Assembly: GCF_000153045.1 (NCBI RefSeq)
Contig: NZ_CH724160.1
Location: forward strand, 373,142 to 437,141
Source of the DNA: Synechococcus sp. WH 5701
Lineage (GTDB): Bacteria; Cyanobacteriota; Cyanobacteriia; PCC-6307; Cyanobiaceae
DNA: 64,000 nucleotides
Reading direction: 5' to 3'
The notes beneath the pieces were generated by a model. The model made no database searches. It was not told where the DNA came from and saw only the letters and a list, made by a program, of their open reading frames with translations. Position 1 is the first letter of the stretch; the number at the start of each line of letters is the position of its first letter. Position numbers and translations under genes: made by a program. This document shows, piece by piece, positions 1 through 64,000 of the stretch.

Positions 1-139
1 TGCCACTCACCGGGGCTTCGGCCTTCTGAAACATGCCGCTGTGGGCACCCATCTCGGCGGCCTGGACTGCCAGCACGGTGGATGCGCCCAGGGCCAGGGC
101 GGCGAGGCCGCGGCCAACGGTTTGATTGGAGAACAACAT
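1..139 (-). CDS. Secreted protein, N-terminal part only (possibly DM13 domain)
   Basis: Only the first 46 codons lie in the window; the gene runs off the left edge. It starts with ATG and encodes a signal peptide (MLFSNQTVGRGLAALALGAS, then an AVQAAE-type cleavage region), followed by a short mature start containing SGMFQKAEAPVSG. That motif resembles the beginning of DM13-type secreted domains, but too little is visible for a firm family call, and a fasciclin or other small exported protein is possible. It is transcribed divergently from the ECF sigma gene. A copy of the CAATCCGAT-N12-CGGTA element lies about 30 bases upstream of its start, so it is probably a target of that sigma factor. 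Confidence 0.6.
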   Translation of the reverse strand, partial: MLFSNQTVGRGLAALALGASTVLAVQAAEMGAHSGMFQKAEAPVSG

Positions 140-167
140 GACGGGTGGGTGGTGTGAGACCCCTTCC

Positions 168-194
168 ATACCGGCGGGGGCAGCCATCGGATTG
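168..194 (-). promoter_or_regulatory. Putative ECF-sigma promoter of the divergent secreted-protein gene
   Basis: On the minus strand CAATCCGAT (194-186) is followed by exactly 12 bases and then CGGTAT (173-168). The start codon is at 139, leaving room for a leader of about 20 bases. The same element occurs on the plus strand at 210-236 and on the minus strand at 8873-8847. Assignment to the local ECF sigma factor is inference from the threefold conservation and the positions. Confidence 0.55.
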
Positions 195-218
195 CCCCGC
201 TCCCCTGGCCAATCCGAT
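186..218. repeat. 9-bp perfect inverted repeat between divergent genes
   Basis: ATCGGATTG (186-194) and CAATCCGAT (210-218) are exact reverse complements separated by 15 bases. They are the outward-facing upstream halves of the two divergent promoter-like elements, so the symmetry can be explained by two back-to-back promoters rather than a repressor operator. Confidence 0.7.
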
Positions 219-236
219 CCGCATGCTCAGCGGTAC
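210..236 (+). promoter_or_regulatory. Putative autoregulated ECF-sigma promoter of the sigma/anti-sigma/ars operon
   Basis: CAATCCGAT (210-218), 12 bases, then CGGTAC (231-236). Transcription would start near 243 and give a leader of about 30 bases before the GTG at 273. This also argues against the longer open frame that begins upstream at 126. Two further copies of the element precede the other two transcription units of the region. Confidence 0.6.
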
Positions 237-272
237 ACCATCTGTTCCAGACCGTTCGGCTCCCCGTTGCGC

Positions 273-848
273 GTGACCAACCCCGAGCCCAACGCCACCG
301 CACCCCCCGGGGCCAGGCTCCAGGACAACCACCCAGCGGGGTACCCCGATCTGGCCGGCCTCTACGACGCCTGCGGCGCCCCGGTGTTCCGCCTGGCTCT
401 GAGGCTCAGTCAGTCCCATCAGGAGGCGGAAGACCTCTGCCACGACGTCTTCCTGCGTTACTGGCAGCAGGGCCGCTACGACCCGAGGCGGGGGCCGGTG
501 CTGGCCTACCTGCTGATGATGACCCGCTCGATGGCGTTCAACCGCATCGAGCAGCGCCGCAACCGCTGGCAGCTGGTGCAACGCTGGTCGCAGCAGCTGT
601 TTCCCTCGGCCGTGCGCAGCCCCCAGGAAGCCGCCGAGGCCGATGACCTCTCCCAGCGGGTGCGCCTGGCCCTCGAGGCGATCCCCGCCAACCAGCGCCA
701 GGTGCTGGAGATGGCCTACTACGAGGGCCTGAGCCAGTCGGCGATCGCCGAACGGCTGCAACTGCCCCTCGGCACCGTCAAGACCCGCTCCCGCCAGGGT
801 CTGATTCGCCTGCGCGACCAGCTGATCGACGACCGCCCGCAATCATGA
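273..848 (+). CDS. ECF-type RNA polymerase sigma factor (SigK/SigG-like)
   Basis: A group-4 sigma-70 factor of about 191 residues. Region 2 covers roughly residues 25-95 (DAEDLCHDVFLRYW-like core, here EAEDLCHDVFLRYWQQG). Region 4 covers roughly 130-185, with the helix-turn-helix GLSQSAIAERLQLPLGTVKT. The frame is open upstream to a TTG at 126, but GTG 273 is chosen because the putative promoter ends at 236 and the upstream residues do not look like protein sequence. Its stop overlaps the start of the anti-sigma gene (ATGA). It probably drives its own operon (anti-sigma, arsS, reductase fusion, arsM), the divergent secreted protein and the GT2 operon. Family assignment is strong; the SigK/SigG subgroup is a guess from the RskA-like partner. 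Confidence 0.9.
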   Translation: MTNPEPNATAPPGARLQDNHPAGYPDLAGLYDACGAPVFRLALRLSQSHQEAEDLCHDVFLRYWQQGRYDPRRGPVLAYLLMMTRSMAFNRIEQRRNRWQLVQRWSQQLFPSAVRSPQEAAEADDLSQRVRLALEAIPANQRQVLEMAYYEGLSQSAIAERLQLPLGTVKTRSRQGLIRLRDQLIDDRPQS

Positions 849-1570
849 GCATCCGCGACCCCCATACCCACGAAACCGGACCTGAGGCGGAGGCCGATCT
901 CGACCTGCTGCTGGCCGGCCATGCCCTCGGCGACCTCGACGAACAGGAGCGCCAGCGGCTGGCGGCGCTCTTGCAGGAGCGCCCTGAGCTGCGCCAGCGC
1001 CTCGATGAGTTCAGCACCACCCTCGAACTGCTGCCCCTCGCCCTCCCCGCCGCCGCCAGTCCGCCGCAGCGCCTGCGCCAACGCCTGCTGGCTCAGCCTC
1101 CACCGCGGCGGGCGATCCTCCCCTGGCTGCTGCCGGCAGTGATGGGACTGGGGGTGCTGGTGCTGGGCAGCCAGCTGCACCAGACCCGCCAGCAGCTGGC
1201 GCGGGTGCAGCAGCAGGCCGGCACAAACGGCACCCTCACCCCCGCCAGCCGGGAGATGCCTCTCCAGGCCATGGGCGGCGAGGGCGGCGCCAGCGGCAAG
1301 GTGCTGGTCACGGGCAACCCCACCCACAACATGCTGATGCTCGACGGGCTGCCGCCGCCACCGCCCAACAGCACCTACCGGCTCTGGGCCCGCGTCAATG
1401 GCCGCGAGGTGGGCTGCGTTCCCTTCGTTCCCGACGGCAAGGGTCATGTGGCCATGCCGATCCCCACCTACCCCACCAGCGCCGCCAGCAGCGTCAGCGT
1501 CAGCATCGAATCGCTGGGGGGCCTGGGGGCCCAGCCCGCCGGACGCCGCATTCTCACCAGCACGATCTGA
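845..1570 (+). CDS. RskA-like membrane anti-sigma factor
   Basis: 241 residues. The N-terminal cytoplasmic part (about 1-85) is helical and has the DLLLAGHALGDLDEQER pattern of anti-sigma domains. It lacks the HxxxCxxC zinc motif. One transmembrane helix (about 90-109) and a short coiled stretch (QLHQTRQQLARVQQQ) follow, then a periplasmic RskA-type C-terminal domain (about 135-240) with GKVLVTGNPTHNMLMLDGLP and YRLWARVNGREV. It overlaps the sigma gene by 4 bases, the usual arrangement of a sigma factor and its own inhibitor. The signal that releases the sigma factor is unknown. One cysteine in the periplasmic domain (GREVGCVPF) is the only obvious thiol. Confidence 0.88.
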   Translation: MSIRDPHTHETGPEAEADLDLLLAGHALGDLDEQERQRLAALLQERPELRQRLDEFSTTLELLPLALPAAASPPQRLRQRLLAQPPPRRAILPWLLPAVMGLGVLVLGSQLHQTRQQLARVQQQAGTNGTLTPASREMPLQAMGGEGGASGKVLVTGNPTHNMLMLDGLPPPPPNSTYRLWARVNGREVGCVPFVPDGKGHVAMPIPTYPTSAASSVSVSIESLGGLGAQPAGRRILTSTI

Positions 1571-1578
1571 TCTCCACC

Positions 1579-2562
1579 GTGACCACTGCCCCCCACCTGA
1601 CCACCCCAAGGCGCAGCCGACAGGAGCCCACCCAGGCCTTCCCGCCAATCAACCGCGGCCGCCTGGACACCCTGCAGGTGAACCTCACCTACCGCTGCAA
1701 CCAGGCCTGCGTGCACTGCCACGTGAATGCCGGGCCGACCCGCACGGAAAGCATGGAGGCCACCACCCTGGCCCTGATCCCCGAGGTGCTGGCCGCCAGG
1801 GGTCTGCGCTGCCTCGACCTGACCGGTGGGGCACCGGAGCTGCACCCTCAGTTCCGGGAGCTGGTGCGAGAGGCCCGCGCCCTGGGGGTGGAGGTGATCG
1901 ATCGCTGCAACCTCACGATTCTGCAGGAACCGGATCAGGAAGATCTGGCCGCCTTTCTCGCCGAGCAGGGGGTCACGGTGGTGGCCTCACTGCCCTGCTA
2001 CCTCCAGGACAACGTGGAGCGTCAGCGGGGCTCCGGGGTCTTCCAGCGCAGCATCAGCGGCCTGCGCCAGCTCAACGCCCTCGGCTACGGCCATCCGGGC
2101 TCGGGCCGGGAGCTGAACCTGGTGTACAACCCCCAGGGCGCGGCACTGCCACCGGAGCAGGGACCACTGGAGGCCGACTACCGGCGGGTGCTCGCGGCCG
2201 ATCATGGCGTGGTGTTCAACCAGCTCTATGCCCTGGCCAACATGCCGGTCCAGCGCTTCGCGGCGGTGCTGAGGGCCCAGGGGGAGCTGGAGAGCTACCT
2301 GGAGCTGCTGCGCCGCAGCCACCGCGACGACAACCTGACCCAGGTCATGTGCCGCCAGCTGATCAGCGTCGACTGGCAGGGCTTCCTCTACGACTGCGAT
2401 TTCAACCAGCAGCTGGGGCTGGACGCCGGCGGCCGCCAACGCTCCCACCTGCGTGATCTGCTTGGGCGCGACCCCGCCGGCGATCCGATCCAGGTGGCGG
2501 AGCACTGCTTCGGCTGCACCGCCGGCAGCGGCTCCAGCTGCGGCGGGGCCCTGGCCGCATGA
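1579..2562 (+). CDS. arsS: Arsenosugar biosynthesis radical SAM enzyme ArsS
   Basis: 327 residues, GTG start 8 bases after the anti-sigma stop. The radical SAM cluster motif CxxxCxxC is C40, C44, C47 (TYRCNQACVHCHVNAG), followed by the glycine motif DLTGGAPEL. The C-terminal half carries family-typical cysteines (LYDCDFNQQLGL and HCFGCTAGSGSSCGG) of the DUF3641 region seen in ArsS proteins. ArsS enzymes add a 5'-deoxyadenosyl group to methylated arsenic, giving the precursor of arsenosugars (established for the family). ArsM, which makes the methylated substrate, is two genes downstream. The stop overlaps the next start by 4 bases. The frame and motifs are complete, with no sign of decay. Confidence 0.9.
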   Translation: MTTAPHLTTPRRSRQEPTQAFPPINRGRLDTLQVNLTYRCNQACVHCHVNAGPTRTESMEATTLALIPEVLAARGLRCLDLTGGAPELHPQFRELVREARALGVEVIDRCNLTILQEPDQEDLAAFLAEQGVTVVASLPCYLQDNVERQRGSGVFQRSISGLRQLNALGYGHPGSGRELNLVYNPQGAALPPEQGPLEADYRRVLAADHGVVFNQLYALANMPVQRFAAVLRAQGELESYLELLRRSHRDDNLTQVMCRQLISVDWQGFLYDCDFNQQLGLDAGGRQRSHLRDLLGRDPAGDPIQVAEHCFGCTAGSGSSCGGALAA

Positions 2563-4766
2563 CTGGCAACCCCAGGCGAGGTGGCCCCACCAGCGCCGCC
2601 TCGAGGCGGTGGCTGCTGCTCCTGGCGGTGGTGGTGCTGGTGGCACTGTTTTTCCTGCTGGATCTGCCCCAGAGGCTCAGCCTCGAGGCCCTTCGCGATG
2701 CCCATGCCGGCCTGCTGGCCTGGCGCCAGCGGGCTCCCCTCAGCGCCGCCGCCCTCTACGGGCTTGCTTACGTGCTGGTCACCGGCCTCTCCCTGCCCGG
2801 CGCGGCGGTGATGACCCTGGCCGGTGGCGCCGTCTTCGGGCTGGGGCTCGGCACCCTGCTGGTGTCGTTCGCGTCCAGCGCCGGCGCCACCATCGCCTTC
2901 CTGCTGGCGCGCACCCTGCTGCGGGAGCCGATGCTGAGGCGCTTCGGCACGCGCCTGGCCCCGATCGAGGAGGGGCTGCGCCGCGATGGGGTGCTCTACC
3001 TGCTCAGCCTACGGCTGGTGCCGGTGTTTCCCTTTTTCCTGGTGAACGTGGTGATGGGGCTGACCCCGATCCGCACACTCTCCTTTTATCTCACCAGCCA
3101 GATCGGCATGCTGCCCGGCACCCTCGTGTACGTGAACGCCGGCACGCAGCTGGCGCAGCTGCGCAGCCTCGAGGGCATCCTCACGCCGCCGCTGCTGCTG
3201 TCGCTGGCGCTGCTGGGGGCCTTCCCCTGGATCGCGCGGCTGGCCCTGGAGCGCTGGAAGCTCTGGCGGCTCTACCGCCCCTGGACGAAGCCAGCCCGCT
3301 TCGATCGCAACCTGATCGTGATCGGTGCCGGTGCAGCGGGCCTGGTCACCGCTTACATCGCCGCCGCCGTGAAGGCGAAGGTGACCCTGATCGAAGCCGA
3401 GCGCATGGGCGGTGACTGCCTCAACACCGGCTGCGTGCCCAGCAAGGCCCTGATCGCCACGGCCCGAGCGGCGGCGCGCATGCGCCAGGCTGATCGCTAC
3501 GGACTCGAGCCCCACGAGCCCAGCGTGTCGTTGCCGCTGGTGCTGGAGCGGGTGTTCGCCAAGGTGGCGGAGGTGGCCCCCCACGACAGCGTCGAGCGCT
3601 ACGAGGGGCTGGGGGTGGAGGTGCTGCGCGGCCACGGACGCCTGATCGACCCCTGGACCGTGGCGATCACCACACGCGATGGCCAGGAGCAACGGCTCAC
3701 GGCGCCGGCCATCGTGCTGGCCACCGGCGCCAGTCCGGTGCTGCCGGATCTGCCTGGGGCCGATGCGGTCGGCCTGCTCACCAGTGAAACGGTGTGGCAG
3801 GCCCTGCGGGATTGCCCCCTGGCCTCACCGCGAATCGTGGTGATGGGAGGCGGTCCGATCGGTTGTGAACTCTCCCAGGCTCTGGCCCGCCTGGGCGCAC
3901 GGGTCACCCTGCTGCAGCGGGGCCCGCAACTGCTCAGCCGCGAAGACCCCGACGCGGCCGCCGTGGTGCACCAGGCCCTCGAAGCCGATGGCGTGCGGGT
4001 GCTCACCAGTTGCACGGTGCGGGGCTTCGAGCCCCGCCCGGCGGCGACAGCAGTGCTGATCACAACCGGCGGCCCCGAGGCTCCCGAGGCCAGCGAACTG
4101 CTCGGTGATCAGGTGCTCTGCGCCATCGGCCGGCGGGCAAGGCTGGAGGGCTATGGCCTTGAGGAGCTGGGCATCCCCACCGGCCGCACCATCGACACCA
4201 ACGCCTCTCTTCAGACGCTGTTCCCCAACATCTATGCCGCCGGTGATGTGGCCGGCCCCTGGCAGTTCACCCACACTGCCGCCCACCAGGCCTGGTATGC
4301 CGCCGTGAACGCCCTGTTCGGGCCCTTCCGCCGCTTCCGCGTCGACGGGCGGGTGATCCCGCGCACCACCTTCACCGATCCGGAGGTGGCGGGAGTGGGG
4401 CTGAGCGAAAGCGAGGCCGCCCGCCAGGGGGTGGCGGTGGAGGTGACCCGCTTCCCGTTGCATGAGCTCGATCGGGCGATCGTGGAGAGCGCCGAAACGG
4501 GTTTCGTGAAGGTGCTCACGCCCCCGGGCAGCGACAGGATCCTTGGGGTGACGATCGTGGCTGAGCAGGCCGGTGAGCTGCTCGCGGAGTTCGTGCTGGC
4601 CATGCGCTGGCGCCTGGGACTCGGCAAAATCCTCTCCACCATCCACGCCTATCCCACCCTCTCGGAAGCCAACAAGTACGCCGCCGGTGCCTGGAAACGG
4701 GCCCACGCCCCCCAGCGCACCCTGGCCCTGCTGCAACGCTTCCACAGCTGGCGCCGCGGCGCCTGA
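2559..4766 (+). CDS. TVP38/TMEM64 membrane domain fused to a MerA/glutathione-reductase-like flavoprotein
   Basis: 735 residues in one uninterrupted frame. Residues about 1-235 are a TVP38/TMEM64 (SNARE-associated) integral membrane domain with several hydrophobic helices and the motifs LSLPGAAVMTLAGGAVFG and FPFFLVNVVMG. From about 248 comes a class-I pyridine nucleotide-disulfide oxidoreductase: FAD motif VIGAGAAGLV, redox cysteine pair C287/C292 (GGDCLNTGCVPSK), NAD(P) motif VVMGGGPIGCE, AAGDVAG, and the C-terminal HAYPTLSE (about 695) that supplies the catalytic His-Glu. It lacks the N-terminal metal-binding domain and C-terminal vicinal cysteines of true mercuric reductase. It overlaps arsS by 4 bases. 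The substrate is unknown; a membrane-tethered reductase acting on an arsenic or thiol compound would fit the context. Confidence 0.88.
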   Translation: MTGNPRRGGPTSAASRRWLLLLAVVVLVALFFLLDLPQRLSLEALRDAHAGLLAWRQRAPLSAAALYGLAYVLVTGLSLPGAAVMTLAGGAVFGLGLGTLLVSFASSAGATIAFLLARTLLREPMLRRFGTRLAPIEEGLRRDGVLYLLSLRLVPVFPFFLVNVVMGLTPIRTLSFYLTSQIGMLPGTLVYVNAGTQLAQLRSLEGILTPPLLLSLALLGAFPWIARLALERWKLWRLYRPWTKPARFDRNLIVIGAGAAGLVTAYIAAAVKAKVTLIEAERMGGDCLNTGCVPSKALIATARAAARMRQADRYGLEPHEPSVSLPLVLERVFAKVAEVAPHDSVERYEGLGVEVLRGHGRLIDPWTVAITTRDGQEQRLTAPAIVLATGASPVLPDLPGADAVGLLTSETVWQALRDCPLASPRIVVMGGGPIGCELSQALARLGARVTLLQRGPQLLSREDPDAAAVVHQALEADGVRVLTSCTVRGFEPRPAATAVLITTGGPEAPEASELLGDQVLCAIGRRARLEGYGLEELGIPTGRTIDTNASLQTLFPNIYAAGDVAGPWQFTHTAAHQAWYAAVNALFGPFRRFRVDGRVIPRTTFTDPEVAGVGLSESEAARQGVAVEVTRFPLHELDRAIVESAETGFVKVLTPPGSDRILGVTIVAEQAGELLAEFVLAMRWRLGLGKILSTIHAYPTLSEANKYAAGAWKRAHAPQRTLALLQRFHSWRRGA

Positions 4767-4803
4767 CTTCCGCCATGACAGCCCTCCTCCGTTTCGTCTC
4801 GCC

Positions 4804-5883
4804 ATGACCGCATCCACAACCAGCAGCTGCTGCAGCAGCGACGACTCCGGCGTGCGCGAGGCCGTGCAGACCTATTACGGCAGCACCCTGGCCAGCAGCG
4901 CCGATCTGCGCACCAGCGCCTGCTGCGATGCCAGCGCGGTGCCCGCCACCCTCAAGCCCCTGCTCAGCCGCCTCCATCCCGAAGTGCTCTCCCGCTACTA
5001 CGGCTGCGGTCTGGTCTGCCCGCCGCTGCTGGAGGGCGCGCGGGTGCTGGATCTGGGCTGTGGCAGCGGCCGTGACGCCTACCTGCTCGCTCAATTGGTG
5101 GGGCCGGGCGGCACGGTGGTGGGGGTCGACATGACGGCTGAGCAGCTGGCGGTGGCCGAAGCCCACCGCGCCTTTCATGCCGAGTGCTTCGGCTACGACA
5201 ACATCCGTTTTCTGGAGGGCTACATCGAGCACCTGGAGCAGCTCGAGCTGGAGCCCGGCAGCTTCGATGTGGTGATCTCCAACTGCGTGGTGAACCTCTC
5301 CACCGACAAGCTGGCTGTGTTGCGCGGGGTGCGGCGGTTGCTCAAACCCGGCGGTGAGTTCTTCTTCGCCGATGTCTACGCCGACCGGCGGGTGCCCCAG
5401 GCCTTGCAGGCCGACCCGGTGCTCTATGGCGAATGCCTCAGTGGCGCCCTCTACTGGAACGATTTCCTGCGTCTGGCCCGCCAGGCGGGCTACGCCGATC
5501 CGCGCCTGGTGAACGACCGCCCGCTGGAGATCACCGATCCGGAGCTGGCCGAACGCACCGGTGAGCTGCGCTTCTTCTCCGCCACCTACCGGCTGTTCCA
5601 GATCGACGACCTCGAAGATGCCTGCGAGGACCACGGCCAGGCCGTGATCTACCGGGGCACGATCCCCGGTCACCCCCACCGCCTCGACTTCGACAAGCAC
5701 CACAGCCTGGAAGCGGGCCGGGTGTTTCCCGTCTGCGGCAACACCTTCCGGATGCTCCACCAGAGCCGGCTGGCGCCCCATTTCGACTTCATCGGCGCCG
5801 ACTCCAGCGCCCACTTCGGCCTCTTTCCCGGCTGTGGCAGCGTGATGCCCTTCACAGCGGCAGGCTCCGCCTCCTGTTGTTGA
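4804..5883 (+). CDS. arsM: Arsenite S-adenosylmethionine methyltransferase ArsM
   Basis: 359 residues. SAM-binding motif I is DLGCGSGRD (83-91), followed by GVDMTAEQL. Cysteines expected in ArsM are present: C68 and C72 (YYGCGLVC), C161 (SNCVVNL) and C211 (YGECLSGAL). There are extra CC pairs near the N-terminus (C9-C10, C40-C41) and at the very C-terminus. ATG 4804 is the first start in frame that gives a normal N-terminus; the open frame continues upstream into the flavoprotein gene. The enzyme methylates trivalent arsenic stepwise and feeds ArsS. It is the last gene of the operon, converging on the DUF547 gene 33 bases away. Confidence 0.93.
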   Translation: MTASTTSSCCSSDDSGVREAVQTYYGSTLASSADLRTSACCDASAVPATLKPLLSRLHPEVLSRYYGCGLVCPPLLEGARVLDLGCGSGRDAYLLAQLVGPGGTVVGVDMTAEQLAVAEAHRAFHAECFGYDNIRFLEGYIEHLEQLELEPGSFDVVISNCVVNLSTDKLAVLRGVRRLLKPGGEFFFADVYADRRVPQALQADPVLYGECLSGALYWNDFLRLARQAGYADPRLVNDRPLEITDPELAERTGELRFFSATYRLFQIDDLEDACEDHGQAVIYRGTIPGHPHRLDFDKHHSLEAGRVFPVCGNTFRMLHQSRLAPHFDFIGADSSAHFGLFPGCGSVMPFTAAGSASCC

Positions 5884-5916
5884 GGACTTGAGTCCTGTTG
5901 CTGAACATTGCCGCAC

Positions 5917-6762
5917 TCACTGGCGGTTGAGCGACCAGTCGTAGTCGAGGGTGCCCAGGGCATAGCGGCCCTGGGCCAGGTAAGCGCGGTCCTCAGGGCT
6001 GACGTAATCGCCGATGAAGGCCAGGACCGCACTGTCCCTCACATGGCCGGGCACCGGAGCCGCTGTCGGGTTGGCCCGGCCCCAGTCCTCGCCGAACCAG
6101 CGGAAGATCGGCGAGATCAGCACCCGCTCCCCAGTCCGATCGATCCGCAGGCCATGGGGACCCGCCAGCCAGCGGCGCACCTGATCCTCCAGTTGCTGCT
6201 CCAGCCGCTCAGCCGCGTAGGGCTCCCGGCGCAGGGGCGGGCAGTTGTTGGCGGCACACACCAGGGCCGCATGGATGCGCGGTTCGTTGAAGTCCTGGCG
6301 CAGGATCTGATGCTCGATCGCATCGAGCGTGCGCGGCTGGCCCGCCACCTGGTGGCGGCGCAGGTTCCACACGCCCCAGATGTCCTTGATGCTGGCCTTC
6401 AGCGGAGTCTCCTGGATGATCGAGGCCAGGGTCAGGGCGTTGTAGGCATTGAGCAGGAAGGCGATCTGCTTCGCCTCACTCCAGGAGCGGTAACGCTCCG
6501 GGGGCACCGCGCCGATCACCGCCACATAGCGCTCCAGATCCTCTGGTCGGCGCTGAAGACCCTCGTAGTCCACCAGGCCCCGCTCGTTGACGTACTCCTG
6601 GAGCACCCGGGTGTAAGTCTCGCTGGAGTACGGCACAGCCGCGGCCGCCCCGGAACCCGCCGTGCCGGCCGCCCCGGAGCCCGGCACGGGGAAGGGCGGC
6701 AGCGAGCAACCCACCAGGGCGGTGGTCACTCCAGCCAGCAGGACCAGTCTCAGGGTGGTCAT
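5917..6762 (-). CDS. DUF547 domain lipoprotein
   Basis: 281 residues from the ATG at 6762, whose codon overlaps the stop of the upstream gene (ATGA). It starts with a lipoprotein signal (MTTLRLVLLAGVTTALVGC, C19 as lipidated cysteine) and a Gly/Ala/Pro-rich linker. The DUF547 domain follows, with NAYNALTLASI, the CAANNCPPLR motif and the closing YDWSLNRQ. DUF547 proteins have no firm biochemical function. This is the last gene of the GT2-GT87-DUF547 operon, which ends 33 bases from the end of arsM. Confidence 0.85.
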   Translation of the reverse strand: MTTLRLVLLAGVTTALVGCSLPPFPVPGSGAAGTAGSGAAAAVPYSSETYTRVLQEYVNERGLVDYEGLQRRPEDLERYVAVIGAVPPERYRSWSEAKQIAFLLNAYNALTLASIIQETPLKASIKDIWGVWNLRRHQVAGQPRTLDAIEHQILRQDFNEPRIHAALVCAANNCPPLRREPYAAERLEQQLEDQVRRWLAGPHGLRIDRTGERVLISPIFRWFGEDWGRANPTAAPVPGHVRDSAVLAFIGDYVSPEDRAYLAQGRYALGTLDYDWSLNRQ

Positions 6763-8084
6763 GGCACGGACGGGGTGGAGAGATCGGGGGGCTGGAGCCT
6801 GGCCTGCCTCAGCTGGGTGATGCCGAAGCCCGCCACGAACGGGACCCAGATCAGGGCGCGCTCGATCTCCAGAAGGTTCCAATCGGGTTTTCGGTGCAGC
6901 AGCACGAAGTAGATGAAGCCGCTCAGACTCACCAGCCGCACGCCCCAGTTCGCCGTGGGCACGGCAAAGGGCACGATCCAGCTGAAGTACCAGAGATGAA
7001 CGATCGGCGAGAGCGTGAGCAGGGCAAACCAGTAGCCCTGCGCGAACCCGCCGAAGCGGCGGCAGCGCCACAGCAGCAGGGCCACCACCAGCAGCAGCGG
7101 CAGCAGATGGATGGCATTGCTGCTGCTGGTGGCCGGCCAGATCCGAGCCAGCAGATGGGGAACGAATTCAGCGCTGCGGGCCTGGGTCACGAAGGCCGAA
7201 CCCGTGGGGATCAATGGGCAGCGGATCGAGTCGCAGTAGGCCATTGACCCCAGGCCGAGGGGCAGAAGCCCCAGCAGACCCAGCCCCAACGCCAGCAGCG
7301 CTCGGTCGCTGCGCAGCGCCAGCCAGCAGGGGTAGGCCAGCAGGGGCAGCGACACCCACTTGATCGCCACGCTCACGCCGATCAGCAGGGCGCCCAGGGC
7401 CCAGCGGCCAGCGAGCCCTGGTCCTGATCCTGGTCCTGGCTCAGGTGGACGGTCGAACAGGAACCAGGCCGCCACAAGAGGCAGCAGAAACCAGCTGTCG
7501 TAGTGGGCACCGCCGCTGAAGCTGTAGATCACCAGGGGGTTCCAGGCCCAGAGCAACGCCGACGCCGCCCCGAACCGCCGGCTCAGCAGGGCACAGAGGC
7601 CCAGATCGCAGGCCAGGAAGGCCAGCTTGAACAGCAGCACCTGGGCAGGCACCAGGGTGAGCAGGCGAAAGCCGAGCTGCGTCAGGGGTGGGTAGATGGC
7701 CGTCACCGCTGGATGGTTGATCTGACCCCACCAGGCGGGCCGCAGGGCCTGCAGGGCAGTGGCGTCGGGAGCCAGCTCGTAGGGATTGAAGCCGTGCTGC
7801 TGGATCGTGCCTTCCCAGAGGTAACGCCAGACGTCATCGCCGGGCTCCATGGCCAGCAGCAGCAGCCGGGTGGCGATCGCCACCCCCCAGAACCAGACGG
7901 CCGGTAGCGCCACGATCCGCCAGGAGAGCGCGAAGCCCAGACCCATCACCGCCACGGCGCCCCAGAACGCCTGCAGGACCTGCCAATCACTGACCTGACC
8001 ATGGGGCGCCATCCAGGCGGCTCCGCCCACCAGCAGCAGGGCGCACAACCGCCAGAGGTTCCGTTGGCTGGTCAGAGGTGTCAT
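6759..8084 (-). CDS. Polytopic membrane glycosyltransferase, GT-C/GT87-like
   Basis: 441 residues with about ten hydrophobic helices. It has GT-C-type features: an acidic loop (EPGDDVWRYLWEGTIQQHGFNPYELAPD) after the first helices, NHPAVTAIYPPLTQ, and a hydrophobic C-terminal half. Related proteins transfer a sugar from a polyprenyl-phosphate donor on the outer face of the membrane. ATG 8084 overlaps the stop of the GT2 gene, and its stop overlaps the DUF547 start, so all three are translationally coupled. The upstream GT2 protein could supply the lipid-linked sugar (inference). Confidence 0.75.
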   Translation of the reverse strand: MTPLTSQRNLWRLCALLLVGGAAWMAPHGQVSDWQVLQAFWGAVAVMGLGFALSWRIVALPAVWFWGVAIATRLLLLAMEPGDDVWRYLWEGTIQQHGFNPYELAPDATALQALRPAWWGQINHPAVTAIYPPLTQLGFRLLTLVPAQVLLFKLAFLACDLGLCALLSRRFGAASALLWAWNPLVIYSFSGGAHYDSWFLLPLVAAWFLFDRPPEPGPGSGPGLAGRWALGALLIGVSVAIKWVSLPLLAYPCWLALRSDRALLALGLGLLGLLPLGLGSMAYCDSIRCPLIPTGSAFVTQARSAEFVPHLLARIWPATSSSNAIHLLPLLLVVALLLWRCRRFGGFAQGYWFALLTLSPIVHLWYFSWIVPFAVPTANWGVRLVSLSGFIYFVLLHRKPDWNLLEIERALIWVPFVAGFGITQLRQARLQPPDLSTPSVP

Positions 8085-8839
8085 CGATTGAGCCCCCGAC
8101 TGATCCGCGCCAGGTACAGACCCCCGAGGGTGCGCAGGATCACCTCCCCGGCCCGGAGGCTGCCCAGCAGCGATCCGGAGATCTTGGAGCGCCCCCCCTG
8201 GCGCGGCCGGTAACCCACCGGCACTTCGCGGATGCGGCAGCCCTGCTCCACCGCCCTCACCTGCATCTCGAGCGTCCAGCCGAAGCCCCGATCCCGCAGG
8301 GCGAGCGCCTCGAGGCAGGGGCGTCGGATCAGGCGCATCGGACCGAGATCCCGATATCTGTGACCCCAGCCCAGCTGGATCAGGCGGGTCGCCAGGCGGT
8401 TGCCGAAGCGCTGCAGCGGGGTCATCGCCCGCCGACCCTCCGCCCCAGCCAGGCGGTTACCCAGCACCAGATCCGCTTCTGCCGCCGCCGCCAGCAACCT
8501 GGGCAGCGCCGCCAGATCGTCGCTGCCGTCACCGTCGCAGAAGAAGATCCATTCCACAGCGGGCGGCAGTCCGCCCAGGCCACGCCAGCAGGCCCGGCCA
8601 TAGCCCGGCCTCGGCTCAACCACCACCTCGGCGCCGGCAGCGCTGGCCACCGCCGCGGTGTCATCGCCACTGCCGTTATCCACCACCCGGATGCGCTCCA
8701 GACCCTGACCGCGCAGCTCCTGGATCACCGCGGCGATGGCGGCGGCCTCATCGCGCGCGGGAATCAGCACCTGCAGAGAGGCGGCGGCTGGCCTGGGCGG
8801 CTGGGGGCGAATGAGTATCGGTCGGCTCGGGCAGTTCAC
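8081..8839 (-). CDS. Family 2 glycosyltransferase (polyprenyl-phosphate sugar synthase type)
   Basis: 252 residues from GTG 8839. The GT2 fold is recognisable from VLIPARDEAAAI, the DNGSGDD motif, FFCDGDGSDD (metal-binding Asp pair) and the C-terminal RYRDLGPMRLIRR and VPVGYRPRQGGRSKISGS. No C-terminal membrane helices are present. The frame is open to a GTG at 8902, but the putative ECF promoter ends at 8847, which places transcription start at about 8840, essentially at GTG 8839. A leaderless message is therefore possible. Dolichol-phosphate-mannose-synthase-like enzymes make lipid-linked sugars used by GT-C enzymes such as the next gene. A specific arsenosugar role is only a hypothesis from the shared promoter. 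Confidence 0.85.
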   Translation of the reverse strand: MNCPSRPILIRPQPPRPAAASLQVLIPARDEAAAIAAVIQELRGQGLERIRVVDNGSGDDTAAVASAAGAEVVVEPRPGYGRACWRGLGGLPPAVEWIFFCDGDGSDDLAALPRLLAAAAEADLVLGNRLAGAEGRRAMTPLQRFGNRLATRLIQLGWGHRYRDLGPMRLIRRPCLEALALRDRGFGWTLEMQVRAVEQGCRIREVPVGYRPRQGGRSKISGSLLGSLRAGEVILRTLGGLYLARISRGLNR

Positions 8840-8846
8840 CCCAGAT

Positions 8847-8873
8847 GTACCGGCGGGTGGGGCGATCGGATCG
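8847..8873 (-). promoter_or_regulatory. Putative ECF-sigma promoter of the GT2-GT87-DUF547 operon
   Basis: On the minus strand CGATCCGAT (8873-8865), exactly 12 bases, then CGGTAC (8852-8847). It differs from the two elements near 190-236 at one of nine positions in the first half and has identical spacing. The flanking TACCGGCGGG on the plus strand is also shared with 169-178. The first plausible start codon is 7 bases beyond the element. Confidence 0.6.
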
Positions 8874-8919
8874 TGCGGCCGCCCATGGGAAGGTAACGGC
8901 ACTGTTGCGGGTCGTCGCC

Positions 8920-10176
8920 ATGGGCTGGTCGCGCCCTTCCACGCGGTTCTGCATCTTCCTGACTCTGCTGAACGACCGTCTGGGGGAAAGCATCGTCTTT
9001 CCCCTGCTGCCCTTTCTGCTGGCGAGTTTCACCAGCGACGGGCGCACATTGGGCCTGCTGGCGGGCAGTTACGCCCTGGCCCAGTTCCTGTTCACCCCCC
9101 TGATCGGAGCCCTCAGCGACCGCTTCGGCCGTAAACCCGTCATCGCCGGCTGCGTGGCCGGCTCGGTGCTGGGCCTGGGGGGTTTTGCCCTGACCCTGTC
9201 CCTGCCCTGGCCGGCGGGCAGCGCCTGGCCCTTGCCTCTGCTCTTCGGCGCCCGGCTGATCGATGGGGTCAGCGGCGGCACCGCCGCCACAGCAGGCGCC
9301 GTGCTGGCTGACATCAGCCCTCCGGAGAAGCGGGCCAAGGCCTTCGGGCTGATCGGCGTGGCCTTCGGGCTCGGTTTCATCCTCGGGCCGGCCCTGGGGG
9401 GGCTGCTGGCGGGGGTGAATGTGACCCTGCCATTGCTGCTGGCCGTGGCGGTGGCGGCCGTGAATCTGGTGCTGGTGCTCACGGTGCTGCCGGAAACCCA
9501 TCCCCCGGCCGCACGCCTGGCCCTGCCCCGCAAGCGGGAGCTCAACCCGCTCAGCCAGCTGATGCGCGTGTTTCGCAATCCCCGGGTGCGGCGGCTCAGC
9601 CTGGCCTTCTTTCTGTTCTTTCTCGGCTTCAACGGCTTCACCGCCGTGCTGGTGCTCTATTTCAAACAGGTGTTCGGCTGGGGGCCGGAGCTGGCGGCCA
9701 TGGCCTTCCTGGTGGTGGGCGTGGTGGCCACGGTGGTGCAGGGCGGCCTGATCGGACCGCTGGTGCAACGCTTCGGCGAAGGGCGCCTCAGCCTGGCCGG
9801 CCTGGGGCTGGTGGTGGCGGGCTGCCTGCTGATTCCCCTGGCCACAGAGGCCAATGCTCTGCCGGTGGTGTTCACGGCCCTGGCCCTGCTGGCCTGCGGC
9901 ACCGGGCTGGTCACCCCCTGCCTGCGCAGCCAGGTGTCGCGCCGGCTGGATGACAGCGGCCAGGGAGCGGCCCTGGGCAGCCTGCAGGGCCTGCAGAGCC
10001 TGGGCAGTTTCATCGGCCCGCCTCTGGCGGGTCTGGCCTATGACCTGGTGGGCAAGACCAGCCCGTTCTGGGCCGGCATCGCCCTGTTCCTGGTGGTGGC
10101 CCTGCTGGTGGCAGGAGGTGGCCCCCTCAGCAGCCTCCCGGCAAGCAAGCCCGCGACAGTGCCTCCCAGCCCTTGA
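8920..10176 (+). CDS. Major facilitator superfamily exporter, TetA-like
   Basis: 418 residues, twelve hydrophobic segments. The MFS loop motif between helices 2 and 3 is GALSDRFGRKPV, with the motif C-like GPALGGLLAG in helix 5 and DISPPEKRAKAFGLIG before it, as in TetA/drug:H+ antiporters. ATG 8920 is preferred over upstream in-frame codons that would add a charged non-membrane extension. It is divergent from the GT2 operon. Its stop (TGA 10174-10176) comes 29 bases before the ppk start. Substrate unknown. Confidence 0.85.
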   Translation: MGWSRPSTRFCIFLTLLNDRLGESIVFPLLPFLLASFTSDGRTLGLLAGSYALAQFLFTPLIGALSDRFGRKPVIAGCVAGSVLGLGGFALTLSLPWPAGSAWPLPLLFGARLIDGVSGGTAATAGAVLADISPPEKRAKAFGLIGVAFGLGFILGPALGGLLAGVNVTLPLLLAVAVAAVNLVLVLTVLPETHPPAARLALPRKRELNPLSQLMRVFRNPRVRRLSLAFFLFFLGFNGFTAVLVLYFKQVFGWGPELAAMAFLVVGVVATVVQGGLIGPLVQRFGEGRLSLAGLGLVVAGCLLIPLATEANALPVVFTALALLACGTGLVTPCLRSQVSRRLDDSGQGAALGSLQGLQSLGSFIGPPLAGLAYDLVGKTSPFWAGIALFLVVALLVAGGGPLSSLPASKPATVPPSP

Positions 10177-10205
10177 TTGCTACCTTCCCCCCCACAGCCC
10201 CAGCC

Positions 10206-12353
10206 ATGGATCAGGTGATGAATGAACCCGTCGTGGCACCGGAGCTCTACATCAACCGCGAGCTGAGCTGGATCGCGTTCAACAGCCGCGTGCTGGCTCA
10301 GGCCCTCGACCCCACCACACCATTGCTGGAGCAGGCGAAATTCAGCGCCATCTTCAGCAACAACCTCGATGAGTTCTTCATGGTCAGGGTGGCGTCCCTG
10401 AAGTCGCAGCTGGAGGCGGGCCTCTCCACCCTCAGCGACGACGGACTCACCCCCAGGCAGCAGCTGGAGGCGATCCAGCAGAAACTGCGTCCGCTGCTGG
10501 AGCAACAGCAGGCCCACTACCGCCATCACCTCAAACAGGAGCTTTTCAATCAGGGCGTTCAGCTGATCGACTACCAACGCCTGAACAAGCAGCAGAAGAC
10601 CTGGGTCAACACCTACTTCCAGACCGCCATCTTCCCGGTGCTCACCCCCCTGGCGGTGGACCCGGCCCATCCCTTTCCGTTCATGAGCAACCTCAGCTTG
10701 AACGTGGCAGCCCTGATCCGCGATCCCGACACCGGGCAGCAGCAGTTCGCCAGGGTGAAGGTGCCCACCAAGACCCTGCCGCGCTTCGTCGAGATTCCCA
10801 CCGAGCTCTGCACCCGCGAGCCCTCTCCCGTGTACACGGTGGTGCCCCTGGAACAGGTGGTGGCCTTCAACCTGCAGCTCCTCTTCCCCGGCATGACGAT
10901 CGAGGGGCATTACTTCTTCCGCATCACCCGCGACGCCGACCTGGAGCTGCGCGACCTGGAGGCCGACGACCTGATGGAGGCCCTGCAGGAGGGCCTGCGC
11001 AAACGCCGCCGCGGTGGCGAGGTGGTGCGGCTCGAGGTGGCCAACGAGATGCCGGATGAGGTGGTGGATCTGCTGATGGAGGGCACCGATGTGGATCCGG
11101 CGGACCTCTACCGGATCAATGGGCCCCTTGGGCTTGACGACCTGATGCGCCTGCTGGCAATCCCCCTGCCCCAGCTCAAGGACAAGCCCCACCAGGGCCG
11201 CACGGCCACAGCCCTGGCCCGGGCGCAGAAGAGCCGCCTGGGGGATGGCTCGATCAAGGCGGAGGAGTTCGAAAGCATCTTCGCGGCGATCCGCCGCAGC
11301 GATGTGTTGCTCCAACACCCCTACGACCTCTTCTCCACCTCGGTGGAGGAGTTCATCAACCAGGCCGCCGACGACCCCTCGGTGCTGGCCATCAAGATGA
11401 CCCTTTACCGCACCTCAAAGGATTCGCCGATCATCGCGGCGCTGATCCGCGCCGCCGAGAACGGCAAGCAGGTGATGGCCCTGGTGGAACTCAAAGCGCG
11501 CTTCGACGAGGACAACAACATCCAGTGGGCCCGCCAGCTGGAGCACTCCGGCGTTCACGTGGTCTATGGCGTGCTGGGCCTCAAGACCCACACCAAGATC
11601 ATGCTGGTGGTGCGCAAGGAAAAAGAACGGCTGCGCAGCTACGTGCACATCGGCACCGGCAACTACAACTCCAAAACCTCCAGCCTCTACACCGACATTG
11701 GCCTGCTCTCAGCCCAGCCGGAGCTGGGGCAGGATCTGGTGGAGCTGTTCAACTACCTCACCGGCTTCTCGAAACAGCAGAGCTTCCGCAGTCTGCTGGT
11801 GGCGCCGGTCACCCTGCGCAAGGGAATGGAAGCTCTGATCCAGCGGGAAATCAGCCATGCCCGCGAGGGCAAGGGCGGACACATCCGCGCGAAGATGAAT
11901 GCCCTGGTGGATCCAGCGATCATCGCCCTGCTCTATGAAGCCTCCCAGGCCGGGGTGGTGATCGAGCTGGTGATCCGTGGCATGTGCTGCCTGAGACCCG
12001 GGGTGCCTGGTGTGAGCGAAACGATCCAGGTGATCAGCATCATCGGCCGCTTTCTCGAGCACTCCCGGATGTTCTGGTTCGCCAATGCCGGTGCGGCGGA
12101 GATGTACATCGGCAGCGCCGATTGGATGCCACGCAACCTCGACCGCCGCGTCGAAGCGGTGACGCCGATCAAGAATCCCCAGCTGCGCGGCCAGCTGGAG
12201 CGCCTCCTGGACACCTACCAGAACGACAACTGCGCGGCCTGGGACATGCAGAGCGACGGCAGCTTCATCCAGCGACGACCCAGTGGTGAGCCGCGCTGCG
12301 CCCAGCTCGATCTGATCAAGCAGTGGCGCACGGGTCTGACAGCCCAGGCCTGA
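10206..12353 (+). CDS. ppk1: Polyphosphate kinase 1
   Basis: About 715 residues, normal for PPK1. The N-terminal domain has YINRELSWIAFNSRVL and FSNNLDEFFMVRV. The catalytic domains have HPYDLFSTSVEEF, KMTLYRTSKDSPI, the phosphorylated-histidine region YGVLGLKTHTKIMLVVRKE, the HIGTGNYN motif, and a second HKD-like stretch ending in SADWMPRNLDRRVE. It transfers the terminal phosphate of ATP to polyphosphate. ATG 10206 (or 10218) is preferred to an earlier TTG inside the MFS gene. Followed by a perfect hairpin at 12371-12408. Confidence 0.96.
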   Translation: MDQVMNEPVVAPELYINRELSWIAFNSRVLAQALDPTTPLLEQAKFSAIFSNNLDEFFMVRVASLKSQLEAGLSTLSDDGLTPRQQLEAIQQKLRPLLEQQQAHYRHHLKQELFNQGVQLIDYQRLNKQQKTWVNTYFQTAIFPVLTPLAVDPAHPFPFMSNLSLNVAALIRDPDTGQQQFARVKVPTKTLPRFVEIPTELCTREPSPVYTVVPLEQVVAFNLQLLFPGMTIEGHYFFRITRDADLELRDLEADDLMEALQEGLRKRRRGGEVVRLEVANEMPDEVVDLLMEGTDVDPADLYRINGPLGLDDLMRLLAIPLPQLKDKPHQGRTATALARAQKSRLGDGSIKAEEFESIFAAIRRSDVLLQHPYDLFSTSVEEFINQAADDPSVLAIKMTLYRTSKDSPIIAALIRAAENGKQVMALVELKARFDEDNNIQWARQLEHSGVHVVYGVLGLKTHTKIMLVVRKEKERLRSYVHIGTGNYNSKTSSLYTDIGLLSAQPELGQDLVELFNYLTGFSKQQSFRSLLVAPVTLRKGMEALIQREISHAREGKGGHIRAKMNALVDPAIIALLYEASQAGVVIELVIRGMCCLRPGVPGVSETIQVISIIGRFLEHSRMFWFANAGAAEMYIGSADWMPRNLDRRVEAVTPIKNPQLRGQLERLLDTYQNDNCAAWDMQSDGSFIQRRPSGEPRCAQLDLIKQWRTGLTAQA

Positions 12354-12370
12354 GCGTTCGCGGCCCCGGC

Positions 12371-12408
12371 TTTGCAACTGGTGTAGCGATGCCTACACCA
12401 GTTGCAAA
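12371..12408. repeat. Perfect 16-bp inverted repeat with a 6-base loop, containing an NtcA consensus
   Basis: TTTGCAACTGGTGTAG (12371-12386) and CTACACCAGTTGCAAA (12393-12408) are exact reverse complements. The centre reads GTA-GCGATGCC-TAC (12383-12396), an exact GTA-N8-TAC with the preferred TGTA/TACA flanks. It has no T-run, so it is a poor intrinsic terminator, though it may still end ppk transcripts. Confidence 0.85.
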
Positions 12409-12426
12409 ATTGGCATCATGGATAAC
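12383..12426 (+). promoter_or_regulatory. Putative NtcA-activated promoter of the group-2 sigma gene
   Basis: GTA-N8-TAC at 12383-12396 is followed after 24 bases by GATAAC (12421-12426), matching TATAAT at 4 of 6 positions. This is the spacing known for class II NtcA promoters. The leader to the start codon would be about 100 bases. Inference from sequence only. Confidence 0.45.
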
Positions 12427-12535
12427 TCAATGAAGAAAAGTGGCTTTCCTCCTTTAGGGAATTTTCGGATTCATACAGCAGCCAACCTCCCGACCCTGCT
12501 ACATTCCGCGCACAACACATCCGGAGGCTGGGGTG

Positions 12536-13516
12536 ATGGGGACACCTTTGCAATCCACCCCTGCCACAGGCCTCGCTTCCAAGAAAGCGAAGCCAGCGGC
12601 ACGGGTGGCCCAGCCCAAAACCGGAGGCGGTCGGCTCAGCGCCGATTCCATCGGTTGGTATCTGAGCAATATCGGCCGGGTTCCCCTGCTGACCGCAGCC
12701 GAAGAGATTGAGCTGGCTCACCACGTGCAGGCGATGAAGCTCCTGCTGGAATTACCCGACGCCTCACTCACCCCCCGCCAGCGTCATCAGATCCGCATGG
12801 GAGGCCGTGCCCGCGACCGCATGATGGCCGCAAACCTGCGTCTGGTGGTGAGTGTGGCCAAGAAGTACCAGAACCAGGGGCTGGAGCTGCTCGATCTCGT
12901 CCAGGAAGGAGCGATCGGCCTTGAGCGAGCCGTCGACAAATTCGATCCCGCCATGGGCTACAAGTTCTCCACCTATGCCTACTGGTGGATTCGCCAGGGC
13001 ATGACCCGGGCCATCGACAACAGCGCCCGCACGATTCGCCTGCCGATTCATGTGAGCGAAAAACTCTCGAAGATGCGCCGCATCACCCGGGAGCTCTCGC
13101 ACCGCTTCGGCCGCCAGCCCAACCGGCTGGAGCTGTCCCATGCCATGGGCATGGACATCAAGGATCTGGAGGATCTGATTTCCCAGAGCGCCCCCTGCGC
13201 CTCCCTCGACGCCCACGCCAGGGGCGAGGAAGATCGCAGCACCCTGGGCGAGCTGATCGCCGATCCGGCCAGCACCGAGCCCATGGATCACATGGACCGC
13301 TCGATCCAGAAGGAACACCTCGGCACCTGGCTCTCCCAGCTCAATGAGCGTGAGCAGGAGATCCTGCGGCTGCGCTTCGGACTGGAGGGCAAAGAGCCAC
13401 TCACCCTCGCTGAGATCGGCCGCAAGATCAACGTCTCGCGCGAGCGTGTGCGCCAGCTTGAAGCCAAGGCGATCATGAAACTGCGGCTGATGAGCAACCT
13501 GCAGCAGGCTGCCTGA
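12536..13516 (+). CDS. Group-2 sigma-70 factor (RpoD-like, alternative principal type)
   Basis: About 326 residues. It begins with region 1.2 (DSIGWYLSNIGRVPLLTAAEEIELA) and lacks the long acidic region 1.1 of the primary sigma factor. Region 2 has NLRLVVSVAKKYQNQGLE and the -10-recognition part YWWIRQGMTRAI; region 3 has RLPIHVSEKL. Region 4 has LNEREQEILRLRFGL and LAEIGRKINVSRERVRQLEAKA. ATG 12536 has a GGAGG 8 bases upstream. GTG 12533 is in the same frame. Cyanobacteria carry several such factors (SigB-SigE types); which one this is cannot be decided here. An NtcA-like element lies upstream. Confidence 0.93.
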   Translation: MGTPLQSTPATGLASKKAKPAARVAQPKTGGGRLSADSIGWYLSNIGRVPLLTAAEEIELAHHVQAMKLLLELPDASLTPRQRHQIRMGGRARDRMMAANLRLVVSVAKKYQNQGLELLDLVQEGAIGLERAVDKFDPAMGYKFSTYAYWWIRQGMTRAIDNSARTIRLPIHVSEKLSKMRRITRELSHRFGRQPNRLELSHAMGMDIKDLEDLISQSAPCASLDAHARGEEDRSTLGELIADPASTEPMDHMDRSIQKEHLGTWLSQLNEREQEILRLRFGLEGKEPLTLAEIGRKINVSRERVRQLEAKAIMKLRLMSNLQQAA

Positions 13517-13564
13517 GCCAGGGCTGCTGCCAGTCTGGTCCCGCCTGCTGGGAGTCAACCCTTG

Positions 13565-14209
13565 ATGGGAGTGGCTTTGGTGCTGCTGTGGCTGGCTGCT
13601 GTGCTGGGCCTGGCGCTTTGGGCGCGACGGCGCTGGCCCGATCAACCCGAGTGGAGTCGCAAACTGCTGCACATCGGCACCGGACCGGTGGTGCTGATCG
13701 CCTGGGCTGCAGGGATCGATCGCTGGATCGCCCTGCCGGCGGCGGCCCTGGTCACCCTGCTGGCGGCCCTGAACCACCGTTACCGCCTGCTGCCGGCCAT
13801 CGAGGACGTCGGTCGCCACAGCTATGGAACGGTGGCCTACGGCGCCGCGATCACCCTGCTGCTGGCGCTGTTCTGGCCGACCCAGCCCCAGGCCGTGGTG
13901 GCGGGAGTGCTGGTGATGGCCCTGGGGGATGGCCTCGCCGGACTGCTGGGACCCCTGATCCCTTCACCGAGCTGGCTGATCCTGGGACAGCGCAAATCGG
14001 TGGTGGGCACCACAGCCATGGCTGGCATGGCCCTGATGGTGCTGCTGCTGCTGCGCCAGCTGGGGGGCTCCGGGCCCACCCCAGCCGTCCTGGTGCTGAT
14101 CAGCCTGGGGGCCACCCTGCTGGAGCAGGTCGCCGTGCTCGGGCTCGACAACCTCAGCGTTCCCGTGGCCACGGGCCTGCTCTGGAGCTGGCTGACACTC
14201 AGGCCCTGA
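13565..14209 (+). CDS. Phytol/dolichol/diacylglycerol kinase family protein
   Basis: 214 residues, six or seven hydrophobic helices. It has the family pattern WSRKLLHIGTGPVVLI near the N-terminus, ALGDGLAGLLG in the middle and LGQRKSVVGTTAMAG. These match the cytidylyltransferase-like polyprenol kinase family that includes the plant/cyanobacterial phytol kinase VTE5 (tocopherol and chlorophyll phytol salvage). Phytol kinase is the likely role in a cyanobacterium, but farnesol or dolichol kinases share these motifs. The 3' end overlaps by 11 bases with the convergent small gene. Confidence 0.8.
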   Translation: MGVALVLLWLAAVLGLALWARRRWPDQPEWSRKLLHIGTGPVVLIAWAAGIDRWIALPAAALVTLLAALNHRYRLLPAIEDVGRHSYGTVAYGAAITLLLALFWPTQPQAVVAGVLVMALGDGLAGLLGPLIPSPSWLILGQRKSVVGTTAMAGMALMVLLLLRQLGGSGPTPAVLVLISLGATLLEQVAVLGLDNLSVPVATGLLWSWLTLRP

Positions 14210-14540
14210 GCATCCCCTCGCAGCGGCGCTGCCAGTCGGTGGGGGTGCCGAGACCTGCCACCACCAGGCGATCGCTGGGCTCGGCCTTGAGACGCAGCTG
14301 CCACTGGCGAATCAACTCGGCCCGCTCCATCCAGGCCTGGAGCACCGTGGTCTGAATGCCCTCGGGATCCCAGCCCCGCTGGCGGGCTGAACCCAGGGCC
14401 CAGCCGAGCAGATCATCGAGCTGGAAGGGTCGGAAGCCAGCGAACACCGGCCCGTTGAATTCTTTGGAAGCGCCACTCTGCTCGAGATAGAACAGCTGGA
14501 GGGGTTCGCTCAAGCCGCAGAACTGGAGGAGATAGGACAT
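14199..14540 (-). CDS. Conserved cyanobacterial hypothetical protein, 113 aa
   Basis: Starts MSYLLQFCGLSEPLQLFYLEQ. It is soluble, with no signal peptide or membrane segment, and a Trp-rich C-terminal half (RQRGWDPEGIQ, AWMERAELIRQWQLRLK). I do not recognise a named domain. It follows the DAHP synthase gene on the same strand with a 141-base gap and ends inside the 3' end of the phytol-kinase gene. Codon use is like its neighbours, so it is probably real. Confidence 0.7.
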   Translation of the reverse strand: MSYLLQFCGLSEPLQLFYLEQSGASKEFNGPVFAGFRPFQLDDLLGWALGSARQRGWDPEGIQTTVLQAWMERAELIRQWQLRLKAEPSDRLVVAGLGTPTDWQRRCEGMLRA

Positions 14541-14641
14541 TGCGTGACCTCCTGATGCATCACCGGATGCCTCAACGATGGCAACTTAGTGGCCCAGCCA
14601 GAATCAACTGTTCAACAGGAACATCCCGTTGCAAAGCATGA

Positions 14642-14672
14642 TTCTGGCAGTCTCACTCTGGGAGTGCCAGAA
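14642..14672 (-). terminator. Possible weak hairpin after DAHP synthase
   Basis: TTCTGGCA (14642-14649) and TGCCAGAA (14665-14672) form an 8-bp stem with a 15-base loop, 10 bases beyond the DAHP synthase stop on the minus strand. No T-run, so termination is uncertain. Confidence 0.3.
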
Positions 14673-14681
14673 CTAATCCAA

Positions 14682-15755
14682 TCAGACCGGCGCCAGGTTG
14701 GCGGCCTGGGCCTCTGCCACGGCTTCGGCCAGACCGTCAAGGACCGTGCGGGTGGTCTCCAGGTCGATGCAGGCATCGGTGATGCTCTGGCCGTAAGCGA
14801 GCTGGCTCAGATCGGCTGGGATCTTCTGATTGCCGGCCACCAGGTGACTTTCGATCATCACCCCCATCACATGGCTGGACCCACCGCGCACCTGGCCGGC
14901 CACCTCGGCGAGCACCTCCCCCTGGCGCCGGTAGTCCTTGTTGGAGTTGCCGTGACTGCAGTCGACCATCAGCCTCGCCGGGAGACCCTCCTTCTGCAGC
15001 GCAAGGGCCGCCTGCTCGATCGCCTCCGGGTGGTAATTGGTGCCTCCCTTACCGCCGCGCAGCACCAGATGGCCATCGGGGTTGCCGGTGGTGGAGACGA
15101 TCGCGGCATGGCCCAGCTGGCTGATGCCCAGGAAATGGTGGGGCTTGGAGGCGGCCTGCATGGCATGGATGGCCGTGACGGCGCTGCCGTCGGTGCCGTT
15201 CTTGAAGCCGATCGGCATCGACAGGCCCGAGGCCATCTCCCGGTGGGTCTGGCTTTCGGTGGTGCGCGCCCCGATCGCTGTCCAGCCGATCAGGTCGGCG
15301 ATGTACTGGGGCACCACCGGATCGAGCAGCTCGGTTGCGGCGGGCAGCCCCATCTCGGCCAGGTGCACCAGCAGGCCCCGCGCCAGGCGCAGGCCGGTGT
15401 TGATGTCGTAGCTGCCGTCGAGGTGGGGATCGTTGATCAGGCCCTTCCAGCCCACGGTGGTGCGGGGCTTCTCGAAGTACACCCGCATCACCACCTCCAG
15501 CTGGTCGCGGTGGCGCTCACGCACCTCGGCGATGGCATCGGCATAGGCTCTGGCGGCCTCCACGTCGTGCACCGAGCAGGGACCGACGATCACCAGCAGG
15601 CGGGAATCCTGCCCATGCAGAATCGCCTTGATCCGCTCACGGGCGTCAAGCACGGTGCGGGCCGCCGTCTGGCTCAGGGGCAGTTCGCGATGGAGAACCG
15701 CCGGTGCCACCAGCGGCCGTGTCTCCACGATGTGGAGGTCGGAGGTGGTGAGCAT
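14682..15755 (-). CDS. aroG: 3-deoxy-7-phosphoheptulonate (DAHP) synthase, AroF/G/H type
   Basis: 357 residues from ATG 15755; the frame is open another 20 codons upstream, but that part does not resemble the family. It carries the signature motifs VIVGPCSVHD, EKPRTTVGWKGLINDP, GARTTESQTHREMASGLS, KGGTNYHPEAI and DCSHGNSNKD, which bind phosphoenolpyruvate, erythrose 4-phosphate and the metal. It catalyses the first step of the shikimate pathway in the cytoplasm. The feedback type (Phe, Tyr or Trp) cannot be read with certainty, so the choice among aroF, aroG and aroH is arbitrary. AroE of the same pathway is at 29341. Confidence 0.95.
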   Translation of the reverse strand: MLTTSDLHIVETRPLVAPAVLHRELPLSQTAARTVLDARERIKAILHGQDSRLLVIVGPCSVHDVEAARAYADAIAEVRERHRDQLEVVMRVYFEKPRTTVGWKGLINDPHLDGSYDINTGLRLARGLLVHLAEMGLPAATELLDPVVPQYIADLIGWTAIGARTTESQTHREMASGLSMPIGFKNGTDGSAVTAIHAMQAASKPHHFLGISQLGHAAIVSTTGNPDGHLVLRGGKGGTNYHPEAIEQAALALQKEGLPARLMVDCSHGNSNKDYRRQGEVLAEVAGQVRGGSSHVMGVMIESHLVAGNQKIPADLSQLAYGQSITDACIDLETTRTVLDGLAEAVAEAQAANLAPV

Positions 15756-15885
15756 GCCGGGAGCGGTCGTGAACCGGGGGCCAATCTCACACCCTAGAGA
15801 CTCCCTTCGCAGCATCTTTGGCAGCGACGGTGACTGAGGAGGGGCACTCGGCCAGAAACAATGGGCTCAACTCCATCGTTTCGCC

Positions 15886-18513
15886 ATGCCCTCTTCAGAG
15901 AGTGTCACCGACCTGCTGGTCAGCTACCGCCAGGCGGAGGCGGAGCGTGCAGCCCTGGGCGTACCGCCCCTGCCCCTGACCGCCCCTGAGGTTCAGGCCC
16001 TCACCCAGCTGCTGGAGCAACCTCCCGCCGGTGAGGAGGCCTTCCTGCTCGATCTGCTCAGTGAACGCATCCCGCCGGGAGTGGATGAAGCCGCCTACGT
16101 CAAAGCCAGCTGGTTGAGTGCCATCGCCCAGGGGCTGAGCGCGAGCCCCCTGGTGAGCCCGATTGAGGCCACTCGGCTGCTGGCCACCATGATCGGCGGC
16201 TACAACGTCGGCGCCCTGATCAGCCTGCTCGGCCACGGCGATGCCACCATCGCCGCCGAAGCGGCCAGCGGCCTCAGCCGCACCCTGCTCGTCTACGACT
16301 CCTTCCACGACGTGCTGGACCTGGCGGCCAGCAACCCCTGGGCGAAGCAGGTGGTGGAGTCCTGGGCCGCCGCTGAATGGTTCACCGCCAAACCCGCGCT
16401 GCCCGCCGAAATCACCGTCACGGTGTTCAAAGTGGAGGGGGAAACCAACACCGACGACCTCTCCCCGGCCACCCACGCCACCACCCGCCCCGACATCCCC
16501 CTGCACGCCATGGCGATGCTGGAAACCCGGATGCCGGGAGGCCTGGAGCTGATCGCCGAGCTCAAGGGCAAGGGCCATCCCGTGGCTTATGTGGGCGATG
16601 TGGTGGGCACCGGCAGCTCACGCAAGTCGGCGATCAACTCCGTGCTCTGGCACACCGGCACCGACATCCCCCATGTGCCCAACAAGCGCGGCGGCGGCGT
16701 GATCCTGGGGGGCAAGATCGCGCCGATCTTCTTCAACACCGCCGAGGATTCCGGCGCCCTGCCGATCGAGTGCGATGTGGCAGCGCTGAACTCGGGCGAT
16801 GTGATCACGATCCGCCCCTACGCCGGCACGATCGAGCGGGCCGCCGGCGAAGCAGGCGCCGGTGAGGTGGTGGCCCGCTTCGAGCTGAAGCCGAGCACCA
16901 TCGCCGATGAGGTGCGCGCCGGCGGCCGCATCCCCCTGCTGATCGGCCGCTCGCTCACCGACAAGGTGCGGACCCAGCTGGGCCTGGCGCCCTCGGAGCT
17001 CTTCATCCGCCCCGCGGCCCCGGCCGACACCGGCAAGGGCTTCACCCTGGCCCAGAAGATGGTGGGCAAGGCCTGCGGCTTGCCGGGCGTGCGCCCCGGC
17101 ACCAGCTGCGAGCCCCTGATGACCACCGTGGGCTCCCAGGACACCACCGGGCCGATGACCCGCGATGAGATGAAGGAGCTGGCCTGCCTCGGCTTCTCCG
17201 CCGATCTGGTGCTGCAGAGCTTCTGTCACACCGCTGCCTACCCCAAGCCGGTGGACCTGAAAACCCACGCGGAGCTGCCCGATTTCATCAGCTCCAGGGG
17301 CGGTGTGGCTCTGCGCCCCGGCGACGGGATCATCCACAGCTGGCTCAACCGCATGCTGTTGCCAGACACCGTGGGCACCGGCGGCGACAGCCACACCCGC
17401 TTCCCCCTCGGCATCTCCTTCCCGGCGGGCTCGGGCCTGGTGGCCTTCGCCGCCGCCATCGGCGCCATGCCGCTCGACATGCCCGAATCGGTGCTGGTGC
17501 GCTTCTCCGGTTCGCTTCAGCCCGGCGTCACCCTGCGCGATGTGGTGAATGCGATCCCCTGGGTGGCGATCCAGAAGGGCCTGCTCACCGTGGCGAAGGC
17601 GGGCAAGATCAACGTGTTCTCCGGCCGGATCATGGAGATCGAAGGGCTGCCCGATCTCAAGCTGGAGCAGGCGTTCGAGCTCACCGACGCCACCGCCGAA
17701 CGCTCCTGTGCCGGCTGCACGATCAAGCTCTCGGAAGCCACGGTGGCCGAATACCTGCGCAGCAACGTGGCGCTGCTCAAGAACATGATCGCCCGCGGCT
17801 ATCACGATGAGCGCACGATGGCCCGGCGCATCCAGGCGATGGAGGCCTGGCTGGCCGATCCCCAGCTGATGGCCGCGGATGCCGACGCCGAGTACGCCGA
17901 AATCATCGAGATCAACCTCGATGAACTCACCGAACCTGTGCTGGCCTGCCCCAACGATCCCGACAACGTCAAGCTGCTCTCGGAGGTGGCCGGGGACCGG
18001 ATCGATGAGGTGTTCATCGGTTCCTGCATGACCAACATCGGCCACTACCGCGCCGCCGCCACCGTGCTGGATGGGGCGGGCACCAGCGCCGCCAAGCTCT
18101 GGGTGTGCCCCCCCACCCGCATGGACGACGAGGTGCTGCGCGCCGAGGGGTACACCTCCAAGTTCGAGGCCGCCGGCGCCCGCATGGAGCTGCCCGGCTG
18201 CTCCCTGTGCATGGGCAACCAGGCGCGCGTCGACGACAACACCACCGTGTTCTCCACCAGCACCCGCAACTTCAACAACCGCCTCGGCAATGGCGCCCAG
18301 GTGTACCTGGGCAGCGCCGAGCTGGCGGCGGTCTGCGCCCTGCTGGGCCACATCCCCACCCCAGCCGAGTATCTGGAGATCGCCGCAGCCAAGATCGATC
18401 CCCTCTCAGGCCAGCTCTACCGCTACCTCAACTTCGATCAGATCGAGGGCTTCGAGAACCAGGGCCGGGTGGTGAGCAGCGAAGAGGAGGCCAGGGTGCT
18501 GGCGGAGGTCTGA
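15886..18513 (+). CDS. acnB: Aconitate hydratase B
   Basis: 875 residues, full length for AcnB. The N-terminal HEAT-like domain (about 1-160) is followed by the swivel domain with DDLSPATHA and [12 protein letters not shown]. The large domain has CCLP-type substrate motifs: [21 protein letters not shown], the cluster cysteines in [19 protein letters not shown] and in [14 protein letters not shown], and the closing [26 protein letters not shown]. It isomerises citrate to isocitrate with a [4Fe-4S] cluster and feeds 2-oxoglutarate for nitrogen assimilation. ATG 15886 gives the usual N-terminus. Confidence 0.97.
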
Positions 18514-18590
18514 CCCTGAACACGGAGCGCCACGCCCCCACCCTGGTCCAACCCCAGAAAGAGCGGCTGACCACCTCCACCATCCGGCGG

Positions 18591-19946
18591 ATGCTGGAGG
18601 AGCACTGGCTCAAGGTGATCCTGGCGCTGGTGGTCACCGGACTGGGGGCCGCCACCGCGGCCCTGCTGTTCAAGCTGGGGCTTGATGGGCTGGGGCGCCT
18701 GCGCCTGCGCATGCTCGCGCTGGGCCCCGACTGGCTGCTGCTGCCGGCCATCAGCGGCGCCGGCGGCCTGATCGCCGGCCTGCTGGTGCAGATCGGCGCC
18801 CCTGCAGCCCAGGGCTCGGGGATCCCCCAGGTGATGCAGTTCCTGCGCGGGCGGCCGATCCCGATGGGCTTCGAGGTGGCGGCGGTGAAGCTGGTGGCGG
18901 GAATCGTGGCCATCGGCAGCGGTTTTCCGCTTGGCCCCTCCGGCCCCTCGATCCAGATGGGCAGCTCCGTGGGCTGGGTGATGGCCCGCCTGCTCAAGGC
19001 ACCCAACGCCTTTCGTCGCATGATCGTGGCGGCCGGCGGCGGCGCCGGCATCGCCGCGGTGTTCAATGCGCCGATCGGCGGCTTCTTGTACACCCTCGAG
19101 GAACTGCTGCAGGGGGCACGGCCCGTGGTGATGCTGCTGGTGCTGGTCACCACCTTCTGGGCCGACACCTGGGCCGATCTGCTCGGCCTGGCCGGGCTGG
19201 GGATGCACAGCACCGGCTGGAATCTGGGCCGGGGCTTCGTCCTCGAGCGGCAGGTCACCACCTATGTGGAGGTGCTGCCACTGGATCTGTTGGTGCTGTT
19301 CGTGGTCGGGGCCCTGGTGGCGGCGGGAGCGGAGACCTACTGCCGCTTCGTGGTCAGGCTGCACAACTGGCGGCGCCAACTGGGCATACCCCTGGCTGGG
19401 GCCATGGCCGCGGCCGGGGTGGTGCTCGGGGTCGTCGACGCCCTGCTGCCAGCCGATTTCATCAACCGTGCCGGCATCCGCCAGGCCGTGGCGGAGGGCG
19501 ACATTGACATCAGCAAAGCCCTGGCCATCTTTCTTGTGCTGTTCGTGAGCACGGGTCTGGCGGCCGCCGCAGGCACCCCCGGCGGACTGTTCGCGCCGAT
19601 GCTCACCCTCGGAGGCGCCCTGGGCCTAGCGGCGGCCGGGATGATGGAGCAGGTGGGGATCAGCGCCCCGAACACCACGATCTTCGCCGGGATGGCGGCC
19701 TTCATGACCGCCTGCGCGCGCACGCCGATGACGGCCACCTTCCTGACCTTCGCCCTCACCAAGGAGCTGCTGCTGCTCAAGCCCGTGCTGGTGGCCAGCC
19801 TGGGCAGCCTCGTGGTGGCCCGGTTGCTGCATCGCCAGTCGATCTTCCAGCGGTTGATCCCTCCGCCCCCCCCCCGCAGCGCCAGCGGCAAGGGCGTCGG
19901 CGGGCTGTCGGTGCTGTCGGTGCCGCTGCGGCCGCGGCCGCTCTGA
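18591..19946 (+). CDS. CLC-family chloride channel/antiporter without the gating glutamate
   Basis: About 451 residues from ATG 18591, the first standard start after the acnB stop; a non-standard CTG slightly upstream is possible. CLC signatures are present: GSGIP (75-79), GSGFPLGPSGPSIQMG (109-124), FNAPIGGFLYTLEE (158-171) and GTPGGLFAPMLTLGG. In CLC antiporters the second signature is GREGP, whose glutamate gates the pathway. Here it is GPSGP, with Ser117 in that place, while the internal proton glutamate E171 is kept. No C-terminal CBS domains. Transport mode is therefore uncertain. Encoded 77 bases behind acnB, possibly co-transcribed. Confidence 0.92.
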   Translation: MLEEHWLKVILALVVTGLGAATAALLFKLGLDGLGRLRLRMLALGPDWLLLPAISGAGGLIAGLLVQIGAPAAQGSGIPQVMQFLRGRPIPMGFEVAAVKLVAGIVAIGSGFPLGPSGPSIQMGSSVGWVMARLLKAPNAFRRMIVAAGGGAGIAAVFNAPIGGFLYTLEELLQGARPVVMLLVLVTTFWADTWADLLGLAGLGMHSTGWNLGRGFVLERQVTTYVEVLPLDLLVLFVVGALVAAGAETYCRFVVRLHNWRRQLGIPLAGAMAAAGVVLGVVDALLPADFINRAGIRQAVAEGDIDISKALAIFLVLFVSTGLAAAAGTPGGLFAPMLTLGGALGLAAAGMMEQVGISAPNTTIFAGMAAFMTACARTPMTATFLTFALTKELLLLKPVLVASLGSLVVARLLHRQSIFQRLIPPPPPRSASGKGVGGLSVLSVPLRPRPL

Positions 19947-19971
19947 GGCGCGCGAAGCCCCAACCGGCACT

Positions 19972-19991
19972 TTTGTAGCTCAAGTTACAAA
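19972..19991. promoter_or_regulatory. NtcA-like site upstream of a lipoprotein gene
   Basis: TTTGTAgctcaagtTACAAA contains an exact GTA-N8-TAC (19975-19988) inside a 6-bp palindrome. The lipoprotein start codon is 67 bases downstream of the site. A clear -10 box at the expected distance (near 20011) is lacking, which lowers confidence. Confidence 0.4.
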
Positions 19992-20054
19992 CTGGCGTGT
20001 CATCGGACGCTGCTGATTTCGCTGCATACCTTGAGGACCGTCTGCTCCTCCACC

Positions 20055-20504
20055 ATGAACACCACACGTCTCTGGACCCGCTCCGCCTGGAGTGGGGTGA
20101 TCCTGGCCTCGCTGCTGCTCACCAGCTGCCAAGGCCCGAAGGACGGCATGAAGCAGGCTGGTGACGGCATGGGGGATGCGGCCAAGCAGGCGGCCGGTGA
20201 TGCCGCCAGAACCGCCGTGACCCCGGCCCTCGCTCCCCTGATGGACATCCTCAACAAAGGCGAACGCCAGATCAAGGCGGGCGACATGCAGGCCGCCATG
20301 GTCACCATGGGCGGGTTTGAGGGGGTCTTCAAGAAGGTGGGGCCCCTGATCCAACCCCTGGCGGGCGACAAGTGGCCCGCCATCGAGGCCGCAGCCCAAC
20401 AGGTGATCAGCACCTTCGGCGGCGCCACTCCCCCCACCGCCGAGAGCGGCAGTGGAGCCATCACCGGCCTGATGGGCCTGCTGAACGGGCTCAAGACCCC
20501 CTGA
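20055..20504 (+). CDS. Small lipoprotein, unknown function
   Basis: 149 residues from ATG 20055. Lipoprotein signal with lipobox LLTSC (C25). The following region is Ala/Gly/Lys/Met-rich and helical (GMKQAGDGMGDAAKQAAGDAA), then a globular part (LAPLMDILNKGERQIKAGDMQAAMVTMGGF) typical of small periplasmic helical proteins of marine picocyanobacteria. No named domain recognised. An NtcA-like site lies 67 bases upstream. The radical SAM gene begins 20 bases after its stop and may be co-transcribed. Confidence 0.8.
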   Translation: MNTTRLWTRSAWSGVILASLLLTSCQGPKDGMKQAGDGMGDAAKQAAGDAARTAVTPALAPLMDILNKGERQIKAGDMQAAMVTMGGFEGVFKKVGPLIQPLAGDKWPAIEAAAQQVISTFGGATPPTAESGSGAITGLMGLLNGLKTP

Positions 20505-20524
20505 GCAACGGCCAGTCCCCAGGG

Positions 20525-22204
20525 GTGACAGCCTGGGGTCACTGCACCGATGACCTTTCCCTGGACCAGGAGACCCTGCTGTTCGAGCCTGCCCAACCGG
20601 CCGCCCATGCGCTGCGCACCGTGCTGGCCTTCCCCAGCACCTACTCAGTGGGCATCACCAGCCTCGGTTTTCAGGTGGTCTGGGCAACCCTGGCGCGGCG
20701 GTCCGACCTGGACGTGCGACGTCTGTTCACCGACCGGGGCGACCCCCCCCACCGGCACTGCGACCTGTTCGGGCTCTCGCTCAGCTGGGAACTGGATGGG
20801 CCGGTGCTGCTGGACCTGCTGGAGCAGCAGCGCATTCCGCTCTGGAGCCAGCAGCGGGGTGAAGACGATCCGATCGTCTTCGGGGGCGGGCCGGTGCTCA
20901 CCGCCAACCCCGAGCCCCTGGCCCCCTTCTTCGACGCCATCCTGCTGGGCGACGGCGAACAGCTGTTGCCCGACTTCGTGGAGGAGGTGATCGCCCAGCG
21001 GCAGGCTCCGAGAGCCGAGCGGCTGCGCGCCCTGGCCCGGGTGCCGGGTGTGTACGTGCCAGCGCTCTACGCCCCCCGCTACAGCTCCGATGGCCGGCTG
21101 TTAGGCGTCGAGCCAACAGAGGCGGGCGTCCCGGCGACCGTGGCCAAGCAGACCTGGCGAGGAAACACCCTCAGCCACTCCATGGTGATCACCCCCGAGG
21201 CGGCCTGGCCCTCGATCCACATGGTCGAGGTGGTGCGCAGCTGCCCCGAACTCTGCCGCTTCTGCCTGGCCAGCTACCTCACCCTGCCCTTTCGAACCCC
21301 GTCGCTGGACGACGGCCTGATTCCCGCTGTGGAAGCGGGTCTGGGGGCCACCCGCCGGCTGGGATTGCTGGGGGCCTCGGTGACCCAGCACCCCCAGTTC
21401 GACGACCTGCTGAGCTGGCTCGACCAGGACCGCTTCGAGGACACCCGGGTGAGCGTCAGCTCGGTGCGGGCCGCCACGGTGACCCCCCAACTGGCCCGGA
21501 TCCTGGCCAAGCGGGGCAGCAAATCGCTCACGATCGCGATTGAAAGCGGCAGCCAGCGCATGCGCGAGGTGGTGAACAAGAAGCTCAGCAGCGAGGAGAT
21601 CTTCGCGGCCGCCCGCTATGCAAAGGAGGGGGGCCTCACGGGCCTGAAGCTCTACGGCATGGTGGGATTACCCACAGAGTGCGACGAGGACATCGAAGCC
21701 ACCGCCGATCTGCTGCTGGCGCTGAAGAAGGCCACCCCCGGCCTGCGCCTGAGCCTGGGGGTGAGCAGCTTCGTGCCCAAGGCCCATACACCGTTCCAGT
21801 GGGAACCGGTGCGGCCCGAGGCGGAGAAGCGCCTGAAGAGGCTGGCCAAGAGGCTCAAGCCGAAGGGGATCGAGCTGCGGCCCGAGAGCTACGGCTGGAG
21901 CGTGATCCAGGCCCTGCTCTCCCGCAGCGACCGGCGCCTGGCCGCCGTGATCATCGCCGTGCGCGGCCGCCACGACAGCCAGGGCGGCTGGAAGGCCGCC
22001 TACCGCAGCGTCTGCGAGCAGGAGGAGGGGAGCCTGCCGCCACTTCCTTCGTGGCAGGACACGACTCATGGCGTCTGGGACCCGGAGCGGGTGCTGCCCT
22101 GGGAGCACCTGGAGGGACCCCTGCCCAAGACCACCCTGGCCCGTCACCGCCAGGAGGCCCTGGCGGTCGCCGGGGTCAGGCCCGCCTGCGCGGCTCCGGG
22201 CTGA
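20525..22204 (+). CDS. B12-binding-type radical SAM protein
   Basis: 559 residues from GTG 20525; the frame is open upstream inside the lipoprotein gene. The N-terminal 190 residues look like a cobalamin-binding-type Rossmann domain (TYSVGITSLGFQVVWATL, DLFGLSLSWELD, IVFGGGPVLTANPEP, DAILLGDGEQLLPDFV). The radical SAM domain has the cluster motif RSCPELCRFCLASY, so CxxxCxxC is intact. It is followed by GLLGASVTQHPQFDDLL, SLTIAIESGSQRMREVVNKK and GLKLYGMVGLPTE. Members are widespread in cyanobacteria; the substrate is unknown. The last 29 bases overlap the end of the convergent O-antigen-ligase-like gene. Confidence 0.85.
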   Translation: MTAWGHCTDDLSLDQETLLFEPAQPAAHALRTVLAFPSTYSVGITSLGFQVVWATLARRSDLDVRRLFTDRGDPPHRHCDLFGLSLSWELDGPVLLDLLEQQRIPLWSQQRGEDDPIVFGGGPVLTANPEPLAPFFDAILLGDGEQLLPDFVEEVIAQRQAPRAERLRALARVPGVYVPALYAPRYSSDGRLLGVEPTEAGVPATVAKQTWRGNTLSHSMVITPEAAWPSIHMVEVVRSCPELCRFCLASYLTLPFRTPSLDDGLIPAVEAGLGATRRLGLLGASVTQHPQFDDLLSWLDQDRFEDTRVSVSSVRAATVTPQLARILAKRGSKSLTIAIESGSQRMREVVNKKLSSEEIFAAARYAKEGGLTGLKLYGMVGLPTECDEDIEATADLLLALKKATPGLRLSLGVSSFVPKAHTPFQWEPVRPEAEKRLKRLAKRLKPKGIELRPESYGWSVIQALLSRSDRRLAAVIIAVRGRHDSQGGWKAAYRSVCEQEEGSLPPLPSWQDTTHGVWDPERVLPWEHLEGPLPKTTLARHRQEALAVAGVRPACAAPG

Positions 22205-23456
22205 GGGAATAGGCGCGCAGCCCGCAGAGCAGCACCCAGCCGGCGATGTTGATGCGGCTGTCGTAGAGGGGGATGTCGGTGGCGTGGAGCGCCATCAGCA
22301 CCAGGAAGGCTGCCCACCAGGCCCGCTCGAACAAAGCGCCGCTGGCCATGCCGCGGCGGGCCGCCTGAATCTGCAGCGCCAGGACCAGTCCCACCAGCAA
22401 CACCGCCACCAGAACTCCATGGCTGACCGCCAGGTCGATCGGCAGGTTGTGGGGATGACCATGCCAGATGCCGGCTGTGCGCAGGGGGTAGATCACACTG
22501 AAGGCGGCGGCGCCCCAACCGAGCCAGGGACGTTCCGCCACCAGCTGCACGGCCACCCCCCACTGGTTGACCCGGGTGATGGCCAGGGGCCGGCGACCGG
22601 CGAACTCCAGATCGCTCAGCCGCTCCCAGATCACACCGGGAACCAGGGCCCTGGCCGGGGCCTGCAGCACCAGCGGCACTCCCGGCAGGCTGGCCAGGCC
22701 CACGGGAATCAACAGAAGCAACAGGAGGGGAAGCAACCAGATCCAGCGGGCCGGGCCCGCCACCAAGGGGAGCGCCAGCACCAGGGCCCCCCAGGCGTTG
22801 CGGGAGTCGGTGAGGGCCATAGCGGCCACAAGGCCCACGGTGATCAGCAACGCCGGCAGGCGCTTCCGCCACGGCTGAGGTCGCTGCAGCAGGGCCGCCA
22901 GGGCAAAGGGCCAGGCCAGGGCCAGCCAGGCTCCGGCGATGTTGGCGTAGTCGAACAGACCGGCGAGGCGCCCGGGAGGGTTACCACCGGCTTTGAGGTG
23001 CCAGATGATCGCTCCCCCCAGGATCTGGAACGGCCCGCTCCAGCCCCAGAACAGTTGCCCCAGGCCGGTGACGATCACAGGCACGGTGCCGGCCACCAGC
23101 CAGAGGGCCACCCGGCGGCGGGCCGGGGCCGAGGCGAGGTAGGGCTGAAACCCCCAGAACGCCCAGAAGAAGGGCAGCCAGTTGGCCAGACCCACCCAGG
23201 CCAGCCAGCCGCTGGAGGCGGTGAAACAGCCCAGCACCATCAGGACCGACACCAGCAGCAGCACCTGGTTGACCCGATCCCGCCACCAGGGCAGGCGCTG
23301 GCGGCAGCCAAGGATCAGGGCCACCAGCAGGAGCATTCCGGCCAGCAGGGCCGAACTGGCCAGTAGCAGCAAGCCCAGCTGAAAACATCGCCAACCCAGG
23401 GGCAAGGCACCCTCGGGCCTGGCCGCATCAAGGCGCCGCAGCCACTCCTGCCTCAC
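22176..23456 (-). CDS. O-antigen ligase/polymerase-like membrane protein
   Basis: 426 residues with about eleven hydrophobic helices. The Wzy_C/WaaL-type motifs are LFDYANIAGAWLALAWPFALAA, TDSRNAWGAL and, in the large loop, ERPWLGWGAAAFS followed by GHPHNLPIDLAVSHG. Such proteins join polysaccharide repeat units or ligate glycans to lipid carriers. The cyanobacterial IctB proteins share this fold, and I cannot separate the two roles by eye. GTG start overlaps the purU stop by 4 bases (GTGA). Confidence 0.8.
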   Translation of the reverse strand: MRQEWLRRLDAARPEGALPLGWRCFQLGLLLLASSALLAGMLLLVALILGCRQRLPWWRDRVNQVLLLVSVLMVLGCFTASSGWLAWVGLANWLPFFWAFWGFQPYLASAPARRRVALWLVAGTVPVIVTGLGQLFWGWSGPFQILGGAIIWHLKAGGNPPGRLAGLFDYANIAGAWLALAWPFALAALLQRPQPWRKRLPALLITVGLVAAMALTDSRNAWGALVLALPLVAGPARWIWLLPLLLLLLIPVGLASLPGVPLVLQAPARALVPGVIWERLSDLEFAGRRPLAITRVNQWGVAVQLVAERPWLGWGAAAFSVIYPLRTAGIWHGHPHNLPIDLAVSHGVLVAVLLVGLVLALQIQAARRGMASGALFERAWWAAFLVLMALHATDIPLYDSRINIAGWVLLCGLRAYSLSPEPRRRA

Positions 23457-24307
23457 GAGAACACGGCAGTGCGACCCCGGTAGACCATCACCTGGCGGCG
23501 CAGGTGCAGGCGCAGGGCCCGGGCCAGGGCCAGCCGCTCCATGTCCCGCCCCTTGCGGATCAGGTCGTCCACTTCGTCCCGGTGGCTGACGGGCACGGTG
23601 GCCTGCTCGATGATCGGTCCGCCGTCGAGATCCTCGGTCACATAGTGGGCCGTGGCCCCGATCAGCTTCACGCCCCGCTCCCAGGCCCGGTGATAGGGCT
23701 GAGCCCCCTTGAAGGCCGGCAGGAAGGAATGGTGAATGTTGATCACCGCCGGAAAGCGGGCCAGGAAATCGGGGCTGAGCACCTGCATGTACTTGGCGAG
23801 CACCACCAGCTCGATGCCGTGGTCGTCGAGCAGCTGCAACTGCGCCCCCTCAGCTTCCTGCTTCGAGGCGGGCAGCACCGGCAGATGAACGAAGTGTGCG
23901 CCGAAATCCTCGGCCAGGGCCTGGAGATCGGGGTGATTGGAGATCACCAGCGGCACCTGCATCGGCAACTCCCCGGCCCGGGTTCGCCAGAGCAGATCCA
24001 CCAGGCAGTGATCCTGCTTGCTCACGAAGATCGCCACCCGCGCTGCGGCGTCGGAGAAGTGCAGCTGGCCCACGCCACCGAGCCGCTCCGCCAGGGCCGT
24101 CACCGCCGGCGCCACCGCCTCCCGCGGCAGTCCGAAACCCTCCAGCTGCCACTCGATCCGGCTGAGAAACAGCCCGGCGCCGGCGTCGGTGTGGTGATCG
24201 GCATGGCGGATGTTGCCGCCGTTGGCCGCCACCCAGCCGGAGAGCGCACTGACCAGACCGGGACGGTCGGGGCAGATCACCTGCAGAATCGCTGTGGGCA
24301 CGCTCAT
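23453..24307 (-). CDS. purU: Formyltetrahydrofolate deformylase
   Basis: 284 residues from ATG 24307. N-terminal ACT domain (about 1-85; ILQVICPDRPGLVSALSGWVAANGGNI) and a C-terminal formyltransferase-like hydrolase domain with NIHHSFLPAFKGAQPYHRAWERGVKLIGATAHYV, including the catalytic Asn-His-Asp set (NIHHSFLP and EDLDGGPII). It hydrolyses 10-formyl-THF to formate and THF. The formate can feed PurT, encoded at 35357. It overlaps the downstream membrane-protein gene by 4 bases and is divergent from psbQ. Confidence 0.95.
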   Translation of the reverse strand: MSVPTAILQVICPDRPGLVSALSGWVAANGGNIRHADHHTDAGAGLFLSRIEWQLEGFGLPREAVAPAVTALAERLGGVGQLHFSDAAARVAIFVSKQDHCLVDLLWRTRAGELPMQVPLVISNHPDLQALAEDFGAHFVHLPVLPASKQEAEGAQLQLLDDHGIELVVLAKYMQVLSPDFLARFPAVINIHHSFLPAFKGAQPYHRAWERGVKLIGATAHYVTEDLDGGPIIEQATVPVSHRDEVDDLIRKGRDMERLALARALRLHLRRQVMVYRGRTAVFS

Positions 24308-24423
24308 CGGCACCGGGGCCTGTCTCGAAGGGCATTGTGCCCGGCACTCCCCAGGCCAGTCGCCAGCAGGGCAGACGGCCATGCTGGTGCGGCGTACAGT
24401 CGCGCCAGACTTCGGTGTTCACC

Positions 24424-24921
24424 ATGGCCGCTCAGCTGGCTTCCACCCTTCGTCATTCGCTGAGGCGGCTGGCCCTTGGGGCACTCGCCGTCTTGCTCAG
24501 CTTCGGATTGGTGGCCTGCGATGGCGGCCAGGCCAAGAAACCCCCGAGCATCGGCCCCGCCGACATGGCGATCATCCAGCGGCAGGCCGAGGGATTCCTT
24601 GCCGCCAAGGACCGTCTGCCCGAGCTGGCGTCACTGGTGAACGAGAAGAACTGGGTGTTCACCCGCAACCTGATTCACGGCCCGATGCAGGAAGTGGGTC
24701 GCGAAATGCTTTACATCAACCAGCGCCTCCTTCCCGCCGACCGCGCCAGGGCCACGGCCCTGGCCAAACAGCTCAAGAGCGCCCTCGCCGAGCTCGATGA
24801 GGCCGCCCGCCTCCAGGACGGAGAACGGCTGCGCAAGGGTTACATCAAAGTGGCCAGCGGTTTCGGCTCTTACGCCGAGGTGCTCCCCGCTGCCGCCCTG
24901 CCCAGCGGCTCTGCAGCCTGA
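24424..24921 (+). CDS. psbQ: Photosystem II extrinsic lipoprotein PsbQ (CyanoQ)
   Basis: 165 residues from ATG 24424. Lipoprotein signal with Cys32 in FGLVACDGG, as in cyanobacterial PsbQ. The mature part is a four-helix bundle with the family stretch NEKNWVFTRNLIHGPMQEVGREMLYINQRLLPADR. It sits on the lumenal side of photosystem II and stabilises the oxygen-evolving complex. Identity is clear from the NWVFTRNLIHGP core. Confidence 0.93.
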   Translation: MAAQLASTLRHSLRRLALGALAVLLSFGLVACDGGQAKKPPSIGPADMAIIQRQAEGFLAAKDRLPELASLVNEKNWVFTRNLIHGPMQEVGREMLYINQRLLPADRARATALAKQLKSALAELDEAARLQDGERLRKGYIKVASGFGSYAEVLPAAALPSGSAA

Positions 24922-24965
24922 GCCCCGGCCAGGCGGCAACGAAGACTCTGGCCGTTCCCAGCTCA

Positions 24966-26036
24966 GTGGTTGTCATCGGCGGCGGCATCGTCGCCCTGGC
25001 GACGGCCTGGCTGCTGCAGTGCCGCGGCCATCGGGTGCGGCTGATCGCCCCGGACGCCGACGGGCCGCATCCGCAGGAGTCCCGCAGCGGCAGTGCCGCG
25101 GCCCTGGGGGTGCTGATGGCCCAGGTGTTCCAGCGCAGCAGGGGCCGCGCCTGGCGCCTGCGCCAGACCTCCCTGAGCCTCTGGACTCAATGGCGCCAGG
25201 AGCTGAGCGGGCGTGGCTGCCCCATCCCCTTCCAGGCGGGCTTGCTGCTGTTGGCCAGGGACACCGGCGACACCGAGCGGCTGCGGCAGCTGCTGGAGGA
25301 ACGCCAGGCCCTCGGCCTGCCTCTGAGCTGGTGGGAGCCTTCGCGGCTGCAGGACCTGGGTCTGGGTGATGCCGAGAGCAGCCTGGGCGGCCTCCATTCC
25401 GCCCAGGACGGACAGCTGGATCCCCTGGCCGCCATGGACGCCTTTCGCCGTGATGGCCTGCAGCAGGGCCTGGAGCTGGTCAGCGACCTGGTGGTGGGGC
25501 TGGAGCGGCAGCCGACAGGCTGGAGAGTGCACGGCCTCTCAGCAGCGCAGGCCATGGAGGCCGAGTGGGTGGTGGTCGCAGCAGGCCTGGCCAGCGAGGG
25601 GCTGCTGGCACCCCTGGGGCACCAGCGACCGCACCAGCCTGTACTGGGCCAGTGCCTGGAGCTGGCGACCTCCGTGCCGATCCGCTGGCCCTGCCCTGTG
25701 GTGTGGCAGGGCCTCAACCTGGTGCCCCGACCCGGCGGGGGGCTCTGGCTGGGGGCGACCCTGGAGCCGGGGGATCACGCCGACCCACAGTTGCTGGAGC
25801 CGATGCGGCAGCTGGCCGGCGAGGCCCCTGGCTGCGGCTGGCTGAGGGAGGCGGAAGTGATCCGCCGCTTGCAGGGACTGCGTGCCAGGCCCATCGGCCG
25901 ACCAGCCCCGCTGCTGGAGCATCTGGAGCCAGGACTGCTGCTGCTGTGCGGTCACTATCGCAACGGTGTCCTGCTGGCGCCGGCCTCAGCCCAGTGGGCC
26001 GTGGAGCAGATCGAAAGTTCCCTTACCTGTCGTTAA
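24966..26036 (+). CDS. FAD-dependent amine/amino-acid oxidase family protein (DAO)
   Basis: 356 residues from GTG 24966. FAD-binding Rossmann motif VVIGGGIVALATAWLLQ at the very N-terminus, SGSAAALGVLMAQVF for the FAD/substrate region, VVVAAGLASEGLL for the second FAD contact, and a C-terminal CGHYRNGVLLAPASA, matching the glycine-oxidase/ThiO-like DAO fold (GHxRNGxLLAP). ThiO (glycine oxidase of thiamin synthesis) is the best specific guess. Located between psbQ and pstS on the same strand. Confidence 0.82.
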   Translation: MVVIGGGIVALATAWLLQCRGHRVRLIAPDADGPHPQESRSGSAAALGVLMAQVFQRSRGRAWRLRQTSLSLWTQWRQELSGRGCPIPFQAGLLLLARDTGDTERLRQLLEERQALGLPLSWWEPSRLQDLGLGDAESSLGGLHSAQDGQLDPLAAMDAFRRDGLQQGLELVSDLVVGLERQPTGWRVHGLSAAQAMEAEWVVVAAGLASEGLLAPLGHQRPHQPVLGQCLELATSVPIRWPCPVVWQGLNLVPRPGGGLWLGATLEPGDHADPQLLEPMRQLAGEAPGCGWLREAEVIRRLQGLRARPIGRPAPLLEHLEPGLLLLCGHYRNGVLLAPASAQWAVEQIESSLTCR

Positions 26037-26103
26037 CGTATTCGGGGAGTTGGCTGGATAGCGTCGCCGGGTGACTGCAGGCCCGAAGCGTTCTCTCCCC
26101 ACC

Positions 26104-27114
26104 ATGAAACAAAGCCAGCCCAATTCCCTCGCCACGATCGGGACTGCCCTGGGGCTCGGGCTCAGCCTGGCCCTCTCCGCCTGCGGGGGAGGCAGCGGCG
26201 GCGGCGGCGGTCTCACCGGCAGCCTCAATGGAGCCGGAGCCTCCTTCCCGGCCTCGATCTATCAGCGCTGGTTCCAGGATCTGGCCAGCGAGGGCATCAA
26301 CGTCAACTACCAGTCGGTGGGATCAGGGGCTGGTGTGCGTCAGTTCGTCGCGGGCACCATTGATTTCGGCGCCTCCGACGCCCCGATGAAGGACAAGGAC
26401 ATCGCCAAGGTCGAGCGGGGAGTGGTTCAGGTCCCGATGACGGCGGGAGCCATCGCCGTGGCCTACAACCTGCCGGGTTGTGATCTCAAGCTCAGCCAGG
26501 AACAGGTGGTTGGAGTGTTCCTCGGCAAGATCAAGAACTACAAGGATCTGGGCTGCGCCGACAAGCCGATCACCATCGTGCACCGCTCCGATGGATCCGG
26601 CACCACCTACAACTTCACCAACAGCCTGGCGGCCTTCAGCGACGAGTGGAAAAACGGACCTGGGGCGGCCAAGTCGGTGGCCTGGCCCACCGGTGTGGGT
26701 GCCAAAGGAAATGAAGGCATTGCCGCCACCTTGAAGCAGACACCCGGCGGCATCGGCTACGTGGAAACCGCCTACGTGCAAGGGGAACTGCAGGCGGCGG
26801 CCGTGCAGAACAAGACCGGTGAGATGCTCAAACCGACGAACGAAACCGCCAGTGCCGCCCTGGGCTCGATCGACATCGGTCCGGATCTGGTGGGCAGCGA
26901 TCCCAATCCAGCCGCCGGCTACCCGATCGTGACCTTCACCTGGATCCTGCTCTACAAGAGCGGCAACGGTGACAAGACCGCGCTGCTTCAGAAGGTGTTC
27001 GAGCACACCCTCTCGGCCAAGGCCCAGTCGCTGGCCCCCGAACTGGGCTACGTGAGCCTGCCCCCCGAAGTGGTGACCCGGGCCAAGGAAGCCGTGGCCA
27101 GCATCGGCAAGTAA
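26104..27114 (+). CDS. pstS: Phosphate ABC transporter substrate-binding protein PstS
   Basis: 336 residues from ATG 26104. Lipoprotein-type signal (LGLGLSLALSACGGG) and a glycine linker, then the phosphate-binding fold: LNGAGASFPASIYQRWFQDL, SVGSGAGVRQFVAGTIDFGASDAPM, RSDGSGTTYNFTNSL and GNEGIAATLKQTPGGIGYVE. These residues form the phosphate cradle. It works in the periplasm with PstCAB, which is not in this window. No convincing PHO box was found upstream. Followed by two hairpins before the convergent dnaK. Confidence 0.95.
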   Translation: MKQSQPNSLATIGTALGLGLSLALSACGGGSGGGGGLTGSLNGAGASFPASIYQRWFQDLASEGINVNYQSVGSGAGVRQFVAGTIDFGASDAPMKDKDIAKVERGVVQVPMTAGAIAVAYNLPGCDLKLSQEQVVGVFLGKIKNYKDLGCADKPITIVHRSDGSGTTYNFTNSLAAFSDEWKNGPGAAKSVAWPTGVGAKGNEGIAATLKQTPGGIGYVETAYVQGELQAAAVQNKTGEMLKPTNETASAALGSIDIGPDLVGSDPNPAAGYPIVTFTWILLYKSGNGDKTALLQKVFEHTLSAKAQSLAPELGYVSLPPEVVTRAKEAVASIGK

Positions 27115-27130
27115 TCCGCGCCAGTTGAAC

Positions 27131-27159
27131 GCTCCGGGACCTGAAACCGATCCCGGAGC
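27131..27159 (+). terminator. Hairpin after pstS
   Basis: GCTCCGGGA (27131-27139) and TCCCGGAGC (27151-27159) pair perfectly over 9 bp with an 11-base loop, 17 bases after the pstS stop. No T-run follows, so it may act with the next hairpin. Confidence 0.45.
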
Positions 27160-27164
27160 AGCAA

Positions 27165-27195
27165 AAAGCCCTCTTTGCACTGCAAAGAGGGCTTT
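27165..27195. terminator. Bidirectional intrinsic terminator between pstS and dnaK
   Basis: AAAGCCCTCTTTGCA (27165-27179) and TGCAAAGAGGGCTTT (27181-27195) are exact reverse complements. On the minus strand the stem ends in CTTTTTGC, a fair T-run, so it suits dnaK. On the plus strand only three T follow. Confidence 0.8.
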
Positions 27196-27266
27196 CCTGG
27201 TTGAGGCCAAGATCAACGATCGAGCCGGGCAGCGTCAGCGGCCACCCAGCCACGATCACGGGTCGA

Positions 27267-29186
<1,920 letters not shown>

Positions 29187-29192
29187 GGGTTC

Positions 29193-29201
29193 TCACCTCC
29201 T
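29193..29201 (-). promoter_or_regulatory. Strong ribosome binding site of dnaK
   Basis: AGGAGGTGA on the minus strand, about 7 bases before ATG 29186. It stands out because most genes in this window lack a clear Shine-Dalgarno sequence. Confidence 0.85.
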
Positions 29202-29340
29202 CTGAATTGAATGTTCTGTCCCATGCATCTTCAGCAGTGGGGGCCACCGCAGGCGAGGTGTGGTTTCCGAACAGTGGGCGGGCGGGCGGCGGCCAGACCC
29301 GTACATTTCGCTGCCGGCATCGCCCCAGACCCCAGCCGCC

Positions 29341-30279
29341 ATGCCCCCTGAGATCTCCGCCCACACCTCGCTCGTGGCCGTTCTCGGCGATCCGATTCGC
29401 CATTCTCTTTCTCCGGCCATGCACAACGCCGCCCTCCGGCAGTTGGGCCTCGACTGGGTCTATCTGGCCCTGCCGGTGCAGGCCAATGATCTGGCGGTGG
29501 TGGTGAGGGCGCTGGAGGCCATCGACTGCCGCGGGCTGAACGTGACGCTGCCCCACAAGCGGGCGGTGGCGGAGCTGGCGGCGGAGCTCACCCCCCTGGC
29601 CCGGCGGGTCGGGGCCGTGAACACCCTGGTGCGGCGCGAGGGCGGCGGCTGGCTGGGCACCAACACCGACGTGGAGGGCTTCCTGGCGCCGCTGCGTGGC
29701 ATCGCCAACGCGGAAGGGGTTTCGGTGCCGGACCTGGCGGGGGGGCGGGCCCTGGTGCTGGGCTGCGGCGGCAGTGCCCGGGCTGTGGTGGCGGCACTGG
29801 TGGAGCTGGGACTGGAGCGCATTCAGCTGGCCGGGCGGCGGCCCGATGCCCTGGCGGCGTTTCAGGCGGAGTGCGGGTCCTGGGCAGCGCAGCTGAGTGG
29901 GGTGGCCTGGCCGGCAGCGGCCGGTGAGCGCGGCGATCTGATCAAGGCGCTGGCTGAGGCCGATCTGGTGGTCAACACCACCCCGGTGGGCATGGGAGCC
30001 AGCTCCAGCGCCTGCCCTCTGGATGCGGCTGAGCTCGACGCTCTGCGTGCGGGCAGCCTGATCTACGACCTGATCTACACTCCCCGGCCAAGCCGCCTGC
30101 TGCAGGAGGGCCGTCAGCGGGGCTGCGGTGTGCTCGATGGCCTGGAGATGCTGGTGCAGCAAGGGGCCGCCGCCCTGCGGCTCTGGCTCGGTGAGCCAGA
30201 GCGAGGCCACTCCGAGCCCATGCCGCTGCCGCTGGCGGCGATGCGCCAGGCCGCCCTCGATCAGCTGGGCAACGCCTGA
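29341..30279 (+). CDS. aroE: Shikimate dehydrogenase (NADP+)
   Basis: 312 residues from ATG 29341. The shikimate-binding N-terminus has VLGDPIRHSLSPAMHNAALRQLGLDWVY and the catalytic Lys/Asn region GLNVTLPHKRAVAEL. The NADP-binding motif is LGCGGSARAVVAAL, and NTTPVGMGASSSACPLD follows. It reduces 3-dehydroshikimate to shikimate in aromatic amino acid synthesis. Slightly longer than the usual 270-290 residues because of loop insertions around 225-235. The Tic20-like gene begins 11 bases after its stop. Confidence 0.95.
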   Translation: MPPEISAHTSLVAVLGDPIRHSLSPAMHNAALRQLGLDWVYLALPVQANDLAVVVRALEAIDCRGLNVTLPHKRAVAELAAELTPLARRVGAVNTLVRREGGGWLGTNTDVEGFLAPLRGIANAEGVSVPDLAGGRALVLGCGGSARAVVAALVELGLERIQLAGRRPDALAAFQAECGSWAAQLSGVAWPAAAGERGDLIKALAEADLVVNTTPVGMGASSSACPLDAAELDALRAGSLIYDLIYTPRPSRLLQEGRQRGCGVLDGLEMLVQQGAAALRLWLGEPERGHSEPMPLPLAAMRQAALDQLGNA

Positions 30280-30290
30280 CACCGGCCCAC

Positions 30291-30809
30291 GTGAGCTCTC
30301 CCCCTAGCCTGGGCGGAGTGCAGCCACCCAGTCCCGCATCCATGGAAGGCCCCCCGCTCTGGCAACGGCTCCTGGCCGTACTGGCCTATCTGCTGCCCTG
30401 GAGTGATGGGGTGCCTTTCGGTGAGGCCCTGTTCAGCCTGGTGCCGGCCCTGCAGTGGCTGGTGCTGCCGGCCCTGCCGCTGATGGCCCTGCAGCAGCAG
30501 ATTCCCTTCGGGGGCTTTCTGCTCTTCCTGGTGCTGTTTTTGGCGGTGGTGCGCAATGCCCGGGTGCCCTACTTCATTCGCTTCAACGTGCTGCAGGCGA
30601 TCCTGATCGACATCGTGCTGATCCTGCTGTCGCTGGCCTTCAGCGTTCTGCTGCGCCCGCTGGGGGGAGGCTTTGCTTTGCGCACCCTCAGCAACACCGT
30701 GTTTCTGGGCACCCTGCTGCTGGTGGTGTTCTCGGTGGTGCAGAGCATCCGTGGCCGTGAACCCGACATCCCCACGGTCTCGGAAGCGGTGCGGATGCAG
30801 CTCTATTGA
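30291..30809 (+). CDS. Tic20 family membrane protein (Ycf60-like)
   Basis: 172 residues from GTG 30291, or 155 from ATG 30342. Four hydrophobic helices with the family pattern RLLAVLAYLLPWSDGVPFG at the start, PYFIRFNVLQAILIDIVLIL in the middle and a C-terminal VVQSIRGREPDIPTVSEAV. It is the cyanobacterial relative of the chloroplast inner-envelope import protein Tic20; the role in cyanobacteria is not settled. Downstream of aroE by 11 bases, so probably co-transcribed. Confidence 0.88.
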   Translation: MSSPPSLGGVQPPSPASMEGPPLWQRLLAVLAYLLPWSDGVPFGEALFSLVPALQWLVLPALPLMALQQQIPFGGFLLFLVLFLAVVRNARVPYFIRFNVLQAILIDIVLILLSLAFSVLLRPLGGGFALRTLSNTVFLGTLLLVVFSVVQSIRGREPDIPTVSEAVRMQLY

Positions 30810-30926
30810 CGTCACTGGCGGGAGCGTGGGGAGAGGGAGAAGACCGGCAGGTAGGCTGATTGATCCGTTGCTGGCAGCGCTCTGCCGCCGGCCTCCCACG
30901 AGCCCATCACGGAGCCTCAGCCCCCC

Positions 30927-31280
30927 ATGTCGCAGAAGCCTTACTACGAAACCATGTACATCCTTCGTCCGGACATCCCGGAGGAAGAGGTGGAAACCCA
31001 TGTGGCCAAGTACCGCGATCTGCTCACCGAAGCAGGCGCTGAAGTGCTCGATTGCCAGATGCGCGGCAAGCGCCGCCTGGCCTACACGATCGCCAAGCAC
31101 CGCGAAGGCATTTACGTTCAGCTCAACCACGACGGTGACGGCCAGCAGGTGGCCCTGCTCGAACGCGCCATGCGCCTCAGCGAGGACGTGATCCGCTACC
31201 TCACCGTCAAGCAGGACGGTCCACTGCCCACCCCCCGCAGTGCTCCTGCGGCAGCCGAGCCGGTGGCAGCCGAGAGCTGA
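30927..31280 (+). CDS. rpsF: 30S ribosomal protein S6
   Basis: 117 residues. S6 motifs: [18 protein letters not shown] at the N-terminus, then [21 protein letters not shown] and [17 protein letters not shown]. It binds S18 and 16S rRNA in the small subunit. A short Ala/Pro-rich C-terminal tail is typical of cyanobacterial S6. Stand-alone here, without rpsR or rplI next to it. Confidence 0.97.
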
Positions 31281-31348
31281 GCCAGCACGGATCGACGGAT
31301 CCCGCCCAATCTGGGGATGATGGGTCAGCCCTCATCCCTGGCGAGCTC

Positions 31349-31807
31349 ATGGCTACAGACCTCCCCAGGCCAGGAAACACGCCGGTGCCGATTCCGGCCG
31401 AACTGCGCAGCCCAGAGCCGGAGTCGCAGAAACCGGAAGACCGGCTGAGAAGCGCCCTGAGGGAGACAAATCTTGAGTTGGAGGCCACCAAGGCCCAGCT
31501 GTTGACCTGCCAGCAGGACCTTGACCGGGCGCGACGCCAACTGGCCGATCTCGAGGAGCTGATCAGGGATCTGCCCCAGATCTTCGAGCGAAAATTTCAT
31601 CAGCGCCTGCAACCCCTGCTCGATCAGCAGCAGCTGCTGGCCCAGGACAATCAGGCCCTCAGGGAGCAGGCCAGGCGCCTGCTCCCTCCGGCACCACCAC
31701 CTCCCCCGCCCGACCCCGAGAGCGAGCGCAGGCCAGCCTCAGAGTCAAGCCAGCAGGAAGCACTGGCGCCATTACGGGCCCTGCGACAGCGTTGGCTTAG
31801 GCGTTAA
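31349..31807 (+). CDS. Hypothetical coiled-coil protein
   Basis: 152 residues. The middle (about 30-110) is a strong heptad-repeat coiled coil (LRSALRETNLELEATKAQLL, DLDRARRQLADLEELI, LLDQQQLLAQDNQALREQA). It is flanked by a Pro/Glu-rich head and a Pro-rich stretch (PPAPPPPPPDPESE). It is cytoplasmic, with no membrane helix. It lies 68 bases after rpsF and converges on argG. No family recognised. Confidence 0.7.
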   Translation: MATDLPRPGNTPVPIPAELRSPEPESQKPEDRLRSALRETNLELEATKAQLLTCQQDLDRARRQLADLEELIRDLPQIFERKFHQRLQPLLDQQQLLAQDNQALREQARRLLPPAPPPPPPDPESERRPASESSQQEALAPLRALRQRWLRR

Positions 31808-31833
31808 GTCTCCTCGCCTGGCGGCTAGCTGCC

Positions 31834-33057
31834 TCAAGCCTGACGCCGACTGGCCGCCCAGAGGCGCGTGGGCATCCCCCACACATAGATGAATCCCTTG
31901 GCGGCCCGGTGATCGAAGCGATCGTCACTGCCATAGGTGGCCATGGCGGGCACATACAAGCTGTCGCTGCTGCTGGCACGACCGATCACCACCGCATTGC
32001 CCTTGTGCAGGCGCAGACGCACCACGCCGTTGACCGTGGCCTGGGTGCAATCCAGGAAACCATCAAGGGCCTGCTTGAGTGGACCGAACCAGAGACCCTG
32101 ATAGACGAGATCAGCCCAGCTGGATTCGATCTGGCGCTTGTAACGCACCACGTCAGCAGCCAGGGTGAGGCTCTCCAGCTCCTGGTGGGCACGGATCAGC
32201 AGCAGCAGGCCTGGCGTTTCATAGATCTCTCTTGACTTGATCCCCACCACCCTGTTCTCGATGATGTCGAGGCGGCCGAAGCCATGGAGGCCAGCAAGCT
32301 CATTCGCGCGGCGGATCACACCGACCGGATCGAGGCTGACGCCATCAATCGCCACCGGATTGCCCTGCTCGAAGCTGATCTCCACCACCTGGGGCTCATC
32401 CGGGGTGTCGCGGATCGAGCGGGTCATGGCAAACACCTCTTCGGGAGGCTCCACCATCGGATCCTCCAGCGGACCCGCCTCGATGCTGCGGCCCAGCAGG
32501 TTCAGATCGATCGAATAGGGATTCTTCTTGCTCACCGGCGCCGGGATGCCGCAGCGCTCGCCGTAGGCAATCGTTTCCTCACGGCTCATGGCCCATTCCC
32601 TCGCCGGGGTGAGCACCTTCAGATCGGGAGCCAGGGCACCGATCGCCACATCGAAACGCACCTGATCATTGCCTTTGCCCGTGCAGCCATGGGCAACGGC
32701 ATCGGCGCCCTGCTCCCGCGCCACCTCCACCAACCGGCGGGCGATCAGGGGACGGGCCAGGGCTGTGGAGAGGGGATAGCGCCCCTCGTAGAGAGCATTG
32801 GCGCGGATGGCGGGGAACGCGAACTCGCGGATGAAGGGATCGATCAGATCCCCCACGATCGACTGGCTGGCGCCGGAGTCGAGCGCCTTCTGGCGGATCG
32901 GCTCCAACTCGTCGCCCTGGCCGAGATCGGCGGCGAAGGTGATCACCTCCTCCACGCCCCATTCCTGCTTGAGGTAGGGAATGCAGACACTGGTATCCAC
33001 CCCGCCGGAGTAGGCGAGCACCACCCGCTTTGCCCTGGCGCCCTGCTCCTGTGCCAT
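31834..33057 (-). CDS. argG: Argininosuccinate synthase
   Basis: 407 residues from ATG 33057. The ATP pyrophosphatase motif [18 protein letters not shown] is at the N-terminus. [33 protein letters not shown] and [22 protein letters not shown] follow. It joins citrulline and aspartate with ATP in arginine synthesis. A small membrane protein is encoded 4 bases upstream on the same strand. Confidence 0.97.
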
Positions 33058-33061
33058 CCCC

Positions 33062-33325
33062 TCAGTCCTGTACGTGCGAGCTGTTGCAGGATTGTCCCTC
33101 GTCACCGTCACCGGAGCGGCCCGCGGCTGCGGCCGGCACCCGGTCCCAGCGGCTGGCGATCCAGGCCCCCATCAGCAGCGGTGGGATCAGCACCAGAGCC
33201 CACACCTTCCAGGGCACCACGGCCAGGGGTTCGGGCCAGCGCTGGCCGGCCGACACCAGCAGGGCACTGATCAACAGAGCCAGGCTCCAGCCCAGGAGCA
33301 GCGAACGGAGTTTGCTGTCGGCCAA
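33062..33325 (-). CDS. Small two-helix membrane protein
   Basis: 87 residues from TTG 33325. Two hydrophobic segments ([20 protein letters not shown] and [18 protein letters not shown]) separated by a short loop, with a charged hydrophilic tail. No known domain. The spacing to argG (4 bases) suggests co-transcription. Small proteins of this layout upstream of argG are familiar from picocyanobacteria, but I cannot verify orthology here. Confidence 0.65.
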
Positions 33326-33396
33326 GGGGATGGTTCGAGGTGCTGGCTTATGGTGGTCGATCGGCGTCCAACGGTTGCACGCTTCACAGGCTTTCC

Positions 33397-33648
33397 ATGA
33401 GCACCCTCGACAGCATCAACCCCTCCCTCACCCGCTACCGGCGGGATGAGCCGGCGCCGGTGCTGCCCTTGCGGGATGAGCCCGACCTGCTCAGCTGGCT
33501 GGAGAGCAGTGGCCGCCTGGTGGCCGATGAGGAAACCGCCGCTCCGGATGTGAGCACGGTGGAAGAAGAGGAGCTCTCGGCTCTGATGGGCGAGAAGGAG
33601 GAGTACAACCAGGCCGATGAGCAGTCGGATGAGAACTGGGAAGATTGA
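33397..33648 (+). CDS. DUF3134 family protein
   Basis: 83 residues from ATG 33397. The conserved part is NPSLTRYRRDEPAPVLPL followed by PDLLSWLESSGRLVADEE; the C-terminal part is very acidic (VEEEELSALMGEKEEYNQAD). This matches the short cyanobacteria-specific DUF3134 family of unknown function. Divergent from the small membrane protein; mraY starts 56 bases downstream. Confidence 0.8.
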   Translation: MSTLDSINPSLTRYRRDEPAPVLPLRDEPDLLSWLESSGRLVADEETAAPDVSTVEEEELSALMGEKEEYNQADEQSDENWED

Positions 33649-33704
33649 GATCCTGACCTAAGGTCCGGCCGCATCGCCACAGCGCCACGGCGGCGCCCGG
33701 AGTC

Positions 33705-34808
33705 TTGGCCCGAACAAACCCAGTGCCGGCCCCAGGGGCCACCGCAGCCCCAGTCGATGGTCGGCTCAGTGCCCTGGGACTGACCCTGGGCCTGCTGATT
33801 GTCTGCGTGCTCTGCGACGGCCTCAGCGGCGCTCCCCAGCTCACACCGCCCCTGCTGGTGGCCGCCCTGGTGAGCTGGGCGCTCTGCCACTGGGGGGTGC
33901 CCCGACTGAGGGCCCTGAAACTCGGCCAGGTGATCAGGGAGGAAGGCCCCCAGGGCCACCACGGCAAGGCCGGAACGCCCACCATGGGCGGCCTGCTGGC
34001 GGTGCCGGCAGGGGTGATCGTGGGGGGACTGGTCTCCCCCGGCGATGACCGGCTGCTGGCGGTGGCGGCAATCACCCTGGCCTACCTGGCCATCGGCGGC
34101 ATCGACGACTGGCGCAGCCTCACCCGCCAGACCAACACTGGCCTGACCCCCCGGGGCAAACTGCTGCTTCAGGCCCTGGCGGCGGCTCTGTTCCTGGCCT
34201 GGGCCCAGCGGAACCTCTGGATCCACCCCGATGTCTCCCTGGCCCTGGGCTGGGTGCTGCCCCTCGGTCTGCTGATCCTGCCCCTGGGGTTGTTCGTGTT
34301 CCTGGCGGAGAGCAACGCCACCAACCTCACCGACGGCCTCGATGGCCTGGCGGCCGGCTGCGGCGCCATCGTCTTCACCGGCTTCGGCGCCCAGCTGATG
34401 TTGCGGGGGTCCCTGGGGGATCCGGCCATGGCCGGCTTCTGCGCCGCCATGGCCGGGGCCTGGCTGGGGTTCCTGGCCCACAACCGCCACCCGGCCCGGG
34501 TGTTCATGGGCGACACCGGCTCGCTGGCCATGGGGGCGGCCCTGAGCGCGGTGGCCCTGCTCAGCGACAGCCTCTGGCCGCTGCTGCTGATGGGAGGCGT
34601 GTTCCTGGCGGAATCGCTCTCGGTGATCCTGCAGGTGTGGGTGTTCAAGGCCACCAAGGGGCCCGATGGCCAGGGCCGCCGCCTGTTCCGCATGGCACCG
34701 CTGCATCACCATTTCGAACTGGGGGGCCTGCCCGAGCTGACGGTGGTGGTGCGCTTCTGGGGGGCGAGCGCGCTGCTGGTGCTGCTGGGATTGCTGCTGT
34801 TGCCCTGA
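33705..34808 (+). CDS. mraY: Phospho-N-acetylmuramoyl-pentapeptide transferase
   Basis: About 367 residues from TTG 33705 (GTG 33723 is an in-frame alternative). About ten membrane helices with MraY motifs: [15 protein letters not shown] near the N-terminus, [15 protein letters not shown] (catalytic aspartates), [14 protein letters not shown] and the C-terminal [13 protein letters not shown]. It transfers the UDP-MurNAc-pentapeptide phosphosugar to undecaprenyl phosphate, the first membrane step of peptidoglycan synthesis. Confidence 0.95.
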
Positions 34809-34839
34809 GCGGATCGGCAGCAGCAGACTTGAGAGGTGA

Positions 34840-35103
34840 ATGAAGAAACGGGAGTCTGAAGTGGCCTACTTCACCTGGAAGGAACAGGGTCTGACCGCCG
34901 ACTGCGCCAGCCTCGAGGCCATGGCGGCCCGCTTCGAGGAGGCGGCGGCCCTGATGCGGCGCATGGCCGCTGAGGGGTTCAGCCTGGAGCGGCACAGCGA
35001 CGGGCAGCACATCACCCATCCCGATGCGGGTGTGTTCGAGGCCTACGGGTTCATCAGCGAGGAGCCGCCGGTGCGCCAGCTGGATCTGATCCCGGGGGCC
35101 TGA
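34840..35103 (+). CDS. Conserved hypothetical protein, 87 aa
   Basis: Starts at ATG 34840; GTG 34861, giving MAYFTWKEQG and a better-placed GGGAG, is an equally good start. A soluble helix (SLEAMAARFEEAAALMRRMAAEGFSLE) is followed by a short beta-rich part (HITHPDAGVFEAYGFISEEPP). No domain recognised. Lies 31 bases after mraY on the same strand. Confidence 0.65.
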   Translation: MKKRESEVAYFTWKEQGLTADCASLEAMAARFEEAAALMRRMAAEGFSLERHSDGQHITHPDAGVFEAYGFISEEPPVRQLDLIPGA

Positions 35104-35121
35104 GCGGTTCCCGGCGGGGCC

Positions 35122-35283
35122 TCAGCGGCGCAGGTAACCCACCACCCACACGGCCACGAACCCCAGCGAGGAGAGCACCAGATAGATCAGGGCCCACTTC
35201 TGGAACGTGGCGATGTCCTGGCCGAACACCAGGCCGGCATCGGCATCACCGGCGGTGGAGAAGGCGAACAGCAGGCTCAGCAA
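35122..35283 (-). CDS. Small single-helix membrane protein, 53 aa
   Basis: A short frame from TTG 35283 to TGA 35122. It reads LLSLLFAFSTAGDADAGLVF, then GQDIATFQKWALIYLVLSS and a helix ending VAVWVVGYLRR. It looks like a genuine membrane miniprotein: a central hydrophobic helix with positive residues at the cytoplasmic end. It would fill the gap between the 87-aa gene and purT, and it is divergent from purT. Not recognised as a named photosystem subunit. Start codon uncertain. Confidence 0.55.
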   Translation of the reverse strand: MLSLLFAFSTAGDADAGLVFGQDIATFQKWALIYLVLSSLGFVAVWVVGYLRR

Positions 35284-35356
35284 GGTGGTCGGGCGCGGAT
35301 GCCTTCTCTAGCAGGCTTTGCCGGGGGCGAAGATCGGGAAAGATCTCCACAAGCCC

Positions 35357-36544
35357 ATGGCCGCAGCCCCCTTCCCGCGAACCCTGATGCTGCTGGGCAG
35401 CGGTGAACTGGGTAAGGAGGTGGCCATCGCCGCCCAGCGGCTGGGGTGCCGGGTCATCGCCGTCGACCGTTATCCCAGTGCGCCGGCGATGCAGGTGGCC
35501 GATCAGGCGGAGGTGATCGCCATGACCGACCCGGAGGCCCTCAAGGCAGTCGTGAGGCGCCACCGCCCCGATCTGGTCATCCCGGAAATCGAGGCCCTGG
35601 CCGTGGATGCCCTGGCCGCAATCGAAGCGGAAGGGATCACGGTGATTCCCACCGCCCGTGCCACGGCCGTGACCATGAACCGCGACCGGATCCGGGATCT
35701 GGCTGCCGGCACGCTCGGCCTGCGTACGGCCCGCTTCGCCTACGCCGAGAGTGCCGAGGAGCTGGCGACGGCCGCGGCTCCCCTGGGCTGGCCCGTGGTG
35801 GTGAAGCCGGTGATGAGCTCCTCCGGCAAGGGCCAGAGCGTGGTGCGATCAGAGGACGGCCTGGTCGCCGCCTGGCAGGCGGCCCTGGATGGGGCCCGGG
35901 GTGCCGGCGCCCGGGTGATCGTGGAGGAGTTCCTGTCCTTCGAGCTGGAGATCACCCTGCTCACGGTCAGGCCCTGGTCGGGCCCCACCCTCTTCTGCCC
36001 GCCGATCGGCCATGTGCAGGAGCGCGGCGACTACCAATGCAGCTGGCAGCCGGCCGCGCTCGGCGAAGCGCAGCTGGCGGCCGCCCAGGCCATGGCCCTG
36101 GCCGTCACCGACGAACTGGGGGGCGCCGGGCTGTTCGGGGTGGAGTTCTTCCTCTGCGGCGAACCAGGCCGGGAGGAGGTGGTCTTCTCCGAGCTCTCCC
36201 CCCGCCCCCACGACACTGGCCTCGTCACCCTGATGGGGCAGAACCTGAGCGAATTCGAGCTGCACCTGCGGGCGGTGCTGGGCCTGCCGATCCCCGCGAT
36301 CCGCTCCAGCTCAGCCGCCGCCAGCCGGGTGATCCTGGCGGATCAGACCCTCGACGCCGTGGCTTACACCGGCGTGGCCGAAGCCCTGGCAGAGCCAGAC
36401 ACTCAGGTGCTGCTCTTCGGCAAACCCAACGCCCGCCCCAATCGCCGCATGGGGGTGGCCCTGGCCGCCGGGGCGGACGTGGCCGAAGCACGGGCACGGG
36501 CTGATCGTGCCGCCGGAAAGATCACAGTGGTCGCGGCAAGCTGA
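35357..36544 (+). CDS. purT: Formate-dependent phosphoribosylglycinamide formyltransferase
   Basis: 395 residues from ATG 35357. ATP-grasp enzyme: LLGSGELGKEVAIAAQRLG at the N-terminus, then IPEIEALAVDALAAIE, KPVMSSSGKGQSVV (ATP-binding loop), FGVEFFLCGE, SELSPRPHDTGLVTL and GKPNARPNRRMGVALA. It makes formyl-GAR from GAR, formate and ATP in purine synthesis. Formate could come from PurU at 23453-24307. Confidence 0.95.
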   Translation: MAAAPFPRTLMLLGSGELGKEVAIAAQRLGCRVIAVDRYPSAPAMQVADQAEVIAMTDPEALKAVVRRHRPDLVIPEIEALAVDALAAIEAEGITVIPTARATAVTMNRDRIRDLAAGTLGLRTARFAYAESAEELATAAAPLGWPVVVKPVMSSSGKGQSVVRSEDGLVAAWQAALDGARGAGARVIVEEFLSFELEITLLTVRPWSGPTLFCPPIGHVQERGDYQCSWQPAALGEAQLAAAQAMALAVTDELGGAGLFGVEFFLCGEPGREEVVFSELSPRPHDTGLVTLMGQNLSEFELHLRAVLGLPIPAIRSSSAAASRVILADQTLDAVAYTGVAEALAEPDTQVLLFGKPNARPNRRMGVALAAGADVAEARARADRAAGKITVVAAS

Positions 36545-36606
36545 GCAGCGCTGCCCCCTGGCCTTCAGCCGTTTTCGGTTTTATGGTGCGCCGGTCAGGA
36601 TTCCCC

Positions 36607-37641
36607 ATGGCCCAGGCCCAGCGTCGCCCCAACCGTCCAGCCGCCGGCAAGGTCGACGCTGCCAATCAGGCTGAGCGAGCGGCCGCCACGGTGATTGCCC
36701 TCAGCCGTCGCCAGGGGCGCGGCGAGACCAAACCCAAGCCCATGGGTTGGCTCAGGCGTGCCCTGCGCCCGGCCATCCTGTTGGCCTTCGCCAGCGGCAT
36801 CGGCCTGGGCTATGGCCTGGCAGGCCCATTGCCACGGCTGATCGGTCCCGTCCTGGCGGCACTGAACCACACGGCACCAACTCTCGGCAAGCTGGTGCCG
36901 GCGCTCCCCGTCGACCAGCACCGCATCTTGATCCTGGGCTCCGACCAGATCAGCGGCAGCACCGACGTGATGGTGGTCGTCGACATCCACGACGGCACCA
37001 CCAAGCTCACCCAGGTGCCTCGGGACACGTTCATCGAATCCAGTCGCTTCGGTGTGCTCAAGGCCAACGCCCTTTACGCCTCCGGTGGGGTGGAGGCAGT
37101 CAAGGAGGAGCTCACCACCTTGCTCTCCACCCCGGTCGACCGTTATCTGCTAGTGAATCTGGATGCGGTGCAGAACCTTGCCGAAGCCCTGGGGGGTGTC
37201 GAGGTGGATGTGCCCAAGCGGATGTACTACACCGACAGCCGCCAGGGTCTCTACATCGATCTCTACCCAGGCCCGCAGTTACTCAAGGGCAAGGACCTCG
37301 AGGGGTTCCTGCGCTTCCGCAACGACGAGCTGGGCGACATTGGCCGGATGGAACGCCAGCAACTGGTGATCCGGGAGGTGTTCCGCAAACTGGCCCAGCC
37401 CAGTGTCGTGACACGCCTGCCGGAGCTGCTTCGGATCGCCGGCAACGACATCAGCACCGATCTCTCTCCCCTGGAGCTAGGGAACCTGATCAGCAAGCTG
37501 GGCAACACCAGGCTCAGCACCGATCGGCTGGCGGGCCGTCTGTACTGGCACGACGATCTGAGCTACTGGATGCCGGATCTGAACACCGAGCACGCCGCGT
37601 CCCTGGAGCCGGAAACCGGCGAAGCGGAATCCAGCCCCTGA
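36607..37641 (+). CDS. LytR-CpsA-Psr (LCP) family protein
   Basis: 344 residues from ATG 36607 (AGGA 6 bases upstream); ATG 36583 is in frame and possible. A basic cytoplasmic head, one membrane anchor (ILLAFASGIGLGYGLAG) and an extracytoplasmic LCP domain with ILGSDQISGSTDVMVVV, TQVPRDTFIE, LVNLDAVQNLAEALGGVEVDV and LEGFLRFRNDELGDIGRMERQQ. LCP proteins attach glycopolymers to peptidoglycan or other acceptors from polyprenyl carriers. The usual R/D residues of the pyrophosphate site are visible. Confidence 0.9.
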   Translation: MAQAQRRPNRPAAGKVDAANQAERAAATVIALSRRQGRGETKPKPMGWLRRALRPAILLAFASGIGLGYGLAGPLPRLIGPVLAALNHTAPTLGKLVPALPVDQHRILILGSDQISGSTDVMVVVDIHDGTTKLTQVPRDTFIESSRFGVLKANALYASGGVEAVKEELTTLLSTPVDRYLLVNLDAVQNLAEALGGVEVDVPKRMYYTDSRQGLYIDLYPGPQLLKGKDLEGFLRFRNDELGDIGRMERQQLVIREVFRKLAQPSVVTRLPELLRIAGNDISTDLSPLELGNLISKLGNTRLSTDRLAGRLYWHDDLSYWMPDLNTEHAASLEPETGEAESSP

Positions 37642-37657
37642 ACCTTCAGTGTCCGGG

Positions 37658-39217
37658 TCAGGGAGACCCCAGCTGAGCCGGGGTGATCTCCACCAAGGCC
37701 ATACCGGCGTCACCCCAGCCATTGGCGGGCAGCAGGTCGGGAGCCCCCGGGCCGGGTTGAGCAGCGGCACCGGCGGCGAAGCCGCCGTTGGTCCAGGCCA
37801 GAAGCAACCCTCGAAGAGCACCCCCGCCCTCCGCCAGGGTGGAGCCCAGGTTGAAGTGATCGCCACCACGGACCAGCACGAGGCGATGGCCACCCCCGCC
37901 ACGGCTGGCCTCTCGGCGCATGGGCCGGATCGCTTCCGGATCCGGTGGCACCACCCAGTCGCGGGTGCCGCTCACCAGCAAGACGCGGGCGTTCATGCCC
38001 TGTCCCGCTCCGGTGTCGAACAGCAGCGACATCGGCGGACTCACCGCCACACCCACCTTGACGCGGGGATCGGCCAGGGCCGCCTGATCAGCGGTACCGA
38101 GGAAGCTGCACTGCAGCACCCAGCTGAGGTTGCGCTCCGGGTCCAGCACCTCGTCGCAGCGAGTCTGGAGCTGGCTGTCGCTGGGCCTGGCTCCCGCCAG
38201 CTGCAGCACGGTGGTGGCCCCCCACGACTGACCGAGCACGGCCACGAACTTGGTGTTCAACGTCGTGGGCAAGCCGGCAAGGCCCGCGGCGGCCCCATCG
38301 ATCACGGCCGAGACATCCAGGGGCCGCAGACGCAGCTCATCCGCCCCCGGAGGAGGGACCTTGCCGGAGAGCATGGCCTGCTGCTGACCCTGATCACTGC
38401 CCGGGTGGTAGGGCAACAGCACCGTGTAGCCGTGGCTGGCCAGATGGCTGGCCCAGCCCTCGAAGCTCTCCGGTGCGTCCCAGAGCCCATGGGAGATCAC
38501 CACCAGTCGGCCGCTCGCCCCTCTGGTGGGGCTGATCTGTACCACCTGCAGCGGCTTTGGCCGGTGGGGGGCCGGCAGGGTGATCAGCTTCCGTTCCACC
38601 GTGAGAGGTCCGGGCTGGCTGAGGGCCGGATCGACACTCGCCGGAGTTCGCCCGGCCATCAGTCGATCGGCTGGTTGCTGCTGACTGGCCAGCCGCCGGA
38701 CCACGAACAGGGCCCGGCTCAGGTCCACCGAGGCGGTGGTGCCCGGGAGGGCCTTCATCACGCTCAGCATGGTCAGAGGGCCCTGGGCCGCCGCCTTGTC
38801 CAGCACCCTGGAGAGATCTTTTCCCTCGAGGTGGGCAGGCAGACCGTCGATGCCCCCCAGGGCGGAGACCAGGAGCAGCGCCTGGTTGAGCATGGGCGAC
38901 CCTTCGGCTTCGTTCACCACCGCCGGCACCTGCAGCGGCAGCGGGGCATTGAACAGGCCCACAAGCTTGCGACCGATGAGCCCGTTGGTGGCCTGGTCCA
39001 GTTCAGCCAGATCACTGCTGCCGGCGAGCAGCCGATCGGGATGGCTGAGCTCCTCCAGCTTGACGCTGAAGCTTGTCTCAAGCAACGGCAAGCGCAGCTC
39101 CACCTGCTCCAGTGCCCTGGCAGGAGTCTGCAGGAACGGCACCGAGATCAACAGCCCGGCGAAGGTGAGCAGCAGAGGAGCAGCCGGAGCGGAACGAAGC
39201 GCGCGCAAGTGTGGCAC
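37658..39217 (-). CDS. DUF1400 alpha/beta hydrolase (secreted)
   Basis: 519 residues if started at GTG 39217; the frame stays open upstream, but without a plausible start. A signal-like hydrophobic stretch (APAAPLLLTFAGLLISVPFL) and TPARALEQ cleavage region are followed by the DUF1400 domain (LEELSHPDRLLAGSSDLAEL). The alpha/beta hydrolase fold then has HGLWDAPESFEGWASHLASHG, nucleophile elbow GQSWGATTVLQL and a C-terminal histidine in GGDHFNLGSTLAEGG. Cyanobacterial members are predicted dienelactone-hydrolase/lipase-like esterases. A lone DUF1400 domain is encoded at 46083. Confidence 0.83.
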   Translation of the reverse strand: MPHLRALRSAPAAPLLLTFAGLLISVPFLQTPARALEQVELRLPLLETSFSVKLEELSHPDRLLAGSSDLAELDQATNGLIGRKLVGLFNAPLPLQVPAVVNEAEGSPMLNQALLLVSALGGIDGLPAHLEGKDLSRVLDKAAAQGPLTMLSVMKALPGTTASVDLSRALFVVRRLASQQQPADRLMAGRTPASVDPALSQPGPLTVERKLITLPAPHRPKPLQVVQISPTRGASGRLVVISHGLWDAPESFEGWASHLASHGYTVLLPYHPGSDQGQQQAMLSGKVPPPGADELRLRPLDVSAVIDGAAAGLAGLPTTLNTKFVAVLGQSWGATTVLQLAGARPSDSQLQTRCDEVLDPERNLSWVLQCSFLGTADQAALADPRVKVGVAVSPPMSLLFDTGAGQGMNARVLLVSGTRDWVVPPDPEAIRPMRREASRGGGGHRLVLVRGGDHFNLGSTLAEGGGALRGLLLAWTNGGFAAGAAAQPGPGAPDLLPANGWGDAGMALVEITPAQLGSP

Positions 39218-39266
39218 CCGAGGATCTCCATGATCTCTCCTCAGCGCCTGTGTGTGCTCCGGTCCG

Positions 39267-42200
39267 TCAGGACACGATGGCCAGAGGTGGATGCTGGGCG
39301 AGCACCTGCTTGAGATACCGGCCCGTGTGACTGGTGGGGTGCTCCGCCACCTGCTCCGGAGTGCCGGCCACCACGATTTCACCCCCCTTGTTGCCCCCTT
39401 CCGGTCCCAGGTCGATCAGCCAGTCGGCACAGCGGATCACATCGAGGTTGTGCTCGATCACCACGATCGAATTGCCCTTGTCCACTAGGCGCTGCATCAC
39501 GTCCATGAGCTTGTGCACGTCGTAGAAGCTCAGGCCCGTGGTGGGTTCATCGATCAGATAGAGGGTCTTGCCGGTGGCGCGTTTGGAGAGTTCGGTGGCC
39601 AGCTTCACGCGCTGGGCCTCACCGCCGGAGAGGGTGGGGGCTGGCTGCCCGAGCTTGATGTAGCCCAGACCCACGTCCACCAGAGTGCGCAGACGATCTG
39701 CAGCCTGGGGGATGGCGCTGAAGACGTCTGCAGCCTGCTCCACCGTCATCTGCAGGACATCGGCGATGGTGAAGCCCTTGTAGGCCACCTGCAGGGTTTC
39801 GCGGTTGTAGCGAGCTCCCTTGCAGACGTCGCACTGCACATAGACATCAGGGAGGAAGTTCATCTCGATCACATTCACTCCCTGACCGCTGCAGGCCTCG
39901 CACCGGCCTCCCTTCACGTTGAAGCTGAACTGACCCACCTGATAGCCGCGGGCCTTGGCCTCCACGGTGGCGGCGAACACCTGGCGGATCGGATCAAAGG
40001 CGCCGGTGTAAGTGGCCGGGTTGGAGCGGGGGGTACGGCCGATCGGGCTCTGGTCGATCACGATCACCTTGTCGACCGACTGGATGCCGCGCAGCTCGTC
40101 AAGGCCGGAGGGGAAGGGAACCCGCAGGCCGAGCTTGTGCTCGAGAGCTGGATGCAACAGCTCATTGATCAGGGTGCTCTTGCCGCTGCCGCTCACCCCG
40201 GTGACGGCCACGAGCCGGCCGAGGGGGATGTCGACATCGAGACCCTGGAGGTTGTTGCGGCGGCAGTTGACCAGGGTGAGCTTGCGGCTGCCGGCCGAAC
40301 GCCGCTCAGCCGGGGTGGGGATGGAGCGGCGGCCACTGAGGTAGGCGCCGGTGAGCGACTCCTCGGCCTCGAGCAGGTTCTGGAGGGACCCCTCCGCCAC
40401 GATGTGCCCGCCGTGCACGCCAGCACCGGGTCCGATGTCGACGAGATGATCCGCAGCCCTGATCGTGTCCTCGTCGTGCTCCACAACGATCAGGGTGTTA
40501 CCAAGATCCCTCAGCTTGAAGAGGGTGTTGAGCAGCCGATCGTTGTCGCGCTGGTGCAGGCCGATGCTGGGCTCATCGAGCACGTAGAGCACCCCGGTGA
40601 GACCCGCCCCGATCTGGGTGGCCAGGCGGATGCGCTGGGCCTCTCCACCGGAGAGGGTCATGGCCGGCCGATCGAGGCTGAGGTAATCAAGGCCCACATC
40701 CAGCAGGAACTTGAGGCGCATGCGGATCTCCCGCAGCACCAGGTCACCGATCTGGATCTGACGCGGTGTGAGCAGGGGCTTGGCACCCTGGGCCACCCCC
40801 ATCAAGGCCTCAATCCGCTCGAGGGTTTCAGCCACGCTCACGGCGGTGAGTTCATGGATGGCGTAGGGCCCCACCCGCACCGCCAGGGCCTCGGGCCTCA
40901 GACGCAGCCCATGGCAGGTGCCGCAGGGCACCATCTCCAGGTACTGCTCCAGCTTCTGACGCACCGACTCGCCGCTGGCGTCACGCAACTGACGCTCCAG
41001 GATCGGCAGGATCCCCTCGAACGGTCGCTGGTACACCTGGCTCTTGCGGTAGCGGCTGTCGGCCTGGATGGCGATCGGCTCCTCGCTGCCATGGAGCACC
41101 ACCTGGCGCTGCTCATCGCTGAGCTGGTTCCAGGGGGTCTTGATCTCGAAGCCGAAGGCCTCACCCACGCTGTAGAGCAGGGAGAAGTAATAGCTGTTGT
41201 CCTTGTCACTCCAGGGAGCGATCGCCGCGTAGACCGGCAAGGAAGGATCGGGCACCACCCGCTCCAGGGTGAACCGGCGCAGATGGCCGATGCCGTGGCA
41301 GTCGGCGCAGGCGCCATAGGGGCTGTTGAAGGAGAACAGCCGGGGCGAGAGCTCCTCCATCACGGCCCCGTGCACGGGACAGGCGAAATTCTCGGAGTAG
41401 AGCCGTTCCCGCTCAACGCCCTCAGGCAGCTCCTCGCCGGTCTTGGGCACCACCTCCACCAGGGCCAGGCCATCGCCCCGCTTGAGGCAGGTTCGCAGGG
41501 AATCGGTGAGCCGCTCGGTGATGCCCTCGCGGGCCACCAGCCGGTCCACCACCACTTCGATGTTGTGGGCGTGGTTCTTGTCGAGTTCGATGTTGTCGGA
41601 GAGCTCTCTCACCTCACCATTGATGCGAACCCGGGCAAAGCCCTCGGCCACCAGACCGGAGAGCAGCTTGGTGTGGGTACCCTTCTTGCCCCGCACCACG
41701 GGCGCCAGCAACTGGTAGCGGGTGCCCTCCGGCAGGGTGGCGATCCGATCGACCATCTCGTCGATGCTCTCGGGCCGGATCGAGCGGTTGCACTGGGGGC
41801 AGTGGGGCTCACCGGCACGGCCGAACAGCAGGCGCAGGTAGTCCTGGATCTCGGTGACGGTGCCGACCGTGGAGCGGGGGTTGTGGCTGGTGGATTTCTG
41901 ATCGATCGAGATCGCCGGGGAGAGCCCCTCGATGGCGTCGACGTCGGGCTTGTCCACCTGGCCAAGAAACTGACGCGCATAAGCGGAGAGGCTCTCCACG
42001 TAGCGGCGCTGACCCTCGGCGAAGATCGTGTCGAAGGCCAGGGAGCTCTTGCCGCTGCCGCTCACCCCGGTGAACACCACCAGCCGGTTGCGCGGCAGGG
42101 TGAGATCGACGTTGCGCAGGTTGTGCTGGCGTGCGCCACGCACCCGGATCACATCCTCGAGGCTGCCGCCACTGAGCATGGTGCTGGGATCAAGCCCAGG

Positions 42201-42287
42201 GGAGGCGGCCAGCTCGGACATGGCCTTGGGGCCGCCTCCATTCGTGGCGGAGCTCTTGGATCCGGAGACGGATCTGGCGCGGGGCAT
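39267..42287 (-). CDS. uvrA: Excinuclease ABC subunit A
   Basis: 1006 residues. Two ABC ATPase modules: Walker A GVSGSGKSSLAFDT near the N-terminus and GVSGSGKSTLINE in the second half, with LSGGEAQR signatures in both. Zinc-finger cysteines are CPQCNRSIRPE and the CEACSGQGVNV/CDVCKGARY group. It scans DNA for damage with UvrB in nucleotide excision repair. ATG 42287 is used; an internal ATG about 22 codons later would also fit. recN starts upstream on the same strand. Confidence 0.97.
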   Translation of the reverse strand: MPRARSVSGSKSSATNGGGPKAMSELAASPGLDPSTMLSGGSLEDVIRVRGARQHNLRNVDLTLPRNRLVVFTGVSGSGKSSLAFDTIFAEGQRRYVESLSAYARQFLGQVDKPDVDAIEGLSPAISIDQKSTSHNPRSTVGTVTEIQDYLRLLFGRAGEPHCPQCNRSIRPESIDEMVDRIATLPEGTRYQLLAPVVRGKKGTHTKLLSGLVAEGFARVRINGEVRELSDNIELDKNHAHNIEVVVDRLVAREGITERLTDSLRTCLKRGDGLALVEVVPKTGEELPEGVERERLYSENFACPVHGAVMEELSPRLFSFNSPYGACADCHGIGHLRRFTLERVVPDPSLPVYAAIAPWSDKDNSYYFSLLYSVGEAFGFEIKTPWNQLSDEQRQVVLHGSEEPIAIQADSRYRKSQVYQRPFEGILPILERQLRDASGESVRQKLEQYLEMVPCGTCHGLRLRPEALAVRVGPYAIHELTAVSVAETLERIEALMGVAQGAKPLLTPRQIQIGDLVLREIRMRLKFLLDVGLDYLSLDRPAMTLSGGEAQRIRLATQIGAGLTGVLYVLDEPSIGLHQRDNDRLLNTLFKLRDLGNTLIVVEHDEDTIRAADHLVDIGPGAGVHGGHIVAEGSLQNLLEAEESLTGAYLSGRRSIPTPAERRSAGSRKLTLVNCRRNNLQGLDVDIPLGRLVAVTGVSGSGKSTLINELLHPALEHKLGLRVPFPSGLDELRGIQSVDKVIVIDQSPIGRTPRSNPATYTGAFDPIRQVFAATVEAKARGYQVGQFSFNVKGGRCEACSGQGVNVIEMNFLPDVYVQCDVCKGARYNRETLQVAYKGFTIADVLQMTVEQAADVFSAIPQAADRLRTLVDVGLGYIKLGQPAPTLSGGEAQRVKLATELSKRATGKTLYLIDEPTTGLSFYDVHKLMDVMQRLVDKGNSIVVIEHNLDVIRCADWLIDLGPEGGNKGGEIVVAGTPEQVAEHPTSHTGRYLKQVLAQHPPLAIVS

Positions 42288-42331
42288 TCAGCAACCCTGA
42301 CAGCCTGGAGTCTACGGGCTGCTCCTGCGGC

Positions 42332-44020
42332 TCAGGAGGCCCCCTGCTGCAGCAGGCTGGCCACATAGCTGCGGGTTTCACCGGAATCGCCTCCGGCGAG
42401 TTCGGCCAGTTCCCGCTCTCTCTCGCTGCTGTCTTGCAGGGCCGTCACCCCTGTACGGGTGCAGCCCGCCTCCACCTGCTTGCTCACGCGGAAGTGGTGC
42501 TGGGCCATGGCGGCCACCAGAGGCTGGTGAGTGACGCAGAACACCTGACGCTGCTCAGCGAGGCGGCGCAGCAGGGCGGCGATGGCCCCACTGACCCGGC
42601 CGCTGACGCCGCTGTCGATTTCATCAAACAGCAGGGTGACCTGGGGATCCGCCGCCGCCAGACAGGTTTTCAGGGCCAGCAGGAAGCGGCTCATCTCCCC
42701 GCCGCTGGCCACCTCCTGCAGGGGGGCCAATGGCTGACCAGGGTTGGCCGAGAACAGGAACCCAATCGCATCGGCCCCCTCATCACCGGCGGGGGAAGGC
42801 TCGATCGAGACCCCGAAGCGCACCTGAGCCAGACCCAGGGGCCGCAGGGTGTCCATCAATTGCCGCTCCAGAGCCGTGGCGGCGACACGGCGCCGCTCGC
42901 TGAGCTGTGCGCAGGCCTGCTCGCACCGGAGGCGGCTGCTCTCTTCCTGCTGCTCCAGTTGACGTAGCGAGGCCTCGACCCCGGTGGCATCAAATTGGCG
43001 TCGGAGGTCGTCGCGCAGGGCGATCAGGGCCCCCAGCTCCTGGCCGTGGCGCCGCTCCAGGGCCTTGAGCTGGGCCATCCGCTCCTGCAGTCCCGAAAGG
43101 GTTTCAGGATCGCTCTCCAGGCCAGCGCCATAACGATCCAGGCCAGAGGCCAGCTCCTGCAGCAGCTGGGCCGCCCCGGCGCAGCACTCCAGCCAGGGCT
43201 GCAGGCCCCCATCGAACCCCTGCAGATGCTGCAGCTCCTGCTCGATGGCGGCGAGGTGATCGAGCACCGACGGGGCGCCCTCCAGACCCTCCACCAGCCG
43301 TCCGCTCACCGTCGTCACCCCCTCCTGCAAGCGGACGGCGTGGGCCAGCCGATCCTGCTCCCCCTGCAGGCGCTGGCGCTCATGGGGGTCGTCGAGCTGA
43401 GCCGCCTCCAGATCCTCCAGCAGCTGCAGACGCCGTTGCCGGTCAAGCTGCTGGCGCTGCTGATCGGCCCTGGCTGTGTCCAGGGCCGCCGCCGCCGCTT
43501 TCCAGGCCCGCACGGCCGAGCGGGCCGCCAGCAGGGACTCGGCGATCGGCTCCCCACCGAAGCGATCCAGCCAGCGCCGCTGCTGGCCAGGACGCGCCAG
43601 CTGCTGGGTCTGCCCCTGAACGGTGAGCTCCAGCAGCAGGGGGCGCAGCTCCAGCAGCTGGGCGCGGTTGACGATCACCCCATTGATGCGGCAGCGGCTG
43701 CGGATGCGGTCCTCCTGCTGGCGCCACTCCCGGCTGATGATCAGATCGCAGTCCTCCGGTTCGAGTTCCTGCTCGATCAGCCAGGCCCGCACCGGCTCCG
43801 AGAAGGAGAAACCGGCTTCGATGCGCGCCCGCTCACAGCCTGGGCGCAGCAGCCGCAGACCCTCACCCCCCTGGGCACCGCCGAGCAGGGCATCGAGGGC
43901 ATCGAGGAGGAGAGATTTACCCGCGCCGGTCTCCCCGGTGAGAACGGTGAACCCTGGCCTGAAACTGAGATCCAGAGCATCGATCAGGGCGATGTTCTCC
44001 AGACGCAGACCCGTGAGCAC
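42332..44020 (-). CDS. recN: DNA repair protein RecN
   Basis: 562 residues from GTG 44020. SMC-like ATPase: N-terminal Walker A TGETGAGKSLLLDALDALLG, long coiled-coil middle (about 150-370), and a C-terminal half with EVASGGEMSRFLLALK, the Walker B LLFDEIDSGVSG and FCVTHQPLVAAMAQHHF. It acts in recombinational repair of double-strand breaks. It precedes uvrA on the same strand with a 44-base gap, so the two repair genes may form an operon. Divergent from the ABC1 kinase gene. Confidence 0.96.
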   Translation of the reverse strand: MLTGLRLENIALIDALDLSFRPGFTVLTGETGAGKSLLLDALDALLGGAQGGEGLRLLRPGCERARIEAGFSFSEPVRAWLIEQELEPEDCDLIISREWRQQEDRIRSRCRINGVIVNRAQLLELRPLLLELTVQGQTQQLARPGQQRRWLDRFGGEPIAESLLAARSAVRAWKAAAAALDTARADQQRQQLDRQRRLQLLEDLEAAQLDDPHERQRLQGEQDRLAHAVRLQEGVTTVSGRLVEGLEGAPSVLDHLAAIEQELQHLQGFDGGLQPWLECCAGAAQLLQELASGLDRYGAGLESDPETLSGLQERMAQLKALERRHGQELGALIALRDDLRRQFDATGVEASLRQLEQQEESSRLRCEQACAQLSERRRVAATALERQLMDTLRPLGLAQVRFGVSIEPSPAGDEGADAIGFLFSANPGQPLAPLQEVASGGEMSRFLLALKTCLAAADPQVTLLFDEIDSGVSGRVSGAIAALLRRLAEQRQVFCVTHQPLVAAMAQHHFRVSKQVEAGCTRTGVTALQDSSERERELAELAGGDSGETRSYVASLLQQGAS

Positions 44021-44096
44021 GCCGGCCTCCGGTGATTGCCCCGACCGTAGCGGCGGTCGCTTTCGTTTAGAAGAGAAACAGTCGAACTCCTCCCTG

Positions 44097-46055
44097 ATGG
44101 TCCGCTCGGATCAGGCCACGATCACCGGGGACACGATCGCCGAACAAACCAGCAACGCCGAGGAACTCAGCGACTTCATCGAAGCCGCCGGTCTGCTGAG
44201 TTACGACCCGCAGACCATTTCGCGGATTTACTCCGGCCACCCCCAGCGCTTGCTGCGGCGTCTTTGGCAAACCATCGTGCCCATCAGCCTGTTCCTGATC
44301 GGCGTGGGCTTTGACAAATTTCTCGGGACGCTCAGCAACGAGGATCGGGCGCGGGCGCGGGCACGGGAGTGCGCCGAACTTCTGGCGGCCCTTGGGCCAG
44401 CCTTCATCAAAGCCGGCCAGGCCCTCTCCACCCGGCCAGACATCATCCCGCCGGTGCTGCTGGAGGAACTGGCACAGCTGCAGGATCAGCTGCCTGGCTT
44501 CGAGAGCTCCCTGGCGATGGCCTGCATCGAGGAAGACCTCGGCGCACCGGTGAACAGCCTGTTCCGGCAACTCGACCGGGAGCCGATCTCAGCAGCCTCC
44601 CTGGGCCAGGTGCACCGGGGGGTACTGCTCAGCGGCGAAGCCGTGGCGGTGAAGGTGCAGCGTCCAGGGCTGCGCGAGCAGATCACGCTCGATCTCTACA
44701 TCGTGCGCCAGATCGCCGCCTGGCTGAACCAGAACGTGCGCCTGATCCGCAGCGACCTGGTGGCCCTGATCGATGAGCTCGGCAAACGGGTCTTCGAAGA
44801 GATGGACTATCTCAACGAAGCCAGCAACGCCGAACATTTCGCACGCCTGCATCAGCACAATCCCCGCATCGCCGTTCCGCGCATTTACCGCGAAGTCACC
44901 AGCCGCCGGGTCCTCACGATGGAGTGGATCGAGGGGGTGAAGCTCACCAACCTGGAGGCGGTGCGCGCCCTGGGCATCAACCCCGACGACATGGTGCAAA
45001 TAGGGGTGAACTGCAGCCTGCAGCAATTGCTGGAGCATGGTTTTTTTCATGCGGATCCCCACCCCGGAAACCTGCTGGCTTTGCCCGATGGCCGGCTGGC
45101 CTATCTCGACTTCGGCATGATGAGCGAGGTGAGCCGCGAGTCGAGAACGGGTCTGATTCAGGCCGTGGTGCATCTGGTGAACCGAAATTTCACCTCCCTC
45201 TCGCGTGATTTCGTCAACCTGGGATTCCTCGGAGAGGAAGTGAATCTCGAACCGATCGTGCCGGCCTTCGAGAGTGTCTTCGGCCAGGCCCTGGAGATGG
45301 GTGTCAGCCGCATGGACTTCAAGGCCGTCACCGACGATCTCTCCGGGGTGATGTACAGGTTTCCGTTCCAGGTGCCGCCCTACTACGCCCTGATCATCCG
45401 CTCCCTGGTGACACTGGAGGGCATCGCGCTGAGCGTGGACCCCGACTTCAAGATCCTCGGCGCCGCCTACCCCTACTTCGCCCGACGGCTGATGGAGGAC
45501 CCTGATCCGGCCCTGCGCAGCAGCCTGCGCGAGATGCTCTTCGATGGCGAAGAATTCCGCTGGCAGCGGCTGGAGAACCTGATCAGCAGTGCCTCCCTTC
45601 AGGACCAGCTGGATCTGGAGGGACTGCTCGATCAGGTGCTCGACTTTCTCTTCTCCCCCAAGGGCGGCCTGCTGCGCCAGCAGCTGGTGGATGCCCTGGT
45701 GGACAGGGTGGATGCGATCAGCTGGCAGGCCTTCCGCCGGCTGGGCAGCCGCCTGCCTCGCCGGCTGCAACCGCCCGGACTGCGCAGCCCCCGGCTCGAG
45801 AGCGGGGAGGAGGCACTGCTCAGCCTCGAGCCGGTGCAGCAACTGCTGACGATCCTGCGTCAGCTGCCCGGCTTCGAGCCCCAGTTGCTGCTGCTGCGGC
45901 TGCCCCGGCTGCTGGGAGAACCCGACCTGCGCCGCATGGGCGTCCAGCTGGCCCAGGGTCTGGCGGAGCGCAGCGTGGTGCGACTTCTGCGCGACGTCCT
46001 GGTGGCTCCCGAACTGAGCCAGAGCGCTGTTCTCAGCGCCACCGGCAGCTCTTAG
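44097..46055 (+). CDS. ABC1/UbiB family atypical protein kinase
   Basis: 652 residues from ATG 44097. The ABC1 motifs are FIKAGQALSTRPDIIPP (KxGQ), ASLGQVHRGVLLSGEAVAVKVQRPG (Ala-rich loop and ATP-binding Lys), VFEEMDYLNEASNAE, HADPHPGNLL (catalytic) and YLDFGMM (metal-binding DFG). A C-terminal 200-residue extension includes an amphipathic and a hydrophobic part. Such proteins are linked to quinone and tocopherol metabolism in phototrophs. The substrate is unknown. It is followed 27 bases later by the DUF1400 protein. Confidence 0.93.
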   Translation: MVRSDQATITGDTIAEQTSNAEELSDFIEAAGLLSYDPQTISRIYSGHPQRLLRRLWQTIVPISLFLIGVGFDKFLGTLSNEDRARARARECAELLAALGPAFIKAGQALSTRPDIIPPVLLEELAQLQDQLPGFESSLAMACIEEDLGAPVNSLFRQLDREPISAASLGQVHRGVLLSGEAVAVKVQRPGLREQITLDLYIVRQIAAWLNQNVRLIRSDLVALIDELGKRVFEEMDYLNEASNAEHFARLHQHNPRIAVPRIYREVTSRRVLTMEWIEGVKLTNLEAVRALGINPDDMVQIGVNCSLQQLLEHGFFHADPHPGNLLALPDGRLAYLDFGMMSEVSRESRTGLIQAVVHLVNRNFTSLSRDFVNLGFLGEEVNLEPIVPAFESVFGQALEMGVSRMDFKAVTDDLSGVMYRFPFQVPPYYALIIRSLVTLEGIALSVDPDFKILGAAYPYFARRLMEDPDPALRSSLREMLFDGEEFRWQRLENLISSASLQDQLDLEGLLDQVLDFLFSPKGGLLRQQLVDALVDRVDAISWQAFRRLGSRLPRRLQPPGLRSPRLESGEEALLSLEPVQQLLTILRQLPGFEPQLLLLRLPRLLGEPDLRRMGVQLAQGLAERSVVRLLRDVLVAPELSQSAVLSATGSS

Positions 46056-46082
46056 GATTTTCCGACCACAAGGTTTCGGCTA

Positions 46083-46742
46083 TTGAATCGTCCGCCCAAA
46101 ATCCTGGCCGTCCTGCTGGGGCTTTCGCTGAGTGCAGCAACGCCAGGGCTGCAGGTGCAGGCCGCCGAACAGGTGGTGTTCGTGAGCGGAGCCTTCCGGC
46201 GTTCGATTCCGGTAGCCGACCTGGAGCACCTGGCCCAGACGGGTGAAGCCCGTGGGCTGCTGGGGGATGTGCTGCGCTTCGGAAGGCAGGATCCGGCCTC
46301 GGTGGCCAAGATGCTGAACCAACAACTCTCCCTGCCCCTGGTGCTCACCAGCCGGCTGCTCTCCACGCGGATCGGCGAAGCGCTGCTGCAGCGGCTGGCG
46401 GGAATCTTCTCTCCCCTGAGGGCGCCCCAGAAGGGGGTCCAGGCCATCCGTGGCGCCCTGATCACGGGCCTGGCCAACGGCAACGGCAACCTCAGCGCCA
46501 CCGGGTTCCTCCAGGCCTACCCGGCCCAGGAGCTGGCAGTGAACATTCCGGCCCTGCTGGGGGTGATCAGCAAAGCAAGCTCGATTTCCGATCTTGTGCG
46601 CTTCTTCTCTGAATCCCCCCTCGACGGGCTGCGCGGCGATGGAGCCGCGAAACCCGGCAGCGGCGATCAGCCCAAGAGCGGCTCGATGATGGAAGCGAAG
46701 CCAGAGTCGTCCACAGCGGCACCACCGTCGACGGCCCCTTGA
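46083..46742 (+). CDS. Stand-alone DUF1400 domain secreted protein
   Basis: 219 residues from TTG 46083. Signal peptide (ILAVLLGLSLSAATPGLQVQAAE) and then a DUF1400 domain (VFVSGAFRRSIPVADLEHLA, LSTRIGEALLQRLAGIFSP). This is the module normally found in front of the alpha/beta hydrolase of the 37658-39217 gene, but here without the hydrolase. The C-terminus is a low-complexity Ser/Pro/Ala tail. Function unknown. Confidence 0.8.
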   Translation: MNRPPKILAVLLGLSLSAATPGLQVQAAEQVVFVSGAFRRSIPVADLEHLAQTGEARGLLGDVLRFGRQDPASVAKMLNQQLSLPLVLTSRLLSTRIGEALLQRLAGIFSPLRAPQKGVQAIRGALITGLANGNGNLSATGFLQAYPAQELAVNIPALLGVISKASSISDLVRFFSESPLDGLRGDGAAKPGSGDQPKSGSMMEAKPESSTAAPPSTAP

Positions 46743-46814
46743 GGCCCAGGGCATGGTTCCGGGGCTGCTGGGGACTCGGCGCGTAGATTCATCTCAGCCT
46801 GACCGCCTGCCGAC

Positions 46815-47918
46815 GTGCCCCTGCTTTCAGCTCTTCGGCGACTGGGCCAGCAGCCAACGATGCAGGACTGGCCGGGGCTGATCGAGGCCTACCGGCGCTG
46901 GTTGCCGGTGAGTGAGGCCACGCCGGTGATCACCCTGCGGGAAGGCGCGACTCCCCTGATCCCAGCGCCGGCCGTGGCGTCACGGCTGGGCCGGGGCATC
47001 AAGGTGTTTCTCAAATATGACGGCCTCAACCCCACCGGCAGCTTCAAGGACCGGGGGATGACGATGGCGGTGAGCAAGGCGAGGGAAGCCGGCGCCGAGG
47101 CCGTGATCTGCGCCAGCACCGGCAACACCAGTGCGGCAGCCGCCGCCTATGCCCGCCGCGGTGGCATGCGCGCCTTCGTGCTGATCCCCGACGGCTACGT
47201 GGCCCAGGGCAAGCTCGCCCAGGCCCTCGTGTATGGCGCTGAGGTGCTGGCGGTGAAGGGGAACTTCGATCGTGCCCTGGCCATCGTGCGAGAGGTGGCT
47301 GACACCTATCCGGTCACGTTGGTGAATTCGCTCAACCCCTATCGGCTGCAGGGGCAGAAGACCGCCGCCTTCGAGGTGGTGGATGCCCTCGGTGACGCCC
47401 CCGACTGGCTCTGCATCCCCATGGGCAACGCCGGCAACATCAGTGCCTACTGGATGGGCTTTCAGGAGTACCGACAGGCGGGCCACAGCCGGCGTCTTCC
47501 CCGGATGATGGGCTTCCAGGCCAGTGGCTCGGCGCCTCTGGTGCTGGGTCACACCGTGGAGCAACCCGACACGATTGCCACGGCGATCCGCATCGGCAAT
47601 CCCGCCAACCGCGAGAAGGCGCTCGCCGTGCGTGAGCAGAGCGGCGGCAGCTTCCACGCCGTCACCGACCAGGACATTCTCGAGGCCTATCAGTTGCTCG
47701 GCCGGGAGGAAGGTGTGTTCTGCGAACCGGCCAGCGCCGCCTCTGTGGCGGGGCTGCTGCAGCAGGCCGAGCAGGTGCCCGCCGGCGCCACGGTGGTCTG
47801 CGTGCTCACAGGCAACGGTCTGAAGGATCCCAACACCGCCATCGACAACTGCGATGGGGCCTTCCATGCCGGCCTGGCCCCTGAGGTGGATGTGGTGGCC
47901 AAGGTGATGGGCTTCTAA
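46815..47918 (+). CDS. thrC: Threonine synthase
   Basis: 367 residues from GTG 46815 (ATG 46860 possible). PLP enzyme: [22 protein letters not shown] contains the PLP lysine. [34 protein letters not shown] (phosphate loop) and [12 protein letters not shown] follow. It converts O-phosphohomoserine to threonine. It lies directly before the putative origin region, with a strong terminator 34 bases after its stop. Confidence 0.95.
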
Positions 47919-47952
47919 GCCCGACAGACAAGCTGGACCCAACAACCCAGTG

Positions 47953-47986
47953 AGCCCCATGCCGGAACCTCCGGTGTGGGGCTTTT
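47953..47986 (+). terminator. Intrinsic terminator of thrC
   Basis: AGCCCCA-TG-CCGGA-acc-TCCGG-TG-TGGGGCT followed by TTT: a GC-rich interrupted stem with a T-run, 34 bases after the thrC stop. It insulates the putative oriC from incoming transcription. Confidence 0.85.
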
Positions 47987-47989
47987 CGC

Positions 47990-48386
47990 TGGGGTGTCAG
48001 TGCGCAAAGCGTCCACGGGAAAAACAGCCCCAGCACGGGGAGAACAGGGGCAAATAGAGCACCCCTGAGTTGCTCACGTTTTCCCCAGATCCGGGAAAGA
48101 GTGGAAAACCTTGATTTCAGTCATCATTCCGCCAGGCGTTCCTCAGTTCAGATTCAAAAAAATCCAGATCGGAACTGAGCTGTAGAAGTTTTCCGCGTTT
48201 TCCCCAGCCCCTACGACTACGGATTGGATTTATTTTCTTCTTGATCAATCAAAAACCAGTAACAGGATTGGGGAATAGGCAGGGGGAAAGCGGATCGAGC
48301 AGGCTTGTGCTCGTTGCGCTTGGCTCAGTGGTGTGGAAGCGTGGTGGGGCCCTTGGCGGGCTTGTCCTCTCTGGAGTCATGTCGCG
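47990..48386. other. Putative chromosomal replication origin (oriC) upstream of dnaN
   Basis: The only long gene-free stretch of the window. It holds DnaA-box-like TTTTCC motifs close to the cyanobacterial TTTTCCACA: TTTTCCCCA at 48079-48087 and 48198-48206, TTTTCCACT on the minus strand at 48108-48100, TTTTCCGCG at 48189-48197 and TATTCCCCA on the minus strand at 48277-48269. There is an inverted repeat CTCAGTTC/GAACTGAG (48142-48149, 48172-48179) around an A-run. An A+T-rich tract with TTGATCAA lies at about 48228-48262. The dnaN promoter must lie here too. No tRNA or long reading frame is seen. Confidence 0.7.
48142..48179. repeat. Inverted repeat in the putative origin
   Basis: CTCAGTTC (48142-48149) and GAACTGAG (48172-48179) pair over 8 bp. 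After one mismatch the pairing GAT/ATC extends inward (48151-48153 with 48168-48170). The loop contains seven A in a row. Confidence 0.7.
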
Positions 48387-49529
48387 ATGAAGCTGGTCTG
48401 CTCTCAGGCGGAACTGAGCGCCAGCCTTCAGCTGGTCAGTCGTGCCGTGGCTTCACGCCCCACTCACCCAGTGCTGGCCAACGTGCTGCTCACCGCCGAT
48501 GCCGGCACTGGCCGGCTCAGCCTCACCGGCTTCGATCTCAGCCTCGGCATCCAGACCAGCCTGCCCGCGTCCGTGGAGAGCAGCGGCACGATCACCCTGC
48601 CTTCGCGCCTCTTCGGTGAGATCGTGGCGCGGCTCTCCAGCGACAGCCCGATCAGCCTGAGCTGTGAGGAAGGCCAGGAGCAGGTGGAGATCACCAGCCG
48701 CTCCGGCAGCTACCAGATGCGCGGACTCTCCGCCGAGGACTTTCCCGATCTGCCCCTCGTTCAGACCGGAACTCCCCTTCGCCTGCAACCGGACGCCCTG
48801 GTGAAGGGGCTGCGGGCCACCTTGTTTGCCAGCAGCGGCGATGAGGCCAAGCAGTTGCTCACCGGCGTCCACCTCGGCCTGGCCGATCAGGATCTGGAGT
48901 GCGCCGCCACGGACGGGCACCGCCTCTCGGTGCTCCGCCTCGAAAAGGCCTTCTCCGGCGCCGAGGACGGCAGTGAGCCCTTCGCGGTCACGGTGCCGGC
49001 CCGTTCCCTGCGGGAACTGGAGCGGTTGCTCTCCGCCTGCAGCAGTGACGACCCGGTGAGCCTGTACTGCGACCGCGGGCAGGTGGTGTTTCTCTGGGCC
49101 GACCAGGTGCTCACCAGCCGCAGCCTTGATGGCACCTACCCCAATTACCGGCAGCTGATCCCCGATCGCTTCAGCCGAACCCTGGAACTCGATCGCCGTG
49201 GCTTCGTGCAGGCCCTCGAGCGGGTGGCGGTGCTGGCGGACCAGCACAACAACGTCGTCAAGCTCAGCAGTGATCCCGCTAGCGGACAGCTGCACATCAG
49301 CGCCGATGCCCAGGACGTGGGCAGTGGTTCCGAAGATCTGCCGGCGGTGATCAGTGGTGATCCGATCGAGATCGCCTTCAACGTCCGCTACATGCTCGAT
49401 GGACTCAAGGCGATGACCCCCGAGCGGGTGGAGTTGCGCTGCAACGCACCCACAACCCCTGCGGTGCTGACCTCCGCGCAGGATCCCACCTTCACTTACC
49501 TGGTGATGCCCGTTCAGATCCGCAGCTGA
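48387..49529 (+). CDS. dnaN: DNA polymerase III sliding clamp, beta subunit
   Basis: 380 residues from ATG 48387. The beta-clamp pattern is clear: MKLVCSQAELSASLQLVSRAV, the first-domain end YQMRGLSAEDFPDLP, ATDGHRLSVLRLE, DGTYPNYRQLIPD and the C-terminal YLVMPVQIR clamp tail. It forms the ring that tethers the replicative polymerase. It lies directly next to the putative oriC, as in other cyanobacteria. Confidence 0.97.
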   Translation: MKLVCSQAELSASLQLVSRAVASRPTHPVLANVLLTADAGTGRLSLTGFDLSLGIQTSLPASVESSGTITLPSRLFGEIVARLSSDSPISLSCEEGQEQVEITSRSGSYQMRGLSAEDFPDLPLVQTGTPLRLQPDALVKGLRATLFASSGDEAKQLLTGVHLGLADQDLECAATDGHRLSVLRLEKAFSGAEDGSEPFAVTVPARSLRELERLLSACSSDDPVSLYCDRGQVVFLWADQVLTSRSLDGTYPNYRQLIPDRFSRTLELDRRGFVQALERVAVLADQHNNVVKLSSDPASGQLHISADAQDVGSGSEDLPAVISGDPIEIAFNVRYMLDGLKAMTPERVELRCNAPTTPAVLTSAQDPTFTYLVMPVQIRS

Positions 49530-49533
49530 GGCC

Positions 49534-50346
49534 GTGACCCTCCCCGAGCAACTGCTGCTCAGCGACCTGCTGCGGCGCCGGGTGCGCTGCAACCAGGGCA
49601 TTGACCATGGCGCTGGTCTGCAGGGCTGGATGCACCCGCCTGTGCACCGCCTGCTGGGCTGGGTGAGCAGGCCTTCGGCCTTCGGAGCCCGCCGGCTGGT
49701 GTGGAGGCTCAATCAGCTGCGCGGGCTCACCGACCAGGAAGCTCTGGTGCAAGGGGATCCCGCAGACACCGACCCCGCCACCCTGGAGCGCTTGCCCACC
49801 CTCTTCGAAGCAGCCCTGCTCGGGAGCGACAACCAACTGCTGGGTGTGATTGCCGACGCCAACGTGGAGTTGCGCAGCGGCCGCATCCTCGACTACCTGG
49901 TGGCCCGCAGCGATCCGCGTCTGCCCGGCAGCAGCCGTTGGCTGCTCTCACCCGAGCGCATCGTCGATCAGCAGCCCGGGCAGGTGATGACCGCGCTACA
50001 GGGCCTCGATGATCTCCCCCTGGCCCGCGCCAGTGTGCGTCAGGAATTTCTGCGGCGCTCCCGCCGTTGGCGGGAGCAGTTCGAGGAGGTGGGCGGGCGC
50101 TTTGAGGAGCGGCTGGAGGGCTGGCTGGAGGAGCCGCCCTGGCAGGAGCCTGATCCCCTCGACCCCGAAGCCCGCCTGGAGGATCCCCCCCTCAACCGGC
50201 TCGACGAGCAGGAAGACTGGGATGACCCGGAGGCCTGGGGGGAGCCCGTAAGGGAGGTTTCGGCCCAGCCACGGCGCCGGGCAGCGCGAAACCGGCCACA
50301 GCCCCACGAGGCCGATCCGCTCGAGCCGGACGATCCTTGGATCTGA
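49534..50346 (+). CDS. PRC-barrel-like protein of the origin cluster
   Basis: 270 residues, 4 bases after dnaN. Two PRC-barrel-like units: LSDLLRRRVRCNQGIDHGAG with LLGWVSR at the start, and LLGSDNQLLGVIADANVELR with GRILDYLVARSDPRLPGSS and LLSPERIVD in the middle. The C-terminal third is acidic and charged, with DPEAWGEP-type stretches. PRC barrels occur in photosynthetic reaction-centre H subunits and RNA-processing proteins; the role here is unknown. Position between dnaN and purL is conserved in picocyanobacteria as I recall. Confidence 0.8.
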   Translation: MTLPEQLLLSDLLRRRVRCNQGIDHGAGLQGWMHPPVHRLLGWVSRPSAFGARRLVWRLNQLRGLTDQEALVQGDPADTDPATLERLPTLFEAALLGSDNQLLGVIADANVELRSGRILDYLVARSDPRLPGSSRWLLSPERIVDQQPGQVMTALQGLDDLPLARASVRQEFLRRSRRWREQFEEVGGRFEERLEGWLEEPPWQEPDPLDPEARLEDPPLNRLDEQEDWDDPEAWGEPVREVSAQPRRRAARNRPQPHEADPLEPDDPWI

Positions 50347-50411
50347 ACCCACCCAGGCGGCGGGCCGGGGCCACGGGCTCGGCCACACTGGAGCTCTGAT
50401 GAGTCCCTGCT

Positions 50412-52787
50412 GTGGTTGCCACACCCTCCTTTCCGGTCGCCGAGGCCCTGCGCCAGGAGGGCCTCAGCCAGGCTGATTACGAGGAGATCCGCCGCCGGCT
50501 CGGTCGTGACCCCAACCGCGCCGAGCTGGGCATGTTCGGGGTGATGTGGTCGGAGCATTGCTGCTACCGCAACTCCAGGCCACTGCTGCAGGGCTTCCCC
50601 ACCACCGGCCCTCGCATCCTGGTGGGCCCCGGCGAGAATGCCGGCGTGGTGGACCTGGGCGAGGGCCAGAGGCTCGCCTTCAAGATCGAAAGCCACAACC
50701 ATCCCTCCGCCGTGGAGCCCTTCCAGGGGGCGGCCACCGGAGTGGGAGGCATCCTGCGCGACATCTTCACGATGGGTGCCCGGCCGATCGCCCTGCTCAA
50801 CGCCCTGCGCTTTGGTCCCCTGGAAGACGAGCGCAACGTGGGCCTGATGGAGGGCGTGGTGGCCGGCATCGCCCACTACGGCAACTGTGTGGGGGTGCCC
50901 ACCGTGGGCGGTGAGGTGGCTTTCGACCCCAGTTATTCCGGCAACCCCCTGGTGAACGCCATGGCCCTGGGGCTGATGGAAACCGAGGAGATCGTCTGCT
51001 CCGGGGCTGTGGGGGTGGGCAATCCGGTGGTGTACGTGGGCAGCACCACCGGCCGCGACGGCATGGGCGGCGCCAGCTTTGCCTCGGCCGAGCTGAGTGC
51101 GGCATCCCTCGATGACCGCCCGGCTGTGCAGGTGGGCGACCCCTTCCTGGAGAAGGGGCTGATTGAGGCCTGCCTTGAGGCGTTTCAGAGTGGTGATGTG
51201 CTCGCGGCTCAGGACATGGGAGCCGCGGGCCTCACCTGCAGCTGCTCGGAGATGGCCGCCAAGGGGGGGCTGGGCATCGAGCTCGATCTCGACCGGGTGC
51301 CGGCCCGGGAGAGCGGCATGAGCGCCTACGAGTTCCTGCTCAGCGAGTCGCAGGAGCGGATGCTGTTCGTGGTCAAACCGGGTTGCGAGGAGGCCCTGAT
51401 GGCACGCTTCCGCCGTTGGGGTCTGCAGGCTGCTGTTGTCGGCCGTGTGCTGGCCGACAACGTGGTGCGGGTGCTCCAGGGAGGCTTGGTGGCGGCGGAG
51501 GTGCCCGCCAGCGCCCTCGCCGATGACACCCCGATCAACCACCATGAGCTGATCAGTGAACCTCCGGCCGCCATCCAGGCGCACTGGCGCTGGAGCGAGG
51601 CCGACCTGCCCGCCGCCGCCGCTGAGGGCATCACACCGGCAGGCGGACCACTGGCGGGCCAGGCCCTGGGTTGGGGTGCCGTGCTCCTGCGCCTGCTCGA
51701 TGACCCCACCATTGCCAGCAAGCGCTGGGTCTATCGCCAGTACGACCACCAGGTGCAGGCCAACTCGGTGATGCCCCCCGGTGGCGCCGATGCGGCCGTG
51801 GTGCGCCTGCGGCCCCAGCGGGGCGAGGGCGCCATGGAGGCCGCCAGTCGCGGCGTGGCCGCCACTGTCGACTGCCCCAACCGCTGGGTGGCCCTGGATC
51901 CAGAGCGGGGGGCGGCGGCGGCGGTGGCCGAAGCTGCCCGCAACCTCAGCTGCGTCGGGGCTGAACCCCTTGCAGTCACCGACAACCTCAACTTCCCCTC
52001 CCCGGAGACCCCCACCGGCTACTGGCAGCTGGCCATGGCCTGCCGTGGTCTGTCGGAGGCCTGCCGGGCACTCGACACTCCCGTTACCGGCGGCAACGTC
52101 TCCCTGTACAACGAAACCAGGCGGCCCGATGGCAGCCTGCAGCCGATCCATCCCACTCCCGTGGTGGGGATGGTGGGACTCGTTCACGACCTCGATCACG
52201 TCACCGGCCTGGGCTGGCAGGCTCCGGGCGATCACCTCTGGCTGCTGGGGGTGCCCCTGGCCGGTAGCGACGTCGATGGGCGGCTGGCTCTGGCCGCCTC
52301 CAGTTATCTGGAGAGTGTCCATGGTCTGGCCACGGGCCGGCCGCCGCTGACCGACCTGAAGCTCGAGCGGACAGTGCAATCCCTGCTGCGTCAGGCGATC
52401 ACGGCGGGCCTGGTGGCCTCCGCCCACGATCTCAGCGACGGGGGCCTGGCGGTGGCGGCTGCCGAGGCCTGCATCGCCTCCGGCCTCGGTGCCGCTCTGG
52501 AGCTTCCCGCCGATGCGGGCCGTCTGGATCGCTTGCTCTTCGCCGAAGGGGGCGCCAGGGTGCTGGTGTCGCTCCGACCAGCTCAGGAGCAGGCCTGGCA
52601 GGAGCTGCTGGCGGTGCAGCAGGCTGTGGGGCCGCAAGCACTGGCCACGCCGATCGGTCGGGTGGGTGAGGCCGGCACAGCCCTGAGCTTCGAGCAGAAC
52701 GGCACTGTCCTGCTGGCCCTGGAGGTGGAGGAGCTGCGCACGAGCTACGAGAACGCTCTGCCGCGCCGGCTGGCCGCAACCGGCTGA
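50412..52787 (+). CDS. purL: Phosphoribosylformylglycinamidine synthase subunit PurL
   Basis: 791 residues from GTG 50412, the small PurL type that works with PurS and PurQ. Motifs: [71 protein letters not shown] and the C-terminal [15 protein letters not shown]. It converts FGAR to FGAM using ammonia from PurQ. purF follows 25 bases downstream, forming a purine pair. Confidence 0.97.
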
Positions 52788-52812
52788 GGCACAATGCAAA
52801 GGTAAAAGAAAG

Positions 52813-54294
52813 GTGAACGGGCCTGTGGCAAGCGCGCACCCCACGCCGGAACGGCCCGACCGGATGGAAGAGGCCTGTGGGGTCTTTGCCGTGTACGCCC
52901 CTGGCCAGCAAGTGGCCAACCTCACCTACTTCGGCCTCTACGCCCTGCAGCACCGGGGTCAGGAATCGGCCGGCATCGCTGTGTTCAACGGCGACAAGGT
53001 GCGGCTGCACAAGGACATGGGCCTGGTGAGCCAGGTCTTTGATCAGGACGTGCTCGAGCGCATGCCCGGTGATCTGGCCGTGGGCCACAACCGCTATTCC
53101 ACCACCGGCAGCAGTCGGGTCTGCAACGCCCAGCCGGTGGTGTTGATGACCCGCCTCGGCCCCTTTGCGCTGGCCCACAACGGCAATCTCGTCAACGTCG
53201 AGGATCTGCGCCAGTCGGTGCAGGCCAGTGAGATCCAGTTCACCTCCACCACGGATTCAGAACTGATTGCCTTTGCCCTGCAACACGCTGTGGACGGGGG
53301 GCTGGGCTGGGAGGAGGCGATCCGCGACGCGGCCGGCCGCTGCCGCGGGGCCTTCAGCCTGGCGATCGGCACGCCCGATGGGCTGTTCGCCCTGCGTGAT
53401 GGCCATGGGGTGCGGCCCCTGGTGTTCGGCCACCTCGGCGACAAGCACCAGGGCCAGTGGGTGGTCAGCAGTGAAACCTGTGGACTCGACATCATCGGCG
53501 CCGCCTACGACGGTGACGTGGGCCCGGGTGAGCTGATCCGCTTCAGCGCCGGTGATCCGCTGCCGGCCCGCCAGCGCTGGTGCGACGAGCCCACCAAGCT
53601 CTGCGTGTTCGAGATGATCTACTTCGCCCGGCCTGACAGCCGCTTCTTCGGCGAGTCGCTTTACAGCTACCGCCACCGCATCGGTGAGGTGCTGGCGCGG
53701 GAAACTGCTGTGGAAGCCGACATCGTGATCGGCGTCCCCGATTCCGGCATTCCCGCCGCCATCGGTTTTTCCAAGGCCAGCGGCATTCCCTTTGCCGATG
53801 GTCTGATCAAAAACCGCTACGTGGGCCGTACCTTCATCCAACCCACCCAGGCGATGCGGGAGGCGGGCATTCGCGTCAAGCTCAACCCCCTGCCGGATGT
53901 GCTCTCCGGCAAGAGGGTGGTGGTGATCGACGATTCGATTGTGCGGGGCACCACCAGCCGCAAGTTGGTGATCGCCCTGCGTGAGGCCGGTGCGACCGAG
54001 GTGCACATGCGCATCAGCTCACCGCCGGTCACCCACCCCTGCTTCTACGGCATCGACACCGACAACCAGGACCAGCTGATTGCTGCGCGCCTCAATCTCC
54101 AGGAGATCACCGATCATCTCCAGGTTGATTCCCTGGCCTATCTCAGCAAGGAGGGCATGCTCGAGGCTGCCCACGACAACGCCTCTCATTTCTGCACCGC
54201 TTGCTTCGACGGCAACTATCCGATCGAGATGGACGATTCCGTGCGGTCCAGCAAGTTGATGCTCGAGCCCACGGGTCTGGCGGCCAGGGTCTGA
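52813..54294 (+). CDS. purF: Amidophosphoribosyltransferase
   Basis: 493 residues from GTG 52813 (GTG 52825 also possible). The Ntn-hydrolase catalytic cysteine lies in MEEACGVFAVYAPG after a short propeptide. YALQHRGQESAGIAV, GHNRYSTTGSS and the PRPP loop VVVIDDSIVRGTTSRKLV are present. Cysteines for the [4Fe-4S] cluster (HPCFYGIDT and CTACFDGNYP) are retained. First step of purine synthesis. Converges on the gyrA/parC gene with a 10-base gap. Confidence 0.97.
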   Translation: MNGPVASAHPTPERPDRMEEACGVFAVYAPGQQVANLTYFGLYALQHRGQESAGIAVFNGDKVRLHKDMGLVSQVFDQDVLERMPGDLAVGHNRYSTTGSSRVCNAQPVVLMTRLGPFALAHNGNLVNVEDLRQSVQASEIQFTSTTDSELIAFALQHAVDGGLGWEEAIRDAAGRCRGAFSLAIGTPDGLFALRDGHGVRPLVFGHLGDKHQGQWVVSSETCGLDIIGAAYDGDVGPGELIRFSAGDPLPARQRWCDEPTKLCVFEMIYFARPDSRFFGESLYSYRHRIGEVLARETAVEADIVIGVPDSGIPAAIGFSKASGIPFADGLIKNRYVGRTFIQPTQAMREAGIRVKLNPLPDVLSGKRVVVIDDSIVRGTTSRKLVIALREAGATEVHMRISSPPVTHPCFYGIDTDNQDQLIAARLNLQEITDHLQVDSLAYLSKEGMLEAAHDNASHFCTACFDGNYPIEMDDSVRSSKLMLEPTGLAARV

Positions 54295-54304
54295 CTTGAG
54301 CTCC

Positions 54305-56767
54305 TCAGCTGAGCAAGGGCACCAGCTCCAGCACGGTTTCACCGGCTGAACAGGTCCAGAGTGGTTCTTTCGGTCCCTCCTCGCCAGTGCTGAGCTGCAG
54401 GTCGGCCACTGCCAGACGCAGGCTTCGGCCTGTGGAGAACCTCAGGCCCATGACGGCGGCGCTGCCTGCCTGCAGATCGACCAATTCATCCTCCCGCTGG
54501 CGGAAGCGCAGACCGATCTGACCCAGGTCGCCACGCTCGCAGCGGCGCAGGCCCTCCACCTCCAGCCGCTTCAGCTGGCTGTGGCGGCTGACCAGCAGCA
54601 CATCGCTCCCCGGATCGACGCAGGCCGCCCCCACCACGCTTTCGCCGGGCAGCAGGCGCAACAGCATCGGTCCCTGGGCGGCCTTGCCCATCAGCGGCAG
54701 GGTGTCGTCATTCACCGCCAGTCTGAGCAGACGGCCTGTGGTGCTGGCCACCACCAGGTCCTGACCGTCCGTGCAGGGCACGACCCGGCGAAGTTGCACG
54801 CCGTCCTTGAGCTTCAGCACGGTGGCAGCCCGGCCGGAAAGTTCGCTGAATGCCTCGATCGGCAGCCGTTTGAAGCGGCCATCGCTGCTGAGCAGACCCA
54901 GAGTTCCCGTGGGTTTCTGCGGCAGGGGCAGCACCTCCACGATCGGATCACCCAGCAGACCCTCGGGCAGAAACTTCTCGAGCGAACCGGGCTGCTGGGC
55001 GGCGAATTCCCAGCGCAGCATGGCCACCCGGCCACTGGCGCTGAAGGCCAGCAGGGAGGGCTTCTCGGCTACCGGCAGGATCAGGCGCGCCGGGGAGGGA
55101 TGTTCCCCCAGCGGCGCCGCTTCATCGAGGTGCAGCCGACCCAGTGCCTGGGGTGACACGATCCGTACCACTCCGTCGGCCTGGATCAGCAGCCGTCCAT
55201 CCCCCGGCAGGGCCTCGAGGGCCTGCTGTCGTTGCAGTTCGGTGTTGGGCCGCACCGCTGCCGCCCGCTGGGCCACCAGGTCGTCCCCGCCGGCCACCAG
55301 CCGGGTGCGGCGGGGGGTGGAGTAGCGCTTTTTGAGGGCCTTGAGTTCGGCCACCATGGACTCGAGCAGGGCCGCTCGATCGTCGAGCAGGTGGCGCAGC
55401 CGCTCCCGCTCCTCCATCAGCTCCACCGACTCCTTGCGCAGCCCGTCCTGCTCCAGGCTTGTGAGCCGCCGCAGGGGCATCGCCAGCACGGCATCGGCCT
55501 GGCGTTCGCTCAGATCGAAGTGCACCTGCAGGCTGGCTCTGGCGCTGGCGGCGTCGCTGGCCGCCTGGATCCGCTCAATCACTTCCGGCAGAGCATCGAG
55601 GGCGCGGATCAGGCCTTCCACCACCTCCAGCCGGTCTTCGGTGCGCCGCAGGGCGTGGCTGGTGCGGCGGATCAGGGTGTGTTCCCGGTACTCCAGAAAG
55701 TGGTTGAGCAACTGGCGCAGGCTGAGCTGCTGGGGCTGCCCGTTCACCAGGGCGAGCAGGATGGCGCCGAAATTGCTCTGCAGGGAGGTGCGCCGTTGCA
55801 GGTCGGTGAGCACCTTGCTGGCCTCGGTGTCACGGCGCAGCTCGATCACCACCCGCATCCCCTCGCGGTCGCTCTCGTCGCGGATGTCGGCGATCCCGCC
55901 GATCTTGCCGTCGTTCACCTGATCGGCGAGCTTCTCGATCCAGCCGGCCTTGCTCAGTTGATAGGGCAACTCGGTGATCACCACGGCACTGCGCCGATGT
56001 CGGCCCTTGCCAGGCTGCACCTCCTCGATGTGGGCAATGCCACGCATCGGGATGCTGCCGCGCCCCTGCAGATAGGTGTCGCGCACGCCGCTGCCCACCA
56101 GCACCTCGCCGCCAGTGGGGAAGTCGGGCCCGGGCACCAGCTCCAGCAACTTCTCGTCGCTCAGCTCCGGCTTGCGGATCAGGGCAATCAGAGCCTCCAC
56201 CACCTCGCCCAGGTTGTGGGGGGGGATGCTGGTGGCCATGCCCACGGCGATGCCCGAGCAACCGTTGAGCAGCAGGAATGGCAGCTGGGCCGGCAGCACG
56301 GTGGGTTCCTGCTGGGAGCCGTCGAAGTTGGAGGTGAAATCGACCGTGTCGCTGCCGATCTCATCAAGCAGCGCCTGGTGCGCGATCGGCGCGAGACGGG
56401 TTTCGGTGTAGCGCATGGCCGCCGGCGGGTCATCGTCGACCGAGCCGAAGTTGCCGTGACCATCCAGCAGCGGATGGCGGCTGGCGAAGGTCTGCACCTG
56501 GCGTACCAGTGCGTCGTAGACCGCCTGGTCGCCATGGGGGTGGTACTTCCCGAGCACATCACCCACCACCCGGGCGCACTTGCGGTAAGGCCGGTCCGGG
56601 GTCAGCCCCAGTTCATGCATCGCGAACAGGATGCGGCGCTGGACGGGCTTGAGACCATCACGCACATCGGGAAGGGCGCGGCCCACGATCACGCTCATCG
56701 CGTACTCGAGGTACGAACGCTGCATCTCCTGATGCAGGGCGATGGGCTGGACGCGCTCCTCGGCCAT
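54305..56767 (-). CDS. gyrA: Type IIA topoisomerase subunit A (GyrA/ParC-like, no GyrA box)
   Basis: 820 residues from ATG 56767. Breakage-reunion domain: [38 protein letters not shown] and catalytic Tyr120 in [14 protein letters not shown]. The C-terminal part has the beta-pinwheel repeats. I do not see a QRRGGKG GyrA box in it, which argues for a ParC-like or non-wrapping paralogue. The residue at the Ser83 position of E. coli GyrA is Gln81 (GDQAVYD). Picocyanobacterial genomes label this locus gyrA or parC; the symbol is provisional. Confidence 0.85.
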
Positions 56768-56843
56768 CCGGTTCTGGGGTCTGAGGGCGGAAGGCGCTCA
56801 GCCTACAGATCCTCTCAGGTGAGGCCCCACCCAGCTTCCGGCT

Positions 56844-57746
56844 TCACTCCTCCCCGGAGTCTTCCCCATCGCTACTGCCGGTGGCGTTGGCATTGGCCCG
56901 GTCGGTGTCGGCCTTGATCGCCGGGTTCTCGAGCAGGACGCGGGTGCTGTTGCGCAGCCGTGGACCCCAGAGTTGCTCCTTCTGGTAGGCCTCCAGCACG
57001 TAGTTGGGTTCGATCGCCAGGGCCTGGCTGGCCATCTCCAGGGCTTTCTGCTGATCGCCCGGCCGGGCATTCAGTGCGGCGGCCAGGGCAAGCATGGGTT
57101 CAGCGGCCTTGGGGTTGATCTCCAGGGCCCGGCGCCAGCGCCGGATCGCGTCGTCGCTGCGGCCGAGCTCATAAAGGACCAGGCCCTGGTTGTTGATCGC
57201 CTCCCAGAAATCCTTGCGCAGGCCCGAGGCCCGCTCAAACGACCCCAGGGCCGCCTGGGGATTGTTCAGCAGCAGGTGGGCGTTGCCCAGGTCGAAGTGG
57301 GCACCGGGATTCTTGCCGTCGAACTTCAGACCGGTTTCCAGCAGACCGATGGCCTGGCCGGGCTGACCATCCCGCAGGGCCAGGGAGCCTTCCGCGAACC
57401 AGATGCCGGGGTTGCGCGGATCGAGCTGCTTGGCGCGCGCCAGGGACTGGCCGGCGGCCTTGATCTGGTTGCTGCGCAGCTGCGCTTCCGCCAGCAGCAC
57501 CCAGCCGCGGGGATCGTTGGGCAGCAGTTGCACCGTCAGGCCTGCCAGCCGGGCCGCGTCATCGGCCTGGCCCAGCCTCAGCAGGCGCGTGGCTGCCTGG
57601 GCGATGCCCAGCCCCGCCGCCTCCAGCTCCTCCCCCTTGGGCACATACACGTAGGGAACCAGGGCCTGTGCCGAGGCAGCCGGTCCGATTGCCAGGGTCA
57701 GGGCCAGCGGAGCCGTCGCCAGAAAGTTGAACCAGCGCGGAGCCAT
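56844..57746 (-). CDS. TPR-repeat secreted/periplasmic protein
   Basis: 300 residues from ATG 57746. Signal peptide (FLATAPLALTLAIGPAASAQA), then tetratricopeptide repeats covering most of the protein (GWVLLAEAQLRSNQIKAAGQ, PGIWFAEGSLALRDGQPGQA, GAHFDLGNAHLLLNNPQAAL, EAINNQGLVLYELGRSDDAI). The C-terminal tail is charged and rich in Asn/Ala/Asp. Conserved position next to gyrA/parC and queG. A scaffold role is likely but the partner is unknown. Confidence 0.85.
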   Translation of the reverse strand: MAPRWFNFLATAPLALTLAIGPAASAQALVPYVYVPKGEELEAAGLGIAQAATRLLRLGQADDAARLAGLTVQLLPNDPRGWVLLAEAQLRSNQIKAAGQSLARAKQLDPRNPGIWFAEGSLALRDGQPGQAIGLLETGLKFDGKNPGAHFDLGNAHLLLNNPQAALGSFERASGLRKDFWEAINNQGLVLYELGRSDDAIRRWRRALEINPKAAEPMLALAAALNARPGDQQKALEMASQALAIEPNYVLEAYQKEQLWGPRLRNSTRVLLENPAIKADTDRANANATGSSDGEDSGEE

Positions 57747-57772
57747 TCCAGCCGATCGATCCAGGGTCCAGC

Positions 57773-58771
57773 CTAGGGGTCCGCTTCTGGGGTCCCGGCC
57801 TGGGCCGACCGCAGATTGCGCCGCCACATCCAGGGCTTGATCCGCCGCAGGGCGGAACCCCGCAGTCGCTCATCCCAGTCGGCATCACTCCAGCCGAGGG
57901 CCTCGCCGGCGTGCAGGTTCAGCAACCAGTCCCTGGGTTGCAGCTCGGGATCCTCCGAGCTGGGCAGTGGCTGCTGGTTCCAGGGGCAGACGTCCTGGCA
58001 GATGTCGCAGCCGGCCACCCAGGGACCCATGGCCGCCACCATGGCGTCGGGAAGGGTGTCGTCCCGGTTCTCAATCGTGTGATAAGCCAGGCAGCGGTTG
58101 GCATCCACCACAAAGGGCTCGCTGATGGCGCCGGTGGGGCAGGCCTCGATGCAGCGGCTGCAGCGGCCGCAGAGAGGTTCAGATGCAGCGTCACCAGGAA
58201 GATCGGCCGTGGTGAGCAGATGGCCGATCAGCATCCACGACCCCCGGCGGGGGTGGATCAGGTTGCCGTTCTTGCCGATCCAGCCCAGACCCGCCTGCTC
58301 GGCCCAGGCCTTGTCCAGCAGGGGGGCGCTGTCGACGCAGGCCCGCCAGCCCACCCCAGGACACTGCTCCTCCAGCCAGCGCCCCAGCCGGCGCAGACGT
58401 CCATTGATCACCCGGTGATAGTCCCTGCCCCAGCCGTAGCGAGCGACGGCCAGGCTGCCCGGCGCTCGACTGGTGGCCACGTGATAGTTCAGGCCCACCG
58501 CCAGCAGGCTGCGCACGCCGGGCAGCAGGCTGGTGACCTGGCGGCGGCGTGGATCGTTCATCCAGGCCATGCCGGCCTGGTGACCGGCCTCCAGCCAGCG
58601 CTCCAGCGCCGCAGTGCGCAGGGGGATCCGCCCATCTCCTGGCAAGGCGGCCAGGCCCACCGGTTCGAAGCCCAACGCCCTGGCCTGGGCCTTGAGCGCG
58701 ATCGCCAGGTCCTGGGGGCGGTGCTCCGAGCCGGCCGGAGCGACCGGTTGCTGGGGATGGCCTGATCTCAC
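57773..58771 (-). CDS. queG: Epoxyqueuosine reductase
   Basis: 332 residues from GTG 58771. The cobalamin-dependent reductase N-terminus has AMAWMNDPRRRQVTSLLPG-like motifs (here GMAWMNDPRRRQ) and RYGWGRDYHRVI. The two ferredoxin-type clusters are CGRCSRCIEACP and CDICQDVCPWNQ, with GRDYHRVI and IGKNGNLIHPRRGSWMLIG in between. It reduces epoxyqueuosine to queuosine in tRNA. Divergent from the next membrane protein. Confidence 0.95.
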   Translation of the reverse strand: MRSGHPQQPVAPAGSEHRPQDLAIALKAQARALGFEPVGLAALPGDGRIPLRTAALERWLEAGHQAGMAWMNDPRRRQVTSLLPGVRSLLAVGLNYHVATSRAPGSLAVARYGWGRDYHRVINGRLRRLGRWLEEQCPGVGWRACVDSAPLLDKAWAEQAGLGWIGKNGNLIHPRRGSWMLIGHLLTTADLPGDAASEPLCGRCSRCIEACPTGAISEPFVVDANRCLAYHTIENRDDTLPDAMVAAMGPWVAGCDICQDVCPWNQQPLPSSEDPELQPRDWLLNLHAGEALGWSDADWDERLRGSALRRIKPWMWRRNLRSAQAGTPEADP

Positions 58772-58802
58772 CCGTACAGTTGCCTTTGATTGCCATCCTG
58801 CT

Positions 58803-59450
58803 GTGACTTCTGCCTCAACCAGCCGTCTTGGCTATCTGCTGCGCTGGCTCGGCCTCACCCTCGTCGTGCTGCTGGGGCTGCAGCTGGCGGCGGTGGTTTC
58901 CGCCTGGAGCTGGCAGGAGGAGGCGTTCCGCCAGATGGTGATCGAGCGTCTGATCACCCAGTCGCCGATGGCGCTGGTGGGCCTGCTGCTGGCTCTGTTC
59001 GGCTCCCGCCTCGACCAGACCGACCCCCGCTCCCCCCTGCATTGGCTGGTGGCGGCCCTGGCGGCCCTCCTCGCCATTGGCCTGGCGGTGTCGGTGCCGG
59101 TGGCGATCAGTGGCGATGGCGTGCTGACTGCCAAGACCGAGCAGACCCTGACCGCTCAGCGCAGTCAGCTCGAGATGGCCAAACAGCAGAGCCAGAATCC
59201 CCAGGTGCTGGAGCAACTGGTGCGCCAGGCTGAGCAGTCGGGCCAGGTGCCGCCCCAGGCCACCGAGGAACAGAAGCAACAGGCGGCTCGTGGCTTCATC
59301 GACCGCCAGCTGCAGCAGATGGAACAGCAGTTCAAGGAAGCCGAGCGGGCTCAGGGTCTGGCGGTGAATCAACGCCGCTATGCCGGCACCGGCTCGGCCG
59401 CAGTGCTGGCCGTGGCCTTCACCCTGCTGGCTCTGGCCGCGTTGCTCTGA
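58803..59450 (+). CDS. Membrane protein with C-terminal coiled coil (HpsJ-like)
   Basis: 215 residues from GTG 58803. Two N-terminal hydrophobic helices (LLRWLGLTLVVLLGLQLAAV and SPMALVGLLLALFGSRL), a third (LVAALAALLAIGLAVSVPVA), a Gln-rich coiled coil (QNPQVLEQLVRQAEQSGQVP and RQLQQMEQQFKEAERAQGL), and a C-terminal helix. The layout resembles the HpsJ family of cyanobacteria, which I state with low confidence. Conserved place in the origin cluster. Confidence 0.65.
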   Translation: MTSASTSRLGYLLRWLGLTLVVLLGLQLAAVVSAWSWQEEAFRQMVIERLITQSPMALVGLLLALFGSRLDQTDPRSPLHWLVAALAALLAIGLAVSVPVAISGDGVLTAKTEQTLTAQRSQLEMAKQQSQNPQVLEQLVRQAEQSGQVPPQATEEQKQQAARGFIDRQLQQMEQQFKEAERAQGLAVNQRRYAGTGSAAVLAVAFTLLALAALL

Positions 59451-59543
59451 AATCCCTCGGAACAACCCCGGAAGCTGCTCCACCCCCAGACGGCTGGCTA
59501 GGTTGCTCACAGCAATCCGAACACCGGACAACCGGAACCATCC

Positions 59544-60296
59544 TTGGTGCAGTCGAGCCCCAGACCTGATCAACCCTTGGGGACCCGGTTGCAGCAGGAC
59601 CTCAAGAATGATCTGATCGCCGGTCTGCTGGTGGTCATTCCCCTGGCCACCACCATCTGGCTGGCGACCACGGTGAGCCGCTTCGTGCTCGCCTTTCTCA
59701 CCTCGATTCCCAAGCAATTCAATCCCTTCAATACCCTCAATCCACTCCTGCAGGAGTTGATCAATCTGGGGGTGGGTTTGCTGGTACCTCTGCTGGGAAT
59801 TCTGCTGATCGGCCTGATGGCCCGCAACATCGTCGGGCGTTGGTTGCTCGATTTTGGGGAGGGAACCCTCCAGCGCATTCCACTCGCCGGCTCGGTCTAC
59901 AAGACCCTCAAGCAACTGCTTGAAACGATCTTCCGAGATAATTCCACCCGCTTCCGCCGGGTCGTGCTGGTGGAATATCCACGTAAGGGCTTGTTCGCCC
60001 TCGGGTTTGTCACCGGGGTTCTTGGCAATGTGATGCAGGGGGGGTTCGATCAGCCGATGCTGAGCGTCTTCATTCCCACGGCTCCCAACCCCACCACCGG
60101 CTGGTACGCCGTTGTGCCGGAGACCGCGGTCCGTGACCTGGACCTCTCTGTGGAGGATGCGTTCCGCACGATCATCTCCGCGGGGATCGTCAGCCCTGAT
60201 GATGAGCGTGAAACCCCGGCCAGCCGCAGCTTCTCCAGTCTGCTTGCCCAGTTGCGTGCTCCCGTCTTCTCCTCTGTTCCCCCCAACAAGCCCTGA
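59544..60296 (+). CDS. DUF502 membrane protein
   Basis: 250 residues from TTG 59544 or GTG 59547. N-terminal helices (LIAGLLVVIPLATTIWLATT and LLQELINLGVGLLVPLLGIL), then the DUF502 signature GEGTLQRIPLAGSVYKTLKQ and VVLVEYPRKGLFALGFVTG, with the C-terminal VFIPTAPNPTTGW. Family of unknown function found in cyanobacteria and plants (LCV/COV-like). Followed by nusB, 29 bases on. Confidence 0.88.
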   Translation: MVQSSPRPDQPLGTRLQQDLKNDLIAGLLVVIPLATTIWLATTVSRFVLAFLTSIPKQFNPFNTLNPLLQELINLGVGLLVPLLGILLIGLMARNIVGRWLLDFGEGTLQRIPLAGSVYKTLKQLLETIFRDNSTRFRRVVLVEYPRKGLFALGFVTGVLGNVMQGGFDQPMLSVFIPTAPNPTTGWYAVVPETAVRDLDLSVEDAFRTIISAGIVSPDDERETPASRSFSSLLAQLRAPVFSSVPPNKP

Positions 60297-60325
60297 TCCG
60301 CGGCCTGCCACCCTCGCCCCACCCG

Positions 60326-60940
60326 ATGCCGAGTCGATCCATCTCCAGAGAACTGGCCCTGCTGATGCTGGGCCAGGTCAGTGACCGCGTACCACCGGCC
60401 GACCTGCCGCTCGAGAGTCTTCTGCAGCAGGCTCTGGCCAGCCTGGCCCAGCATGTGCGCGAGGCGCTCGACAATGCCGAGCTCGATCTGCAGCAGGCGC
60501 AACAGCAACTGCTCGACAGCGAACTGATCGATGGGGCCGACCAGATGCCCCGGGTTCGGGATCATCTCCAGCGGGGTCTGACCCATGCCGAGCAGGCGCT
60601 CAATCGTCTCTCGGCCAGCCTGGAGTTACCACGTCTGCTGATGCTTGCCGACCAGAGCGAGATCCGCGAGGGGGCGATCGCCCGCACCCGAGCCGTGCTC
60701 CAGGACCGCGATGCGCTCGATTCACGGCTCGATGCCGTGATGGAAGGCTGGCGCCTCGGCCGCCTGCCCCGCATCGACCGCGACATCCTGCGGCTGGCGG
60801 CCGTGGATCTCCACACCTTCGGAACGCCGGCCCCGGTGGCCTGCAACGAGGCCGTGGAGCTGGCCAACCGCTACAGCGATGATCAGGGCCGCCGGATGAT
60901 CAACGGGATCCTGCGCCGTCTCACCACCTCCGTCTCCTGA
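60326..60940 (+). CDS. nusB: Transcription antitermination protein NusB
   Basis: 204 residues. The N-terminal part has SRSISRELALLMLGQVSDR and a helical insert typical of cyanobacterial NusB, longer than the 140 residues of E. coli. The C-terminal NusB fold has VMEGWRLGRLPRIDRDILRLAAVDL and ACNEAVELANRYSDDQGRRMINGIL. It works in rRNA antitermination with NusE (S10). ftsY starts 6 bases later. Confidence 0.92.
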   Translation: MPSRSISRELALLMLGQVSDRVPPADLPLESLLQQALASLAQHVREALDNAELDLQQAQQQLLDSELIDGADQMPRVRDHLQRGLTHAEQALNRLSASLELPRLLMLADQSEIREGAIARTRAVLQDRDALDSRLDAVMEGWRLGRLPRIDRDILRLAAVDLHTFGTPAPVACNEAVELANRYSDDQGRRMINGILRRLTTSVS

Positions 60941-60946
60941 GCAAGC

Positions 60947-62545
60947 ATGGTCTTCGACTGGTTCCGGCGGCGTCCCACCACCACCGAGCCGGCGGCTGAG
61001 CCTGCGGCGGCCAAGGAGGCTGGCGAAGACAAGGCCGATGGCAGCGCCGCCGGCGTGTCAGAGGCGCCACTTCCACCCGCTTCGGTCGGTGAACCCGTCC
61101 CGGAGCCGGCACCCCAAGCGCCAGCCCCGGCCCCCGCTGTCGATCAGGACGCCCTGGACTGGGCCCGTCAGGCCTATGCCCGCCTCAAGGCTGAGCAGGA
61201 GCGCAGCCAGCCAGTCGCCGAAGCCCAGGTACCTGAACCAACGCCTGAACCCGTTGAGGCGGCAGCGCCTCAACCAGAACCTGTTGCCGCTGCGGAGCCG
61301 GAGAAGTCCTCCGAGGCGACTCCTCCAGAGGTTCAGGCCACACCAGCAGAGTCAGCCAGCACATCTGAGCGACCTCCAGCCCTGGAGTCGCCCAGCCCCG
61401 CCGGCCCCTCCCTGCTGGAGCTGGCCGCGGCCAGCCGTGCCGAGCGCCAGCAGACCGTGCTCGCCCCCAGCACCGACCCGCCGCCCAAGGGCGAGCCGAC
61501 TGCCCCCTCGAGTGAGGAGGCCAGCCCACAGCTGGGGTCCTTTGATGCCGACTTCACCTGGTCCGCCGAGGTGCTCGCGGCCCAGGGCCGACGTGCCGAT
61601 CAGGTCTCGCTCGAGGAGATTGACTGGCTCAGCCGCCTGCGTCGCGGCATGGAGAAGACCCGACGCGGCCTGGTCACCCAACTGCTCGACAGCCTGGGCG
61701 ACGATCCCCTCACCCCGGAGGTGCTCGACGATCTGGAAACCACCCTGCTGCGTGCCGATGTGGGCGTGCAGGCCACCGACCACGTGCTCGAGGCTCTGCG
61801 CAGGCGCCTGAACGAAGAGGTGGTGGAGCCGGCCGAGGGTCTTCGCTTTCTCAAGGAGCAGCTGCGCGGGCTGCTCGAGACGCCGATCGAAGCCAGCGGT
61901 GAGCTTCTGCTGGCCCCCCAGCGGGACCGACTCAATGTCTGGTTGCTGGTGGGGGTGAATGGTGTCGGCAAAACCACCACCCTGGGCAAACTGGCCAATC
62001 TGGCGGTGCGCAGCGGCTACAGCTGCCTGATCGCAGCCGCCGACACCTTCCGCGCCGCCGCCGTGCAGCAGGTCACTGTCTGGGGCGAGCGCAGCGGCGT
62101 GCCGGTGATCGCCAACCCCAGTGCCAATGCCGATCCGGCAGCCGTGGTCTACGACGCCATCGGCGCGGCCCACTCCAAGGGAATCGAACTGGTGCTGGTG
62201 GACACGGCCGGCCGGCTGCAGACCAAGAACAACCTGATGGAGGAACTCAGCAAGGTGCGGCGCATCGTCGACAAGCTGGCCCCGGAGGCGGTTGTGGAAT
62301 CCCTGCTGGTGCTTGATGCCAGTCAGGGGCAGAACGGCCTGCGCCAGGCGATGGCCTTCGCCAGTGCCGCCGGTCTTACAGGGGTTGTGCTCACCAAGCT
62401 CGATGGCAGCGCCCGGGGTGGTGTGGCCCTGGCGGTGGCCTCCGAAGCCGGCTTGCCGATTCGTTTCATCGGTGCCGGCGAGGGCATCCGCGACCTCAGG
62501 CCGTTCAACAGCTTTGAGTTCGTCGAAGCCCTGCTCTCCAGCTGA
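60947..62545 (+). CDS. ftsY: Signal recognition particle receptor FtsY
   Basis: 532 residues. A long acidic, Pro/Ala/Glu-rich linker (about 1-200) precedes the NG domain: N domain SRLRRGMEKTRRGLVTQLLD, GTPase loop GVNGVGKTTTLGKLANLA, AADTFRAAAVQQV, LVDTAGRLQTKNNLMEEL and GVVLTKLDGSARGGVALAV. It receives ribosome-SRP complexes at the membrane. The low-complexity linker is under weak constraint. Confidence 0.96.
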   Translation: MVFDWFRRRPTTTEPAAEPAAAKEAGEDKADGSAAGVSEAPLPPASVGEPVPEPAPQAPAPAPAVDQDALDWARQAYARLKAEQERSQPVAEAQVPEPTPEPVEAAAPQPEPVAAAEPEKSSEATPPEVQATPAESASTSERPPALESPSPAGPSLLELAAASRAERQQTVLAPSTDPPPKGEPTAPSSEEASPQLGSFDADFTWSAEVLAAQGRRADQVSLEEIDWLSRLRRGMEKTRRGLVTQLLDSLGDDPLTPEVLDDLETTLLRADVGVQATDHVLEALRRRLNEEVVEPAEGLRFLKEQLRGLLETPIEASGELLLAPQRDRLNVWLLVGVNGVGKTTTLGKLANLAVRSGYSCLIAAADTFRAAAVQQVTVWGERSGVPVIANPSANADPAAVVYDAIGAAHSKGIELVLVDTAGRLQTKNNLMEELSKVRRIVDKLAPEAVVESLLVLDASQGQNGLRQAMAFASAAGLTGVVLTKLDGSARGGVALAVASEAGLPIRFIGAGEGIRDLRPFNSFEFVEALLSS

Positions 62546-62621
62546 GCTGCTCGAACTGGGGAACCCTGCTAGCGTTCGCCCCCTGCGGCCGCCTGTTAAG
62601 AGCCGCACGCCGCTAGCCCGC

Positions 62622-63986
62622 GTGCCCCTGCCACCGCCCCGGCCCCATCAGGCCCTCACGGCATCGGCTTCCCTGCGGCAACTGCTCGACAGCCTCAGCC
62701 GGGAGCAACGGCGCAACCAGGAGCTGCTGGCCTCGCTTGGCTTCGCCTTACGCAGCTTCACCAACCTGAACCGCTTCCTGGAGCTGGTTCCCCTGGTGTC
62801 CTCTCGCCTGGTGGGAGCTGAGGCCAGCCTTCTGGTGGTCTTCCACCCCGACGGACGCCTCTGGCGGGAGCACACCCAGGCCAGTCCTGCCTCCCGCAGC
62901 GGCGAACTGGTGCGCCTGCTGGGGGAGCTGGATCTGCCCGCTGGCCTGGCCGAGGAGGAGGAGGTCTCCCAGCTCGATCTGCAGGTGCGTCGTCTTCTGG
63001 GGGAAGTGCAGCTGTTCGGCACCTCCGTGGTGGCCCGTAACCGGGCCCGCGGACGCCTCTACGTCTTCGGCAGCGCCGAAGGCCTGACCTGGAGTGATGT
63101 CCACCGCCGCCACGTGCAGCTGGTGGCTGATCTCACGGGCGTGGCCATCGAAACCGAGATGCTGCAGGAGGACCGCCGCCGCCATGAGCGCCTCGATCGC
63201 CAGCTCAACACCGGTGCGGAGATCCAGGCGCAGCTGCTTCCCGACCACTGTCCGGTGATTGAGGGGGTGGAGCTGGCCGCCCGCTGCCGGCCGGCCTTTG
63301 AGGTGGGGGGCGACTACTACGACTTCATCCCGACCCGGCCCCAGCTCAGCGGACGCCGTCGTGAAACCTCGCGCTGGGCCCTGGTGATGGGCGATGTGAT
63401 GGGCAAGGGTGTGCCCGCGGGCCTGCTGATGACCCTGCTGCGGGGGATGCTGCGGGCCGAGGTGCTCAGTGGCCATGCCCCCGACCGGATCCTGCACGAC
63501 CTCAACGAACTGGCCCAGGAGGACCTGGCCCATTCACATCGTTTCGTCACCCTCTTCTATTCCGACTTCGATCCCCGCAGCCGCGTGCTCCGCTATGCCA
63601 ACGCTGCCCACAATCCGCCGCTGCTGTGGCGGCACCAGCGCCACGGGGTGGAGCGGCTCGATGCTCCGGGCCTGCTGATCGGCCTGCAGCCGGAGGCCCA
63701 GTACGGCTGCGAACGCGTGCTGCTGGAGCCCGGTGATGTGGTCCTCTATTACACCGATGGGGTCAGTGAAGCCCTCGGTCTCACGGGTGAGCGCTTCGAA
63801 GAGGAGCGCCTGCAGCGGCACCTGGGAGAAGCCTGCCGGGCCGGCAAGAGCGCCCAGGGTGTTCTCGATGCCCTGTTCGAGCGGCTCGACCGCTTCGTGG
63901 GTGCTGACCGGCAGCTGAGCGACGATGCCTCGATGGTGGTGCTGAAGGTGCGTGAGGAGGTGATGCTCCCCACCCTGCCCGGCTGA
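62622..63986 (+). CDS. rsbU: PP2C-type serine phosphatase with GAF-like domain (RsbU-like)
   Basis: 454 residues from GTG 62622; the frame is open back into ftsY. A GAF-like sensory domain (about 45-185) starts with NLNRFLELVPLVSSRLVGA. A linker (EDRRRHERLDRQLNTGAEI) leads to a SpoIIE/PP2C domain with CRPAFEVGGDYYDFIP, VMGDVMGKGVPAGLLM, RYANAAHNPPLL, LEPGDVVLYYTDGVSEA and SDDASMVVLKV. The metal-binding aspartates are present. RsbU-type proteins dephosphorylate anti-anti-sigma factors in partner-switching pathways. The partner is not in this window. Confidence 0.9.
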   Translation: MPLPPPRPHQALTASASLRQLLDSLSREQRRNQELLASLGFALRSFTNLNRFLELVPLVSSRLVGAEASLLVVFHPDGRLWREHTQASPASRSGELVRLLGELDLPAGLAEEEEVSQLDLQVRRLLGEVQLFGTSVVARNRARGRLYVFGSAEGLTWSDVHRRHVQLVADLTGVAIETEMLQEDRRRHERLDRQLNTGAEIQAQLLPDHCPVIEGVELAARCRPAFEVGGDYYDFIPTRPQLSGRRRETSRWALVMGDVMGKGVPAGLLMTLLRGMLRAEVLSGHAPDRILHDLNELAQEDLAHSHRFVTLFYSDFDPRSRVLRYANAAHNPPLLWRHQRHGVERLDAPGLLIGLQPEAQYGCERVLLEPGDVVLYYTDGVSEALGLTGERFEEERLQRHLGEACRAGKSAQGVLDALFERLDRFVGADRQLSDDASMVVLKVREEVMLPTLPG

Positions 63987-64000
63987 GTGGGGACCCCAGG

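Follow-up and report, generated by a model that had tools for sequence, protein, structure and literature searches.

The genes for a GT2 glycosyltransferase, a GT-C glycosyltransferase and a DUF547 lipoprotein in Synechococcus sp. WH 5701 (hereafter the trio) have a genuine but optional tie to the arsenosugar locus, one that is supported but limited. The reading adopted here, to which about even credence is given, is that the trio is an accessory module for polyprenyl-phosphate-sugar transfer tied to the ars locus, dispensable for the core pathway and most likely serving an optional late step. In Synechocystis the first steps towards arsenosugars are carried out by ArsM and ArsS (Xue 2019, cited in PMC8552651), and the chemistry of ArsS has been characterised (Cheng 2021, cited in PMC12159101).

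The trio and the convergent ars operon

The window, that is the whole stretch of 64,000 nucleotides analysed, contains the trio, the ars operon and an adjoining exporter gene:

126..848, plus strand, ECF sigma factor at the head of the ars operon (TIGR02937 above cut-off; same place in relatives)
845..1570, plus strand, RskA-like anti-sigma factor overlapping the sigma gene (PF10099 above cut-off)
1579..2562, plus strand, ArsS, arsenosugar radical SAM enzyme (TIGR04167, 447.5 bits; cut-off 300)
2559..4766, plus strand, VTT/TVP38 membrane domain fused to a MerA-like flavin oxidoreductase (PF09335, Pyr_redox_2, Pyr_redox_dim)
4804..5883, plus strand, ArsM-like As(III) methyltransferase (best model NF008823, 162 bits, below its cut-off of 263; PF13847)
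5917..6762, minus strand, DUF547 lipoprotein, 281 aa (PF04784, 87 bits; alignments)
6759..8084, minus strand, GT-C membrane glycosyltransferase, 441 aa (fold of the AlphaFold2 model; alignment)
8081..8839, minus strand, GT2 resembling polyprenyl-phosphate-sugar synthases, 252 aa, GTG start (NCBIfam and PDB matches)
8929..10176, plus strand, MFS exporter (PF07690; gene order)

The three minus-strand genes are co-directional, as the earlier note described them, and both the DUF547/GT-C and the GT-C/GT2 junctions are 4-bp ATGA overlaps. The order DUF547/GT-C/GT2 is kept in 10 genomes of the order PCC-6307. The trio and the ars operon do converge tail-to-tail, with 33 bp between the stop codons of ArsM and DUF547, and for this reason the two operons cannot use one promoter. 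The common promoter that had been suggested for them is therefore ruled out: their 5' ends lie about 8 kb apart, the longest sequence shared by their upstream regions is a single 8-mer, about chance level, and a scan of positions 5700-9100 returned neither a sigma-70-like site nor a terminator. GT2 is divergent from the MFS gene (start near 8929), which adjoins it only within the same genus and is probably outside the module.

In the ars operon, the true start of the ECF sigma gene is probably downstream of 126. The ECF sigma and RskA-like anti-sigma genes hold this position upstream of ArsS in 7 other genomes of the family Cyanobiaceae as well. VTT and MerA-like domains, fused in the window (2559-4766), are separate genes at loci L150 and L204. 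The ArsM-like protein contains the motifs YYGCG, SNCVVNLS and GECLSGAL, which we take to be the three Cys motifs expected of ArsM. The sigma/anti-sigma pair suggests a dedicated stress regulator of the arsenosugar genes.

Elsewhere in the WH 5701 genome, away from the trio, the single TIGR04282 member adjoins a TIGR04283 member on contig C9; two proteins of the genome score above the TIGR04283 cut-off. On the same contig (L009, 8752-10621), rhodanese, TIGR04283 and a second DUF547 gene adjoin a heavy-metal P-type ATPase. A second TIGR04283 copy is found beside a DUF547 gene in most trio genomes.

Relatives and predicted folds of the three proteins

GT2 is closest to the polyprenyl-phosphate-sugar synthases and is predicted to transfer a sugar. 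Its best NCBIfam model is AglJ (TIGR04182), at 115.6 bits and thus below the curated equivalog cut-off of 325. Solved members of this group, ArnC and DPMS in the PDB, align with it almost at full length (profile positions about 7-213 of 242), covering the whole catalytic domain, and the CDGDG/DXD motif is invariant in the alignment of relatives. GT2 shares this near full-length alignment and the DXD motif with ArnC, DPMS and AglJ, and differs from all three in that it is often fused to its GT-C. Its identity with the NCBI arsenosugar transferase TIGR04283 was considered and ruled out (28.3 bits; curated cut-off 182), and TIGR04282 (curated cut-off 134 bits) matched none of the trio proteins. 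None of them belongs to the families annotated by NCBI as arsenosugar genes (ArsS TIGR04167, ArsM NF038099, TIGR04282, TIGR04283).

The predicted structure of the protein encoded at 6759..8084 (AlphaFold2, pLDDT 91.5) is clearly that of the transmembrane GT-C superfamily. It matches ALG3 (Z 25.5, rmsd 3.6 over 343 residues), GPI mannosyltransferase I of the PIG-M type (Z 22.0) and PimE (Z 19.4, rmsd 4.3 over 340 residues), so that the three matches range over Z 19-25 and about 330-345 residues, most of the chain. In common with these enzymes, all of which use polyprenyl/dolichyl-P-mannose, it has an acidic residue that is invariant in the first loop outside the membrane, and a paired lipid-sugar synthase. 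The loop, PxDDxWRYLWEG, is conserved and D84 is invariant in 24 of 24 relatives, making it a candidate catalytic base. Unlike PimE, ALG3 and PIG-M, the protein has no significant match by sequence to any PDB chain. The label GT87 given to it by the earlier note fits loosely: PimE, a GT87 enzyme, is among the closest folds, no Pfam model matched the window protein, and PF09594 (GT87) is matched weakly by 2 of the 24 relatives (best E 4e-4). The gene is in two pieces in two Trichodesmium assemblies (L149, L172), through decay or assembly error.

Of the 73 loci having both GT2 and GT-C, 29 encode them in a single open reading frame, in cyanobacteria and in Opitutaceae. This fusion supports the pair independently of arsenic; together with a modelled fold like those of polyprenyl-P-mannose-dependent enzymes, it bears out the earlier proposal that the two proteins work as a pair on polyprenyl-phosphate sugars, which may be considered well supported.

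The third protein was correctly named a DUF547 lipoprotein. It scores 87.3 bits against PF04784 (gathering cut-off 27), its lipobox LVGC has a cysteine, Cys19, that is nearly invariant over 30 relatives, and the alignments show the conserved motifs NAYN, LDxxEH and PRIHxALVCAAxxCPPLR. Its AlphaFold2 model (pLDDT 89.5) has no clear relative in the PDB: the profile search of PDB sequences gave nothing, Foldseek gave nothing with an E of 0.001 or lower, and the best structural match, VIA, has a Z of 5.4, a value that common helical arrangements also reach. A search of the available literature found nothing joining DUF547 to arsenic.

Distribution and linkage to ArsS

ArsS is present in all 101 genomes of the order PCC-6307, with TIGR04282 in 100 and TIGR04283 in 99, whereas GT-C is found in 10, a close GT2 in the same 10 and DUF547 in 11. 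ArsS thus occurs without the trio in 91 genomes, and a component of the core pathway would be present wherever ArsS is. In the phylum sample, ArsS occurs in 172 of 186 class genomes (about 92%) and GT-C in 7 of 386. Since ArsS is near-universal and the trio rare, the trio is not a general requirement of arsenosugar synthesis. Its candidacy for a part in that synthesis, put forward by the earlier note, is weakened but not lost. Co-occurrence in whole genomes was set aside as uninformative, with ArsS in about 92% of class genomes and in 38 of the 41 trio genomes outside Verrucomicrobia. The named control Synechococcus elongatus carries ArsS, TIGR04282 and TIGR04283 and no DUF547. The 11 DUF547 genomes are the same 11 that have at least two TIGR04283 copies; the association of the trio with TIGR04283 copy number gives a Fisher value of 6e-13, kinship not being corrected for, and within the four trio-bearing genera it is weak (p 0.04).

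Seven of the 10 trio genomes of the order have the trio within about 7 kb of ArsS, in several gene orders and in four genera. It follows ArsM in the genus of the window and in G069, and lies between ArsS and VTT-MerA in G054 and G038. In G079, G080 and G091 it lies away from the ars genes. The G080 trio (L111, 4597-8998) adjoins an ATP-dependent DNA ligase and a helicase of the ligase-associated damage response, and genes of similar size follow the trio at L113 and L115. Linkage within 10 kb in 7 of 10 genomes has a chance probability of about 7e-14, or about 1.6e-7 when each genus is counted once. A neighbourhood due purely to chance in one genus, which the convergent layout and the lack of a shared promoter would allow, is hardly credible: these comparisons contradict it, as the linkage is seen in four genera of the order and also in other families.

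The scan of named genomes gave 80 loci: 22 from the family Cyanobiaceae, 50 others and 8 verrucomicrobial. Flanks often ended at contig ends, so that its neighbour counts are lower bounds. ArsS is near in 21 of the 22 family loci. Among the 50 non-family loci, the fetched flanks hold ArsS in at least 3, DUF547 in at least 32 and TIGR04282 in at least 4. The comparison of ArsS neighbourhoods across cyanobacteria that had been proposed accordingly favours the linkage within the order and the family and tells against it in most non-family flanks. Co-occurrence outside the lineage, on which the proposal had been made to depend, is seen in metagenome assemblies of Thermosynechococcaceae and Leptolyngbyaceae, which are mutually consistent and carry these one-strand runs:

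L127, GT2-GTC-DUF547-ArsM-ArsS
L135, GT2/GTC-DUF547-ArsM-ArsS-TIGR04283
L150, GT2-GTC-DUF547-VTT-ArsM-VTT-MerA-ArsS

The ArsM proteins of L127 and L135 belong to NF038099, arsenosugar ArsM (561 and 570 bits), and the ArsS proteins of L127 and L150 score above the curated cut-off. In the complete chromosome of Synechococcus sp. SynAce01, TIGR04283 lies directly upstream of GT2. The trio resembles the annotated arsenosugar genes in being physically linked in several lineages, and differs in being absent from most genomes that have them.

In the GT-C tree the family falls in one clade (SH-aLRT 99), unlinked members nesting among linked ones, and L127, L135 and L150 fall in the part nearest to it (SH-aLRT 89). 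Because the three non-family linked loci all lie near the family, independent linkages may be few. Around ArsS in 20 genomes having the trio elsewhere there was no trio gene; the neighbours were mostly ArsM and VTT, with TIGR04282 once. The only families recurring near GT-C across cyanobacteria are DUF547, TIGR04282 and MerA-like/VTT. A two-component-kinase cluster (15 loci) was rejected as a recurrent neighbour, being a loose paralogous family at kilobase distances and close only in Opitutaceae.

In Verrucomicrobia, TIGR04282 is near GT-C in at least 6 of the 8 loci and ArsS in none within the fetched flanks. Six of the 8 Verrucomicrobia with GT-C have no ArsS; these are draft genomes and may be incomplete, and this aside the pair can work without arsenosugars. 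At L197, L199, L201, L202 and L203 GT2-GT-C adjoins TIGR04282 in genomes showing no ArsS. This occurrence of TIGR04282 beside the pair without ArsS questions its arsenosugar name. In Opitutaceae a two-component system precedes the fused GT2/GT-C gene, at a distance of 61 bp in 4 loci and of 223 bp in another. The kinase and regulator are nearest to the heavy-metal families TIGR01386 and TIGR01387, both below the cut-offs, a hint and no more of metal or envelope-stress control.

Possible role of the trio

In the accessory-module reading, GT2 would use a nucleotide sugar to charge polyprenyl phosphate with a hexose at the cytoplasmic face. On the periplasmic or lumenal side, GT-C would pass this sugar from the lipid to an acceptor, and the DUF547 lipoprotein, outside the membrane, may help or act on the product. 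The core pathway (ArsM, ArsS, TIGR04282, TIGR04283) would run without the trio, which would most likely serve as an optional late step, for example glycosylation of a membrane-bound arsenosugar product or carrier; alternatively it may make a surface glycan under the same stress. The substrates and topology of the trio, the part played by DUF547 and any chemical contact with arsenic are all conditional in this scheme. Weighing against it are the 91 genomes with ArsS and no trio, the 3 of 50 non-family loci with ArsS near, the three unlinked genomes of the order, the 6 of 8 GT-C-bearing Verrucomicrobia without ArsS and the weak TIGR04283 correlation within genera. Moreover, the ribose of known arsenosugars comes from SAM, and their synthesis requires no polyprenyl-P-hexose.

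Direct chemistry of the trio on arsenosugars or arsenosugar lipids is possible. It is considered unlikely that the three proteins constitute an undescribed branch of arsenosugar metabolism at the membrane, in which arsenosugar lipids are glycosylated or assembled via a polyprenyl-phosphate sugar. It is likewise improbable that the arsenoribosyl unit itself is a substrate of GT2 or GT-C, for instance by being transferred from a polyprenyl carrier to phosphatidylglycerol, which would give arsenosugar phospholipids. The one-strand runs with ArsM and ArsS at L127, L135 and L150 are consistent with such a role, and the close folds PimE and PIG-M belong to enzymes acting on phosphoinositide lipids. 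Arsenolipids are known from Synechocystis (Xue 2014, cited in PMC12159101), and the literature consulted assigns no enzyme to arsenosugar steps past ArsM and ArsS. Against it, ArsS does without the trio in most of the order, Verrucomicrobia carry GT-C without ArsS, and GT2 looks like a hexose-type rather than a ribosyl synthase.

The trio could also make an envelope glycan independent of arsenic and owe its place beside the ars genes to an ancient insertion that was inherited within one part of the cyanobacteria. This is doubtful, though to be taken seriously: the unlinked trio lies beside a DNA-ligase/helicase operon in three genomes, 47 of the 50 non-family loci have no ArsS in the fetched flanks, and the Opitutaceae combine GT2-GT-C and TIGR04282 without ArsS, with the two-component system 61 bp ahead in 4 loci. 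However, the linkage is kept while gene orders change, the recurring neighbours DUF547, TIGR04282, TIGR04283, MerA-like and VTT also recur beside ArsS, and the closest matches of the two-component system in Opitutaceae are heavy-metal sensor families, at scores under the respective cut-offs.

The steps after ArsM and ArsS in the synthesis of arsenosugars and arsenolipids are poorly known, and a short, testable list of candidates results from this analysis. TIGR04282 and TIGR04283 are the near-universal companions of ArsS in the order, and GT2-GT-C-DUF547 would be an optional branch; the first guess is corrected in that this branch is dispensable for the core pathway.

Follow-up and report, generated by a model that had tools for sequence, protein, structure and literature searches.

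Does the long gap upstream of dnaN in this GC-rich picocyanobacterial genome contain the chromosomal replication origin, and if so, through which sequences would DnaA open it? In the window (the whole stretch of 64,000 nucleotides that was analyzed; GC 0.676), the gap separates dnaN from a gene that we take, from its sequence, to be thrC (Table 1). An initial annotation had placed a probable origin here, between a strong terminator on the thrC side and dnaN on the other, amid A+T-rich tracts and a gene order typical of picocyanobacteria. These surroundings are borne out. A stable hairpin follows thrC, dnaN starts at the far edge of the gap, and the seven 150-bp stretches with the least GC in the window all fall here (minimum, 0.43). 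Likewise, of 80 named dnaN loci, 77 have thrC and 77 have purL on the same strand as dnaN. A promoter scan of positions 46800 to 49600 gave no match, and neither did Rfam and tRNA searches of the whole window. Based on the evidence below, positions 47919 to 48386 are very probably the chromosomal origin (oriC) of this Synechococcus/Cyanobium-type picocyanobacterium.

Table 1. Features of the probable origin region and its flanking genes, in window positions
Feature	Positions	Strand	Basis or remarks
thrC (threonine synthase; name presumed), upstream neighbor	46815..47918	+	ORF listing; thrC homologue upstream of dnaN in 77/80 named loci
Intergenic region, very probably oriC; 468 bp, GC 0.55	47919..48386	.	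Sequence; skew change point
thrC terminator hairpin	47950..47990	+	-28.3 kcal/mol, z -5.5
Box-like TTTTCCCGT, weak	48015..48023	-	Motif scan
DnaA box TTTTCCCCA, 1 mismatch to TTTTCCACA	48079..48087	+	Conserved in same-genus loci
DnaA box TTTTCCACT, 1 mismatch	48100..48108	-	Conserved in same-genus loci
Inverted repeat around A-run	48142..48179	.	12-nt arms 48142-48153 / 48168-48179, one mismatch
Tandem DnaA box a TTTTCCGCG, weak, abuts box b	48189..48197	+	Alignment, scan
DnaA box b TTTTCCCCA	48198..48206	+	Alignment, scan
GC-rich 4-bp spacer GCCC	48207..48210	+	Alignment
Four putative DnaA-trios CTA CGA CTA CGG	48211..48222	+	Trio strand 3'-GAT GCT GAT GCC-5'; centers A, C, A, C
A+T-rich tract 3' of trios	48223..48255	+	Presumed site of unwinding and helicase loading
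Box TATTCCCCA facing the A+T tract, then six strict NAN trios (48269-48298)	48269..48277	-	Scan
Box-like GCTTCCACA	48332..48340	-	TGTGGAA at most 120 bp from dnaN in 69/124 origins
dnaN (DNA polymerase III beta clamp, 380 aa)	48387..49529	+	ORF, homologues

The non-coding DNA between 47990 and 48386 holds a cluster of DnaA-box-like motifs. Five TTTTCC/TATTCC motifs had been reported; the cluster stands, and the number has to be raised to six T[TA]TTCC sites over both strands, at 48015(-), 48079(+), 48100(-), 48189(+), 48198(+), and 48269(-). Dinucleotide shuffles yield 0.76 on average (standard deviation, 0.83), 0 of 2,000 shuffles reach six, and other 397-bp stretches of the window (outside 47500 to 48900) hold at most one site each. 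A perfect copy of TTTTCCACA, the usual cyanobacterial DnaA box (PMC4674748), is absent from the oriC region. Two further elements were considered and rejected. The inverted repeat around an A-run that had been described is present, and its folding is only moderate (z -2.4); it is probably incidental, because the 12-nt arms occur in the window only, and are lacking at the other eight of the nine same-genus loci compared. The box at 48269(-) was considered as a second, facing basal unwinding system (BUS, a DnaA box with DnaA-trios). A scan finds this type of box with strict NAN trios in some same-genus origins only, and the arrangement occurs in 13 of 124 origins versus 31 of 124 for a control on the opposite strand of the same stretch. 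Nearer to dnaN, a CGTTGCG block (in the area of window positions 48290 to 48345) lies at most 150 bp from the gene in 86 of 124 origins.

Neither the box list nor the inverted repeat of the initial annotation constitutes the putative functional core, which is the tandem box and trios at 48189 to 48222 and had been overlooked. The core was found by aligning 30 upstream regions, in which box b is followed by four bases and then CTACGACTACGG. In the window it reads TTTTCCGCG-TTTTCCCCA, a 4-bp spacer, and CTA-CGA-CTA-CGG, and its position matches that of the DnaA-box/DnaA-trio BUS of its relatives. On the complementary strand, CTA reads 3'-GAT-5', which is the DnaA-trio consensus. The two adjoining boxes are co-oriented, with two mismatches in TTTTCCGCG and one in TTTTCCCCA; box a has at most two mismatches in 64 of 121 origins, and box b at least two mismatches to TTTTCCACA in 81 of 121. 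The exact pattern TTTCCNCANNCCCTACNNCNAC occurs once per genome in 49 of the 201 family genomes, many of the matches reading CTACTACTAC, whereas the reversed control pattern has a single match over all the genomes together. From this arrangement, we infer that the core is a DnaA-trio element.

The closest comparison is with Bacillus subtilis, which opens oriC via two co-oriented DnaA boxes adjoining trios (PMC8287927). Like the B. subtilis BUS (boxes 6/7 plus trios; PMC8287927 and PMC10721633), the core has a pair of co-oriented boxes, a short spacer (of 4 bp here), a G-first repeated trinucleotide, A+T-rich DNA beyond, and a DnaA with identical contact residues. Unlike that BUS, trios 2 and 4 are C-centered and the block contains four G-first trios; the boxes are cyanobacterial and degenerate, and dnaA is not located beside oriC. 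The published BUS search rule requires a run of three or more 3'-NAN-5' trios no farther than 16 bp from a box (PMC8287927). It fails after both box a and box b in the window, where trios 2 and 4 are cytosine-centered; in our own implementation, it holds at the core site in 35 of 124 origins and fails in 89. Read instead as amine-bearing 3'-G[A/C]N-5' trios, a form derived from what PMC10721633 reports, GAT GCT GAT GCC conforms throughout. In the B. subtilis structure, the trio guanine is held by Arg202 and Glu228 and the adenine by Asn187, with Ile190 and Ile193 around the third base (PMC10721633). The same source describes near-native strand separation with C at the center of trio 1 and slower separation with G, T, or U, as well as faster growth and more frequent initiation in cells with C centers in trios 1 to 3 than in those with G or T. 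Its authors credit the amino group common to A and C.

Within the phylum, the region resembles the oriC of Synechococcus elongatus PCC 7942, Anabaena 7120, and Cyanothece 51142 (as far as PMC4674748 describes them) in lying upstream of dnaN, in its TTTTCC-type boxes, and in having dnaA elsewhere. Unlike those three, it has TTTTCCCCA-type boxes, no perfect TTTTCCACA, C-centered trios, and a 67% GC genome. The S. elongatus chromosome is reported to replicate from an oriC near dnaN (PMC7198777), and S. elongatus DnaA to unwind its cognate box/trio scaffold in vitro (PMC8287927). The likeness between that functional BUS and the core is one of phylum and of dnaN-linked oriC.

We assembled dnaN upstream regions from two sets. 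The first came from the 184 of 201 family genomes in which dnaN was found, of which 68 were used (30 returned as loci and 38 hand-chosen, mostly one per genus); the second comprised 80 of 264 loci, from which L179 was dropped (its match begins at residue 11). Removing 23 identical duplicates from the 147 upstream regions left 124 non-identical origins. One locus (L191) sits on a contig titled as a Bifidobacterium breve metagenome-assembled genome; it carries a picocyanobacterial-type dnaN that is 76% identical to the window's, and the contig is probably mislabelled. The trio element was located by pattern in 123 of the 124 regions and by eye in the remaining one (L130), whose boxes are so degenerate that the pattern misses them; the tree counts therefore omit it. 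The other 123 origins, with four trios each, gave 492 trios. Our first pattern for locating the element admitted T/G at the centers of trios 2 and 3, and its sites agreed with those of a neutral pattern except in L198, L202, and L205, where the register shifted. For L198 and L205 (tandem frame), we set the register by hand from the aligned spacer and counted both as exceptions; L202 kept its first-scan register.

Across these origins, the first base of the trio is G in 483 of 492 trios, the center is A or C in 480 (the exceptions being nine T and three G), and the third base varies freely. All 123 origins have A at the center of trio 1. The element lies 135 to 223 bp from the dnaN start (121 origins) and always equally far from box b. 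Of 32 dnaN regions from outside the family, 21 contain one or more boxes with CTA-type trios, the other 11 yielding no such element, and genomes there carry TTTTCCACA-TTTTCCACA-GCCC-CTACTACTACTG. None of these outgroup elements has C among the first three centers, so that an A center is probably ancestral and C derived. Nature thus appears, from these alignments, to use a 3'-G[A/C]N-5' trio code.

We considered whether the origin does lie at dnaN while CTACGACTACGG is a site for some other protein, such as a dnaN regulator, that tolerates T/G there. The trio function is itself read from sequence, and trios 2 and 4 of the window break the published NAN rule, both of which leave room for such a protein. 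Yet a regulator of dnaN would have to account for a spacing that is fixed relative to box b and variable relative to the dnaN start, and for a constraint with period three across all four units (first base G, second A or C, third free). That constraint fits the DnaA pocket described in PMC10721633 (trio strand 3'-GATGCTGATGCC-5'), and relatives outside the family carry a perfect CTACTACTAC after tandem boxes. We therefore regard a site for another protein as improbable and retain the reading of the core as DnaA-trios.

If the trios are functional, the replacement of A by C at their centers could reflect selection for the amino group or GC mutation pressure alone. The number of C centers does rise with the third-position GC content of dnaN (GC3; Spearman 0.65, 124 origins), as mutation pressure predicts. 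However, the same pressure also predicts top-strand T-to-C changes, which would produce G centers, and A↔G changes are the commoner class at neutral sites. In 54 four-fold degenerate dnaN columns, A↔C, A↔G, and A↔T changes number 145:326:319, and in the intergenic DNA of 37 close pairs they number 234:437:223. On the dnaN-based tree, the trio centers changed instead by A↔C 41 or 42 times and by A↔G once, with three A↔T, two C↔G, and two or three C↔T changes. The third bases of the same trios show the opposite behavior, with 42 to 44 C↔T changes and four A↔C changes. Fisher tests of A↔C versus A↔G at the centers against these nulls gave p values of 1e-18 (four-fold sites) and 4e-17 (intergenic DNA); the nulls and tests used the 121-origin set and an earlier tree. 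Since two of the centers were open to T/G in our first locating pattern, we checked trio 4, whose center lies outside that pattern, separately, and found 16 A↔C and 0 A↔G changes (p = 1e-8). Given that the centers exchange A and C despite a neutral excess of A↔G, GC pressure can push while selection picks C, and an origin of the C centers in mutation pressure alone seems quite improbable.

These observations lead us to a claim that we consider likely: C-centered trios belong naturally to the origin code and have evolved repeatedly; picocyanobacterial origins conform to 3'-G[A/C]N-5' in all four trios, trio 1 admitting adenine only; selection recognizes the center base by its amino group, as expected from the B. 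subtilis structure; and the NAN rule misses functional trios in GC-rich bacteria. The natural restriction to A and C agrees with the prediction from B. subtilis trio chemistry.

The wider question is whether strand asymmetry across the chromosome agrees with an origin at this site. A minimum of the cumulative GC skew had been expected here; in the window, the cumulative GC skew is still falling past dnaN. This raw measure cannot decide for or against the site because it is weak and irregular in the sampled stretches of the genome, and we dropped it in favor of a gene-strand-corrected skew of A versus T at third codon positions (AT3), measured in sampled stretches only. On contig C8, AT3 skew is positive in all eight stretches left of dnaN and negative in all 12 to the right. 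Contig C9 shows the opposite order, negative in nine of 10 stretches up to 830 kb and positive in eight of eight from 1.08 Mb onward, with values near zero at 895 and 990 kb; the reverse switch lies around 0.90 to 0.91 Mb (more broadly 0.9 to 1.0 Mb, the adjacent DNA falling outside the sampled stretches). A closed genome of the same genus (G102) repeats the pattern, with positive AT3 in seven of eight stretches left of dnaN (160 kb to 1.30 Mb), negative AT3 in eight of eight to the right (1.52 to 2.66 Mb), and mixed values near position 1 and beyond 2.8 Mb, near the presumed terminus. Change-point scans of the window (44 genes), C8 (332 genes), and G102 (275 genes) each gave 0 of 5,000 permutations; in all three sets, the best change point falls just before thrC (46739/46814 in window positions) and the thrC/dnaN gap ranks second. 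A switch at the site and an opposite one at the terminus are thus seen in AT3 over the sampled stretches, not in raw GC skew, and the placement of the origin next to dnaN gains support both from this switch and from the conserved box-spacer-trio element upstream of the gene. That the region is a mere DnaA-regulated dnaN promoter with a box cluster, the true origin or several origins lying elsewhere, would suit the weak raw GC skew and the report that some cyanobacteria use multiple origins without DnaA (PMC7198777), but it is highly improbable given one sharp AT3 switch at thrC/dnaN on C8 with a single opposite switch on C9, the recurrence of the thrC/dnaN switch in G102, and the V-shaped skew that PMC7198777 reports for most species of its clades C to G, which may include this genus.

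Some cyanobacteria are described as no longer DnaA-dependent (PMC7198777), and a DnaA-type oriC calls for a complete initiator gene. The genome contains a complete dnaA (C9:899810, E = 6e-68, 484-aa ORF). It lies at 899.8 kb (899810 to 900292, locus L002), where the strand asymmetry flips back near the terminus, and all 29 closed family genomes have dnaA 0.29 to 0.48 of a chromosome away from dnaN (genome sizes partly rounded). We rejected the idea that this position is itself selected; the control gene recA is likewise confined (0.09 to 0.24), and the position is simply conserved. The trio-contact residues N187, I190, I193, R202, and E228 (B. subtilis numbers) are identical in the genome's own DnaA, as is the arginine finger R264, and all six are identical in 32 of 32 family DnaA proteins. 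In G102 (contig C1), 16 further matches to the DnaA domain (PF00308) are scattered along the sequence, 11 of them with equal E value and frame length; our guess is that these are perhaps transposon ATPases.

Together, these results suggest the following model. The region would serve as the single bidirectional origin of the chromosome of a high-GC picocyanobacterium. DnaA, encoded far off near the terminus, would bind the box pair at 48189 to 48206, with the other boxes supplying additional DnaA. From box b, its AAA+ domains would reach past the 4-bp spacer to one of the strands of CTA-CGA-CTA-CGG, where each pair of protomers is predicted to pocket the first two bases of a trio, G and then A or C. 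DnaA on the trios would then pull apart the A+T tract at 48223 to 48255, allowing the helicase to be loaded. Within this scheme, C could replace A in trios 2 to 4 because both offer the amino group needed by the conserved Asn (B. subtilis N187), which G and T centers would lack. We consider this explanation as a whole, an oriC with a DnaA box pair, G[A/C]N trios, and unwinding of the A+T tract, to be very likely.

The locus is therefore an expected origin that was correctly spotted, carrying a known unwinding element in variant form. Deviant trios without a central adenine had been suspected (PMC8287927), and an engineered cytosine was reported to work in B. subtilis, with the remark that homologues might recognize a range of sequences (PMC10721633). 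Our literature search, which covered mostly papers outside subscription, returned no earlier report of natural C-centered trios. The more than 120 natural origins compared here offer an evolutionary counterpart to the engineered change, with about 41 A↔C changes versus one A↔G and with unchanged DnaA contact residues. Trio evolution, as reconstructed on the dnaN tree, supports and extends the recent structural result. It also suggests that origins in GC-rich genomes can be sought with a broader rule, and it makes a sharp, position-specific prediction, namely that trio 1 must stay adenine.

Genome-wide, TTTTCCMCA has 30 matches versus nine for the reversed control pattern, and two of them lie in the oriC region within 120 bp of each other. 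The remaining 28 include one more close pair, at C9:699750/699772. There, in a gap between two genes far from oriC (C9:699754-699799; about 2247 to 2300 of locus L136), three DnaA-box-like sites, TTTTCCACA, TTTTCCCCA, and TTTCCCCA, are spaced about 20 bp apart. One of the flanking genes presumably encodes a CbiX-type chelatase, which it resembles. The pattern of the array, one such pair of overlapping matches, is found in nine of nine same-genus genomes, with 0 control matches, which makes the array a candidate DnaA titration or regulatory site.
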